From: Medicago truncatula
Taxonomy: Eukaryota > Streptophyta > Magnoliopsida > Fabales > Fabaceae
Reading direction: 5' to 3'
Assembly (NCBI RefSeq): GCF_003473485.1
Contig: NC_053043.1
Span: 6,024,001 to 6,088,000 of the forward strand
DNA: 64,000 bases
Each line of letters starts with the position of its first letter. Position 1 is the stretch's first letter. Made by a program: the position numbers and the translations under genes. This document shows, piece by piece, positions 1 through 64,000 of the stretch. The notes under the pieces were generated by a model, which was given only the letters and a program-made list of their open reading frames with translations, was not told the DNA's origin and ran no database searches.

Positions 1-1093
1 GTCATAATTTTATATTCATTTATTTTAAACAATTTTTTTCTTACAAGGTACTAGTACTTAACCAAACTTCAAGATATATTAAGATTTTTTTTTTTATTTT
101 TATTTTTTGTGGTGAACGAGTTTTGAATCCTAAACCTTGCATATACTAATAAAATAAACATTATTTTATTATAGAGGAACACTTTTGTCTAAATTAGACT
201 CTCTTTACTTGTTTATTACTCCTAATACATTTAACATTATGCTTTTGATATAATTCTTTAGTCACAAACACTTTGGCAATAACAATGTAGCTTTCTTAGA
301 AAAAAGTAATAATAATTTGATTCAACTTTGAATATGATAATGTGACATTAATCGTGTGTATACAACCGCGTCAAAAACCATTCAATTCAACGTGCGTTTC
401 ATGCCGTGCAAACAGACATTAAGTTTTTTTTTTTTTTAGGAAATTAATTTTTCTTTTTCTTTCTCAATTGTTGGTGTAAATCGTGTAATATTTGATAATA
501 GAATGGAGATAAAAACATCTCTGGATTTTCTCTAAGATTGAGCCATGATAAGTGATAACACGTGAAGAGGTTAACTTTCTCTCTTAAGTTAAATCTTTTT
601 GAGGTATTGATCAATTTAAGAAGTTGATTTGTTACAACGAATGTTTTTTCAAATCAACATGAGAGATCCAACTTCTGAATTTCCTTGCTTCAAGTATAAT
701 AACTTGGTCATGCATCGACCACGTGCACAATGATAATTAAATAAAGCATTCTTATTTAAACCTAAAAAAGTTAGATATTTTTTTTTGAGGGGTAAAAAAG
801 TTAGATATATAAAGTAAAATTAATCTAAAATTTAAATTATTATAAAAGATAATTAAAATGAAAAAAATGTGACATTATTTCAAATTATTGACTATTTATA
901 CTCGACTAAAATACTAGTGTATATAGAAGTCGTTAAATGTCTGCTTGATGGTGATATTTTATATTAAAAAGCTTTGACTCCCATATATAGCAACCTGGAT
1001 GAGAGTTTCCGGTAGAACTTATGCATACTAACAAATAAATTTCAAATTTAATTCCATATTAGAATTAATTAATATAATATAATACAAGTAAAT
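1..1093. other. AT-rich intergenic sequence
   Basis: No open reading frame of note is seen here. Around 90-160 on the minus strand there is a short stretch (ATATGCAAGGTTTAGGATTC followed by an A-rich run) that resembles the box-B part of the tRNA-like repeat at 11597, so it is probably a SINE remnant. The rest is low-complexity A/T sequence. Confidence 0.6.
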
Positions 1094-2178
1094 GGGTTAA
1101 TAGAGCTTTATCCCCTGTAATATAGGGTACTTTTGGTTTTGCCTCCTGTAAATTTTTTTTTTTTTTTAGATTCCGTCCTTGTAAAATAAAGATTCTTAAT
1201 GATTGTCCCCTGACCCCTATGACTCAGCAGAATCTCTTATGTGGCGCTGATGTGGATATTTCTTTTTTATTTTTTATTGGCCACATGTATAATTCATTTA
1301 ACACATCATATTTAATTAAAAAAACCCAAAAAAATAAAATATAATTAAAAAAATCTGAAAGTTAATTTTAGAAAATTTGAAAAAAAATAAATTCAAAATA
1401 AAAAGTTCAGATTTTTTTTTCTCAAAAAATAAAAAAATCTGGAACTTAATTTTCAAAATAAAAAAACTAGAAAATATATTTGAAATTAAAAAAGTTCAGA
1501 TTTCTTTTCAATATAAAAATTATGGAATAAAAAGTCTAAACAAGCTTTTTCAAAATAATTTTTTTTTCAGGAAATTAAGATTTTGATTTAAATTCTGGAA
1601 CAAGATTTTATAAAAAAATCTGAATTTTTTCTAAATTTAAAATTTTCAATAAAAATCTGAAGTTAAGATTTTAAAAATTTAAATAAAATAGATTTTTTTT
1701 TTCAGATTATATAATTGGAATTTAAAAACATTTATATCCAGATTTTTAAAAATTTAATATTTTCCAGAATTTTTTTTTAGAAAAAATTAAAATACTTTTT
1801 TATTTCTAAAAGAATCTGAATGTTTTTTAATTTTTGAAAAAAAAAGTTTTTTTTTCGATTTTTTTAAGTTAAATTTTTTTTTTCAAATTTTGAATATTAA
1901 TTTTCATATTTTTTTAAAAATATATTTTTGTTTTTTTTTTATAAATTTTTTTAAATATAAATGACGTGTAAACTATTTTTTACGTGTGGCAAGCAAAAAA
2001 AAATGAAAAATAAAAAGAAAAAGCCACGTAAGTGCCACCTCAGAGATTCTGCTGAGTCAATGGGCTTAGGGGACAATCGTGAAGAATCTTCATTTTACAA
2101 GAACGGAATCTAAATTTCTTTTTTACAGAAACAAAACCAAAAGTACCCTATATTACAGGGGTAAAGACCTATTAACCC
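1094..2178. mobile_element. Long-TIR foldback (MITE-like) element
   Basis: The first about 160 bases (from GGGTTAATAGAGCTTTATCC) reappear as an imperfect reverse complement at about 2020-2178. Both arms share the order: TAATATAGGGTACTTTTGG, a T-rich gap, AGATTCCGT, GATTGTCCCC and GACTCAGCAGAATCTC. The centre is very AT-rich with repeated AAAATCTGAA-like words and has no credible coding sequence. This is a non-autonomous DNA-transposon-like foldback unit. The superfamily is not clear, and AAAT on both flanks is only a weak target-duplication candidate. Confidence 0.8.
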
Positions 2179-4605
2179 CAAATAAATATAGCCAACTATT
2201 ATGTCAACTTCGTGCGCTGGAGTGTGATGCTTTTTTTTGTCATGAAGGAGTGTTATGCTTTGAATGATTGCTTTCGTACTCGACAGCATATAGAATAGAA
2301 TAAACATACCAATATCTACCAAAAAAAAAAAAACATACCAAAAAAACATAACACGTTACCACTAATTATTACTTAATACTAATTAAACCTAAACAACACA
2401 TGAGCTTAGTCTTAATACCAAAATGAGTAAAACAAAACAACAAATCAGTGAAAGTGCTGGCTTGCTGCAATCAGAAAAGCTATTAACAGTAGCAGCACCT
2501 ATAAAAGGTAAAAAAACAAAAAACACAAAATATCATGTGTTAAAAAAGACAAAATATCGAATATTTAACTGTCAAAGTTAACCCTCTTCTTTGGTATGAA
2601 ATTTAACCGTTTTTTTAAGGAAATTTAACCATTCCATATTTGTTATCCTTCAAAAGAAAGTCGGAACGACTTCTATTTTATTCAAACATTCCATATTTGT
2701 TATCCTTCAAAACTATTTGTTTTGTTATCCATCAAAAGAAAATCGGTTTTTATCCATCAAAAGAAATTCGGAACGGCTTCTATTTTATTCAAACATTCCA
2801 TAATGCAAAAAACCTACTCTATGTTTGGTTATCGGAAATAAAAATTGATTTTGAGATAATTGATTGTGTAAAATTGATTACGAATAAAATTGAGATGAAA
2901 GTAAAATGTATCACGTTTGGATACATTTATATAAAAGTGAGTTGAACCATTTATATAAAAGTGAGTTGAAAAATAAATTTAAATATATAAATCAAATCTA
3001 AATTTTCTAACTTTAAAAATAATCAATTCATGAATATATAAATGAAGGATTAAAGAAGTTAAAAATGAAGGATTAAAGAAGTTAAAGGTTTAGAGTTCGA
3101 ATTCGAAAAAAATAATAACATAACAGTTTACATTAAAAAAATTAGGATCAATTCTCGAGACAATTTTTTTTTTTGAGCAATCGAGACAAAATTAATTATG
3201 AATGGATTGATGACAGAAACCCAAACCCATTCTCTTTTCTAATATTATAATGGTTCACATGAATATATAAATATTAACCAATCAATTTGTTAGAATCAAT
3301 TCTCGAGACATTCATAACATGAATGTTGGGTTTATGTAACTACTCATTAACCTTCATACTATAATGGTCAACATGAATATATAAATATTAACCAAACATT
3401 TTTTAAAAATGCTTAGGAATAAAACTCATCTCTTGTTTGTCTCCGTGAAGATAATTCAGTTGACAGATATATTGCTGTATGTTGAAATCGAAATTTGAAC
3501 TCTAAATTTCTCATTTATTCACGTTGGTTCTAAACACCCATATACCCAACTTTATTGTGCAATTGATTCTAAACATTAGATTAAGGCTTTGTTTAGAAGG
3601 TTGGATAGGAGGGAATGAAAAACTTTGGAGGGTTGGAAATATAGGAAAAAATGGCAAAATCCTTCACTTTCTTTAAGGAGTAATTTTTTTGAGAATGATA
3701 AATTAATACTTATGATTAATATATTTTTAAATTTTAAGAATATTATAATTATGTAAATTAAATTTCATTCCCTAAAAAAACCACATAAATTAAATTTCAT
3801 GCAAATCCTCAAAAACTCTCATCTAAACAATTTTTGAGTTTCATCAAATAAAAAAGATTTTGTATTATAAAAAAAATTAATCCTAAACCTTTTTTTCTCA
3901 ATGTCATATATTTCTTTCACTTTTATTTTTTTTCTTCCTTCAAATCCATCTAGTACCTTTTTCTCTAAACTCGCAAACAAGCTTGTGTAACGCTATGATA
4001 AAAGAAGCACATAATGTATTTAATAAGGGGGTAATAAGGGTACTAAAAGTTAGATTAGGGGCATATTTGTCATGTGTAGTGTTTCTTATAACATGGGAAA
4101 AGTTTTGTCCTTTTCCAACAGCTATTTCTCTTTCCTCTGCATCACCGTTTTCCATCAATCCCGCTCTCACACACACACACACAAACACTCCCCTTACTCG
4201 TTCCTCCCACGCATCATCACATCACATTCTTCAAACTCAAAACAAAGATTTTTACATTTTTCCCAAAAAAAATTCCTAACTTTGCATTAATTGAATTGAA
4301 ATACTCCATAACAAAGAAACCCAAAAACCAAACCTACCCTACACACAACAACGACCACTTTATCTTATTTAATCACAACCCTTAACATATCTTTCCATTT
4401 TCATCTTCCCTCATTACTCATTACCATTTACTTCACACACACACAACACATAACAAAAAAAACCCTTTTTTTCCTTTTTTTTATGTAACTGTTTCCATAA
4501 TATCAATTTAATTCCAATTCCAACGTTACCCTTTTGGATAAATGTACTCTAAGCACTGAAAAGTTTCAATCTTTACTTGTTTTGATTGAATAGAGAAAAA
4601 CCCAG
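2179..4605. other. Intergenic region and ERD4 upstream/5' UTR
   Basis: No gene is seen. Between 2630 and 2800 a block containing TTGTTATCCTTCAAAAG and CTTCTATTTTATTCAAACA is present two to three times in tandem. From 2810 to 2960 there is a fragment of a legume-type repeat (AAAATTGATTTTGAG, TATAAAAGTGAGTTG) that also occurs inside introns of ERD4 and NDC1. From 3590 to 3840 a weak foldback (TTTGTTTAGAAG facing CATCTAAACAA) may be another MITE. The last 400 bases are CT/CA-rich and probably include the 5' UTR of the channel gene. Confidence 0.5.
4167..4187. repeat. (CA)n microsatellite
   Basis: A short uninterrupted CA run sits about 420 bases upstream of the ERD4-like start codon, within the CT/CA-rich leader region. 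Confidence 0.85.
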
Positions 4606-7600
4606 ATGGATTTTTCTTCGTTTTGTACCTCTCTTGGTACTTCATTTGTGATATTTTTAGTTTTGATGATTTTGTTTGCTTTGTTACAAAGTAAACCTGG
4701 GAACAATGTGGTGTACTATCCTAATAGGATCTTGAAGGGTTTAGATCCATTTGAAGGTGGTTCTAAGACACGTAATCCTTTCTCTTGGATTAAGGAAGCT
4801 TTTTCTTCTTCTGAACAAGATGTTATTGCTATGTCTGGTCTTGATACTGCTGTTTTCTTTGTCTTTCTCAGCACTGGTTTGTTCTTTCTCCTTTTTATGT
4901 ACCTTGTTTTTTTGGTCTGTATTTATGCTCTTATTCTGGTTGTTGGTTGTGTTTTTTTTTTTCTTCCGGTTTTGCAACGACAAAATTTGATTTTTAATGA
5001 ATTGATTTTGTAAAATTGATTCCGATTAAGAGTAAGTTAAGATATGTTGAGATGAACATTAAATTTGACTATTAGGAGTAGTCTGGCTTGTAAATTAAAA
5101 AAGTCACAGTTTTTCATTTATGAAACAATATCTATAGACTTTATGCTTATGAAGAAGATTAAACAAAGAAAGCTTTTGAAAAAAAATGAAAATTTTAAAC
5201 TCATAGCTATTGAGAGATTATTTTAATATTTCTTTCTCAATAAGGGTTTATTGAAAAGTTTATCAGCCACAGAATCTGTTAGATCTTTGTAATTTTTTAA
5301 CTGCTATGAGTTCATCATATTATTATATAAAAAGTTGTACTAGTTTAACCATGTTAAGAAAAAGGCTACTCTATGTTGAGTTTATCTGTAAAGTAAGAAA
5401 GAAAGCTAAGGGTGTGCTCATGTTATATGAGTGTATTAAAGAGAGAAAAAAAATTACTTCTACTGTTAGCATATAGATTATCATTTTACTATTTTAGAAC
5501 TTTTTCTGGTCAGTGGAAGTTTTCAGTCTGTAAAATGGAGAATAAAATATTGTGTTGAAATGATAAGCTTCGCTATCTAGTGTAGACAGTTTCTAAACCA
5601 AAAGAGTAGTTCCTGGTGAACATTGCATACTATTATGAAATAATCAAATTGGACTCTTGAGGAATATGAATCCTTAGGAATCAGTTTTACGAAAATTGTG
5701 GTGCAATGATTTAACACATTAAATCTCAAGCATAAGTCATATGAAATGTATATTCCCGGTTCTACTTGTTATGCTGGTCATAGAGGAAACCAGGAGAATA
5801 TTTTGAATAACATTAAGATGTATGTGTGTTATTCAGTTGCTTTCAGAGTGCTTCTAGATTTATTTTGTGAACATCAAATCAGTGTACTCTCTTGCAACTT
5901 TGTTCATGTTTTTGTTTATCTCAATTCTGAAAGAGTGAAATCATTCACTTCTATTCCTCTCAACATATGTAGACACTTTGTGGCTTGTATTTTGTGATTA
6001 CTCTTTCAAAATGTGTTCTCACATGCATTTATTTGGTTATAACTTTTCATAATTTTCAATTGTTTGTTGACATGCTTGTCAGATGAGAGACAAATTGTGT
6101 TTTCAGTTTTTAATTATTATTTTTCATGCTCTCTGCCAGTATTCAGTATCCTAGTTATATGCGGCATTATTCTGCTACCGGTTCTTCTGCCTATTGCTGT
6201 AACTGGTGGTGCTGGAAAGAAACTAACAACTAGCGAAGGGACTTTCAATGAACTTGACCAGTTATCGATGGGAAACATCACAGTAAGATCAGTATTCCTT
6301 ACCATTTTTGTATAACATAGTATTATGATAATTTTTCCTTTTTATTAAACTAGTTCTTGTATGTGTAGGCAAAGAGTGTAAGGTTGTGGGCATTTTTTAT
6401 CGCCTGCTATTTTGTTTCGCTTGTTTCGTTGTTCCTCTTATGGAAGGCTTATAAACATGTGTCATGGCTGCGAACGAAAGCTTTCAAGTCTATTGATGTA
6501 AAGCCTGAACAGTTTGCGATAGTTGTGAGAGACATCCCTCCTGTTCTTGACGGTCAAACTAGGAAGGAACAGGTTGACTCTTATTTTAAAGCCATATATC
6601 CCGAGACATTTTACAGATCTATGATTATAACAGACAACAAAAAGGTATGGTTTTCATTTGATTACCTTTCTCGATACCCTCTGAATCACATTCACTATTT
6701 CTGATTCACTGCCTTACATTGGAACATGTATTTCCAATTTCTGATCGTTGTGGAATTTAGGAATCTAAAAGTGTGCAGAATTACTATTGATTTGTCATTT
6801 TTGTCCATGTAATCTAAATATATAATTTGTCTGTGATACTCTTCCTATTGTTTTTTGATTGTGAATGTTACAATATATAATCTATATCATTATATAAAAA
6901 TAATTTCAAAGTTAACTATCAATAGCACAATAGAAAAAGCGGATAGATGGGCACATCAGTGTCTGTCTTTCTGCTAGTAATCTTCCGGTCTTTCCCATAG
7001 TATAAATATAATTTAATTCCTACATATATATTACTGACAGGTGAACAAGATTTGGGAGGAGTTGGAAGGGTATAAGAAGAAGCTTGCCCGTGCCGAAGTA
7101 GTATACGCAGGTTCAAAAACAACTGCCAAGCCAGAAGGCACAAGACCAACCAACAAGACTGGCTGCCTTGGACTTATTGGTAAAAAGGTGGATAGCATAG
7201 AGTACTGCAATGAAAAGATTAATGAATTGGTTGCGAAATTGGAATCCGAGCAAAAGGTTACTCTCAGAGAAAAGCAACAGAATGCTGCTATTGTCTTTTT
7301 CTCAAACAGGGTGATTGCAGCATCTGCAGCTCAGAGTTTACATGCACAAGTGGTTGATCATTGGTCAGTTTTCGGTGCTCCTGAACCCTGTCAACTACTA
7401 TGGCCTAATTTGAAAATCAAGTATTTTCAAAGAGAACTGAGGCAGTACTTGGTGTATTTCATTGTTACACTCGCCATATTCTTTTACATGGTTCCCATCA
7501 CATTTGTATCTGCATTTACAACTTTGAAGAGTTTGGAGAAACTTCTCCCATTCATAAAGCCAATAGTGAAGATTATAACTTTGAAGACAGTGTTGGAAGC

Positions 7601-9235
7601 TTATCTCCCTCAACTTGCACTGATCATTTTCTTGGCTATGCTACCCAAGTTGCTTATGTTTTTGTCTAAATTAGAAGGCATTCCAACTGAAAGCCATGCG
7701 GCCAGGGCAGCTTCTGGAAAGTATTTTTATTTTACGGTGCTGAACGTTTTCATTGGAGTTACTTTAAGTGGAACCTTGTTCGACACATTCAAGAGAATTC
7801 AGAACAAACCAAAAGATATTGTGCCCGTGCTAGCTGAAAGTCTCCCAGGCAGAGCTACTTTTTTCTTGACCTTCGTCGCATTGAAGTAAGATAGCATCCT
7901 AATTTCAACTTGTTTTTGTTCACTTACCTATCCATAACGATAATATTTCATGTCGATGATTATGTTAAAGCTTCACATCCACTTTCCTGCTAGACATATG
8001 AATAAGAAAATAACCACTTTCCTATTTTGTTGATGTTCTTATATGTAACAATTATTTTCTCATATGATTTTGTGTCAATTTCTAATTTTGGACTATTCCT
8101 ACCTACTAGACATTAATTAAAAAATATTTCACCTTTGTTTTTAAATATAAAAGGTTGACACATCACATATGAACTGATTTTTCTTGTTTTTTTTTGTTTT
8201 AGATTTTTCGTTGGATATGGCCTTGAGCTGTCCCGATTAGTTCCTCTAATTATCTACAACTTGAAGAAAAAGTTTCTTTGCAAGACTGAAGCTGAGTTGA
8301 AAGAAGCTTGGGCTCCTGGAGATCTTGGTTATGCAACAAGAATCCCCGCTGACATGCTGATTGTCACAATTGTTTTATGTTACTCTTGTATTGCTCCTCT
8401 TATCATCCCATTTGGTGCTCTATATTTCGGCCTAGGATGGCTCGTACTACGAAATCAGGTAAATTACCGTACATTTTTTCTTACGAACCCTGTCCTATGT
8501 CTTTTAGGAGCACTTTTTCATTGAAGAAATTTGTTTTGCCTCCATAATTGATTCTAACTTGAAGCTAAAATTTGGAGCTTTTTGCCTCTATATTTGATTT
8601 TTAACCTCAAATTTATTGTTCACCTCACTTTTATATGAATGAATTCAAACATAAAATATATTGCATTCAACTCGCTTTTAGCCATAATCAATTTTTGTCA
8701 ACGCACAAATACACAATAACTTGTTTACTAGAGATTTGCAACAATGGAAGGAAATGATTGTTACTACAATACACAAAATTCATCGATGCATTTTTTCCAT
8801 AAAGATTGTCATACTAATTACTAATCATTGATGTACTATTTTGTAATGTATCAACAGGCACTGAAAGTGTATGTACCAAGATATGAAAGTTATGGAAGAA
8901 TGTGGCCTCACATAAACAACCGTATACTAGCATCTATGGTATTGTACCAAGTAACCATGTTTGGTTACTTTGGGGTGCAGCAATTCGTCTATGCACCATT
9001 GTTGATTCCTCTTCCCATATTGACGGTATTATTTGGTTTCATATGTTCAAAGAAGTTTTATCCATCTTTTCAACATCAGGCGCTTGAGGTTGCAGCTTCA
9101 GAAGTCAAGGAAGTTCCAAACATGGAATTGATTTATAGGTCTTTCATTCCACTAAGCTTGAGTTCTGAGAAGATTGATGACGACCAGTTTGAAGACGCGC
9201 GGTCTGAAGTTTCGAGACAAACATCATTTGTTTGA
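4606..9235 (+). CDS. ERD4: ERD4-like (OSCA3 clade) hyperosmolality-gated calcium-permeable channel
   Basis: Six exons join in frame to 722 residues: 4606-4876, 6140-6282, 6369-6644, 7041-7885, 8203-8458 and 8858-9235. The family (CSC1/OSCA, DUF221/RSN1_7TM) forms dimeric mechano- and osmosensitive cation channels in the plasma membrane. Arabidopsis ERD4 (At1g30360) was first found as an early dehydration-response gene. Seen here are an N-terminal membrane anchor (residues 5-28), the conserved YYPNRILKGL segment, the cytosolic insert with RPTNKTG and KKVDSIEYC (about residues 256-288), then a C-terminal block of hydrophobic helices including FLAMLPKLL, ASGKYFYF and FGLGWLVLRNQ. The family is normally about 724 residues, so this copy looks complete. 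The ATG at 4606 gives the family's MDFxSFxTSLGTSF start. Intron 5 carries a repeat fragment (8540-8710) shared with the NDC1 intron. Subcellular site and gating are inferred from the family. Confidence 0.95.
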
Positions 9236-9516
9236 TGTAGTTTTAGTTATAGCAGTCATTTAGTAATATGCTTTTAGATATTTTATTTTATTATTAATTG
9301 TTGATAACAAGATTTAGGAATCAGGGACTGTTTGTGAATGTCATTTATGCAAGGTGAGATTTGTTGGTTTGGTAATACTACTATTATATAGTGTTTGTGA
9401 ATGTCATTATGCTTGTAATGGTTGTGTAATGGTTGTGAAGTGTTTTCATGTTCTCTATATTTCAAAGTTTCCTTCTGAACTTGACTCAGATGATTTTTCC
9501 TTTTTTTTTGGGTATA

Positions 9517-9543
9517 ATATATATATACACACACACACAACAA
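9517..9543. repeat. (AT)n(AC)n compound microsatellite
   Basis: An ATATAT run passes directly into an ACACAC run about 280 bases after the ERD4-like stop codon, probably in or just past the 3' UTR. Confidence 0.85.
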
Positions 9544-9994
9544 AATGGGACAATTCCTGCATAAGTATATTGCTTTTTCCATAAGTTTCACATTTTCATT
9601 TGATAAATTTAGTAGATGAAATAACTACAACATGATGTGAAAATTAGGACGTAACCTAAGTTAAGAAATTCAAACTGCATTGATAATTAGGTTTTCAACA
9701 TTTCAGAACTACATAAGACCCAAATTGGTTGAGAAAAAATGTCTAAGAAAATGGAATTTGTCTGCACCATTTCATAACAGGAATTTGTCTGCAACATTCC
9801 ATAGCATGACTAAAAATAAAACCATAACATGTTACGATAAAAAAAAAAAAAAAACTACCGTCAATGATTACATAAAATGCATCAAAATAACGATGTCTTC
9901 AAACCGAAAAATAAATGAAATTAACCGACAAAAAAAATACTTCAAATATGAGTGATTGAGTGCTCCATTGATAGTAGTCATAAGAAAATGCCTT

Positions 9995-10450
9995 ATCATT
10001 AAACTTGATCTATGGCCACACCAGAAGTTTAATCATATCATCAAAAGGTGAACCTAATAAGCCATCCTGATTACCGAAAACCACATTGTTACGATGCTTC
10101 TAAATTGACCACGTATAAGATAACCAAATCGAATGAATTCCTTTACGTCCTATACATGATAAACCAAACCTGTTAATGGCTCAACATGACAAAAAATGTC
10201 GTTTGTTAACACACCATTGATTTCTAATCAAGATAGAACATCCATACATAATTATTTGGCCACATGACAATGAAAATTAAATAAAGTATTGTTTCCTTCA
10301 AATTACAACCGTCCACACACAAAATTGATACTAAATTTTGCACCCCTCTCTAAATTAAATTCAACTCGGTTGAAAGGCGATCGTTTAGTAATCTCCATGC
10401 AACGGTGAATCTTCAATGAAACTAAATTATTCCAAGTGACCTTAAACAAA
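9995..10450 (-). pseudogene. Decayed zf-RVT (LINE-type reverse transcriptase C-terminus) relic
   Basis: Read on the minus strand with frameshifts and stops, this stretch gives the typical end of plant non-LTR retrotransposon polyproteins. It begins with a RLLNDRLSTELNLIERGV-like run, then a cysteine-containing CVDGCNLKET segment, and then the hallmark IHSIWLSYTWSI and KHRNNVVFGN (about 10150-10040). An in-frame stop splits the last two, and at least three other breaks are present, so nothing is expressed as protein. The assignment rests on the conserved zf-RVT pattern RGV, C-x2-C and IWxxRNNxxF, which I recognise by eye. Confidence 0.65.
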
Positions 10451-11596
10451 GGTGAATCTTCTACAAATTCAAATCATAACCCTTTCCTCTCTCTCTAATA
10501 TTGCTAAATTAAAAACTTTGTGGTTTCTCACTTCCCTAAGAAATCACTATTGTTGGAGCCAACGTTCATAAAAATGAAGCTAAACTTGTCCCCAACTTTG
10601 AATCCATTTTCAATTGCAAAATGCAACATCACTAGAAGGACCGCGAATAAATGATTTTTGTATCCCCAACCTTCGTTTTTGAGCACCACACAAATACAAG
10701 CAGCATTATTAAGCTTCGGTTTAATGTAATCGGATGAGTATCCCTAAATTAGTTTTTGTCTTGTTGTAATCTCCTTAATTCATAAAAATCAAATATTAAA
10801 AAAATTTATAATGACTATTTTTTTTCCTTTGTTATTGGTACAAAGTTTTTTTTTACCATTGTTTAGCAGTAACTGATCTCAGTCGAAATTAAACCCTCGA
10901 CACCTTGCTCAAGGGCTCAAACTCCTTACTTGAATCAATTCATTGTTGCTAGTTACACAATCATTGACTAACAAGAGACATAATAAATTACAAAATCAAT
11001 TTATGATGTTTTTCCAACAAAACAAGGTATGATTGTAATCCCAACAATACCATTTCTCTTTTAAATTTTTTAATCCGTGTAAATTTACACATGATAGAAA
11101 AACTCAATTTATAATTTCATTAAATATCACTGTTATCTTAATATTCACAATTTTCAATCAATTTTTAAACTTAAAAGTATAAAACATCGTCCTTTAAAAA
11201 AAATTAAGCGTGTGAAAATCATAAAAAAGATATGAGTATATGGGAAATAATCATATATTTTTTCAAAACAATATTATAATCGACTTTGTATATTAACAAT
11301 TATTTAAAAAAATTATTTTATTTTTTATAAATTTTATAAAAGTATTTTTTGCAGTGCAACTATTTATTTAAATCTAATCTAAATCAGAATTTTTTGTTAA
11401 AAGAAAATCTAAATAAGAAATATTTTCAAGAAGTATTTATGAATAATTTCCACAATAATAGGAAGAATATCATGCACAATAAATATAACTTATTTTGATT
11501 TATTTTCCAAAACTATTTGAATTTTGGTATATTATAAAAAAAGTATAACCAAATGCAATAGATATATTATTAAACGCACTAAAGAAAGTTTCCTTG

Positions 11597-11665
11597 AGCA
11601 TAGCTCAGTTGATAAGGACAATGCATAATATATGCAAGGTCTAAAGTTCGAACATTGGACACCAC
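11597..11665 (+). mobile_element. tRNA-like SINE head (pol III A and B boxes)
   Basis: GAGCATAGCTCAGTTGATAA matches a tRNA-type A box (TRGCNNAGTGG-like). About 45 bases on, AAAGTTCGAACATTGG matches the B box (GGTTCGANNCC-like). The stretch is followed by ACACC, A-rich runs and a trinucleotide microsatellite, which is the usual tail of a short interspersed element. It does not fold as a proper tRNA, and no anticodon arm can be drawn, so I do not call a tRNA gene. Confidence 0.6.
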
Positions 11666-11745
11666 AAAAAAAAAAGCAACAAAGAAATGACACCCTCTTT
11701 CAAAAAAAAAAAATGGTACCTTAGTATCCAACCTTTTGCTAGCAA

Positions 11746-11796
11746 GATGATGATGATGATGATGATGATGATGATAATAATAATAATAATAATAAT
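11746..11796. repeat. (GAT)n(AAT)n microsatellite
   Basis: About ten GAT units run into about seven AAT units. The run lies at the end of a SINE-like repeat and so may have grown from that element's tail. Confidence 0.9.
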
Positions 11797-12235
11797 TTCT
11801 CTCAAAAAAATAAAAAATAATATGAGACATAATTGGAAGTTTTTATAGAAAAAAACTACATAATCCATTTATGATATTTTTTGGACAAAACAGAATATGA
11901 CTGTTAAAGTGTTAATTATTCCCATCAATTGATATCAATTCTCAAAACATTAAAGGTAATAATATATATGGAAAATTCAGATACAGAGATGTATATGGGA
12001 AATCGTCACTATTTTTTTCAAAATATATTAAAAAATCGGTTTTTTATATGGCAAAAATTTATCTGAATCTAAATAAGAAATATTTTCTTAGAAGATTTAT
12101 CTCATCAAGAAAAGTTTTCAAAGGAAGAAAAATATTTTCTTTTATATAACTAAGGAAGAAAAATATATATTTTGATTTATCCTAGTTTGTAATAATATGA
12201 ATTATCATCTCCTAAACTTAAACCTAATGCACCTC

Positions 12236-12312
12236 TATAAATAAAGGGTTTGGAAAAGTGGTAGAGGGGAGAAAAAACAAGAGAAAAGGAGTCGAGAAAA
12301 CTTACGAAATAG
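12236..12312 (+). promoter_or_regulatory. Candidate TATA box and leader exon of the HMA gene
   Basis: TATAAATAAAG at 12236-12246 is followed by a purine-rich leader. The sequence GAAATAGGTACG near 12312 could be a 5' splice donor. A good acceptor (TTTTCGCAG) lies at about 13186, just 20 bases before the HMA start codon, so a leader intron is plausible. This is inference from sequence signals only. Confidence 0.35.
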
Positions 12313-13206
12313 GTACGACTTCTTCTCCAAATATTTCAATGAATTAGACTTTTTGCCTTGATGCATTTGTGTGCTCCTTTTGTTGTTCTTGCATAAATTT
12401 TGTCTGCTCCTTTTTATGTGTGCTATTTTAGAGTATTGTTTTATGTTTAAGATTTAGGTATGAATTGTTTGCCGTAACTCCTTTTACTCTTATTGTTTTC
12501 TTACAAATCCTACCTCTTCAAATTTACCATTCTGATTGTATGAAACATCATTTTTCTCTCGGTAAATTAAAAAAATATATGACTTTTTTGGGTTTGGATG
12601 GGTAAATGGCTTACGGATTTCTTTGAATTAGTGGGGGGTGCAAAAAAGAGGTTCCCTTAGGTCGAAGATGAATGAATAATTGGGTTCAACTCTTTTAAGG
12701 CCCAAACGAGATAGCTATTTTACTACACCCCCCTTTTTTTAGAAATAGCACCTCCTCTAGATTTGTTAGTGTTATTTCATTCAACCTTTGCTTTTGGCTA
12801 TTATCTGAACCACGAAGGATGGGTGAGTAACACTCAAAAAACAAAAATAATAAGTTAAATGAAACAGATCAATTGTTGTATGAAGACAGAGATTTAGACA
12901 ACTCATTTTTGAGTGAAACCAATTGAATTCGAAAGCTAACTTAAAATATCATAATAAGTTTTGTAGTTTAATATTTGTTCTGTGATATTTTGAAGATGTC
13001 TAAAAGGTGTATATCTTGAGCTAGAAAAATGTTTAAACACTTTATTTAGTTAGACATAAAAAGAAAAAAAAGTAGAAAAATAATAATTAAATAATCACTA
13101 TAATTTTAAAATGATTATATCATGTGTATTTTTTGTGTGTACGACTAAATAAAGTGTTCAAATTTATGGTGACTCATTTTCGCAGACGATCCCACCACAA
13201 CAGCTA

Positions 13207-14276
13207 ATGAAGAACACTGCTGAACTTCCTGTAAGCAAATATTTTCACTTTTTACTTTGTCCATACAAAGATTCATGTTTATTATTAACTATTTTCATAC
13301 CTTGCATACAATCAGATTTGTACTTTGAAAGTTGATTTTGGGTGCACAAATGGTTGTCATTCGGATGTGAAGAAAACGTTACAAGAACTAAAGGGTATAT
13401 ATATTTTTCTTAGTTCTTTCAAAATTAATATTTTAATTTCTTTTTGGTCTAGCCTTTTCTAATATTTTAATTTTTTTCATTAAATTGTAAAAATTATAAT
13501 CAGGAGTGAAAACTATTTCTGTTGATCCAAAGCAAGGGAAGGTAATAGTTGTTGGTAATGTAAATCCCATGATGCTAATTAAACTTCTTCGAAAGATAGG
13601 TAGAAAAGCACAACTTTGTTCGTTACAAGAACCAAAGGAAAAAGGAGCTGGTTCTCATGCAAAAAAGAAGCATCATTCTCGTCGGTGTCATGAGAGTAGT
13701 GACACTGAGGAGGAGTATGAAGCCAAACAAGTTTATGGTCATAATCATAAGACACATCACAATCAAAGGAGCAACAAAATGCATGACCAAAATAACATGT
13801 TTGATTTTCGTAATCAACATGCACAACCACGACCGGCTGCTGGACACCAACACGCGCAACCACCACCGACTGCTGGAAACCATCGCGCACCCCCACCACC
13901 ATTTGCTGGATATCAACCCGGACCCCAACCACCGTTTGCTGGATATCGACCACCGCCACCACCAATGTCAGGGTACCGACCATTCTCACCACCAATGTCA
14001 GGGTATCAACCATTCTCAGGATATCGTCCACCACCAATGCCTTGGTACCAACCTCAACATGCTGGATATGCAATACCACCACAAATGTATCCAGGATCAG
14101 GGCCTCTACATGGTTACAATGGATATAGTCATCCCATGGGACCACATGGTTACAATGGATATGGTCATCTCATGGGACCGGATTATGGACATTATGGTTC
14201 AAGGATGCCAATGTCAAGACCCAATCCCATGATCCACTACAACAGTTATGCTGACAATTATCGCTATACTATGTAG
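13207..14276 (+). CDS. HMA-domain (HIPP/HPP-like) protein with Pro/Gly/Tyr-rich tail
   Basis: Three exons (13207-13230, 13316-13394, 13504-14276) give 291 residues. Residues 9 to about 75 form a heavy-metal-associated fold: a beta strand ICTLKVDFG, a cysteine loop, the helix DVKKTLQELKGV, then strands TISVDPKQGKVIVVG and the final LIKLLRKIGRKAQL. Family members bind copper, zinc or other soft metals through a CxxC loop. Here the loop reads C18-TNG-C22, so the cysteines are one residue further apart. A His-rich linker follows (KKHHSRR, HNHKTHHNQ), then repeats of P-P-x-x-G-Y type and Gly-Tyr-Asn-Gly units. The C-terminus lacks a CaaX box, so it is not an isoprenylated HIPP in the strict sense. 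The tiny first exon is the least certain part. Confidence 0.85.
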
Positions 14277-14744
14277 ATGAAGTATGTCAAAGTTGTTGGC
14301 TACAAGAACTTACTATGGTTTACTTTTCAGACTATTTTTTTCGGTCTTGGTATCTACTTTTAAGACATATTTTGGATACTACCTTCTTTTTATTTCGATA
14401 TTATCCAATTATGTTATCCCATTTTCATTTGATTATATATGCTACTTTGGTTAAGACATCTTTTGGATACTATCTTTTTATTTCGATATTATCCAATTAT
14501 GTTACCCCATTTCCATTTGATTATGCTACTACTAGTTTACCTCTAATATAATTTTTACACATTTCTAATGTTATAGTATAATCATTTATGTTTAATAATA
14601 TTTATACAATGGAGTTAGAGTAATCCAAAGATGCATTGAAATAACAAAAAAAAATCAAATTTTTTGCGAAGTTTATTTAAGATTATTATAAATGTTTTTT
14701 TTTATGATAGTAGATTTGAAGTTTATTTAAGATTATCATAAATG
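14277..14744. other. HMA gene 3' flank before the Copia insertion
   Basis: The first about 280 bases hold two copies of a block with TTTTGGATACTA, TATTTCGATATTATCCAATT and CATTT-CATTTGATTA (about 14370-14435 and 14455-14525), probably in the 3' UTR. Just before the LTR, a GAAGTTTATTTAAGATTAT block is duplicated (about 14668 and 14719). No gene is seen. Confidence 0.5.
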
Positions 14745-15087
14745 TTTATTGGTTTAGTAATTCAGTTTAGTTAGTTTTAGCTTTATTTTTGATTAGTAGT
14801 TTGTTTAGAAACTTGCACTTGAAGTAACTAAATCAAGTTACTTGCATGTGAAGTAATAAGTTTGTTAGGAGTTTGTTTTCAGATTTTGTTACATCACTTG
14901 ATGTATATACCTCATTACTCTTGTAAATAGTTATTCCAATTCATTCAATAAAATTACACAAGTCTTTTATTCATATCTCGCTTTCTCTCTCAAAACTATA
15001 GAAACCCTATAATCTCAATTCCATCTTCTTCAATTGAACACAATTTTAAGTGTTGGTTTCATTCAATTTTCATACATTGCTCCATCA
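14745..15087 (+). repeat. Copia 5' LTR
   Basis: It runs from TATTGGTTTAGTAATTCAG to CATTGCTCCATCA and matches the right LTR over its whole length. By eye there are about ten substitutions and one 2-base indel. The usual terminal TG is changed to TT. The sequence CAATAAAATTACACAAG is a candidate polyadenylation region. Confidence 0.9.
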
Positions 15088-15088
15088 A

Positions 15089-15106
15089 ATTGGTATAGCA
15101 GAGCCT
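15089..15106 (+). other. Copia primer-binding site
   Basis: ATTGGTATAGCAGAGCC directly follows the 5' LTR. It matches the common plant initiator-methionine tRNA site TGGTATCAGAGCC, except for a small change in the middle (TATAGC for TATC). Confidence 0.75.
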
Positions 15107-15144
15107 GGTTCGTTCATTGTTGTTAGAAAATTCGTGAAGAATAT

Positions 15145-18100
15145 ATGGCAACTCATAACAACAATATTCTTGCGCATCTACCAGTCTTTGAAGGCAAGAA
15201 CTTTGATCAATGGATCGTGAAAATGAATGTGATCTTCAGATTCCAGGATGTACTTGAAGTTGTGAATGAAGGGATACCAGCACTGGCAGCGAATGCAACT
15301 GATGTACAACAAGCAGCACATAAAGAAATGAAGAAGAAAGATGGAAAAGCTTTGTTCTTGATGCATAGAGTGTAAGCAATGAGATCTTTGAGAAGACCAT
15401 GCATTATGAAAGCGCGAAGCAGACATGGGATGCAATAGAGAAACTGTATTCTGGTGATGGTAAGTTGAAGAAGGTGAGACTTCAAGCTTTGAGAAGACAG
15501 TATGAAGTGTTGACAATGGAAGAAGAAGAATCTGTTAGTCAATACTTTGATAAGGTGCTCAATCTTACAAATCAGATGACAAGGAATAGTGAAACTGTCA
15601 CTGATGTGATGAAGGTGGAAAAAGTTCTCATAACCTTAACATCAAGATTTGATCACATTGTAGTGGCCCTAGAGGAATCTAAAGACTTAGATTCTATGAA
15701 GATAGAGGAACTACATGCAAGTCTTGAAGCACATGAATTGAGGTTGATTGATAGGAATGAGAAAGAGGTAAAAGTGTATCATCTAATCAAGCTTTGCAAG
15801 CTCAGTATGAGAAATGTAACACCCCGTTTTCTCAACTTGAAATTTTTTGCATAAATCAGAGTAAACAACTAAAACAGGATGCTACACTTCTTTCGAATAC
15901 AATTATAGTAAAGTTACTATTTATTTCAATCATCTCATGTCATCAATTTAAATCTCAATGCAGCGGAAAACATTTAAATTCAACATCGTGTTGGCACAAC
16001 GGCCTCAACTTTAACAACTTGTTAAAATCCAGTTTAAACAAATCTTCAACACAAAATCATAATAAATACGTAATACATGGAAAACAAGCAAAATCTCCAT
16101 CCCGTTACGTATCAGAGTGACCCTAAGACGACACGTGAGAAAGTCAACTCACTTCAACAGCTATTCTTGATTACCTGCAAGTTACCCACGTAGAGGCAAC
16201 ATTTCCAAGCAGAAAATGTGAGATTTGACATTCAATAATAATAAGCATATAATTCATCAAATGCATTTAACAACTTAAACATCATCAATTAATTATAATA
16301 ATTCTTCATACATTACTTCATTAATAACTCATTGAAAAGTGACAACTTAACGACAACGACAATGCGACATAAACAACTTCAACTCAACAATGCAACTACA
16401 ACTTCTTAATCATGCATGTGGTACCAACCAGGGCATCAAGCCCTCAACATATATAGTATAATTATACTCACAGCGCATCAAACCCTCAACGTAAAGAGCA
16501 AAGGCTCACAGGGAATCAAGCCCTCAACTTTAGATGAGTATGCATGGACTTAGCAACTTACAACTTAGACAACTTATATGACTCCAATATCTTGGAACAA
16601 CAACTTACAACTTTACAACTTAGACCAACACTTGCAACTTAATGATATTAATAATTCAACAACAACAGAGACAGCAACAGAAAACAACTTGCCACATAGC
16701 AACATCAATAATAACAACAACTTGGATGATATAACAACATTATTTTCTATATCATACCTTTTCACATAATATATGAATTTCACATTAACCAACAACATTA
16801 ATCATTTTAACTTAGGTTCTCTGAAAGGCTAAACCTTTATAAACAACTTCCATTCCTACCCCAAAGACCAACTCATAACTTCACGTTCGAAAAAGATCGC
16901 AAGGACACTAGTAGGGCTGACTGCCACTGAGTAATCGCGAGGCGAGTCACTCTACTCGCTATGGCAAGTTCAGAAAAAAAGGGTACTCGCTATGGCGAGC
17001 TCAAACTGATGGCTCTCGGGAGTTTGACATTTTTCACTCAAAAATCTCATTTTTAACTTCCCTATGCCCAAATTTAATCTAAAAACTTGCCTAATCATTC
17101 TTAAACAGGTTAAGGCACTCAAAACCATCTAAAACTCGACCTCTAACATTAATTCTCGAAATCATGTTTTTCTCACTGGGTAACTCGCTATTGCGGATGA
17201 TTCACTCGCTATGACGAGCGACATCTGGGCTCACTCGCGAGGGGAGGGGAATTGCTCGCAAGGCGAGCGATGAAGTTCATCACTCGCGAGGCGAGATCAG
17301 CTACTCGCTATGGCAAGCGATGAATGTCAGCTCGGGCAGAATGCAGATTTTCTCAAAAACTCACCCAAACTCATGGTTCTAACCTTAAAACTGATTCTAA
17401 TCATGGTTCTATGAATAATCTAAGGTCTGGACACTATTTCTACATCAATTCAACAGGTTCCTACTCTTAATTAATCAATTCTCCAACTTTTAACCTAATT
17501 CTCAAATCCTCAAAACTATAACCTACAACTTGTTAAATCCAATTTTCAGAATTATACAACTTAGAATTAAAGAAGGTTCGTCCCACCCTTACCTTAGGTT
17601 AATCGATTGCAAGCTTCTCCTCTTAGGTTCTTCTCTTCTCTTGTTTTCTCCCTTTTTCTCCAAAAATTTGTTTTACGTGAAAACTATTCTGACTCTACTT
17701 TCTCCTATTTATTTCCTCAACCCTCTTTATCTTATTTCCACTTATTCCACCAAACTCTTCTAAATTCCGAAACAGCTCCCACAACTTAATCTCATTTTAT
17801 TTTCAAATCTTATTCTATTAAATAATAAAATAAGTCACTTAATAAATCAACAACACATCACATAATCATATAAATCACATAAGTCATATAAATAGACTCT
17901 AAACTCAACAAAATAATCAAATAATTAAATAGACGAGAGGAAAATTCAAGAAAGGGAAGAAATCATGGAATAATCAATCTAATAAGGATGGTGAGGGCTC
18001 TAGCAAGAGTCAAGAAAAGAATGATGCAAAGTCTGATCAGAAGAAGAAGAAGAAGAAGAAAGATAAGAAAGACATTCAATGCTATAATTGTCAGAAGATG

Positions 18101-18240
18101 GGACATTATGCATCTGAATGTAAATCAAAGAAAATGCCAAGGAACAAAGATGAGGCACAATTTGCTCAGGATGAAAATTCTGATTATGAAAAAGTACTCT
18201 TGATGGCAACAGTCAAAGAGGAAGAAGAAAGAAGTGATGA
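15145..18240 (+). pseudogene. Copia gag, frameshifted and interrupted by a nested element
   Basis: Translation starts at 15145 with a UBN2/Copia-type gag (HLPVFEGKNFDQWIVKMNVI). The frame is lost near 15365, resumes as NEIFEKTMHYESAKQTWDAI up to about 15765, and shifts again before ALQAQYEK. An unrelated element then occupies 15815 to about 17932. Gag resumes with RGKFKKGKKSW, a long lysine run, and a CCHC zinc knuckle CYNCQKMGHYASEC at about 18081-18122. Intact gag packages the element's RNA into particles. This copy cannot make it in one piece. Confidence 0.85.
15815..17932. mobile_element. Nested LTR-like (solo LTR or LARD-like) insertion
   Basis: The insertion starts sharply with TGTAACACCCCGTTTTC inside the gag codon series and ends where gag similarity resumes (about 17932; the end is uncertain). 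It has no coding sequence. Recognisable parts are GCAGCGGAAAACATTTAAATT, CATCCCGTTACGTATCAGAG, ACCTGCAAGTTACCCACGTA and repeats of a GGCATCAAGCCCTCAAC type (16431-16535). A GC-richer zone (16925-17330) has about ten copies of a CTCGCTATGGCGAG/CTCGCGAGGCGAG palindrome. The same landmarks recur from 63103. No CA/TTACA 3' end or target duplication was found, so it may be truncated. Confidence 0.75.
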
Positions 18241-20685
18241 ATGGTACTTGGACACTGGGTGTTCAAATCACATGACAGACAAGAAATCTTGGTTCTCTGA
18301 ATTAGATGATTCAGTTAACAGAAAAATAAGATTTGCAGACAATAGTATAGTTTGTGCAGCTAATATTGGAAAAGTACTGATTCATAGGAAGGATGGCAAG
18401 AAAGCTTGCATCACTGATGTGTTGTATGTACCAAACATGAGAAACAGTCTCATTAGTATTGGTCAATTACGGTAAAAAGGGTACGCTATGAAGGGTGAGG
18501 CACAAGCTATGAAGGTATCTGATAGCAAGAGTAAGTTGATTCTGAAAGCTCCTATGTCAAAGCAAAGAACTTTCAAAATCAACATCAGTGTTATTGAAGA
18601 TAAATGTCTGCTATCAGAAGTTAAGAGTGAAAATTGGTTATGGCATCAAAGATATGGGCATATCAATTTCAGGGACTTGAATATGCTTAGTGAGAATAAA
18701 ATGGTGCAAGGTTTACCAAAGATAAAGCTGACTAATGAAGTATGTGATATGTGTTGTACTGGAAAGCAAACTAGAAGTTCATACAATAAATCTCAGGTAA
18801 TGATCATGGTTGGATATCACTCAACTGGTGCCTACAAACTATATGATCCAAATAGTAAGAAAATAATATTCATCAAGGATGTGAAGTTTGATGAAACAAA
18901 GTGTTGGAACTGGAAAGACAAGGCATCAAATAACTTTGACAGTCACTTCTATCTATCTGATTCAGAAACAGAAGATGCTGGGACTGAAGAACAAGAAGAA
19001 ATAGTTGGTGATACAGATGAAGGAGATGCAGGTGTTGTTAATAGGCCAATAAGGAATACTCAACCACCAGTCAGGTTGAGAGATTTTGAGAGATTTCCTG
19101 GTCAAGCAGTCACAGATGAAGGTGAAATTGTGCAATCAGCAATGCTTGCTGAAGCTGAACCAATATCTTTTGAGGAAGCTCTTAAACAAAATCACTGGAA
19201 GAAAGCAATGATTGAAGAACTAGACTCTATAGAGAAGAATGAAACTTGGAGATTAGTTCAACTACCTACTGATAAGAAGTGTATTGATGTTAAGTGGGTT
19301 TTCAAGACAAAACTGAAGCAGATGGTCAGGTCGCAAAATACAAGGCCAGGCTAGTTGCAAGAGGATTCTTACAGAAGTATGGTCAAGATTATTATGAAGT
19401 ATATGCTCCAGTGGCAAGGATGGAAACAATCAGATTGATTGTTGCTATAGCAGTCAAGAACAACTGGTCAATGTACCAGTTAGATGTGAAATCAGCATTT
19501 CTCAATGGTGAGCTTGAAGAAGAAATATATGTGAATCAACCACCAGGATTTGAGATAAAGGGAAAGGGGGAGTATGTATATAAGCTTGACAAAGCTCTGT
19601 ATAGTTTAAAGCAAGCTCCAAGAGCTTGGAGTAAGAAAATAGATAGTTTTCTTGTTCAACAAGGTTTCCTGAAATGTGTAACTAAACATGGAATTTACTG
19701 CAGAAACACCACTAAAAAGCTTATTGAATGCTTATATGTAGATGACATGATTGTTACTGGAAACAATGAAGAAGAAATGAAGGTTTTTAAGAAAAACATG
19801 ATGAAGAGGTTTGAGATGTCTGATCTGAGCAATCTCACATACTTTCTAGGAATTGAGTTTGAAATGAATTCACAAGGAATTCTGATACATCAAAGGAAGT
19901 ATGCACAAAATGTTTTGAAGAGGTTTAATATGATGAACTGCAAACCAATTTCAACTCCAGTTGACACAGGAGTGAAATTGTCTTTGGTAAATGATGAGAA
20001 AGAAGTGGATCCAACTCTATTCAAGCAAATTGTGAGTTCATTGAGGTATTTGTGCCATACAAGACCTGATATTGCATATGGTGTAGGTTTGATCAGCAGG
20101 TACATGGTGAAACCTACCACCTCACATCTAGTTGCAGCAAAGAGGAATCTGAGATTTGAGAAGGGTACTAGCAATTATGGTATCCAGTACTCTAAGAATC
20201 AGAGTGGTGAACTAGTAGGGTACTCAGACTATGATTGGAGTGGAGATAAATATGACAGGAAAAGCAATGTTGCTTATGTGTTCATGATTGGAAATGCAGC
20301 CTTTTCATGGAGTTCTAAGAAGGAAGCAGTAGTTGCATTATCTTCCTGTGAGGCAGAGTACATTGCAGCTTCTATGACAGCATGTCAAGCTCAATGGATC
20401 AACATGCTACTGATGGAATTACAATTGGTGAAGGATGAGAATACGGAGCTCAGAATTGATAGCAAATCTGCTATAGACTTGGAAAAACATCCAGTAGCAC
20501 ATGGTAGGAGCAAGCATATTGAAACCAAATTCCATTTTTTAAGAGACCAGGTGAACAATGGAAAGTTGGAAGTAAAGCACTGCAAAACAGATGAGCAGAT
20601 AGCAGACCTGCTCACAAAGCCATTGAAGCTAAGCAGCTTTGATTACTTGAAGAAGAAGTTAGGAATGGCTGAAGCATCTAAGTAA
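18241..20685 (+). pseudogene. Copia pol relic (protease, pre-integrase, RT, RNase H; integrase core deleted)
   Basis: The protease motif DTGCSNHMT lies at about 18250-18276. A TAA stop at 18473-18475 breaks the frame just before KGYAMKGE. The GAG-pre-integrase zinc site follows (HQRYGH and CDMCC, about 18640-18755). At about 18796 the sequence jumps from YNKSQ to VGYHSTGAYKLYDP, so the catalytic D-D-E integrase core is gone. Reverse transcriptase is otherwise well kept after a frameshift near 19320: VARGFLQKYG, DVKSAFLNGELEEEIYV, and the active site YVDDMIVTG at about 19735. RNase H has SDYDWSGDK, SSCEAEYIA and IDSKSAI. The open frame from 19294 to 20685 is uninterrupted. Confidence 0.92.
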
Positions 20686-20687
20686 AT

Positions 20688-20699
20688 GAATTAAGGAGG
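20688..20699 (+). other. Copia polypurine tract
   Basis: The short purine-rich AATTAAGGAGG lies directly before the right LTR (TGTATTGG), at the position where plus-strand synthesis primes. Confidence 0.65.
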
Positions 20700-21044
20700 T
20701 GTATTGGTTTAGTAATTCAGTTTAGTTAGTTTTAGCTTTATCTTTAATTAGTAGTTTGTTTAGAAACTTGCACTTGAAGTAACTAACTCAAGTTACTTGC
20801 ATGTGAAGTAATAAGTTTGTTAGGAGTTTGTTTTCAGATTTTGTTACATCACTTGATGTATATATACCTCATTACTCTTGTAAATAGTTATTCCAATTCA
20901 TTCAATAAAATTACACAAGTCTTTTATACATATCTCTCTTTCTCTCTCAAAACCATAGAAACCCTAGAATCTCAATTCCATCTTCTTCAATTGAACACAG
21001 TTTTAAGTGTTGGTTTCCTTCAATTTTCATACATTGTTCCATCA
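20700..21044 (+). repeat. Copia 3' LTR
   Basis: It runs from TGTATTGGTTTAGTAATTC to CATTGTTCCATCA and is about 97% identical to the left copy by eye, which implies a fairly recent insertion. Confidence 0.9.
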
Positions 21045-22390
21045 TTGTTTTTTTTTTAATGATAGCATATGTTTGAGTCCCTTGACAATTTTAAAGTTTT
21101 GATCCCTAAATAAACAATTGTCTCAAAGGATTAGTCCACAAAGTTGTGCTCGCTGATATCTTTGTTTAACAAAAAAATAAATGATTTTTTATGCAAGAAT
21201 ATTTCAACCAGCATCAATTGAAAGAATATTACTACACCACATACACACTGTCGCATAGATTTACATAGTCTACAATCTATCTAAAACTGTGCACACTATC
21301 AATCATGATAAAGTTTCGTCACATTATATACGGTTCCTTTCTGGACAGAAGACAACCGGTTCCTATCTGAAAATTGAGTTATCTTGACAAAAACATTCTA
21401 GCTTGAAAAAATGGCAGTGGTATTTTCAACAGAGCTTAGATGTCCTTGACAATTATATAAGTATTTCAATTTCTCTTGGTGCCAGTCTCGAACTGTGTAC
21501 CTTAAAGGTGAAGTGTGACCTTACAATCATTTGGCTATATAAGTATTTCAATTTGAACAAATGGAATTATTTCTTAAACATGGAAGCCACGTAAACTATT
21601 ATAATAGAACTTAACAGCAACAAATAAACATTGTAAAGAGAAACAGAATTCCATTAGTAAATAAGTATATGATCACCACCGTATGGTTGTACACACATTG
21701 TGTAAATCTCTGTTTATTCAGAATACACAAGATTGCAGAGTCAATTATTACAGAATGAAATTCCTCCCTTATGCCAGCAAGACAAGTTGAAAATATTGCA
21801 AACCATGGAGGTTTAAGGTTGAACATAAAATTCTGCATTGAGACAGAAAAAGAAGGAAAAAAAGGACAAATGCTAACGACTACAAAATTTTCAGCTAAGC
21901 TTTATTCCAGTTGAATTCATGGAACAAAGAAATGGACTGAGGAGCAGGGAAAGATAAACTCAAATGACTATTGGGTTGCTTTAGACAGTTATATGATATC
22001 ATAAGATGCTCACCCAGCAAACTATCCTCAAGCAACTTCAGCAAGTTTTTGCTTCACCAGGGAATGAATAATGCGCCCTCGCAGAGCAGTGGTAATGTTT
22101 ATATATAACATACTTGTGTTAGCAGCCCCATTAAGCCACAAAAGGAGCTTGTGCCGTGCTGCTACTACCCTCTCCTTCCACACTAATCTATATGGAAATT
22201 ACTTCAAAACTTTAGAAAATTCTCTAAGCAGCAAGATGTTTCTGATCATATATGTTTAACATAATTCATCAAGTCTCCAAATCAGGCTCTACCAGCACAA
22301 ATCAATGGATCATTCAAATTCAACTTGGAAAAAAAATGAACTCGTAATCACACTGTCAAAACAAGGGTGTGATAATCAGTACAGAATCTT
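21045..22390. other. Sequence downstream of the minus-strand PPR gene
   Basis: No open frame of note is seen. Bases nearest 22390 are the probable 3' UTR of the PPR gene on the minus strand. The rest is ordinary AT-rich DNA without a recognised repeat. Confidence 0.5.
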
Positions 22391-23473
22391 CTAGTCCCTG
22401 CAAACAAACTGCAAATCATTGAACAGAGTCTTGTACATCCTCTCATTCATACCAACATCCCTCTTCTTAAATTCATCCAGCAATTCAAAAGCCTCATCAA
22501 CCCTCCCTTCGTGACACAATCCTTCCAATACTGTCTTATAAGTAAGACAATCCGGCGACCTAGAATTCCCCAACATATCAAACATAACCTCAATAGCATC
22601 CTCAAACCTCCGTTCCAACGCAAGACTACAAACAATAATCACATAAGTACTCGTACTTGGAACCAAACATTTCACCCTCATTTCCTTATAAAACCCAAAC
22701 CCCTGTTCCACCCTCCCTTTCTCACACAACCCCTTAGCAATATAACTATAACTATAAGCATTCGCCTCACAATTATACAACCCCATTTCACGAAAAACCC
22801 TAATGGCCTCGTCAACTTCCAAACACTTTGCATAAGCTTTAATAATCATATTCAAAACAAAAGTATCCGGTATAACCCCAATGGCCTTCATCTGCTTCGT
22901 TAAAGACCTTACCGAACGTAAATAAACATAACAAACGTTTAATTTATTAAACCTACGTAAAAGTGAGTTGAACAATAAAGTATACGTTTCAAGATTAGGT
23001 TTAGCATCTTGTGAGTTTAGCATTATGTTGTAAACGTCGAAGGCGCGGTTGAAGAGGAATTTACGGGAGCAGCAGAAATGGAGGATGGTATTGAAAAGAG
23101 GGAGTGTGGGTTCACACGCGCCGGCAAGTACTTCTTCTACAAGGGTTTCAGCTTGTTGGTAATGGCGAGAGGTGGCGAGGTGGGTGATGATGGTGTGGTA
23201 AGTTAAGGAAGTGTGTTTGTAGGAACGTTGTTGGGATGTCCAACGGAAAATGTCGAGAGCGAGGTCTGGGTCGGATTGGGAGGTGAGGGCGTGGTTAACA
23301 TCGGTTGGAGTGAAACCGGGTTTGAGGTGGTTGATCCAGGTTTCGAATTGTTTTTCGAGTGGTGTTTTGGATGGGGTTGTTGTTGGGATGGTGGAATAGA
23401 ATAGAGAGGTGGAATAAACAGAGCGTAAATTGAACAAGCGTTTTGCAATGATGATATTGATGCCCATAGCCAT
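22391..23473 (-). CDS. P-type pentatricopeptide repeat protein, At3g25210-like, mitochondrial
   Basis: One uninterrupted exon encodes 360 residues. The first about 30 residues are rich in Arg, Ser, Ile and Leu and poor in acid, as in mitochondrial presequences. Then come FETWINHLKPGFTPTDV, SDPDLALDIFRWT and, from about residue 158, about five 35-residue PPR units: LETYTLLFNSLL, PDTFVLNMIIKAY, ANAYSYSYIAKGLC, PSTSTYVIIVCSL and PDCLTYKTVLEGLC. There is no E or DYW extension. P-class PPR proteins bind organellar RNA base by base and support its processing, stability or translation; the target here is unknown. The order of segments closely follows what I recall of Arabidopsis At3g25210. The ATG at 23473 gives a natural presequence. 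Confidence 0.92.
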   Translation of the reverse strand: MAMGINIIIAKRLFNLRSVYSTSLFYSTIPTTTPSKTPLEKQFETWINHLKPGFTPTDVNHALTSQSDPDLALDIFRWTSQQRSYKHTSLTYHTIITHLATSRHYQQAETLVEEVLAGACEPTLPLFNTILHFCCSRKFLFNRAFDVYNIMLNSQDAKPNLETYTLLFNSLLRRFNKLNVCYVYLRSVRSLTKQMKAIGVIPDTFVLNMIIKAYAKCLEVDEAIRVFREMGLYNCEANAYSYSYIAKGLCEKGRVEQGFGFYKEMRVKCLVPSTSTYVIIVCSLALERRFEDAIEVMFDMLGNSRSPDCLTYKTVLEGLCHEGRVDEAFELLDEFKKRDVGMNERMYKTLFNDLQFVCRD

Positions 23474-26290
23474 ATTTGATTGAATGATTGATATTGATAG
23501 GAATGAAGGGTGAGAGCAAAATGTCCAAAACCCTTTCTCACACAGTAGTGTTGTCCTTAAACTATAAAGTAATTGTAGAAGACGCCTTCATAACATGTAA
23601 ATTTCTCAGGAAGTTGTCCCTCAACTTTTAAGCCCTCCCTGAAAACAAAAGGAACTTGATATATTTAAAGAATTTTACGAAATTATAAGAAAATTTGAAT
23701 GTCAAAACAAGTATTAATACTAAAAACAATTCGGAAGTCTGAATGCATTAAGAGAACTGGAAACATAACTCATAAATACTAGTTTCACAGTTCCGCAATC
23801 TCTACCTATAACTGAATCATAAAAAATAAACAGTAAACACAAATATACGAGGATTCCCAGTATAGGCAAAGACTGAGAAGAAATCAGTAATCAAAAGAGA
23901 AAAAGATAGTATCTTGGAGGAAAGAGTAAAACCCAAAGAGTGAGAAGAGGGAGAGTCTTTGAATTAGCGATTGGAGGTTAGGGAAGAAAAGGGAGAGTCT
24001 TGAATCTTGATTGATAATAGATCAATTCAGTGGCAGACCAGACTTAAAAGTTTGGGATGGCCGCGATCAAAATATAACTTATTCATCTCTTTCAATATCA
24101 TTGGCCTTCTTGTTGGAAAACGAATTGATTTTTTGACTCTTCATGCAAAGAAACAAATTTGATCAAAATGATACTCATAATTATTGCAACAAGAAATTCA
24201 AATAAAATCAGAGAACCAACGTTGTTACAAGGACTCTGAGGTGCAAATTGATGATTGAAGTAGAAGATAGTATATAGTGACAGGTGAATATCTGAATGAA
24301 GTAGTTAAGAAAATAATTTCAAACAGAGATGATGATGATGATGAATTTTTATCAGGTAAAGCAATTTGAATATCAGTAAGAAGTAATTGAGATACTTGTC
24401 ATTATGCTAATGACGTCCAAAGACTCTTGATAGTGCTAAACAATTTAAAAATAAAAAAAAAAAATGAAAATCTACACCACAAGTGGACGAAAACGCATAT
24501 ATGATAGATAGACAGTGTTTCATCAAATCAAATTCAAATATATACAACAATAGGCAAGCCTTCATTCAATTAAATAGTGAATTTCATCCAGACAGAGTGA
24601 AGTGAAACATGGTTTAGTGAGTTCAAAAGGTTATGTGAAAATTGAAGGTGAAACCAAATTCATTAACAAACAATAACAACAGCAAAGTAGGAACTGAAAA
24701 AGGGAAATCGAACCTGTGACGGACGAATGGAGAAGACAGAGAGAATACGATGAGTGTCCTGAGATGGAGGGCGTCGTGCCGGCGGCGTGATGCAGGGAAG
24801 GTGATGGGGTCGCCGGAGAGTAAGAGTGAATGGAATGGAAAGGAGAGAGTTCTTTATGTTTAGTTTTATTTTGGCTTCGGTCCCTTAACTTATTTTTTTA
24901 ATTTCATTTTAGAACATAGCTATAAAGTATTTTAATTTGGTCCTATAAATCCTATGTCCTTAGAATTTTTGCAAAATCCGTTAACTCTCACGTGTCCTTT
25001 AAGATTTGTATCATAACAAAACCAAATGGGTGTGGTGATGGGGTGTGTTTGCCATTTAAAAAAAAAAAGAAGAGAAAGAGGATACGAGGATTGCAGAATG
25101 AGAAGAAGGAAATCCCACCAAGAAGATTAAGATATGTAACTAGCTGCTCTTAATAAACAAAAAATCCTCTTCTTTAGAAAAGCTCACGGACACAAGCTTC
25201 TCCAACCATCGACCCAATTTACCCACAATTATATTTTGATGCTTTGCAATCGAATAGATGCCTGGGAAAGTGAATACAGAGGCCGAGAGAGATAAAATCT
25301 TTGATAGAGAGGAGATGAATCATAGAGAGGTTTATGTTTCTGCAATGAGCGACAAAAGAACGTTTCTATATAGCCAAAGTGGAATTAGTAGTTTCAATTA
25401 TTTTTGTTTGTAGAAATTTATTTAAAGATTAATTAATTAAAAAATAATGAGTTTGTGTTTTAATTTTTTGATTTTATGAGATTGTTATATGAAGATGATG
25501 AATAAAGATGAAGAAGAATAGTAGTGAAAATGATGAAGAGAAAAAATTAGGTATTAATCATTCACCGTAGACTCCAATAAACCTACATGATTGTTAAAAT
25601 GTAATAGATAGGACCAAAAGAGGTAATAAAAAAAAACATTTACTCTTTGTTTTTTTCCAATGAATTGCACTACTTCCTCTTTTTATTTTGTTGGTTTTAG
25701 AATATAGGGATAAATGTGTTTTTTGTCTAAATAAATATACCAATTTTTTTAGTAAATCCCTATAAACAATTATTTTTTTGAGTAAATTCCTATAAACAAT
25801 TTTTGTAATATTTATTGAAAAATATAACTGAGTGTAATATATTATTTATCTTTTATTTTAAATTTGTTTTGAATAAGGATAAGTAGATTTTTTTGTTCAA
25901 ATAAAAATATACACATTTGTTAATTTAACAAGTGTGTATGTTGGTTTTCATTTGTATCCAAAAACAATTTTTTATTATTCAAAATTGGTGTAAATTAACA
26001 AAGTGATTGTAAATTCAACATGATAAATGATTTTTTATTTTTATTTTTCTAGATGAAAAAATGGCACTTCTTAATTTACACCTCGGAAAATGAAAGGAAT
26101 TTGTTTTCTATTTAAAAAGAAATTATAATAAGGAGCCGAGGGAGGTATTGAATTTCAAAGTTGTTGTAAATTATAGTAATAAGCAAGCAAAGCTGATTCA
26201 AACAAAAACCCCAACTTCAAAGATCATCACATTCAGTCATTCACTAACCAAAACCTAGAAACAACGAAGAATCACTCTCCAAACTTGTCG
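23474..26290. other. Intergenic; candidate 5' UTR of the PPR gene and NDC1 leader
   Basis: On the minus strand, about 23880-24000 is CT-rich and leader-like. A GC-rich block at 24716-24850 ends with CCGTCACAGGTTCG, which could be a non-coding first exon with a splice donor for the PPR gene. Near 24860-24990 is a fragment of a TGGTCCC-TTAACTT type repeat. From 25030 to 26100 I see only AT-rich DNA with no gene. Bases 26190-26290 are the likely 5' UTR of NDC1. Confidence 0.4.
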
Positions 26291-29200
26291 ATGTCTCCAA
26301 CACCATCAAAACCAGAAGTTCTCTTAACCAACAAATTCCTTAGCTTTTTGATATGGCAATCAATACCCTCATCTTTCATCTTCTTTCTCTCCTTCACCCT
26401 TCTCCCCATAACCCCTTTTTGGTCTTTTCCCCTTTTCCTTCTTTTCAACTTCCTCTTCTCCTTTTCTCTCTCCTTCATCTCTTCACCTTCCTCACACCCC
26501 ATTTTCAATCCTCTCAACTTCAAGCTCTCACTTACATTCCTCCTCTTCGTAGCCGCTGCCGCGGTCTCCGCTTCCGTTGCGGTTGTTTCGCTTTTTGGGT
26601 TTAACGATTTGGGAAAAGTTGGGTTCAGGGGTTTTCTTGCTGGTGCCATTTATGGGTTTCATTATGTTTTCAAACGACGTTGGGTTTTGGAGTTTCCCAT
26701 TATTCAGGTTAAGCTTTTTAGTTAAATGGGTTTCTTAAAGTTTCAATCTTTCTTGTGTTTGAATTGATTTTGACTTGTTTTGATTTTAGTAGAATTGATT
26801 TTGACTTTTAAGCTATAATCTAGAGTTTTTACATGTAGAAATGATATTTAAAATTGAATATTTATATATCCAAACGTAAATCACCTGACTTTTAGTCAAA
26901 ATCAATTATACATAATCAATTTATTCAGGTTAAGCTTTTAAACCAAATGGGTTTGATAAACTTAGTTACTTTTTTTTTTATGTATAATTGATTCTAGAAG
27001 TTGTAGAATTGATTTTGACATGCTTGGACTTGGATGCTTTCATGTAGAATTGATTTTGCCTATAAAATTGATTCTAACCTGAAGTTAGAGTGTGGAGTTT
27101 TTCCCTCTAGAATTGATTTTTTACCTTGACTTTATCGCTCAACTGACTTTTACATCAATATTTCCAATCATAAATAACTCTCTTTTAGTCAAAACCAATT
27201 CTATATAACCAATTTATTCAAAATTAATTTTTGTGACTGCTGAACCAAGCATACATTTTATTTTTTGGAGGTTGGTTTATTGTTTATTGTTGGTAACTGA
27301 TTTTGGTTACTTTGTTTGTGTGCAGCGTCCTCCTTTCTACAATTTTAAGATGGGGATTCCTTTGGCTGCTAAACGTGCTTTTAAGCTTTCCACTGTTGCT
27401 TTCATTTTTTCTGCTATTTTATTGGAGATTATTCCACACCCTTTTAAGTGCAGCATTGCAACGAAGAAATTTGTTGCTGAGCAGATTGTATTTTTTGTTG
27501 CTAGTTTCGCTATCTTCTTCAGTTGGGAATTGACTCACAATTTACATACGGTTGGTGTTCCTTATATCTACACATTTGCTTAACTCTTGATTCATGTTTT
27601 CACTCGGCTTGAAATGTTGTTAATTTTGCGATGTTGTAGAGTATTTTTTTTATAGCTGTTTGTTAGTTGTCATTCTTGACAATTTTGATTTCGGTTTAGT
27701 CATTTACTATTATATACTGAATTTGCTAATCTCTAAATGAAACGGTGTTGTAATATCGTGATATGTTAGTTTGTCAAGTACATTGTTTTCTCTCAAACTA
27801 ATGATCCCTGTGTTTGTCATTTCTCATTTATCGACCTAGTACATTAAACCTATGTCTTGTAATTGTGAATCTGTATCATGTTGTCATACATCAGTCATTT
27901 AGTGATTTGTTGTGTCATCATATTCTTTTGCATAGTGAATATCGCTGGCACCATCTATGTCCATGTGCTGCAGATGTGATATTTTTCCTTAGGATTTAGT
28001 TTTTGATGTAGACTAAAGTTTTGTTTTACCTTGGTTAGCATGGTTATGTTTAATATTTGGGATGTATTACTTGAATTGATATTCTAAATGTGCATCTTAC
28101 TGTGTCTGTGCATTGTACTATGCACGAATGTTAACTCGAGTCTCTTTATTGGTCAAATACGTATAGGTTTTACATACCAAGAGATCCATATTTGCTCCCC
28201 CAAAAGGATCAGCAGCTGCGGAAACAAATCCAAGTGAGCACCTCCTTTCAGCTCTGGAGGAGAGTAATCCAACATCTCTTCTTCGATATCATGCTTATCT
28301 TGATCTCTGTATGGTTTCCGAGAACAATGTTGATACTTGGCGGCGTGCGGCATTTTTCGAAGAAACGGGTGAGACTTACAAAAGGGTAATTGCTGTGTGC
28401 TTGAGGCCTCTTGAACAACTTGCCTCGAGATTAGGTGAGGACTTGGGGAATTCTACCGACAAACCTACAAATCTATCTAATCAGTTAGCCTCCCCAACAG
28501 ATGTGAAGCACGTTGAAGAACTGTATAACTTCCAGGTACATGTATGATTCTATTATTTGTAGATTGTTTATTGTCTGCTATGAAATCATTTACTTTTTTG
28601 GTATAACTGCGCAGCTTTGAGATTTTGGGTGGTCACACTAAATTTTTAAACTTGACTGTAAAAAAATTCTGAAACGGTGTCTTCTAGACCTTACTCTTTG
28701 AATTCCAGTTTTCACTTTGCGTATGATTTTTGTGAAATTTATTTTAATTTGTGGAGCCAAAATGTTCTGGATGGATTATGCAGAGAAACGTGCTAGGATA
28801 TAAAAAAGAAACAGAATGCACATTCAAATAAGAATCTTCTAAGACTCAAAACACTACAAAATTCTGATTGTTCTGGATGGATAATTTAATGTTGTTCTTG
28901 TATCAAAAGTGACAAAACTCAAGCTTTTGATACCCTGAAACCTCATCTTGTGTTTGTTTAACACATAAGTTCCTGCCTTGAAAACATGGTGTGTGCACAT
29001 TGAACGAAGTGAAGGTAGAAACCTTATGCCCTCACTGAGCTTTGAAGTTTTTTCACTTGGTTGAAATTACAGGGATTGGATGCTCATAAAAAGGATAACA
29101 GGATATAATACATAAGTAATGAGACTCTAACCAACTATGATGTTATGCTGACATGATCCGTTTGTTATAGCTTTTTTCAAAATAGATTTTTGTAGTGTAT

Positions 29201-30939
29201 TATGTTTTTGTTATAATTTTTTTAACAAAGAAATTTTCAAATGAAAAATCCGTTTGAATAGGATATCTTAAAATGTCATTCTAAGTATTTCATCATTTTG
29301 TTAAAAAAAAATTTGGATACTAAATTTTGAAAAAATCTCTAAAAAAAAAAGCTATTTCAAATAGCTTTTCATAAAAATCATTTTTGAAGTCATTTTGAAA
29401 AAATATGTAATTTTTACTATGTAAAATCTCGAACAATGAATATTTAAGTTAGTGAATGTCAAAATCTCTTTTTTAACTTATATTAAATGAGTTTGAAATA
29501 ACTTCTACTATTTTTGACTAAATTTCCAAAAAATCTATTTTTAGAAATACAAAGAAAAATCCATTTTTTTAGAATCTAAAACAAACGGGCCTTTACTAAC
29601 CCATTACTCTTATTATACTAATATGTCTAGTCAATATCAAGTTTAGTATAACTTGTACAGTTCATCTATGCAACAATCCTAGACAATAATATATCCTACT
29701 ATATACTGAATTTTCTGTGTTACACCCGTAGAAAATGTAAAATTCCCCCTGCAACCAATCGTTGTGTTCTTGATATATAAGCCATCCCTCTTCACATGTA
29801 AATAAAAGTAAAACTAGAGAAAGATGGTGAACTGTTTACACGTGCTAAAGGTGGATAGACTTATCGTGGGAAAGACCATTTTTTTATAAAACCAATGGTG
29901 GTGACAAAAAATCACACGTTCGTTGCCTTTGATGAACATGTAGACTTGTAGTGGTAGCACTGTTTGGGAGAGCTATGTATTTGGGGAGTTATGTATTTGG
30001 GGATTTAGGATTGACTTATTTAAGTTTATCTACCGGCTTAAACGCTTGTGACACTGTTTGGGAGAGCTTATGAGATGTCCATTAGATGTTTTCAGTTTAT
30101 TTCCACATGCCCTCTCCAAGATAGCTTGTGAAAACAACTTATAACTTATGAAAAGTTTAACTTTATTTTATCTTTTGTTATAAAAATAGCTTATATATAA
30201 ACAATTATATATAACTTGTGACACTGTTTGGGAGAGCTTATGAGATGTCCATTAGATGTTTTCAGTTTATTTCCACATGCCCTCTACAAGATAGCTTGTG
30301 AAAACAACTTATAACTTATGAAAAGTTTAACTTTATTTTATCTTTTGTTATAAAAATAGCTTATATATAAACAATTATATGCTGAAAGCTTAATCTATAA
30401 GCTCTCAACAAGAACTTTGTATGTATGCGAGTTATTAAAAAACTTTTGTTTGCTTTTGCATGCAGCTATATGCTTGGTGTTCAAGGATTGTTGCCTCACT
30501 AACTGCCTGTTCTCGCAAAGAAGATAAGTTTGGGGCTGCTCAGCTTTCTGGGAGTAACGCTGCTGTGGTTTCGACCCTGATATCATGCCTTCTTGCTGTC
30601 GAGAATTTCATGGGAAAGAAAACAAACCTGCAATCACCAAATCAGCTGTTGGGATCTGCTGGTATCAAATGGGCAACGGCGAATAGTGGAAGATTAGATA
30701 TTGCAGCTGCTTCTGTTAAAAGAAAAAACGGGCCAGTAAATTCAAAAGCTTATGCTATTGCCGACGTTCTCAAGACATCGATCTACCAAATAGTATCTGC
30801 ATTCCATGATGAGATGTTGTCTGGTACTAAATCAAGTCTTCTGGAGAAGGACTGGATCACAAGCGAGAAACCACTTTTCGGTACTCGTGAGATGCTTATA
30901 CAAAAATTACGTCTTTTCCTTGATTTTCGGGCTACCTAG
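26291..30939 (+). CDS. NDC1: Nucleoporin NDC1 (transmembrane nuclear pore ring protein)
   Basis: Four exons (26291-26707, 27326-27550, 28167-28535, 30466-30939) join in frame to 494 residues. NDC1 is one of the few membrane-spanning nucleoporins and anchors the pore complex in the nuclear envelope. The N-terminal half has five to six hydrophobic segments, with landmarks [31 protein letters not shown] and [20 protein letters not shown]. The C-terminal half is soluble: [52 protein letters not shown] and the terminal [10 protein letters not shown]. These match the plant Ndc1_Nup family (Arabidopsis At1g73240 as I recall). The ATG at 26291 is the first in frame. Intron 1 and intron 3 contain repeats described in the findings. 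Confidence 0.92.
29154..29592. mobile_element. Foldback MITE in NDC1 intron 3
   Basis: GATCCGTTTGTTATAGC at the left faces CTAAAACAAACGGGCC at the right as inverted ends. The interior is symmetric and AT-rich, with an inner palindrome AAGCTATTTCAAATAGCTTT near 29350-29370. No coding capacity is seen. The ends resemble hAT- or Mutator-derived MITEs, but no target duplication was established. Confidence 0.65.
30045..30380. repeat. 170-bp tandem duplication in NDC1 intron 3
   Basis: Two units starting CTTGTGACACTGTTTGGGAG at 30045 and 30215 are almost identical through ATATATAAACAATTATAT. I see only one clear difference (CTCTCCAAG versus CTCTACAAG). The second unit ends about 85 bases before the exon 4 acceptor. 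Confidence 0.93.
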
Positions 30940-31381
30940 ATGTTACATTATTTGTGAGAGGCTATACAAATCGGATGTTGCAAGCAGAGTTTATAACAAT
31001 ATGAATATGGAAGGGATGGAAGGAAAAGTTTCTCAATTTTGTTGTCCGAAATTTGAGATGGATATTAATCTGTAGTGATTATGTTGAACATACTTGCATT
31101 GACTGGTGTGAGTTATCGATCGGTTTTTTTTTTTTCCTTGATAATTTAAGTGCTTCTCTGAAAGGAGAGATTTTTTTTTTAAGATAGAGTTGTGTCTGTG
31201 ATATGGAAAAATCGATATACCCACATCTTTAAAAAAAAAAATGGAATGTGAATTTTATATATAAATTTTGGATAATTTAAGATGTTGAATATGTAAGACT
31301 GTAAGTATGTTAATTTTGGTACTTGATTGGTTCTTACAAGTCACGAACAAGTGGTAAATTTTTTACTTCTCCAATTTAATG
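30940..31381. other. NDC1 3' UTR and flank
   Basis: The sequence follows the NDC1 stop codon and runs to the target site of the Mutator-like element. Nothing else is recognised. Confidence 0.5.
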
Positions 31382-31390
31382 GCTATAGGT
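31382..31390. repeat. Left 9-bp target-site duplication of the MULE
   Basis: GCTATAGGT immediately precedes the element. The right copy at 37974-37982 reads GCTATAAGT, with one difference. Nine bases is the usual target duplication of Mutator-like elements. Confidence 0.85.
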
Positions 31391-31700
31391 GAATTTTTTT
31401 TTTTCTGCCCTATTTCTTGCCAAAAAACACAAAACTGCTCTACTTTTTCTTAAAATTGCATAAATGCCCTACTTTTTCTGGTACCCCTGTCACCACACAA
31501 TCCCAAGTTGCGGGGTATCCTCAAAGTTGACGAATTTTTTGTCCTTATTACACCCCACAACTCCAAGTTGCGGGGTACTTTCTTTATTTTTTTTTTTAAA
31601 TTTTTAACTACCAAGCAAGATGGACTTGCGAGGTAGTTTTTATTTTTTATTTTTTTAAATTTAAATACCCCACAACTTGGAGTTGTAAGGTATTTATCAT
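31391..31700 (+). repeat. Left TIR of the MULE
   Basis: It begins GAATTTTTTTTTTTCTGCCC and mirrors the right end over about 310 bases. It contains several short hairpins of the type CCCCACAACT-x-AGTTGCGGGG, and the arm pair CTACCAAGCAAG/CTTGCGAGGTAG. Confidence 0.93.
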
Positions 31701-32050
31701 GTTTTCTGCGCCAATAACAAAAAAAATAGAAAAAAACTTAATTTTAATAAACTAATAACAAATATACAATTATTACAAATGTCCTCCTGTCCCACACCTT
31801 CGTCTTCGATGATTTCTTTGACGATTTACTTGAGCGTCATGTTGGGTTTCGTCATTGTTATCTGTAGTTGATTGTGTCTGACTGCCATAACCCAACGTCA
31901 ACAACACATCGTGTTTCCTTGTTGGCCAACCCATATCCAGAAATTGTTCATTGGAGTTCAACGCATCTGGAGAGAAGTGAGATAGTGATTTGTTGGTGTT
32001 GGCTGGTTGTAGTTTTGGTTGGTGTACATTGGGTATTGGGGGTTGTTGTA

Positions 32051-32074
32051 GGGGGGGGGGGGGGGGGGGGGGGG
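32051..32074. repeat. Poly-G tract of 24
   Basis: Twenty-four consecutive G residues stand directly next to the TAA stop codon (32075-32077) of the minus-strand PMD gene, so its transcript would carry a C24 run at the start of the 3' UTR. The G strand could form quadruplex structures. Confidence 0.9.
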
Positions 32075-34077
32075 TTAATTGGTGTTGGACGGTCCAGCTT
32101 GGCTTGGGTCATTATAGGAGAAGTAGTTACTGTTGGATGGTCCAGTTTGGTTTGGGTCATTGTAACCAAAGTTTGACATTGAATTTAGTTGGTAAGTTGA
32201 CTGATAATGAGGGTTATATGCATTTCTTGGGGTGGTATATGGTGGTGGTTGGATGATATTTTGTTGTGGGGTGTCAAGAAAATCATACATTATAGAACCT
32301 TGAGTGTTTTGTGTTGTAGGTGGTTGGGATTGAGGATCATCTAGTCGATTAAGAAAGTCTTCGTCCCAAAAATCATCATGAATTGGTGGTTGGTTGTTGT
32401 GAATTTCAGGTTCATGCTCTAGTTCTATCTCCAGCTCTTCTTCTTCTTCTGGATCTGAATTTATTGGCATTCTGTCAATTGAAATCCTTAGACGTGGATT
32501 GCAAGTGGTTGTCAACCAATCAATATACGAATGAGTTGGGGTGAGAGATTTTGGCCGCATTCGAGGTAATGTATAAAGTCGTCGATTGTCCCAATGTTCG
32601 CTCTCTTGTGGAAAGCGAAAACCTTTTGATTCGTACCACGCCTTGTACCGTTTGTCCAACTTATGGAATTGCTGCATGTTTATTGGGGCCCCTGGTATTT
32701 CTTGTGGCAAACCAAATTGGAGCTTGACCCTATCAGTTGGATGCCATTCAACTTTATCAAAACATATAAGGTAAGTTGTTGCAGTACAATCCCAATAGTC
32801 AGCAGGAAAATCGTGTGGAACTCTCTTGTATGGTCTCCATTTAAACTGGGACAAAAGAGAATATTTAGTGTATTGTTAATAATTTTGTTATATATATGTA
32901 TATATATGTGAAGGAATAATTCAAAAATGAAGGATATATTACATCATGTTGTAGTATGTCATCAAACTGTTTTCTGTAAGATATAGTGTCATGGCTTGGA
33001 TTGTCGTAGTACCTTGAACCTACTCCTGTCCATCTAACAAATTAAATTAAAAAATTAGATTTACTAAAAAAAAAAATAGTAATAGGCGAGAATATGTGCG
33101 GGAATTAATAAAAAAAAAATGGTGGTGACCATGCTTACTTTAATCCTAACGGCCACTGGAGTGGTTTTGAATTTCTCGGAGCGATATGAGTCAATCGACA
33201 ATATCCCCAAACTTGTAAGAGAAAATGACATCCAGCTATAACTTTTATGTTTGGGTGGGACGCCTCGCACAAGCCACAATAAAGGTAAGCCAAAACTGCC
33301 GATCCCCAACTATATTTTCTTGTTTCATTAAAATCAATTAACAAATACAACCAAGAGTTGTGCACATATAATCCAGTGTATTTGGAAACAAGAAACCCCC
33401 AATGAGGTATAGTAGGTACCTCCTAGTGTGTTGTATTTTGACCTCTGGAGGCGATTGTTGATTGAAGGTTTGATCGACCATATTTTCCTTTAACCACGCC
33501 AACGAGAGAGTAAAACCATCATTTTTGCGTTCTGGAGCAGCTATTCCCAATAGTTCAAAACAAATATCCCATGAAAGATGTGGAGGAGCCGTAACAATTT
33601 GTCCTCCAAAAGGTAAGCCAAGTAACATATATACATCTTCCAGCGTGATTGTACATTCACTTGTTCGAAAATGAAAAGTATGTGTCTCGGATCACCATCT
33701 TTCTACAAGAGCGGTTACAATATGTCTGTCAATAAATGGACTTGGTTGTATGTGTTGTCGTGTACGAGTGCTTAGAGGTGCACCCTCTTCATCCTAACCA
33801 AAAAAAAAAAGAAAGGAAGAATATATAATTAAATTAAAAAGATAGTCATAAAATTAAAAAAATAAAATAGTCATAAAATTAAAAATATATATATATATTC
33901 TCTTTAAAACTGGATTCATAAGAAGTCATAAAATTAAAAAAACATAATTTATAATTACAACTGCATTAATAATTAAAAAATATAAACGAAATTAATAAAA
34001 ATAATAGTCATATATACCCATTTTCTGATGTGTTGTTCCATGAACCTATGTTCATTTTCCAACCACAAGTATGCCAT
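32075..34077 (-). pseudogene. Plant mobile domain (PMD/MAIN-like) gene, broken
   Basis: Four exons on the minus strand: 34077-34018, 33793-33139, 33033-32943 and 32845-32075. The start MAYLWLENEHRFMEQHIRKW joins by a GT-AG intron to a PMD (PF10536) fold: ITLEDVYMLLGLPFGGQ, SWGSAVLAYLYCGLCEA, PNIKVIAGCHFLLQVWGY, then WTGVGSRYYDNPSHDT, FKWRPYKRVPHDF and LPQEIPGAPINM. A proline/asparagine/glutamine-rich acidic tail follows. PMD proteins include MAIN and MAIL1, nuclear factors for silencing and genome stability, and many transposon-borne copies. Here a TGA at 33692-33694 replaces the Arg codon in ERW-R-xETHTFH, and one frameshift lies near 33385, so no full protein is made. Exon 2 length agrees with a one-base loss. 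Confidence 0.88.
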
Positions 34078-34221
34078 TGCTTTGTATAATTTGTTTGAAA
34101 TAAAATGTTATGTGAGTGATTAAGAAAAGAATTGAGATGAGTTGAATATGTGGAAAGAGTAAGAATATAAATGTGGTATTTATAATGTAAGAATGGTTGT
34201 TGTATAAGATGTAAAGGAATG

Positions 34222-34500
34222 CAAGACAGCAGTGTTTCTCTAAGACAGCAGTGTTTCTCTACAAACCAGCAAATTTCAATTATGATAGAAATGACCATTG
34301 CATGAAAGCAGACGCATGGTGTTCAACAGTGTTGAATTATTTTGTAAACTTTGCTGCATGAAATGACCATTGCATGAAAGCAGACGGATGGTGTTCAACA
34401 GTGTTGAATTAATTTGTAAACTTTGCTGCATGAAATGACCATTGCATGTAAAAAAGCCATTTATTTGTACATGAAATTTCTGCATGAAATGACCAATGAT
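34222..34500. repeat. Tandem repeats in the divergent promoter region of the MULE
   Basis: A 19-bp unit (AAGACAGCAGTGTTTCTCT) is repeated twice at about 34222-34261. It is followed by a 72-bp unit starting ATGACCATTGCATG at 34291 and 34363, with a partial third copy at 34435. The block lies between the PMD start (34077) and the transposase start (34796). Confidence 0.9.
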
Positions 34501-34795
34501 GCTACTTCACGTGAAGCTCATGCTGGCCATCAAAAGGACCGACATGCCTCTGATCCGCTGGCGCGTGCACATGCTACCCCGCAACACCAGGTTGTGTTGT
34601 ACCCTGCAACTGGCGCGTGTAGCAGGTACCTCGCAAGGCCAGATTGCGTGCTATTTTGTTTATGTTTTTCTTTTTTCGTTCACAAATAATTGGAGGCAGA
34701 TTACATGTTATTATATAAGTGATCTCTTCATTTATAATTTGTATCAAACCATTCTACATCAAACTCTTACTCATTTCTTAATACCAAACCACTTA

Positions 34796-37426
34796 ATGGC
34801 ACCACAACCAAATATAAACGTTTATGTGTACTACAACGGCGAAGTTAAACAAAATGAATCTGGGATTTTTTTTCAAAGCCAGTACACCAAAGGTTTTAAG
34901 GTGAGTATGGGTAGTACTTACTTGCATCTCAAAAAAAAAAAGAATAGCAGAAAAAGTATGTATCGGAGATAATATGGTTGTGTCTGAAATTTTATGTCGG
35001 AATCCCATGTTTGTTGGAGCTAGCACAATTCACTACCAGGCGTTAAGAATAACCGATAACGACGATGTCGAGTTTATGTTTGACGTACATAAGATTCACA
35101 GTTCTTTGTCCTACATAGAGCTTTATGTTACGTTTGAGATGAAGAATCCAACATCTAATCCTGAGTTAAATTACCCATCAAGTTCTAGTCAATTCTACAA
35201 TCCATCATCATCACAACCGCACTACAATCCATCATCATCACAACCTTTTCAGTCACAATGGTCACAAAATCAATACGAACCATCACAAAGATTAACTCAA
35301 GTTGATCCCTCTCAAACACAATCTCAAACTTTAAACGATGAAATAAATATATTCACCTCCCAAATCCAGGACCAATCAAATGATGAAGACGATGATGATG
35401 AAGAACTCCTTGCTGCACAAAACGGTGATGAGAACGAAGAAGACGAAGACGACATTGTGCCACAACTACCAATTTCACCGATCAGAGCTTCTTACAACCC
35501 ACCAAGGTCTATGCGCAACATCATTGATGACCACTCAACTGAGCTTTATCAGTCAATGACTCTTCCAGTCGATGAAGGTATTTCTCCGAGGATGCAATTT
35601 CATAACAAGAATGATTGCATTCTCGCAATTAGATATTATCACATAAAAAATTCATGGGATTATTCTATGAAGCAATAAGATCATGAAAGGTATGTCATCA
35701 AATGTAAAGATACTACTTGTGGTTTCAAATTGCGGGCCTCGTGGAGGAAAAAAACTGATAGATGGGAGATTGGAAAAATGAAGGATCCTCATACATGTGT
35801 CTCAACAGAATTGACGCAAGGTCATTGCAAACTTAGTTACAATGTCATATGTGAAAGTGTTAAATCACTACTACATATGGATGCTTCAATTACGGTGAAA
35901 GTTATAATTGCACACATCCGAGAGAAGTTTAATTACACAATTTCTTACAGAAAGGCATGGAGAGCAAAAAATAAGGCGATTGAATCAATTTATGGTAACT
36001 GGGAGGATTCTTATAAAGAACTACCACAGTGGTTGATGGTCATGGAAAAAGATTTGTCAGGAACAATTATTGATTTTCAAACGGACCCATCAACAGAAGT
36101 GGTCAATGAGATCGTCTTCAAGCGTCTCTTTTGGGCCTTTCGTCCGTGCATCTTGGGCTTCGAATTCTGCAAACCAATTGTCCAGATTGACGCAACTTGG
36201 TTGTATGGTAAATACAAAGGAACATTGTTGTTAGTTGTTGCGCAAGATGGGAACAACAAGATATTTCCCATTGCTTTCGCAATCGTGAAAGGTGAGACCA
36301 AGGAGGCATGAAGTTTCTTTTTGAAAAATCTAAGGCAGCATGTCACCCCACAGGCGAACATATGCCTCATTTCTGATAGACATGTGTCGATAAAGAGCGC
36401 ATATGATGATCCTCAGAATGGATGGCATGATGCTCCGACAAGCCATGTGTTTTGTGTCCGACACATTGCACAAAACTTTATGCGATCGTTCAAGGATGGA
36501 GAACTTAAGAAGAAAGTTGAAGGCATGGGTAAAAATTATATCTCTATCCTTGTAATTTCGACATATTATTTGTTTAAAGAAGACACATCTAAATTTTTTC
36601 AAAACAATGCAGGTTACGCCATGAACATCCCAACATTCGAATACTAACGCTCTGAAATCCCTGTCGCGGACCGAATGGCTTTAGCATGGGTCGACAACAT
36701 TCCCAAAGAAAAGTGGACTCAATCACATGATGATGGTCGACGATGGGGCCACATGACAAGTAACTTGGTAGAGTCACAAAACAACGTGTATAAGGGAATT
36801 CGAGGACTCCCGATCACAGCAATTGTGAAAGCATCCTATTACAGTTTGGCGGCCTTGTTTGCTAAAAGAGGACATGAGGCAGCGGCAAAGGTTAATTCTG
36901 GTGAGCCATTTTCATCAAACATCATGAAATTTCTGAAGGCTGAGGTGATTAAATCCAACAGTCATAATGTCACTCAGTTTGACCGAGATGGTATACCTTC
37001 TTCGTCCGTGAAACCATCGACCATAAAGAAGGATTACCAAAGGGCGAATACAAGGTGGATCTGCAAAATAAATGGTGTGACTGTGGACGGTTCAGAGCGT
37101 TACATCTACCATGCTCACATGTCATTGCCGCCTGTTCTAGCTTTTGTCACGACTACAAGACTTTTGTCGATAACAAGTTCACAAATGAGTGTGTATACGC
37201 AGTATACAACATCCACTTCGACGTTGTTCACCACCAGACATATTGGCCTGATTATGCAGGACTAAAGGTGGTTCCTAACAAGTCCATGCGCAGGGTGAAG
37301 AAAGGTCGTCCACCAATTACTCGCATTAGGACCGAGATGGACGATGTGGAAACTGATAGAAGATGCGGCGTGTGTAGGATGTCTGGTCATTCCCGCAAAA
37401 ATTGCATTAATATTAGACATCAGTAG
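34796..37426 (+). pseudogene. MURA-like MULE transposase, broken
   Basis: The frame opens at 34796 (MAPQPNINVYVYYNGEV, the N-terminal PB1-like part). It continues with a Ser/Gln/Asp-rich linker, a MuDR zinc-binding region (ERYVIKCKDTTCGFKLRASW), and the DDE transposase: IDATWLYGKYKG, LISDRHVSIKSA and TSNLVESQNNVY hold the D, D and E. A SWIM finger follows (WCDCGRFRALHLPCSHV, about 37076-37125), then a CCHC knuckle (CGVCRMSGHSRKNC). One intron lies at 36529-36612. The lesions are a one-base expansion of an A-run at 34931-34941, stops at 35676 (TAA), 36309 (TGA for Trp) and 36645 (TAA), and a frameshift near 36990. Active MURA binds the TIRs and cuts and pastes the element; this copy cannot. 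Confidence 0.92.
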
Positions 37427-37660
37427 CAATCTAGTCTTTATTTCATATTTATTGTATTTGATATGTTTTTTATTTTATAAATATTATGATTATTATTGTA
37501 ATTACTTTATTATTAATGCCTAAATTAACATTATTAATATCCTGACCAAAATAATGCAACAAATTATCAAAAAATGAAATGGTGTGATAAATTGAAAGAT
37601 GAAAGAAAATATTTATAGTAGATGAAATAATATATTTTAATTAATTATAAAATTAAAAAA

Positions 37661-37973
37661 ATGACAAAAATACCTTGCAACTCCAAGTTGTGGGGTATTT
37701 AAATTTTTAAAAATAAAAAATAAAAACTACCTCGCAAGTCCATCTTGCTTGGTAGTTAAAAATTAAAAAAAAATAATAAAGAAAGTACCCCGCAACTTGG
37801 AGTTGTGGGGTATAATAAGGATAAAAAATTCGTCAACTTTGAGGGTACCCGCAACTTGGGGTTGTGTGGTGACAGGGGTACCAGAAAAAGTATGATATTT
37901 ATGCAATTTTTCGAAAAAGTATGGCAGTTTTGTGTTTTTTAACAAGAAGTAGGGCAGAAAAAAAAAAAAAATC
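37661..37973 (-). repeat. Right TIR of the MULE
   Basis: It is the reverse complement of the left end, closing with GGGCAGAAAAA and GATC-like ATC before the target copy. The same hairpins (ACCCCGCAACTTGGAGTTG) recur three times. Confidence 0.93.
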
Positions 37974-37982
37974 GCTATAAGT
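37974..37982. repeat. Right 9-bp target-site duplication of the MULE
   Basis: GCTATAAGT matches the left copy at eight of nine positions. Confidence 0.85.
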
Positions 37983-38220
37983 AGAACATAAGCTTGTCTA
38001 AGATAGAATTGTATTGCTACTTTGGTCTACGATAGAATTGTATTGCACATTCCAAGTTTTGTTTTCTCCTGCAACCGGATCATGATTCATGATAATAACT
38101 AATAAAATCTCATATTTTTTATTTTTAAATCTAAAATGATTCCATCACGTTTAAACTCTTACTTTATTATCCTATCTCATACTTTTTTTTTTCTTTTTTT
38201 CAGGTGAATCCTATCTTATA

Positions 38221-38367
38221 CTCTCTCCGTTTTTAAATATAAATAAAATTGACTTTTTAGATTCATTGATTTAATGATGTATGTGGTACATATTATGAAC
38301 CATATATATCATTAAATGAATGAACCAAAAAAGTCAATTTTATTTATATTAAAAAACGGAGGGAGTA
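38221..38367. mobile_element. CTCCCTCCGT-type (Stowaway-like) MITE
   Basis: CTCTCTCCGTTTTTAAATAT and ATATTAAAAAACGGAGGGAG are inverted ends of about 45 bases, sharing AAATAAAATTGACTTTTTAG. TA dinucleotides flank both ends, as expected for Tc1/mariner-derived MITEs. Confidence 0.85.
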
Positions 38368-38416
38368 CTAAAATATTCAAGCTCCGCACAAAAATAAACT
38401 CATGCATGTAGATAAT

Positions 38417-38631
38417 TAAAAAAAAAACAAAAAACTCGGTATCTGATTCAAGGATCGACTAATCTGAGGAGACCAATCACACCGTCCACTTGCAGAGCTC
38501 CATTTTAAGCTAGAACAAAGCTCTGTATGGACTCGAACACCGAAATTGGTATCAGAGAGAATCGAATCTAGAACCTTGAGAGAAGCACACTCCAAGATTC
38601 CAAGTCAACCACCAGACCAACTCCAAATGGG
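38417..38631 (-). mobile_element. Au-like SINE with 17-bp target duplication
   Basis: On the minus strand it reads TTGGTCTGGTGGTTGACTTG, a B-box-like GGTTCTAGATTCGATTC, then GGACGGTGTGATTGGTC and a terminal ATACCGAGTTTTTTG with a T-rich tail. This is the order I know for the plant Au SINE. The flanks TCATGCATGTAGATAAT (38400-38416) and TCATGCGTGTAGATAAT (38632-38648) form a 17-bp direct repeat with one mismatch, so both ends are defined. Confidence 0.85.
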
Positions 38632-39112
38632 TCATGCGTGTAGATAATCGGTTGGCAGTCATCATAAAATAATAATGATGATCTATGAAATTTCAAATGT
38701 GGATTTAGATTTATTTCTTTTTTCTCAGTTGATCGTAATTTAAATTTTATCAAAGAAGTTTCTAACCAATATAATCAAACTATCTTGTTCTCAGACTACG
38801 ACCTCTCAACAACAACATTCATAAAGTCATGTCCTTGTCAATGGCAACTAATACATCTGGCAAGTAAGCACTCAAAAATCTAATTCATTTCTATAATCAT
38901 AATCTATTATCAATTTAATTAATTATACATTATACATTTTTTTTGAAAGGAATTATACATTATACATGTTCATCAAGAAAAAGAAAAAAAACATACCTGT
39001 CTATATCTTTTTGTTGTTGCTATTGGTTTGCGTATGTCTTAATGTCTATATATGGTTAAGTGAGCCATAAACACTTTCAAAATGATATTATAGTTTAACA
39101 AGTATAAAATAT

Positions 39113-39408
39113 ACTACCTCCGTCTTTAATTATAAGACCTTTATGAGAATTTTTTTTTGTCCCTTTTTATAAAACATTTTTGTTATTTCTAACTACATTA
39201 ATTATTTCTTTACATACATACCCCTATTTATTATACATTTTTTTTTTCAATCAGCAATAAATAACATGTTGAAAACATAAACCATTTCTCTCTCTTGAAG
39301 GATAAAATTGTAAAAACAATAGTAATTACAAACATATTTAATACAAATATATATTATCTTAATTCCCGTTATTTTTTAAAAGAACTTGTAATTAGAGACG
39401 GAGGTAGT
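39113..39408. mobile_element. TACCTCCGTC-type MITE
   Basis: The ends TACTACCTCCGTCTTTAATT and AATTAGAGACGGAGGTAGTA are inverted, and TATAAGACC follows inside the left end. The inside is AT-rich with no coding sequence. A relative occurs at 59330-60178. Confidence 0.85.
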
Positions 39409-41069
39409 AATTAATTTTTTGAGTGACAATTATTTATGTTGTCGGTTTGTAATTATTAAACTGTTGTTTATTGATCAATTCATAATAATCTTAACAATGC
39501 AATAAAAATTAGTAATAATAATGCTAATTATCTTAACAACTTGTCTTCAAGTTGTTAAACCTTATGCATCTAATTAACAAAAATACTTAGGATATTCTCT
39601 TGCAAGCAAATCACCTATCTAACCAAACCAACAACTCACAAGTCTTGAACCATTTAAAACCGTTAGATCGGTAGACTTTAAACCCTAATCAACGGCCAAT
39701 ATCAGTTATCCCAGCTTAGTATCACATCACTCTCATAGATCACATAACTTAGGAGCCTAAGTAATGTCTCATCCGGGACATTCACTTTCTCCTACCACTG
39801 AAAACGAAATAAACAAACTTAATTACCAACCTAAAAAAAACAATCTTAATTAACACAAATCCACCACACAAACGAAATCATAGAATACCCTCCAATGGAT
39901 TTCTTCCACGTGTCCATTTTTAACACTAAGCAAAAGCAACATGGCTTGTGATTGCCATGTGTGACTTCCTAAAGATGGTTCCTTCAATTGTCGGCAAATA
40001 TAGATGTCACTGCACACACAAGCCAACTTACAAAGTACACTTGACATTATTCTCATTGGTCCTTCTCCAATCATGCATAAACACCATAAGTCCCCACTCT
40101 CCCATAACTACCATCAAAGTCTTTAATATAAGTCTAAGTCTAATCTAAAAGTTTTTTTTATCACTAAATGTAAAATTATTAGCACAATATTTAATTATTT
40201 GACTATCTTTTAGTGCCATTAAAACATTGATTTTTTTTTTTTTTGAGAGATAAAACATTGATTAGAAAGATATTTTAAAAATGTTCTCTAAATACAACTT
40301 AAATGAAAAAAATTACTATAATGACATTTGATGTGCGATTTGAACATATTATTCTTTACTTCTTAGCATTTAATACGTGTGAGTTTTAATATTAAGCTTC
40401 TAAAAAACAAGGTGAGACATATAAGCCCAAAACTAAATGGTGAGACCCGAATTTACGTTGCAAAATTGTGGATAACTTGTCAAACATAGAATTAAAACAA
40501 ATGTGGAGTACACGTAGATGATTTCAATTGATCATTGATAATTTACCACAATTTTTTCAAAAACAACCTAAAATTTATCAATAAATAAAAACAATATTTT
40601 GAAATTTAAATACGGTCTATGTCTAATATGCATGCGAAAATTAGTCATAAATCAGGCATAAATTTATATTTCACCATTGCAAAAGCATAATCACATCCCA
40701 TTTCTCATTTAATAAAATGGTGAGACTTATTGTTGGTCTAAAAATTATTCCGGTATACCATGGACTTGTTCTAAAATATAAAACATAAAAAAAATATGTA
40801 TAATAGATTAACTATTTTATTTTTATTTGTTTTGTCAAAAAAATACAACTATTGTATTTTTTTTACAACAAATTTCCTTACTTTATTTTATGATAAACTA
40901 ATTTCTTTACTACATGTCAAATCATTCAAAAGCGTTTATGAATTAAAGAGAGTGGTAGTATATAAAACACCACAAGAACCAAACATTACAACCTGTTTCT
41001 GAATTCTGTCGGTACAAAGTTTCTTGTCTTAGATATTTTCCCTCGTTTTGCTAGAAAACATAGTTCAAA

Positions 41070-43864
41070 ATGATGAAGAAGAAGCTGAACGCTAACAGTG
41101 AAAGTCGTGGTACAAGAGAAACCATGTCGTCTCACAAAAGAGAACAAGAAGAATACCAATGGGAAATGAGACCAGGAGGAATGTTGGTACAAAAACGGAC
41201 TGGGAAACTCGATGCTCTGGTAGCTAATTTGCGCCTTCGAATCGCTTATGGTGCACTCCGTTACGATATATGCGTCAGTTCCATGGCCACATTTGGTTAG
41301 TGTTTATTGAATAATTTTGTTGATTATGTGACTAATTCACCTTTGCTTCGGTAGAGTTTAGTTAGGATGTGAAATTTTATAGCATCGACACTTCTGATGT
41401 AAGATGTGCCTGGTGTCACATACATGTGTTAATGTATAACACTGACACAAGACTAATACACGCAATTGCATTTAATTTTGTTAGTGCTTATAGATGTGAT
41501 TTGTTAAGTGTGAAATTAAGTGTTGTGACAGGGGTGGTGAAGAAGATTATGAGCGATGAAACTGGATTGAAGGTGGAAGAACAAAGAGTGATATACAAAG
41601 GAAAAGAACGTGAAAATGGAGAGTTTTTGGATGTATGTGGAGTCAAAGACAAGTCAAAGTTGGTGTTGATTCAAGATGCTTCAAGTATTGAGAGAAGGTT
41701 CATCCAGATGCGTATCAATGCTAAGATCCAAACTGCAAATCGTGCCATAAATAATGTGTCTCTCCAACTTGATCAGCTAGCAGAACAAGTATCTGCAATT
41801 GAAAAATCAATTTCTGATGGAGTTAAAGTACCAGAAGTTCAGATCATAACACTTATTGAGATGCTTATGAAACAAGCCATCAGATTAGAAAGCATTTCCG
41901 CAGAAGGGGATGCTTCTGCACAGAAAATTTTGCAGGTATTTCCAATATAGATCTCACTTTGTACTTAATTCTGTATTTGCTTTAACTTGTTTTTAATGTA
42001 AAATGTGGATGATGTTTTATTTTTTTTTAAGGAAAAATGTGGATGATGTTAATAGTCCCACATTGCATAAAATACATAATATGGCTATAATCTTAATCCG
42101 ATTGTCAATTAAGGGTTGAAGATTGTTGTTGAAGATTTATATGAAAAATCCTAAAACCCTTATTGTTTTATTCTATTTGAACTGCAAGTTCATAGTTATA
42201 ATAAATTCATAGTTTTCTATATAAAAAAATTATCTCTTATGATTTTTTAAATAATTCGTAATAGCACTTGTTAACATTTTTTTTTCAAAATTAGATGGAA
42301 TTTATCTACTCATATCAATTAAAATGAAATAAAATATGGCTTTATTTATTGAAGACTTAAATGTAGTTTTGTTTTCTCTATTTTGACAAAACCGTAATTA
42401 CGTAATTAAATTGAATGGTTAAAATCAAAGATTAGTCAAAATTATAGAATGGTAAGAAAATTAAATAAGACCAAAATTGCACAATAAGAATAGAGAGATC
42501 AAAATTGCATTTAGTTAAAAGAATATCAATTAAAATGACATAAGGGTTAAGAGTACGTAATCAAATTTAATGGTCAAAATCAAAGGCTAGTCAAAATTAT
42601 AGAATAGTCAAAAAATTAAATAAGACCAAAATTGCACTATAAAAATAGAGAGATCAAAATTGCATCTTTATCACAATAGAATAACCAAATCCATAATTTA
42701 AAACTTTTTTAAGGAAACTCTACATTTAAACCTTTATTTAATGTCGCTTCACTGCATGGGTAACTTTTTATTGTTTTTTAGGGGAACCTTTTATTGTTAA
42801 TTTGTGGTGTTATGCCGAAGTAGCAGTAACATTTAGTTAAACATAATATTATAAGTGACTTTCTTCTCTCTTTTATAATTTTTTTTTATTTTTTTATACA
42901 CGTCTGACATTATGGTTGGCAAATATCATATGATATTGACACCACAATATCAAACAAGTGTTATCCGTTATGCGGACTATATAACACAGGTTTCTCTTTT
43001 TTCTTTTTTCTTATGGAATACAAACTTTATTCATTAATTGATAACCGAGGTTAATACAATACAAATTGAAGCAAATTGTGTTTGCAAACTTCTCATCCAC
43101 TTTTTATTGATAAACAAAGCACACAAGGGAACATAAACTCAAAAGGTTGTCCTAATAATTAAATCAATTACTTTTAAACACGATCATTGACAAGATGAAA
43201 TGAAAATCTATTGTCTTTGAATTTATCTTCAGATCAATTTTGACTTATGCATGCTAATAATTCCTCGAGTCTTAATTATAAGCAAATATAAATAAACAAA
43301 TTGATGTATTTATTCAAAATTTAGATCAAATACATCAACTTTTTTTAACCTACTTTTATTTATGATTAAGATCAAAAGGAATATTGACTAAAAGTGGTCT
43401 CAATATTGCTGGTGCCATCACTAATAGCACTGAATCCAAAATATATTTCAAAGAATCAAGACACTTCAAAAGCTATTCAACAAACACAAAAACACAAACT
43501 TAAAAATAGTTAAAAAAATAACACTAACAACAATATACAAAACAGACAAAAAGAAAACACAAAAACACCAAACTCATAGTTATTAAATTTCAAATCCAAC
43601 AGTGATAAAGAGATCAAGTCACAAAAATGCCACATTGGTATTAGAGTTGAACTGTATAACACAATTTAATTGTAGCATGCATATGATATATTGTACATTA
43701 TCATTTTGGTTAGTCCTAAGAAATAATTAGTAACAAGCTACATTTAATGGTTGCTTTTACAGGGAAAGAGAGTACAGAAATGTGTTGAAACACTGGATAT
43801 ACTAAAGACATCTAATGCTACAATGAAGCATGTTGTTGTTACAACTAAGTGGGAGACCTTTTGA
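41070..43864 (+). CDS. BAG family molecular chaperone regulator (ubiquitin-like + BAG domain)
   Basis: Three exons (41070-41295, 41532-41935, 43763-43864) give 243 residues. The motif PGGMLVQKR (residues 35-43) is typical of plant BAG1-4. A ubiquitin-like fold follows (about 49-115; LRIAYGALRYDICVSSMATF, EEQRVIYKGKER, VKDKSKLVLIQD). The BAG helices lie at about 118-212 (RINAKIQTANRAINNVSLQL, LIEMLMKQAIRLESI, GKRVQKCVETLDILK). BAG proteins bind the ATPase domain of Hsp70 and promote nucleotide exchange, and the UBL can link to the proteasome. Which of BAG1-4 this is cannot be decided by eye. The C-terminus is short. The second ATG (41073) is equally possible as start and changes one residue. 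Confidence 0.92.
42400..42669. repeat. Direct duplication in BAG intron 2
   Basis: Two units of about 115 bases (42400-42514 and 42555-42669) share TTAATGGTTAAAATCAAAG-like starts, TAGTCAAAATTATAGAAT, AATAAGACCAAAATTGCAC and AGAGAGATCAAAATTGCAT. The rest of this 1.8-kb intron is AT-rich and holds nothing recognised. Confidence 0.85.
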
Positions 43865-45452
43865 TCATTCTCCATCCTCGACAAGTGGGAATTATTTGAT
43901 TGAATTTCCTCATTCTTCTCCATCCATCCATCCATCCCTTCCTTCTTTGTATTCTTTTCATTACTCCAATATTTCTTGTGTATAGTACTTAAAACCTTTT
44001 TATTTCTGATCTCTGTCAATGTTTGTTGTGGTGCCACTAATTTTTTCTGGTGGTAAAAACGATACTTGTATTGTAAGTCTTCATTTGAAATTAAAATAGA
44101 AGTAATAAATGCTGGTATATTTCAGCAAAAGAAATGTTCTTATACAATACAGTCATTACTATTAGGTGAACACTATCATATCTATGGAGTTTCGGTTGGT
44201 ATGCCTCATTCAATAATTCAATGTTATATCATATTTTTATTGTGAAGAGGCAACCAAACTTCAAATACCTTAAGAGTTTACCTAATTATTATTTGATTAT
44301 GAAATTATGAATCTCAACATGAGCTATGGTGTATTAAGATGATTAATAATACTCTTCAATAACCACAACCGACAATCTGTGTGCTTTCAAAATTTCATTA
44401 GTACCACATCTTTGTTGGACTCTCAAATCCATGAAGAATCCCAAATACTTGTGAAAAAACGTTGGACTCTGCATATAGTTGTTGCATTACTAAAACACTC
44501 CTCTTATTTTTGAAAGTACATTTTTAAACATCACAAACATTATCAAGAGTTGTGTTATTTGCATATGATATGATACATGTTTATCTGCTTCTACTATGTT
44601 GTCTCGTTTGAACATATATAAATATGTATTTTTCCCATTCGATAAGAAGGTGATATCGAGTCTATACTCGATGCCATCAAAGTCAAAACAATTTCTCTCT
44701 CTCAAACACGATTATTTTAATTTTTGAAACTGATTATATTCTTTTTTGTATCAACACTCTCGGTTTTATATGAAAAGAGTCTTGTAATCTGAAGTTCGAC
44801 TAGAAGATAACTAAATTTTGATCAATAATAATTCCACCAAGAAATCAAACTTTCTCCTAAACAAATCAAATCGTAAAACTCATTAATCATTTGAATTCAA
44901 TTCATTTTTTTTTTTATGAATTATTACTGAAATGATTTTAACAACTTAAATTAACAAACATTATATTCTTTTTCTCTAAAGAAAAATTATATTCTTTTGA
45001 AAAATGTTACTATTACTCCCTCCGTTTTTGAGAAATTTTTTGTTCCTATTTAACTGTCACTTTCAAAGTTCAATGCAACAATAAATGTTGTTTTACCAAC
45101 ATTACCCTTAGTTATTTATTGCGGAAAGAGAAATATATGAAATAAGATATTAAATGACTAAGACTATTATAATAAAAGTATAAATGATTGTATAAGAAAA
45201 AGTAACATTTATTGAATGTCTTGATTTGTGTAAAATGTCACTGGTTAGATTAAAACCTCTATCCGAATTCGATCAGAAAAAATTATCTCCAAACTAGTAG
45301 TCTTTGTTAAACCCCGTTGGTTGTTAAAATTTTGGGTTTATTTGTTGATTCCTTAGTTTGGTTCCTTAAACTTAAACCTTATTTTTTGAGGTAATTCAAT
45401 TTCCTCTGTTGCCTGCCACTTCGTGTGTTCTGAAACAGAGCAACTGACACAA
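43865..45452. other. Intergenic region between BAG and PPR-DYW genes
   Basis: No gene is seen. At about 45012 a TTACTCCCTCCGTTTTTGAG end of a Stowaway-like MITE is present, but its partner end was not found, so it is a truncated copy. The remaining sequence is AT-rich. Confidence 0.5.
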
Positions 45453-47294
45453 ATGAACGTATCTTCAAAACTTTCCTTAATCTTCCACACACCCAAAAAC
45501 CATTCACCTCTTTTCAAATTCTCAACCTTAATTTCTACCACACCACAAAACCCATCACCGCACATTCTCACAAAATGCATTGCTCTCTTACAAAACTGTG
45601 CCTCATCCAAACAAAAACTAAAACAAATCCACGCATTTTCCATACGTCACAATGTCCCACTCAACAACCCCGACATCGGAAAATACCTTATTTTCACCAT
45701 TGTTTCCCTCTCAGCACCAATGTCCTACGCTCACAACGTTTTCACATTGTTATATAACCCAAATGTTTTTACTTGGAACACTATGATTCGAGGGTACGCT
45801 GAAAGTGATAACTCAACACCTGCACTTGGTTTGTATCGTAAAATGTTGGGTTCATGTGTTGAACCTGATACTCACACTTACCCTTTTCTTCTTAAGGCGA
45901 TTTCAAAGTCGTTGAATGTTAGAGATGGGGAAATGATTCATTCTGTTACTGTGAGGAACGGGTTTGAGTCTTTGATTTTTGTTAGGAATAGTTTGCTTCA
46001 TATATATGCTGCTTGTGGTGATACTGAAAGTGCATACAAGGTGTTTGAGTTAATGGGTGAGAGAGACTTGGTTGCCTGGAATAGTGTGATTAATGGGTTT
46101 GCTCTTAATGGAAAGCCTAATGAAGCTTTGAGTTTGTTTAGGGAAATGAGTTTAAAGGGTGTAGAGCCGGATGGGTTTACTGTTGTTAGTTTGTTTTCTG
46201 CTTGTGCTGAGCTTGGAGCGTTAGAGTTAGGACGTAGGGTTCATGTTTATTTGTTGAAGGTTGGGTTGACTGGGAATTTGCATGTGAATAACTCGTTGTT
46301 GGATTTTTATGCGAAATGTGGGAGTATAAGGGAAGCACAACAAGTGTTTAGTGAGATGAGTGAAAGGAATGTTGTTTCTTGGACTTCTTTGGTTGTTGGG
46401 TTGGCTGTTAATGGGTTTGGTGAGGAAGCACTTGGGCTTTTCAAAGAAATGGAAAGACAAAAGATTGTGCCTCGTGAGATCACTTTTGTTGGTGTGTTGT
46501 ATGCTTGCAGCCATTGTGGGATGTTGGATGAGGGGTTCAACTATTTTAGAAGGATGAAAGAGGAATATGGGATTAGGCCGAGGATAGAACATTATGGTTG
46601 TATGGTGGATCTATTGAGTAGGGCTGGGTTAGTGAAACGGGCTTATGAATATATTCAAAGTATGCCAATGCAACCAAATGCTGTTATTTGGAGGACCTTA
46701 TTAGGAGCATGTACAGTACATGGAGATTTGAGTTTGGGTGAGATAGCAAGATCCCACCTTTTGAAGTTGGAGCCGAAACATAGCGGAGATTATGTGCTTC
46801 TCTCAAATCTTTATGCCTCTGAGCGTCGTTGGTCTGATGTACAGACAGTGAGGAGGTCGATGATAGAGGACGGTGTTTGGAAAACCCCTGGATATAGTCT
46901 CGTTGAATTGGGAAACCGCGTTTTTGAATTTACTATGGGGGATAGGTCTCACCCTAGGAGTCAGGATGTGTATGCACTGCTAGAGAAGATCACAGAATTG
47001 TTGAAGTTAGAAGGTTATGTGCCTCATACAGCAAATGTGCTTGCAGATATAGAGGAAGAGGAAAAGGAACAAGCCCTGTCTTATCATAGTGAAAAAGTTG
47101 CAATTGCTTTTATGCTCTTGAATACAGCACCAGGGACTCCAATCAGGGTCATAAAGAATTTAAGAGTTTGTGCCGATTGTCATATGGCTATCAAACTCAT
47201 ATCCAAGGTTTACGCTAGAGAGATTATTATCAGGGATCGTAGTCGGTTCCACCATTTTAGTGGTGGTTCATGTTCCTGTAAAGATTACTGGTAA
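45453..47294 (+). CDS. PLS-class DYW pentatricopeptide repeat protein, At4g21065-like
   Basis: One exon encodes 613 residues. An N-terminal Ser/Thr/Pro-rich leader suggests organelle import. From about residue 45 come repeating PLS-type PPR units (VFTWNTMIRGYAESDNSTPA, DLVAWNSVINGFALNGKP, NVVSWTSLVVGLAVNGFGEE, ITFVGVLYACSHCGMLDEGF). The E and E+ regions follow (AVIWRTLLGACTVHGD, SGDYVLLSNLYAS, GYSLVELGNRVFEF), and a full DYW domain ends in CSCKDYW. The DYW deaminase motif is intact: H-S-E at 545-547 and C-x-D-C-H near 573-577. Proteins of this class carry out C-to-U editing in chloroplasts or mitochondria. The ATG at 45453 is the first ATG in frame; an upstream GTG extension has no support. 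Similarity to At4g21065 and the BRCA1 neighbour support orthology. Confidence 0.94.
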   Translation: MNVSSKLSLIFHTPKNHSPLFKFSTLISTTPQNPSPHILTKCIALLQNCASSKQKLKQIHAFSIRHNVPLNNPDIGKYLIFTIVSLSAPMSYAHNVFTLLYNPNVFTWNTMIRGYAESDNSTPALGLYRKMLGSCVEPDTHTYPFLLKAISKSLNVRDGEMIHSVTVRNGFESLIFVRNSLLHIYAACGDTESAYKVFELMGERDLVAWNSVINGFALNGKPNEALSLFREMSLKGVEPDGFTVVSLFSACAELGALELGRRVHVYLLKVGLTGNLHVNNSLLDFYAKCGSIREAQQVFSEMSERNVVSWTSLVVGLAVNGFGEEALGLFKEMERQKIVPREITFVGVLYACSHCGMLDEGFNYFRRMKEEYGIRPRIEHYGCMVDLLSRAGLVKRAYEYIQSMPMQPNAVIWRTLLGACTVHGDLSLGEIARSHLLKLEPKHSGDYVLLSNLYASERRWSDVQTVRRSMIEDGVWKTPGYSLVELGNRVFEFTMGDRSHPRSQDVYALLEKITELLKLEGYVPHTANVLADIEEEEKEQALSYHSEKVAIAFMLLNTAPGTPIRVIKNLRVCADCHMAIKLISKVYAREIIIRDRSRFHHFSGGSCSCKDYW

Positions 47295-50200
47295 TATATA
47301 GAATTATCATGATTTGATAACGACATCTTGTGAGTACAATGCTATATTGTTTTTGAGGTAAGATTTGGTGATTAGATATAAAGGGAGTGAGACATGGCTG
47401 AAGATTTTGCTAACTTCTTCTAGTCATTCTCAGTATATACTTTGTACTGTAGGCATCAACCAATTCTAGCCTCTTCCTCTCCCATGGATAAGTTGGTTAA
47501 CGTTTAAAAGATTATACAGGTTTTTCGGTATATTCATACAAATTCTTTTATGCTTCGGTGTTATTGACATCTGTCACATGTCATTTATTTGGAAAAACAG
47601 GGTTCAGGCAGAGCTAAGGCTTGTATCATTTCATATACTTGTACGGTACATTCCCTCAAGTTTATGTGCTTTAAATTGCTCGGCTTTTTATTATTGATTC
47701 ACTTGTTAGAATGAGCAATAATGCAAGAAAGCTTGGCCTTGAGCTGAATATTTTTGAAAGGGAAAAGGCTATAATACACTTTTCAGAATTGCTTCTATCA
47801 TGGGCTAGCATATAGGTGTTCTGCAAAACACCAACAAAAATATCAATTTTGATCATTTGAATTATCCATTTTTCCTTTTCTCCCTCCTTTCTCCGGAGAA
47901 CCGCAACACTGAAGCTTCCCACACCACCTCCGCAGCTTCATGTCCCTATCAGTCACAATGTCCTTCCCCTCCACCACCAATTCCAGCATCATGAGAAGGG
48001 GGAGAAAAAAAATCAGAAGGGGAAGGGATTTGATGGCTTGAGGGCACTTTTTTGTATTAATTCAAAATGCTGTTGCATTTAGAATCAAAAGTTATGAGAA
48101 ATGAAGACATAAAAAGGTGCATTGGTGTTTCATTGAGGTGATTGATCCAAGTGGCCTAGATTGGTCTTGGAGAGTCTGTCATCTCATGTGCTAGGTTGGC
48201 CTGCAAGTGTTGTGAGTTGAGAAGGTGCTTGTTTGGCTAAATCCTGTGTCTTGGTGTTGTTATGTTGCATATCTATATCAAATATAAAGGATTTGGGACT
48301 GTGAGGACAAAAGAGCCATTCATAGACTTTAAATTCCATTTCTTCATTTTTTTTGCCATGGATTAAGAGTGTATGGTCATTAGTGGGTGTTAGGAAACAT
48401 GATATCCAATGAAGGAATGGGAAAAAACTCAGAATATTTCTATTGATGATAAAAGTGAATGTTACAATGATAAGAGATACCTTCTAATGAGGTGGTTACA
48501 TCTATATATACTACTACTTGACTAATGCTAACTAGTATCTAACATATATCTCTAGTAGTGGGGGCCAAGGGCTTGCTGATGGTCGTGAAGGAAGTGAATA
48601 AGCAATTGCATCCTTAAATTTGTAACAATCAGCCAAATTGGTCTCTAAATTTTATGAATTAGTAATATAGTCCCTCAATTTATAACAAGACAATTAAATG
48701 AACATTAAGCATGTGTTTGAAACTAGTTTTGCCAACCATTTCTCGCATTCCTTGAAAGTTTTCACCATGAAAACAAACTAGAAGCTCCAATTCACAGCTT
48801 CGGTTTTACAGCGAGTTTCTGTTCTGAAATTGTTTAGCCGCACCGCGTTCAGAAACATAGGTGAAACAAGGATGTGACAATTCATGTGAACTCCACAAAA
48901 TTTAATGGTTAGTTTGGTCATTATAAATGTGGGGTTGTCCACAAACTTTTTATTTCATGTTTTGTAATAACAAAGTTAGATTAGGTGAGACACGTCACAT
49001 GCAAAGGTATAGAGAGTCATCAACTTCATTGATGATATATATGAAATTCTGAACTTGAAGCCAAGGTGAGCGAATATTTCAATCATTTTTGTTAACCAAG
49101 GTGAGCAATGCCTCTAAGGAGAGAAAAGATGAAGAGAAAATCTCTTTTGGTCCCTAAAATATTTACACAATTGGCAGCAAAAAAAACTCAGGCAATGCGC
49201 TACCAATTAAGAATTTAATTGCAGCGAAAGACTCTCGTGAAAGATGTAATACAAAATATAGTATATGGGGTTAATTCTAAAGAATTTTTGTGAAGATATA
49301 TCTTTTAGCTTAATCAGAGGTTATGTATTTGCAGTTTCATGAAGGAGATATTTGATTCACAAAATATAAATCGAACTTATTGAAATAACGTTTGACATAT
49401 TGATAGTATATTTTAGCATAAGATCATAGTTTATAGTTTATTACTTTCCCTAATTTTTACTAAAAAAATTTCTACCTATTTATTAGATAAAATACAATGA
49501 ACTAGCGAATGTCTGATCTAATGAAAAGAGAAAAACGTACACAATAAGATGAGATAAAGTTTAAATTTCGCTCGACAGATATTCATATATACTCGATATG
49601 CTTCATAGATAATTATCTTTAATAAAGAGAACTTAATAAATACCAAAAAAATATAGCAATACAATGAATTTTTTTTTTTTTTGACAAGAATGAAATATTT
49701 GATATCGACTAAATAATGGAATACTTTCTGTCAGAAAAAAATGGAATACTTCTTAGACATACAATGTTACATAGCAAGAAAAGGAAAATTAAAATATTTA
49801 AAATAATATAATTTTTTTATGTTGACTCTTCGATTTTTAAGAAAATGAAGTCATAGTAATTTGAAGTTTGTTGGATAGGTAAGAAAATTCGATCGAAAGT
49901 TGTTTCACTTTAAAATTGAATTCGGGTTCTTCTAAAATATTTGTGTTTATGGGAAGAAAATAATATTAATATGTAAAATAAGGGATAAAATAAAGTTATA
50001 TGACCAAAATAAAAATAACAAATAAATAACGGGACCAAATGATCAATTAATCCATAAAAAAATGACTCACTAAAATAATAATTTTCAGAAATGAACCTTC
50101 TACACTAAAATAATAATTTTCAGAAATGAACCTTCTACACATCTTTTTTTTTTTTTAAAGAGAACCTTGTACACATCTTAAAAGTAATTTAATTAACATA

Positions 50201-50423
50201 AATGTATTTTTTTATTAATTGATAAATAGTTTACAGTATTTTGGACGAAGCGTATCGTGTAATCCTCCCAAAATTTGAACCGCCAAAGGCGAATTTATTG
50301 GCGCGTGAGACAGCTAAAGCGCGGTTTTCAAATTCAAATCCAATCCAAAACTTCATTAAAACCCTTTCTTCTCTGTTCTTTCACTATTCATTGTGATTGT
50401 GATTCAATTAATCGAAATCAGAA
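47295..50423. other. Intergenic region with repeat fragments
   Basis: No gene is seen. From 47815 to 48060 there is an unusually pyrimidine-rich, moderately GC-rich block (CCTCCTTTCTCCGGAGAACC) with no open frame. From about 48390 a stretch starting TGTTAGGAAACATGATATCC looks like an LTR fragment. A fragment with TTGGTCTCTAAATTTTATG (about 48600-48700) resembles non-coding TE sequence. A TAAAATAATAATTTTCAGAA-type unit is repeated at about 50072 and 50104. The last 150 bases are the likely BRCA1 leader. Confidence 0.45.
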
Positions 50424-53400
50424 ATGGGGGATCTTGAAAAAATGGGAAGAGAACTCAAATGTCCAATCTGGTACCAATTCAATTCAATTATCATCATCTT
50501 CTTCTTTCTCTCTAATTCAATTCATTTTCTTCATAATAACTTTTTCTTGGTTCATCTTGTAGTCTGGGTTTACTTCATTCCGCAGTTTCACTCACCTGCA
50601 ATCATCTTTTCTGCAAGTAAGTTATTCATTCATTCAATTCAATTCTCTCTTTCATTCATTTCATTCTTCAATTCGTTTGACATATGTTTTTTCATTTTTC
50701 AGCTCTTGTATATTTAAGTCTATGAAATCTGCTTCTTCTTGTCCTGTTTGTAAAATTCCCTTCACTCGTCGAGGTACTGAAATTATCATTTGTGTATCAT
50801 TAACAAAACCCTAATCTGAATCAAACCCTAATTAATAAATTATGATTAATTTCAGAGGTTCGTCCTGCTCCTCACATTGACAACTTGGTCACCATCTACA
50901 AAAACATGGAAGCTGCTTCCGGCATCAATTTATTCGGTACTCAAAATCCAACTGCTACCAAATCACCAGGTTAGAACCCTTTTATTTCAACACAATCTTC
51001 TTTTTTTTTTTTTTTTTTTTTGAAGAACTATATCACATGTTATTGTGGCCAGTAATTATTTAATTATTTGTTCTTTTTATAAAATGGTTGTTAAGAAAAG
51101 AACCGATTTGTAGTTTCTTTATATCTTTATCTTCTAACAAAGATTTTCTCGTATACATTGATTTTTTTTTTTACTTTCTTACTCGAGACCATGTTGTATG
51201 AATTATGCTAGCAAAATACATCCTCTAAAATACTATTGTAAACACACTCTTTTATTGATTAAAAGTCATGTGGGACCCCCTAAATATATGTGGGACCTAT
51301 ATGATTTAGTGGGACCTATATAATTTAGTGGGCCCAATGTGAATTTCAAGCAATCAGAGGGTATGTGCTGATTAGATGGTGGTAGAGAATGTGTTGATAT
51401 CACTGCTGGGTTGATATTGCGTTGCTACCAATCAGAGGTTGTCTGTCGATTAGATTGCGGTAGATAAAGCTTTGGTTGCACTGCCCGATTGATATTGCGT
51501 TGCTATAGTTGATCACACTTAAGATATGCTTACAGTGTGTCATCCGTCAGATAGTCATGCACAATTTTGTCTTTAATTGAGTTTGCATGTCTAGTTTATA
51601 AGAGCCTCTTTTTTAATTGAGAAACAATGTATACTAACTAGATTATGTCACAGATGATGAAATGCAAGGTGGAGGTGATGCTGAGTCTGGTGAGAAGGGA
51701 ATTGGAGGCACTCATGAAAATCATGCTGAGGAGGAAAAAACACCCACAAGAAAGAGGTCCAGGAAGAAACTTAAGACAAGCACAATAAGCTCGGAGAAGC
51801 TAAAGACTAGCAGGAAAAGTCCGGCTTCTAACCGTGCAAAGCCTTCTTTTCCGGCTAAGAAAAGGGTTCAGGTTCCACAAGACATTCTTTCGGAAACTCC
51901 ACTAAGGAATTTGAAGACAGGAGGCTCTATTACTCAAGTTAACAAAGAGGGAACACAAGAGGCTTCAATTAAGAGAAATGTAAGTGCAATTGGAAGTGAA
52001 AAAAGGGATCAGGTGAAAGAACCATTCTTTTGGTTAAGAGAGGAGCAAGATGGTGAAAGGTTAAGTGCACAAACTGACGAGGATCAAATTATTGAAGGTC
52101 CAACACCAATTCCTCCTTCATTCAGTGACCTCAAAGACGCTGATGATGAAAGCCCTTTAAAACAAGCTCCATCAGTAAGTAGATGGCTTATGATAAACTA
52201 ATAGGTTATGCGAATAGTCATTTGGCACTTGGATCTAACTATTATATCCTTAAAAAAATAAGTTGTTTTGCCATGTTTGAAGCTATTCAACTTCAAATAT
52301 GGATTAACTGAAAGTTGTATATTTTTATTGTGGAATTGAAATTTCGCTTGTCCGAAAATACAAGCAGATTGAATTGTTTACGCTTTGGATTTAAATATTC
52401 ATAATTTTTGTTGTGATTATTATGTAGGATGAGGTGCAAAATAAACCATCTGTTGATTTATTTGATAGCGAGTTTTTTGAATGGACGCAAAAGCCATGCT
52501 CCCCTGAATTATTTTCAAGTCCCATCAAAACGCAGGTAGTGAGAATTATTTCCGCTGGTTTTTCGTACATGTTTAGTTTGTTAAGCATAACCTATTTATT
52601 GAAGTTTTAATAAGTTGCACGTTAGGTGCAGGTTGAAGATACTGATGAAATTGATGAAAATATAGAGGAATGGGTGGCGGCGTTGCAAGAGAAACAAACA
52701 AGTGTTGATGCTTGTAATACCAACTTTGAGAATCCCAATGGTAATCAATTGGCTGAAGCGTTGCTACCAGGCTTGTCCTCTGAAATTAGAAGTTCTGATG
52801 ATCTAAATGGAAAAAAGAATTCTACAAAGAGAAGCAGGAAGGCTAGAGAAAAATCTAGGCAAGACCATATTAGGGAACTAAATTGTCTGAGTGATGAAAT
52901 TAATATGGATGCAGATATAACATCAAAAGTCATTGAGGAGCAATCATTGGACTACAAGCACAAAGCCTCTAACCTGAAAAAGTCTAATAAAAGGGGGAAG
53001 AAGGTTTCTTTTGTTACTAGTACAGAATCAACACCTCCAATTGCTTGTACAGTCTCCAATATATTAGGAGTTCAAAACATTGGTGATAGGAAGACAGCTA
53101 AGAATTCATATACATCAGAATCTAAACAAGATAATGAGATGCAATTTCCTGAGAAGATTGCTGGAAAAAGGCAGGTAAGAAGATCTGGAAAACAAAGGCT
53201 GGATGTTGTGGATGACCCACCTGAGGATTTAACTTCAGTGCAAAACCAATGCAAAGAGCTTGCTGGATCTGCTTCATCCAGTTTAAGACTGCAAATGGAT
53301 AGTAATAGAAACACTGTCAATACTAGAAAAAGAAAAAGCAGTTTGTCAAGAAAATCCACGCCTTCTGTTACAGAAAGGAAGAGTACTAAAAAGTCAAAAC

Positions 53401-55846
53401 TTTCCCCTGAATTCATCTCTAGGACTAAAAATGGTGAGGAAATTAAGCCTACTGGAAGTACCAATCCAGGTACTGATGTCAGGCCTTTGAATGATTCATC
53501 CAAAGAGAAACACTGTAGTTTGACGGATCAACCGGTTTTAAGGAAATGTGTGAGCCATGCCAAAGAGTATCAATGTGCTTTCTGTCTCTCGTCAGAAGAA
53601 TCAGAGGTAAAATTGTTTGCTTGCTTATCTTGTCATCCTTAAAAATGGACTGGAACTTACTTTATGCGATTCCAAATACAGGCTTCTGGTCCAATGGTGC
53701 ACTATTTTGATGAAAAACCTGTAACTGCTGATTTTGAAGGAGGACCTAAAGTCATACATTGTCACAGGAATTGCACAGAATGGTATTGAATTTTTGCATG
53801 AGTGATATACTTGATGTTGATTTGAATAATAGTCACTGAACATCCTTCAAATAATCATATATAGCTGCCAATAATTGATTTAATCGAGTTGAATTCAGTA
53901 ACTTGCTATAGTTTCTTCAATTCTGACTTGTGATGTGTTTTATACATATGCATCAGGGCCCCAAATGTGTATTTTGAAGATGATAATGCAATAAATCTTG
54001 AAGCAGAAATAAGTAGAAGCCGGAGAATCAAATGTGGTTTTTGTGGACTTAAAGGAGCTGCACTCGGTTGCTTTGAGAAAAGTTGTCGCAGGAGCTTTCA
54101 TGTTCCTTGTGCTAAGTGGACTCCTGAGTGTCGATGGGATATGGTACATGATACAGCCAAACCACATTTAAAACTTCATGGTTAATGCTTCTTTTATTTT
54201 TATTTTTTTAAAATAATCATCTAACTAGATAGCACTGTTTTTCTTCAGGAAAATTTTGTCATGTTATGCCCTCTCCATGCTCCCTCCTTGTTGCCGTGTG
54301 AAAGTTCAGGATCCCAACACAATAGCAAAAAACATACAGCGAAGAAGGTTAAAATCTGTAGCCGCAAACATGACACTACTAGCCAAAGTCAGATTGCTCA
54401 TGGTTCTCACAAGAAAATTGTGCTGTGCTGTTCAGCTCTGTCCGTGCAGGAGAAGGTAATATAATTGCCTCGATATCTATTTAGTAATTTTATTGTTAAA
54501 GGGTATTTTATTTATTAAATTCTTGATTTTTGTACTGTAGGAAGTGGTTTCCGAATTTGAAAGAGTGTCGAAGGTTACAGTTCTGAAAACTTGGGATTCA
54601 GGTGTTACCCATGTAATAGCATCAACAGATGAAAATGGGGCATGCAGAAGGACTCTCAAAGTATTGTTGGGTATTCTGGAGGGAAAGTGGATTCTCAGCA
54701 TTGAGTGTAAGTTCAGTTCTTTTATTTTGTTCTATATTTAGATACTTGTTTCCCACAGAGCCACTACTTTAAGGTCATAGTAAATATCAATTAAATTCTT
54801 CTCTTTTTTTCGTTGTTTTTTATTCTGGTGTTGGTTGGTTTTTGCTAAGCAGGGATCAAAGCTTGCATGAAAGAAACAAGACCTGTTGATGAAGAGCGTT
54901 ATGAAGTTAATGTCGACATCCACGGAATTAAGGATGGTCCCCGTCTTGGAAGATTAAGAGTAGTGAACAAGGTTAGAATATTTCATGTTTGCCATGTTAT
55001 GATTAATAATTGTTTTTCTTTATGAAAGTACTTTGAGGGTGAAAGAAATTGTAATAGTAGCTTGCCTTCTGTTTGCTGTCAGAACCTTTTTGTTTTGGTT
55101 TTAATAACCGTGCCTTATTTTCATAAACTTTATCCAAATTTCTATCATGTATTGCCATTCAAGATGTACAAGAAGCTGGTCTTTAATATCTGCAAAGCAT
55201 AATTATGGAGAACATGATAACTTTTCTTTCCAAGAAAATTTGATGCAAATATATATGGAGGCAGATATACTATGACTTCATCAAAGTATGGAAAGTGAGT
55301 AGTGAGAATTGTAGGAACAAATGTGTTTGTCAATTTTTACCTTTCTGTAGCTGCCAATACTTTTGACCATTTGTTATAAATTTGATATTGGAGGCATTTC
55401 AATTGAATTAAGCTAGAACAACTGCAGTTTATTTCAATAAACACATTAATTCAAAAACTTACTGGTGGTTTTTGTTGATAAAATTTACCATGCAGCAACC
55501 AAAGCTTTTTGATGGCTACAAGTTCTATTTCATGGGCGATTTTATCCCTTCATACAAGGGCTATCTGCAAGACCTTGTGATCGCTGCTGGAGGGATAGTT
55601 CTGCACAGAAAACCAGTGTCAGCTGACCAAAATGAAATACTGCCTACTATGAATCAACACCGAACCCTCATAATCTATAGTCTTGAGCTTCCTGCTAAAT
55701 CCAATCCTTTGGAAAAGGATGCAATTTTTAGCCAAAGGCGATGTGACGCAGAGGCTTTGGCAAGGCCTACTTGTTCAAAGGTTGCAAGCAATACATGGAT
55801 TCTGAATTCAATTGCTGGCTGCAAGCTGCAAAGCCTTGCTCAATAA
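50424..55846 (+). CDS. BRCA1: BRCA1 homologue (RING - ePHD - tandem BRCT ubiquitin ligase)
   Basis: Thirteen exons (50424-50470, 50563-50616, 50703-50773, 50856-50969, 51654-52174, 52428-52535, 52626-53606, 53682-53782, 53957-54143, 54249-54455, 54541-54706, 54853-54971, 55496-55846) give 1008 residues. The C3HC4 RING has C13, C16, C28, H30, C33, C36, C47 and C50. A basic, Ser-rich middle carries the plant BRCA1 signatures PFFWLREEQDGE, SFSDLKDADDESP and DSEFFEWTQKPCSPE. A plant-specific extended PHD spans about 617-740 (CAFC, HCHRNC-like, CGFCGLKGAALGC, SFHVPCAKW). Two BRCT repeats follow, about 780-880 (WDSGVTHVIASTDENGACRR, ILEGKWIL) and 893-1005 (LFDGYKFYFMGDF, YLQDLVIAAGGIVL, NTWILNSIAGC). 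BRCA1 pairs with BARD1 for homologous recombination repair in the nucleus. The WTQ segment and length favour BRCA1 over BARD1. Confidence 0.95.
51335..51505. repeat. Imperfect tandem repeat in BRCA1 intron 4
   Basis: Two units of about 85 bases share CAATCAGAGG, GATTAGAT, GCGGTAGA/GGTGGTAGA, CACTGC and GATTGATATTGCGTTGCTA-like endings. The intron also has a poly-T run near 51001. Confidence 0.75.
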
Positions 55847-56683
55847 AGTTTATAGGTCACTCACATCCACATGATCCCAAATCAGTGTTTTTCCTTTATT
55901 TATAAACATATATGCAGAGACTTGCCATATACCTTTCTTAAGAGTGTATTATAAATTTTGGGTTTTAACTTTTAAAAATACAATTGTTGTAATTTTGAAC
56001 TACTTTATCCTCAGTTCTTAATTTCTTTACTTATGGTTTCTTAAAGCATAGCTTATTATATTATTATCCTTAAAAAACAACTCATATTTGTTTAGTTTAC
56101 ATCCTGTTGTGTTGCAAAAATAACTTCCTACGATGATTGAATAAACGCCTCCATGCAAGTATACTCTATCTATCATGTTTAATAAAGACATGTTGCCATG
56201 ATGAGTAATTCATTTTTATAATAATTAAAATTAAATTTCAGTAAGTTAGATTTCTTAAATCTGTTCTCATCATGGTGCCTTTTTTTTTTTTTTTTTTATT
56301 GTAAGTTTTAAGCACTGCAATATAAAATCAGATTGAACGGGACACAAATTCAATTTAGGACATGCACACATAAGGTAAGAATCTGGTTTATGAAAGTCCT
56401 AAATTCATAAAACTGCAACATCACTATTCTCCTTTATGACCATTTTTCACCAATCATTACAAGTACATCTATTTTACAGTCAAGTGTTTTGTTAATGGCT
56501 CTCTTTCTGCTCATAGTCTGAGAGCATGCTCTATAGACATTAGAAATAGACAAGGTAGGCTAGAAGTGAATAACGGCATGCTGTACATGGATGATGCCCT
56601 GGTAGTTCCATTCTCTTCCCCTGTAAACCATGCTTCTCACCTTTGCCTCTGCCAATCCCAGATTGAGATTTATGCTTATCATA
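55847..56683. other. Convergent 3' flanks of BRCA1 and the coiled-coil gene
   Basis: This is the space between two convergent genes, so both 3' UTRs must lie here. A 19-base T run occurs near 56281. No other feature is recognised. Confidence 0.5.
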
Positions 56684-57820
56684 TTAAAATTCCGTCTGTG
56701 TATGTTTTGATATTTTCATGCTAAGAGATTCAAGCATATGCTCTAAAACTGATATTTCCTTTCCGACATCAGTCTCTAGATTAGTTGTTTCCATTTGTTC
56801 CTTGAAGCTATGAATCCTGTCAATGCCTGATTGAACTTCCCACGCCATTTGCTCCATTGTATCATGCAATTCCCTTTTTTCCTCTTGCGTGTCTTTTAGT
56901 TTTCTCTTCAAAGACTTGTAGCCATCAATGGACTTTTGGAGTTGTTCAGAAAGAGCCTTGTTACGCTCTTGAAAGACTATGTTCCCTTCCATTTCCACTT
57001 CATTGCTGCTCTTCTTTTCCTTCTGTTCTGAGCTACAAGCATGCAGCCTTCCCATCAACATGTCATTCTGAGCTTTTAAGTCACCTATAAGCTCCTCGAG
57101 TTCTGTCAATTCTTGAGCCTTTCTTGCAAGTTCAGAAGCCATGATTTGCTTTTCTTTTCCCAAACTTGAGCACATTGCCTGAAGACTCTGCCGTGCCACC
57201 AGGCTTGAATGTAGGTCTTTCTTTAGTCTCTCTTTCTCATCTAGAGGCATATCAGGAGCTCTTCTGTCCTTTGGAATGTTAGGCCGAAGATCGGTGTTAC
57301 ATCTCCTGAGTTCAGCTCTTCTCTTGGTGGAAGATTGAACTTTTTGAACCCTTGTCCTAACCTCATCTAAGAGAGACATCATACCATTCACCCTATTAAA
57401 CCTTCTCTCATCGTTGTCTTTTGTAGTTGCCCCGTTATGGTCTTGGATTAGCTTCAACAATAACCTAACATTTGTGGCAAGGCCTACTTGCAAAATTGAA
57501 ACAGAATAATTAAGGATGATTCATCATTCACATATATCACCTAATTATGTGGAATGTTTTATTTGTTTTATTTTTTATGACAATTTTGATCCTAAGACAT
57601 GCCATGGATTTCCTAAGTGACAATTATTGGCCAATTCATTTCCAAATAAAGAAAGACAAAACTTTTGATGTTTTTTTCCATTAACAAATTTGTTATGGGG
57701 TTGAATGTGTAACAAATGAAATTAGTAATTACCTTCCATACCACATTCTCCTGGTGGTCCATTGTTACTTGTTGAAGAAGAATTTAACTGAGGAGATGAA
57801 AATGCTCTGACATTTTCCAT
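56684..57820 (-). CDS. Coiled-coil protein of unknown function
   Basis: Two exons on the minus strand (57820-57733 and 57486-56684) give 296 residues. The start MENVRAFSSPQLNSSSTSNN joins in frame through GAAG|GTAATT and TGCAAG|TA to GLATNVRLLLKLIQDH. Residues 50-95 are basic. From about 105 to 290 the protein is a nearly continuous coiled coil (KERLKKDLHSSLVARQSLQA, LARKAQELTELEELIGDLKA, LSEQLQKSIDGYKSLKRKL, ISVLEHMLESLSMKI). No enzyme motif, signal peptide or membrane segment is seen. It may be a structural or scaffold protein; I do not recognise a named family. Confidence 0.8.
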
Positions 57821-57979
57821 GCTATGCCCACAATTAATCAAATTTCAAAAGGGAGAATCAATAGTGATAAAAGATATGATTAACAAGGATGAGTAGAAGG
57901 ATTTTTTTGTTTATTTTTTTGTGAATTTCAATGTAAGATGTACCAAGAGATCAAAGAAGAGAGAATTACTTTTGTAGTC

Positions 57980-58006
57980 TTTCTTCTTCTTCTTCTTCTT
58001 CTTCTC
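57980..58006. repeat. (TTC)n microsatellite in the probable 5' UTR of the coiled-coil gene
   Basis: About eight TTC units read as GAA units in the transcript direction, about 160-185 bases upstream of the start codon. Confidence 0.85.
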
Positions 58007-58390
58007 TTTTCTCTCGGGGAAAAGTTTATGTTTTTGTGTCTTAATTTCTAATATAGTATTGTGTATTGTGGGGGTTAGTTCGAATGGAAGATAGTTCAAG
58101 GTTGTTGCGAAATTTTTGCCAAGAATTTGACTTTTTCAATGGTTTTGTTTTTCCCTTGAGGCTCCAAATCAATAATAAATAAATTATCCTTATTCTTAAA
58201 ATAGAAGAGATTCTATCTATTGATTAAAAAAAATTATTTTCTATTAAATATATGTAAAACAAAAACTCCTACATTGCCCGTGTAATTTATGTGAATGCAG
58301 ATAATAAAACATTTGTCACAGGGGTGTTTATGGTATTGTTGGTCAGTTATGAAGCGAAAAATCATATCAATTCAATCCGATCTTATTTTA

Positions 58391-58673
58391 TACTCCCTCC
58401 GTCTCAAATTGTATGACGTTTTGGTCATTTCACACGTATTAAGAAATGTAATTAATATTGTGTGGGGAAGAGAAATTATGAGTTGTTTTACAAAAGTATC
58501 TCTAATAAATGGTATGGAAAAGATAAATGAAATAATTGAAAGAAGAGAGAGTAATTAATAGTTAAGGATATAATAGGAAAAGTAACATTAATATTTCATT
58601 GGTATTATAAAGCGACATATAATTTGGGACAATTTTTTTCTAAAGCGACATACAATTTGGGACGGAGGGAGTA
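58391..58673. mobile_element. CTCCCTCCGTCTC-type MITE
   Basis: TACTCCCTCCGTCTCAAATT and AATTTGGGACGGAGGGAGTA are perfect-looking inverted ends. The neighbouring ACATATAATTTGGGAC near the right end is a partial second copy of the terminal repeat. No coding sequence is seen. Confidence 0.88.
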
Positions 58674-59329
58674 CAATTTAGTTTTAATCGGTCTTTGGAT
58701 ATCCAAATTATAATTTAGTAAAAAAAATCTATTAACATTAATATTATAAGGACAAGGTTAAATCATATATTTGATGCAACAAATAACTTATAAAATACTA
58801 AAAATTAATGATAATGTTTTAAACAAATGAAAAAGTAAAAAATTGATTACATTTTACTAGTAATTATATTTTTTTTACACAAACTCTAGTAATTATATTA
58901 TTAAAAAGAATTAAAAACAAATTAATAATATATTAATATAATATCTTTCAAAAAATATTAATGTAATATATTATACTAATAAAAAATAAGTATTAATACT
59001 TATGTTTGTAGTTCGGTTGAAAAGGAATCTAAAATTCAATCAGATTTGATTTTATAAAAGCACATCCAATAAATTTTGTTTTTGTGCCATTTTTCAGTTT
59101 TTTGATTTGCGCGTTTAATTTCCTCGGCTTGGATGTAAACTCCATAATCATACCCTTATACTACCTCCGTCCCTAATTATAAGATCCTTTTGAGAGAAAA
59201 AAATTGTCCCTTTTTATAAGACCATAATCATACCATAATTTTGGTATTGTGCCATTTCAATTTTTTGGATTGATTTGCGGGTTTAGTTTGTTCGGCTTGG
59301 ATGTAAACAACATAATCATACCCTTATAT

Positions 59330-60178
59330 TACCTCCGTCCCTAATTATAAGTAGGCATGACAACAAAACCCATACTCGTGGTTATCCGCCCGAACCAAAC
59401 CCAATTTGACGGGTTTTCCCCGTTTTGATTGGGTTTGGGTTTTCCCCGATTTTAAAACATGGGTATGAGACGGGTAACAGGTATATAGGTACCCACCCCG
59501 AACCCATACTCATACCCGTCCTGAATGCAGAAAAGTATTTTATGTTGATAAGCCATGTTATTTTGTTTGATAATTGTCGTGTTATAAAAAACTATCATTG
59601 ATATTTAAAGGAGCAACTAAATCAATTGGTCTAACAAATGTTAAAGTGAGAATATTGATGGATAATGCATTACAACATTTCTCTAGGGGTTGTAAAAAAA
59701 CTTCTATTTTTTATTAAAAAATATATTCAATGCGAGGACGAGGATGGGGCGGGGATACCCGAACCCGTCGGGGACGGGGATGGGGTTCAATTTCTCATCC
59801 CTGTTGGATATTGGTAGGGTAACAGGTAAGGATATAAGAATCGGGTATGGGGACGGGGAATGTAAAACCCGTCCCCACCCCGCCCCAATGCCATGCCTAA
59901 TTATAAGATCCTTTTGAGAAAAAAAATTGTCCCTTTTTATAAGACCTATTTGGTATTTCCAAGTACATTTAATATTCCTTTACCAACATACCCTTATTTA
60001 TTTTATATCTTTTTCTTCAATCAACAATAAATATTATGTTGAAAATATAAATTAACTCTCTCTCTTAAGGATAAAATTATAAAAACAATAGTAGTTATAT
60101 ACAAATTTAATACTATAATCAACTTTCTTAATCTCCGTAATTTTTGCAAAAGACTCTTATATTTAGGGACGGAGGTAG
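59330..60178. mobile_element. TACCTCCGTCCC-type MITE interrupted by a hAT MITE
   Basis: The left end TTACCTCCGTCCCTAATTAT and right end TTTAGGGACGGAGGTAGTA are inverted. A hAT-like MITE occupies 59352-59899, and after it the host MITE continues with AAGATCCTTTTGAGAAAAAA. Removing the inner element and one 8-bp repeat leaves a normal about 290-bp MITE like the one at 39113. Confidence 0.88.
59352..59899. mobile_element. Nested hAT-type MITE with exact 8-bp target duplication
   Basis: The ends TAGGCATGAC and GCCATGCCTA are inverted (one mismatch in ten) and resemble the hAT terminus TAGGGNTGNCAA. ATTATAAG at 59344-59351 and 59900-59907 is an exact 8-bp target duplication. The inside is unusually GC-rich, with runs such as GACGGGGACGGGGATGGGG and matching CCCGTCCCC blocks, and has no coding sequence. 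Confidence 0.9.
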
Positions 60179-60282
60179 TATAAAAAGTCCAATTCTTCTT
60201 TGTGTGAATTTAAATAAAATAATTATTGTATTACTTATTTATTAATTATTCAATAAGTCCTTATATATCTATAATAAAATAA

Positions 60283-62129
60283 AGGCTTATTTGATCCATT
60301 GGTCTCCTAAATAATTTCAAATTTTCATTTTGGTCCCTCAAGTTTTTCTTCGTTTGCCAAATAAATTTCCGACGGTTAACTTTAACTCTAAATGTATATG
60401 GTGGACCAGTCTTAAAAGTGGTCCATCGTAGACCTTAATAATTTTGTTAATTTTAACCATTCGATCTATTTATGATAAAAGGGACCGTTAGATCTTCATA
60501 AAATAATACTAAATATGTGAAATACCTAAAATACCCCTAGTCAAATTAAAAATCACAAGTTCTTTTCTCCTCTTCTTCTCCAGCGATCACCAACACAACA
60601 TCTTCTACAAACTCAAATAAAAAACCCAAACAAGATAAGAAGATAAACAACAACAACAACAACAAGAGCGTGAAATTGGTGATTCAAATTCTATATTAAA
60701 TTTTTCAAATTCATGTGAAGATCCAACAGTAGTGTCAAAACAAATTTCATCTTCCAGATCCAACTATATTCCATCTTCTTCATCTGAAACTTTTCTAGAA
60801 TCAAAAAGGGATTTTTTTTCTTGTTCTAATTTCTTCTTCTGGAAAGTGGGACAAACAAAACCCAAAAGCAAAATTGAACACATACATCATCATTAAAGGC
60901 ATCGTTGTTCCTGTTCTCGTCTAGAAAGGCATCGTCAAAGAATTTCATATGTAAGATGAAGATAATGGTCGAACATGCAGGAAGTTCAAGCCATAAGTAT
61001 GGAAGATGTTTTGCAATAACCAGGGTTATGAAAATTAGACCTTAATGAGGCTAGAGCATGTAATTTTTCTTAACTCACCAAGGGTCGTTTGGTTCTATCA
61101 ATGACCATCAACAAAAACGAAGCAAATCCATCAATGGTCATAACAAAAACGAAGCAAATCCATCAATGACCTTAATATAGAATTTGAATCACCAATTTCA
61201 CTGCTCTTGTTGTTGTTGTTGTTGTTGTTGTTTATCTTCTTCTTATCTTGTTTGGGTTTTTTATTTGAGTTTGTAGAAGATGTTGTGTTGGTGATCGCTG
61301 GAGAAGAAGAGGAGAAAAGAACTTGTGATTTTTAAAATTGGTGATTCAAATTCTACAAACTCACCAAAAAAACCCACCCTTTCTTTAATTTATTTAACTA
61401 CACCACTTCTTCTACAAAATCTAGATCCAAATCCATCAATGCCCATCAACAAAAACGAAGTCAGCAACCTCTCTACCGACAATATTATCGAACACCCCAC
61501 TCTCGTTTACTGTTTCTCTGCAATTTATTGTAACCGTTATTGTAGGAATCGTCGGTTTCGGGTATTGAAGAATGCATTGCAGAAAAAAAAATTATGGAGA
61601 ACCTTTTCTATGTTACGAATCACGGAGGTGAAAAGAGAAAGGATTCGAGGTCGTTACGAATCTATTTTCCCCCTGTAATCCGAATTTGGTTATGTTTTTT
61701 TAGATGGATGTGTTTATAAATAATAAACTGGGTTGAGTTTTTTAATGATTTGCTGGATTTTCTGGGTTGAGTTTGAATATTGATGAGGTTGTATGAAGAA
61801 GACGATGAAGGTTAGAGGGGTGAAGATGATGAAATGGGAAAAAAAGTTAAGTGTTGTTGACTCATGGAAGATACAGTAGACATGCATGATATAACGTTCA
61901 TCTTTTAATAAAAAAGATCAAACGGTTTAAATTAAAAATATTAATAGGATCTATGGTAGATCACTCTTAAGGTTGGTCCACCGTAGACATCATTTGGGTT
62001 AAAGTTAACTGTTGAGATTTATTTGGCAAATAGAGGAAAATATGAAGGATCAAAACGTACTTTTAATTAATTGTGGGATCAAAATGAAAACTTCAAATTA
62101 TTTGAGGGACTATTGGATCAAATAAGCCT
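60283..62129. mobile_element. Foldback element with nested inverted repeats (Mutator-like, non-autonomous)
   Basis: AGGCTTATTTGATCC at 60283 faces GGATCAAATAAGCCT ending at 62129. The imperfect outer arms extend about 230 bases (shared words TTTGCCAAATAAAT, GTTAACTTTAAC, GTGGACCA). Inside is a second, more exact inverted repeat (60549-60699 against 61173-61336) with a CAACAACAACAA/GTTGTTGTTGTT tract. AATAAAATA on both flanks is a candidate 9-bp target duplication in AT-rich DNA. A 117-codon open frame at about 61325-61678 has no recognised domain. Confidence 0.82.
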
Positions 62130-62141
62130 AAAATAAAATAT

Positions 62142-63102
62142 AGGCTTATTAGATCGTTTGGTCCCTTATTTAATTTCATGTTTTCATTTTAGTCCCACAA
62201 TTAATAAAATTGGCGTTTTAGTTCCTTATTTTTTCCTCCGTTTGCCAAATAAATCCCTTCCTCAAATAATTAAAACTTCAGTTAGTAAGAGCTCACGTGG
62301 CAAAAAAATATCCAGAAAATAAACTTATTCCCTTGTGTTCTTCATCATCTTTAGAAGATTCATGAAAAAAAGCCCAGAAAAAAATATTCATAAAAAAAAA
62401 AAAAACTATTACTTTCCTTCGCTCTTCTCTCTCGTTTTCCTTATCTCCACCTTGCTTCTTTTTTCGTTCCATACAGCAACGACAACTCCTTATCTTCATC
62501 TTCCTTCTTCTTTTCCTTCGATACATCAACATAAGAAAATTCTCAAAATCAAAACCTTTTTCTCATTAATTAATTTCAATATAACACCTTTTCGTTTTTG
62601 GTTTGAGATCCAAAATCTAAAATCAACCCCTTTGAACTCCACACTTTTGATTTCGATTTTGTCTGAGATCCAAAAACTCGTTTTTGTCTTCAAATTAAAA
62701 CTTGTTGTTGTTTGAAAACAAAGAGAGGTGATGATGAGAATGAATGAATTTTCGTTTGATTTTGTGTTAGTTGTTGTTGTATGAATAATTTTAGATGGTT
62801 GGGTTTGTTGTTGTATGAATTTATTCAACAACTATTTGATGATGAAGAGATGAATCTGGTGTTTGAATCAATATGTGTATGTGTTTTGATTAGTATGGAT
62901 TCTTTAGATACAATGGGGAAAAAATGAACAACATGAAAAAAAATTAAAGCCAGGCAGCCACACCAAGCAACATCACTGATTCTATTTTTTTTTCTTTCTT
63001 TCTTTCTCGCAAGCATCTCTATTTGATTCTGTTTTTTTTTCTCTCTCTTTTATTAATTGTATTTTGATGAATAAGATACGATGAGAGAATTGACAGAGAT
63101 TA
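62142..63102. mobile_element. Second, incomplete copy of the same foldback family
   Basis: Twelve bases after the first element, AGGCTTATTAGATCGTTTGG starts another copy of its left terminus, with GGTCCCTTATTTAATTT and TTTGCCAAATAAATCCC following in the same order. I found no matching right end in the next kilobase, so the right limit is uncertain. The interior (62330-62720) is CT-rich then AT-rich, without a gene. Confidence 0.6.
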
Positions 63103-64000
63103 GTGTAACACCCCGTTTCCCAAAAATCCATTAATTAATAACTCATGCATCAGAGTAATTCCCGAACGGGCATGTCACACTACATTTTCAAAATTTCTTA
63201 AATAGAATATAAAATCTATTTAATAAACATCCTTCAAGTCATTATTAAATTTGCAGCGGAAAATTTGCATCAAAACAACGATAGCAATAGTTTAAATCTC
63301 CATAATTAAATTTTTGGCATAAAGCCTTATCAACATAAATTCAACAACCATAGGGCTACGTCAGCAATATTCAAATTTGATACATAGGAATGAAAAACAA
63401 TAAGAAAATCCCATCCCGTACGTATCAGAGCCCTAGACACTTTGAGCCACCACTTCTAATAAACTTCAATACCTGCAAGTTACCCATACGAAGGGCAACA
63501 ATTCCAAGCAGAAGGGGTGAGATTCACAAACAATAATAATAGATATATAAATCATCAACTTAATTAAATAACGTAATAAGCAACATATAAGTCAACAATA
63601 ATATTCATACTTCTTCGACTTTAATAACTCTTACTAAATCAACCAACAACGACAACAACAACTCGACCACAACAACAATATCTCCCTCAACAACAACGAC
63701 CACAACACAACCTACAACAACGACAATATCACCATCAACGACAACGACAACATCATCCACTACATCAACGACAACGAACGACAGGGTACTATTTTCAACT
63801 CAATGAATGACTAAGCATTCCGAGGCATAAGCCCCCAACAATTTGAATGATGAACATTCCAGGGCATGAGCCCTCCACAGATTGAATGATTAACATTCCA
63901 GGGCATGAGCCCTCAACAGATTGAATGACAAGGCATTCCAGGGCATAAGCCCTCAACGGTTGAATGACGAGCATTCCAGGGCATGAGCCCTCAACAGATT
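63103..64000. mobile_element. LTR-like element of the TGTAACACCCCG family, cut by the window edge
   Basis: TGTAACACCCCGTTTCCC opens the same series of landmarks as the nested element at 15815: GCAGCGGAAAA, CATCCCGTACGTATCAGAG, ACCTGCAAGTTACCCATACG and CATTCCAGGGCATGAGCCCT. It runs past the end of the window, so length and coding content are unknown. Confidence 0.75.
63811..64000. repeat. About 44-bp tandem repeats with GGGCATGAGCCC hairpins
   Basis: At least four units of the form CATTCCAGGGCATGAGCCCT, CAACAGATTGAATGA follow each other and continue past the edge. Each has the small palindrome GGGC-ATGA-GCCC. Related units (GGGCATCAAGCCCTCAAC) occur at 16431-16535 in the nested copy. Confidence 0.88.

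Follow-up and report, generated by a model that had tools for sequence, protein, structure and literature searches.

A Mutator-like element family of Medicago truncatula carries a divergent plant mobile domain gene with a predicted VANC-like fold

The window analyzed here, a 64,000-nucleotide stretch of the Medicago truncatula genome (NC_053043.1, positions 6,024,001 to 6,088,000, forward strand), contains a Mutator-like element (MULE) at 31391-37973 that is bounded by terminal inverted repeats (TIRs) and flanked by a target site duplication. The left TIR (31391-31695) and the right TIR (37668-37973) pair through arms of 183 nt at 96% and 121 nt at 91% complementarity, and a second alignment spans 302 nt at 93%, which agrees with the repeats of about 310 bp in the original prediction. 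The 9-bp target duplication is likewise present, as GCTATAGGT on the left (31382-31390) and GCTATAAGT on the right (37974-37982), with one mismatch. A chance inverted repeat is ruled out by the two arms, together with the target duplications of the relatives described below. Pfam places MULE and SWIM domains on the plus strand and a plant mobile domain (PMD) on the minus strand. The transposase gene comprises exon 1 (34796-36528, MULE domain) and exon 2 (36613-37426, SWIM), and PF10551 and PF04434 were found in its pieces. Of the predicted DDE-SWIM-CCHC transposase, the MULE and SWIM parts are therefore backed by Pfam, and the CCHC knuckle in exon 2 and the DDE residues were recognized by eye from the translations. 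With its MULE transposase domain, SWIM finger, long TIRs and 9-bp duplication, the element belongs among the MULEs.

On the minus strand, the PMD gene begins with exon 1 (34018-34077, start codon 34075-34077) and continues through exon 2 (33139-33793), which encodes the core, exon 3 (32943-33033), placed by likeness to the relative L012, and exon 4 (31773-32845), which encodes the end of the core, a low-complexity tail and a C-terminal basic-CGTGGH motif (31779-31796) common to other legumes. The PMD pieces score 92.7 and 49.9 bits against PF10536, for which the cut-off is 34.9. Between the two genes lie 718 bp (34078-34795), close to the 720 bp predicted for a shared intergenic region, which hold a 72-bp tandem duplication (34288-34431) and two palindromes (34575-34601 and 34627-34653). 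Related palindromic units occur in the TIRs: on the left, two 27-bp imperfect palindromes (31491-31517 and 31551-31577) carry the half-site TTGCGGGGTA at 31508-31517 and 31568-31577 and are followed by two diverged units of the same series (31606-31636 and 31663-31693), and on the right, units lie at 37671, 37728 and 37786.

This copy is dead, with both genes broken. The transposase frame contains stops at 35676, 36309 and 36645, the last within exon 2, and is broken near 34931 in exon 1 and near 36990 in exon 2, such that coding is spread over more than one frame. PMD exon 2 contains an in-frame TGA (33692-33694) and a frame break near 33365-33385 and is about 20 codons shorter than exon 2 of the relative L009, and PMD exon 4 contains a G run (32051-32074). 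These lesions do not fit the earlier description of the element as complete.

We searched the Medicago genome (429,922,655 bases in 42 contigs) for relatives. A 317-residue fragment of the transposase returned at least 125 matches (125 of 507 candidates scored), and PF10536 returned at least 129 (117 of 1214 candidates scored); the PMD of the window itself is not among the PF10536 matches listed, so absences of PMD in this search are weak. The two sets were crossed within 15 kb, which yields counts of matches rather than elements, as a few elements yield two. A PMD match was found near at least 21 of the 34 transposase matches at 85% or above and near at least 13 of the 38 at 43-69%; among the matches listed, none accompanied the five at 70-84% or the 48 below 35%. 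Across the clade (43% or above), 34 of 77 transposase matches have a PMD match nearby and 43 have none among the matches listed. The orientation of all 34 pairs is head-to-head, with no same-strand or convergent pair, which bears out the expectation that the two genes would be found together in divergent order.

For a closer reading we chose 28 of the 77 matches at 43% or above, mostly by length (20 + 8), which with the window gives 29 loci. Using tblastn, PMD was found along its length, intact or decayed, and antisense to the transposase at 25 of these, although two of the 25 lack exon 1 (L009) or the last part (L027). The relatives without PMD that the original prediction had regarded as a sign of chance capture come to four: L025, in which a PMD match lies about 10 kb from the transposase, and L010 (no PMD by tblastn), L020 (exon 4 alone) and L028 (tail alone). 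The latter three are short copies with their own ends and exact target duplications and hence look like internal deletions. Exact duplications of 9-10 bp, with sequences that differ between loci, flank 22 of the 29 loci; three (L019, L035 and the window) show one mismatch, and four (L011, L025, L026 and L027) are not settled.

By likeness, the loci fall into four groups: S1a (L012 type), S1b (L018 type), S1c (L009 and the window) and S2 (L029-L036), whose transposases are about 60% identical to that of the window. Counting a gene as open when its main exons (PMD exons 2 and 4, or both transposase exons) are at least 97% covered without a stop, and scoring S2 transposases against the L012 query, we found PMD open at 17 of 29 loci, the transposase at 16 and both at 13. 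Three copies (L012, L014 and L015) are 99.9% identical and lie on three chromosomes. The L012 PMD protein matches PF10536 over profile positions 1-345 of 347 (E 3.2e-76), and its transposase matches PF10551 (E 5.5e-16), PF03108 and PF04434 and is 100% identical to a database protein of Medicago truncatula over residues 270-860. The predicted four-exon structure of PMD recurs with matching exon borders and identical intron phases in the intact genes of L012 (629 aa) and L029 (655 aa). Taken together, these results show that two deep lineages, S1 and S2, have each inherited the transposase together with a divergent PMD gene, and that both genes are open in young copies.

Comparison of S1 copies indicates that the PMD core is under purifying selection. 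For the core exon, dN/dS was 0.20 (0.11-0.35) for L012-L018, 0.24 (0.14-0.39) for L012-L026, 0.26 (0.17-0.39) for L012-L009 and 0.27 (0.17-0.42) for L018-L009, with intervals that exclude 1 in all four pairs. In the same order of pairs, exon 4 gave 0.55, 0.49, 0.41 and 0.49, values that point to only weak constraint on the PMD tail, transposase exon 1 gave 0.17, 0.16, 0.25 and 0.32, and transposase exon 2 gave 0.06, 0.07, 0.09 and 0.10, where the two L018 pairs include a segment with one stop. The S2 copies are close to one another and several of their intervals include 1; the pair L029-L034 gave 0.09 (0.02-0.23) for PMD exon 2. Between S1 and S2, where dS is saturated, dN was 0.63-0.68 for PMD exon 2 and 0.39-0.41 for transposase exon 1. 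By these estimates, PMD evolves faster than the transposase. Because every pair found is head-to-head and the PMD core is under purifying selection, we reject a random, recent capture of PMD. Gene fragments are known to be picked up by MULEs (PMC5418596), and at 3 of the 29 loci the PMD gene next to the transposase is gone entirely or to a large extent, as might be expected if PMD were transduplicated cargo with no role for the element. We consider such a passive role very improbable, given a core dN/dS below 1 with intervals that exclude it in four S1 pairs, a full-length multi-exon gene with equal intron phases in two lineages, and one fixed orientation.

The two lineages also differ in the short motifs that are repeated in their non-coding DNA. 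In the four copies for which coding and non-coding DNA were separated, TACCCCGCAA occurs nine times in L012, nine times in L018 and four times in the window, and TCCCGCCA occurs eight times in L029, always in terminal or intergenic DNA and never in coding DNA; the counts of left and right TIRs are not independent. In 300 shuffles of the non-coding DNA, the mean was at most 0.04 and the maximum 1. Among the 26 copies whose ends could be located or estimated, TACCCCGCAA is present four to nine times in the 18 S1 copies and absent from the eight S2 copies, and TCCCGCCA is present seven to eight times in the eight S2 copies and absent from the 18 S1 copies. Within the intergenic region, CCCGCAA occurs in 14 of 16 S1 copies (not L021 or L023) and in none of eight S2 copies, and CCCGCCA occurs in all eight S2 copies and in two of 16 S1 copies (L023 and L027); these exceptions spoil a clean intergenic split between S1 and S2. 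A third repeat, GGCGCGTG, is common to both lineages and intergenic in 23 of 24 copies. Genome-wide, the S1 word CCACTTGCGGGGTA occurs at 240 places and the S2 word TTCATCTGGCGGGA at 41, and the reversed words do not occur; as both words were taken from the elements, these counts reflect privacy to the family rather than a binding partner. Among the 100 S1-word places listed, 99 fall into 25 clusters and one stands alone, and 13 of these 26 clusters or singles have a transposase or PMD match no more than 8 kb away, one of them beside an S2 element.

The TIRs themselves divide into two zones. In four S1-S2 pairs, the outer 95 bp or so are alike (z 6-17), and positions 95-330 are barely so (z 2.5-5), which points to a division of labor: the conserved transposase would use a conserved outer site, and the faster-changing PMD protein a diverged inner one. 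Alternatively, the motifs may be bound by the transposase or belong to promoters. PMD could also act as a transposition subunit or helper that binds the TIR palindromes and recruits or stabilizes the transposase. The motifs reach their highest density in the two TIRs, motif clusters and end-to-end pairs without a gene match nearby look like short derivatives across the genome, and the transposase and PMD are co-inherited and under selection, all of which would suit a helper. However, the zone common to S1 and S2 in the pairs compared is the outer 95 bp rather than the palindromes, as would be expected of a transposase site more than of a PMD site. Further motif copies are intergenic and thus distant from the ends, and the nearest predicted fold is that of an anti-silencing protein. 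We regard a helper role as unlikely. The original prediction had raised a two-component module for transposition, with MURA and an accessory gene as a possible parallel, and nothing here pointed to PMD in DNA cutting or joining.

The predicted fold of the PMD core matches that of VANC21 (PDB 9lnj), which binds DNA and counters silencing on behalf of VANDAL21. The models used were those of relatives, a lupin protein (39% identity to the L012 protein across 69% of its length) and pea MAIL2, rather than of a Medicago protein. The match has an rmsd of 4.2 and an identity of 11-12%, with modest Foldseek TM-scores (0.31/0.46 and 0.29/0.55). VANC21 is the sole significant PDB match of the pea MAIL2 model, as it is of the MULE-type PMD model, and the MULE-type and host proteins thus share a predicted fold. 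These comparisons show, as a prediction on relatives, that the PMD family has the VANC fold. At the level of sequence profiles, the best DUF1985 score was 25.7 bits against a Pfam cut-off of 35.1; DUF1985 was found neither in L012 (at a threshold of E 0.01) and the L029 core (at E 5) nor in pea P0015, and our search of the Medicago genome returned none over the cut-off. Our literature search found no stated link between PMD and VANC, although the paper behind PDB 9lnj may make one. The passages of papers that mention both, among them PMC6446971 and PMC8616336, state no likeness, although a table in PMC6446971 lists PMD and/or DUF in VANDALs. The VANC21 structure was mentioned, then unpublished, in a meeting report.

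In a careful phylogeny, the Medicago MULE PMDs group with proteins of pea, Lathyrus, vetch, chickpea, lupin and soybean (100/99), and host MAIL2 forms its own clade on short branches (100/100), with the MULE PMDs outside it. This tree omits 14 of 73 rows (11 long or unsettled rows and three host intronless PMDs) and is rooted on MAIL2, so the direction of any transfer cannot be read from it. In a quick tree of all 73 rows, MAIL2 is nested among other PMD rows. Recent capture from legume MAIL2 is ruled out by both trees. In trees built without Arabidopsis MAIN, MAIL1 and MAIL3 or Gypsy PMD-A, the MULE PMDs group with MAIL2-like rows as opposed to the three host intronless PMDs. A C-terminal C-x-TGG after a basic stretch ends 15 of 120 proteins among the matches listed, from lupin, pea, Lathyrus, chickpea, clover, Vigna, Arachis, Quillaja and sesame. 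Host MAIN, MAIL1 and MAIL2 are PMD-C genes that have PF10536 in common with the MULE PMDs, and eudicots are reported to hold mainly genic PMD-C (Nicolau et al., 2020, PMC7156037); if the PMDs described here are PMD-C, at least one eudicot carries many MULE-borne PMD-C genes.

These relationships bear on whether PMD was captured from the host and works as a dominant negative on the MAIN/MAIL1/PP7L silencing complex without binding element DNA. In the host, MAIN and MAIL1 are silencing factors that bind PP7L (PMC7156037), the MULE-type and host proteins have a predicted fold in common, and both capture of host PMD-C genes and an anti-silencing role were suggested by Ikeda et al. (2017, PMC5418596). 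Nonetheless, the position of the MULE PMDs outside the MAIL2 clade means no recent capture from MAIL2, and a general decoy would need no lineage-specific repeated motifs; a decoy of this kind thus seems improbable to us.

We somewhat favor a model in which the PMD of this family does what VANC does in VANDALs. The PMD protein would bind lineage-specific half-sites, TACCCCGCAA in S1 and TCCCGCCA in S2, in the TIRs and the shared promoter region; its binding would keep or free the element from silencing and so allow expression of the two genes, whereupon the transposase could act on the TIRs. The sign of the PMD effect is the weakest step, because host MAIN and MAIL1 promote silencing (PMC7156037, PMC5418596). 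The suggestion in the original prediction that PMD could counteract silencing gains support from the predicted VANC21 match.

The model builds on VANDAL21/VANC21 of Arabidopsis (Hosaka et al., 2017, PMC5735166; Sasaki et al., 2023, PMC10398659), where the targets of VANC21 and VANC6 are short motifs that recur in non-coding DNA of the element encoding each protein. The Medicago family resembles VANDAL21 in its faster-evolving second protein, the predicted common fold, the conserved transposase and the family-specific short motifs repeated in non-coding regions, with the intergenic regions of L021, L023 and L027 as exceptions to lineage specificity. In contrast to VANDAL21, it encodes PMD (PF10536) rather than a DUF1985 protein above the cut-off, its motifs are paired palindromic half-sites rather than a 9-bp motif, and its anti-silencing activity is only inferred.

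The pairing of PMD with MULEs and the anti-silencing idea are already in print (PMC6446971, PMC5418596, PMC8616336). Dupeyron et al. (2019, PMC6446971) record PMD for the plant MULE groups 42 and 45-50. Their entries describe it as "in antisense for most" of MUDR group 50 and as "often antisense" for MUDRAVI2 group 49, and credit VANDAL group 45 with "PMD and/or DUF in half the members". By their table rows, these groups share with the Medicago family duplications of 9-10 bp where given, a SWIM or CCHC transposase and the antisense PMD inside the element seen in our 25 loci; the aligned TIRs of the Medicago family extend to 462 nt in S2 and, for the short copy L010, to 530 nt, compared with 30-320 bp in group 50. 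PMD is listed in those rows without tests of selection, within-genome pairing, motifs or function. In grasses and Amborella, PMD-C is fused to MULE transposases, for which Ikeda et al. (PMC5418596) speculated about anti-silencing, an idea repeated in a 2021 review (PMC8616336). As in those fusions, PMD here travels with a MULE transposase, but in a eudicot and as a separate gene with its own divergent start. Two genes in one MULE are also found in MuDR of maize, which carries MURA and MURB. In our reading, what is new here is the VANC-like assignment of PMD, by predicted fold, in a known kind of MULE.

PMD has been called a domain of unknown function (PMC8616336), and why transposable elements carry it is a standing question. 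A fold shared with a DNA-bound anti-silencer would tie a host silencing pathway to a transposon anti-silencing weapon, and it makes half-site binding by PMD directly and cheaply testable. Medicago, where at least 13 copies keep both genes open by main exons and the two lineages bear different motifs, offers a test system for specificity. We tentatively propose, giving it slightly less than even weight, that PMD and VANC form one superfamily of sequence-specific DNA-binding proteins, in which MULE-borne PMDs of flowering plants would be dedicated anti-silencers, each of which reads the repeated palindromes of its own element, and host MAIN/MAIL would be the domain turned host-side or the source of the elements' copies. 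If so, many eudicot proteins annotated as "serine/threonine-protein phosphatase 7 long form homolog" or "MAIN-LIKE" would be transposon anti-silencing genes.

Among the eight genomic copies of the related MULE lineage S2 (L029-L036), the final PMD codons fall within the aligned left terminal inverted repeat in seven, and L035 is the sole copy in which the PMD end does not lie inside this repeat. Because the end of the PMD frame overlaps the TIR in 7/8 copies, the PMD tail and the TIR are under joint constraint there.

In the window, an open frame resembling the nucleoporin Ndc1 (window 30460-30939; PF09531 match, E 2.6e-9) ends approximately 450 bp upstream of the MULE start. Directly to the right of the MULE lies an inverted pair (window 38219-38367) of two 74-nt arms that are 89% complementary and separated by a 1-nt spacer, the ends of which we take to resemble a Stowaway-type MITE. 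Open frames at window 18488-20685 were judged by eye to be copia-type retroelement-like pieces.

Elsewhere in the genome, PMD genes are densely arrayed on contig C3 at about 23.03-23.27 Mb. Most are single open frames of 540-800 aa, and they rank with the top PF10536 matches of the genome among the matches listed; these are apparently host genes. A profile search of the whole genome, with 64/64 candidates scored, yielded no DUF1985 match above the cut-off and one weak match, which suggests that VANC-type proteins may be absent from this genome, which is rich in PMD MULEs.

In other plants, six proteins from the PMD search (P0020, P0039, P0058, P0079, P0083 and P0088) combine a MULE or SWIM domain with PMD in one gene model on one strand. 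These fused models belong to Senna, Hibiscus, Lupinus and Heliosperma, so a same-strand arrangement of transposase and PMD seems to exist outside the Medicago family.
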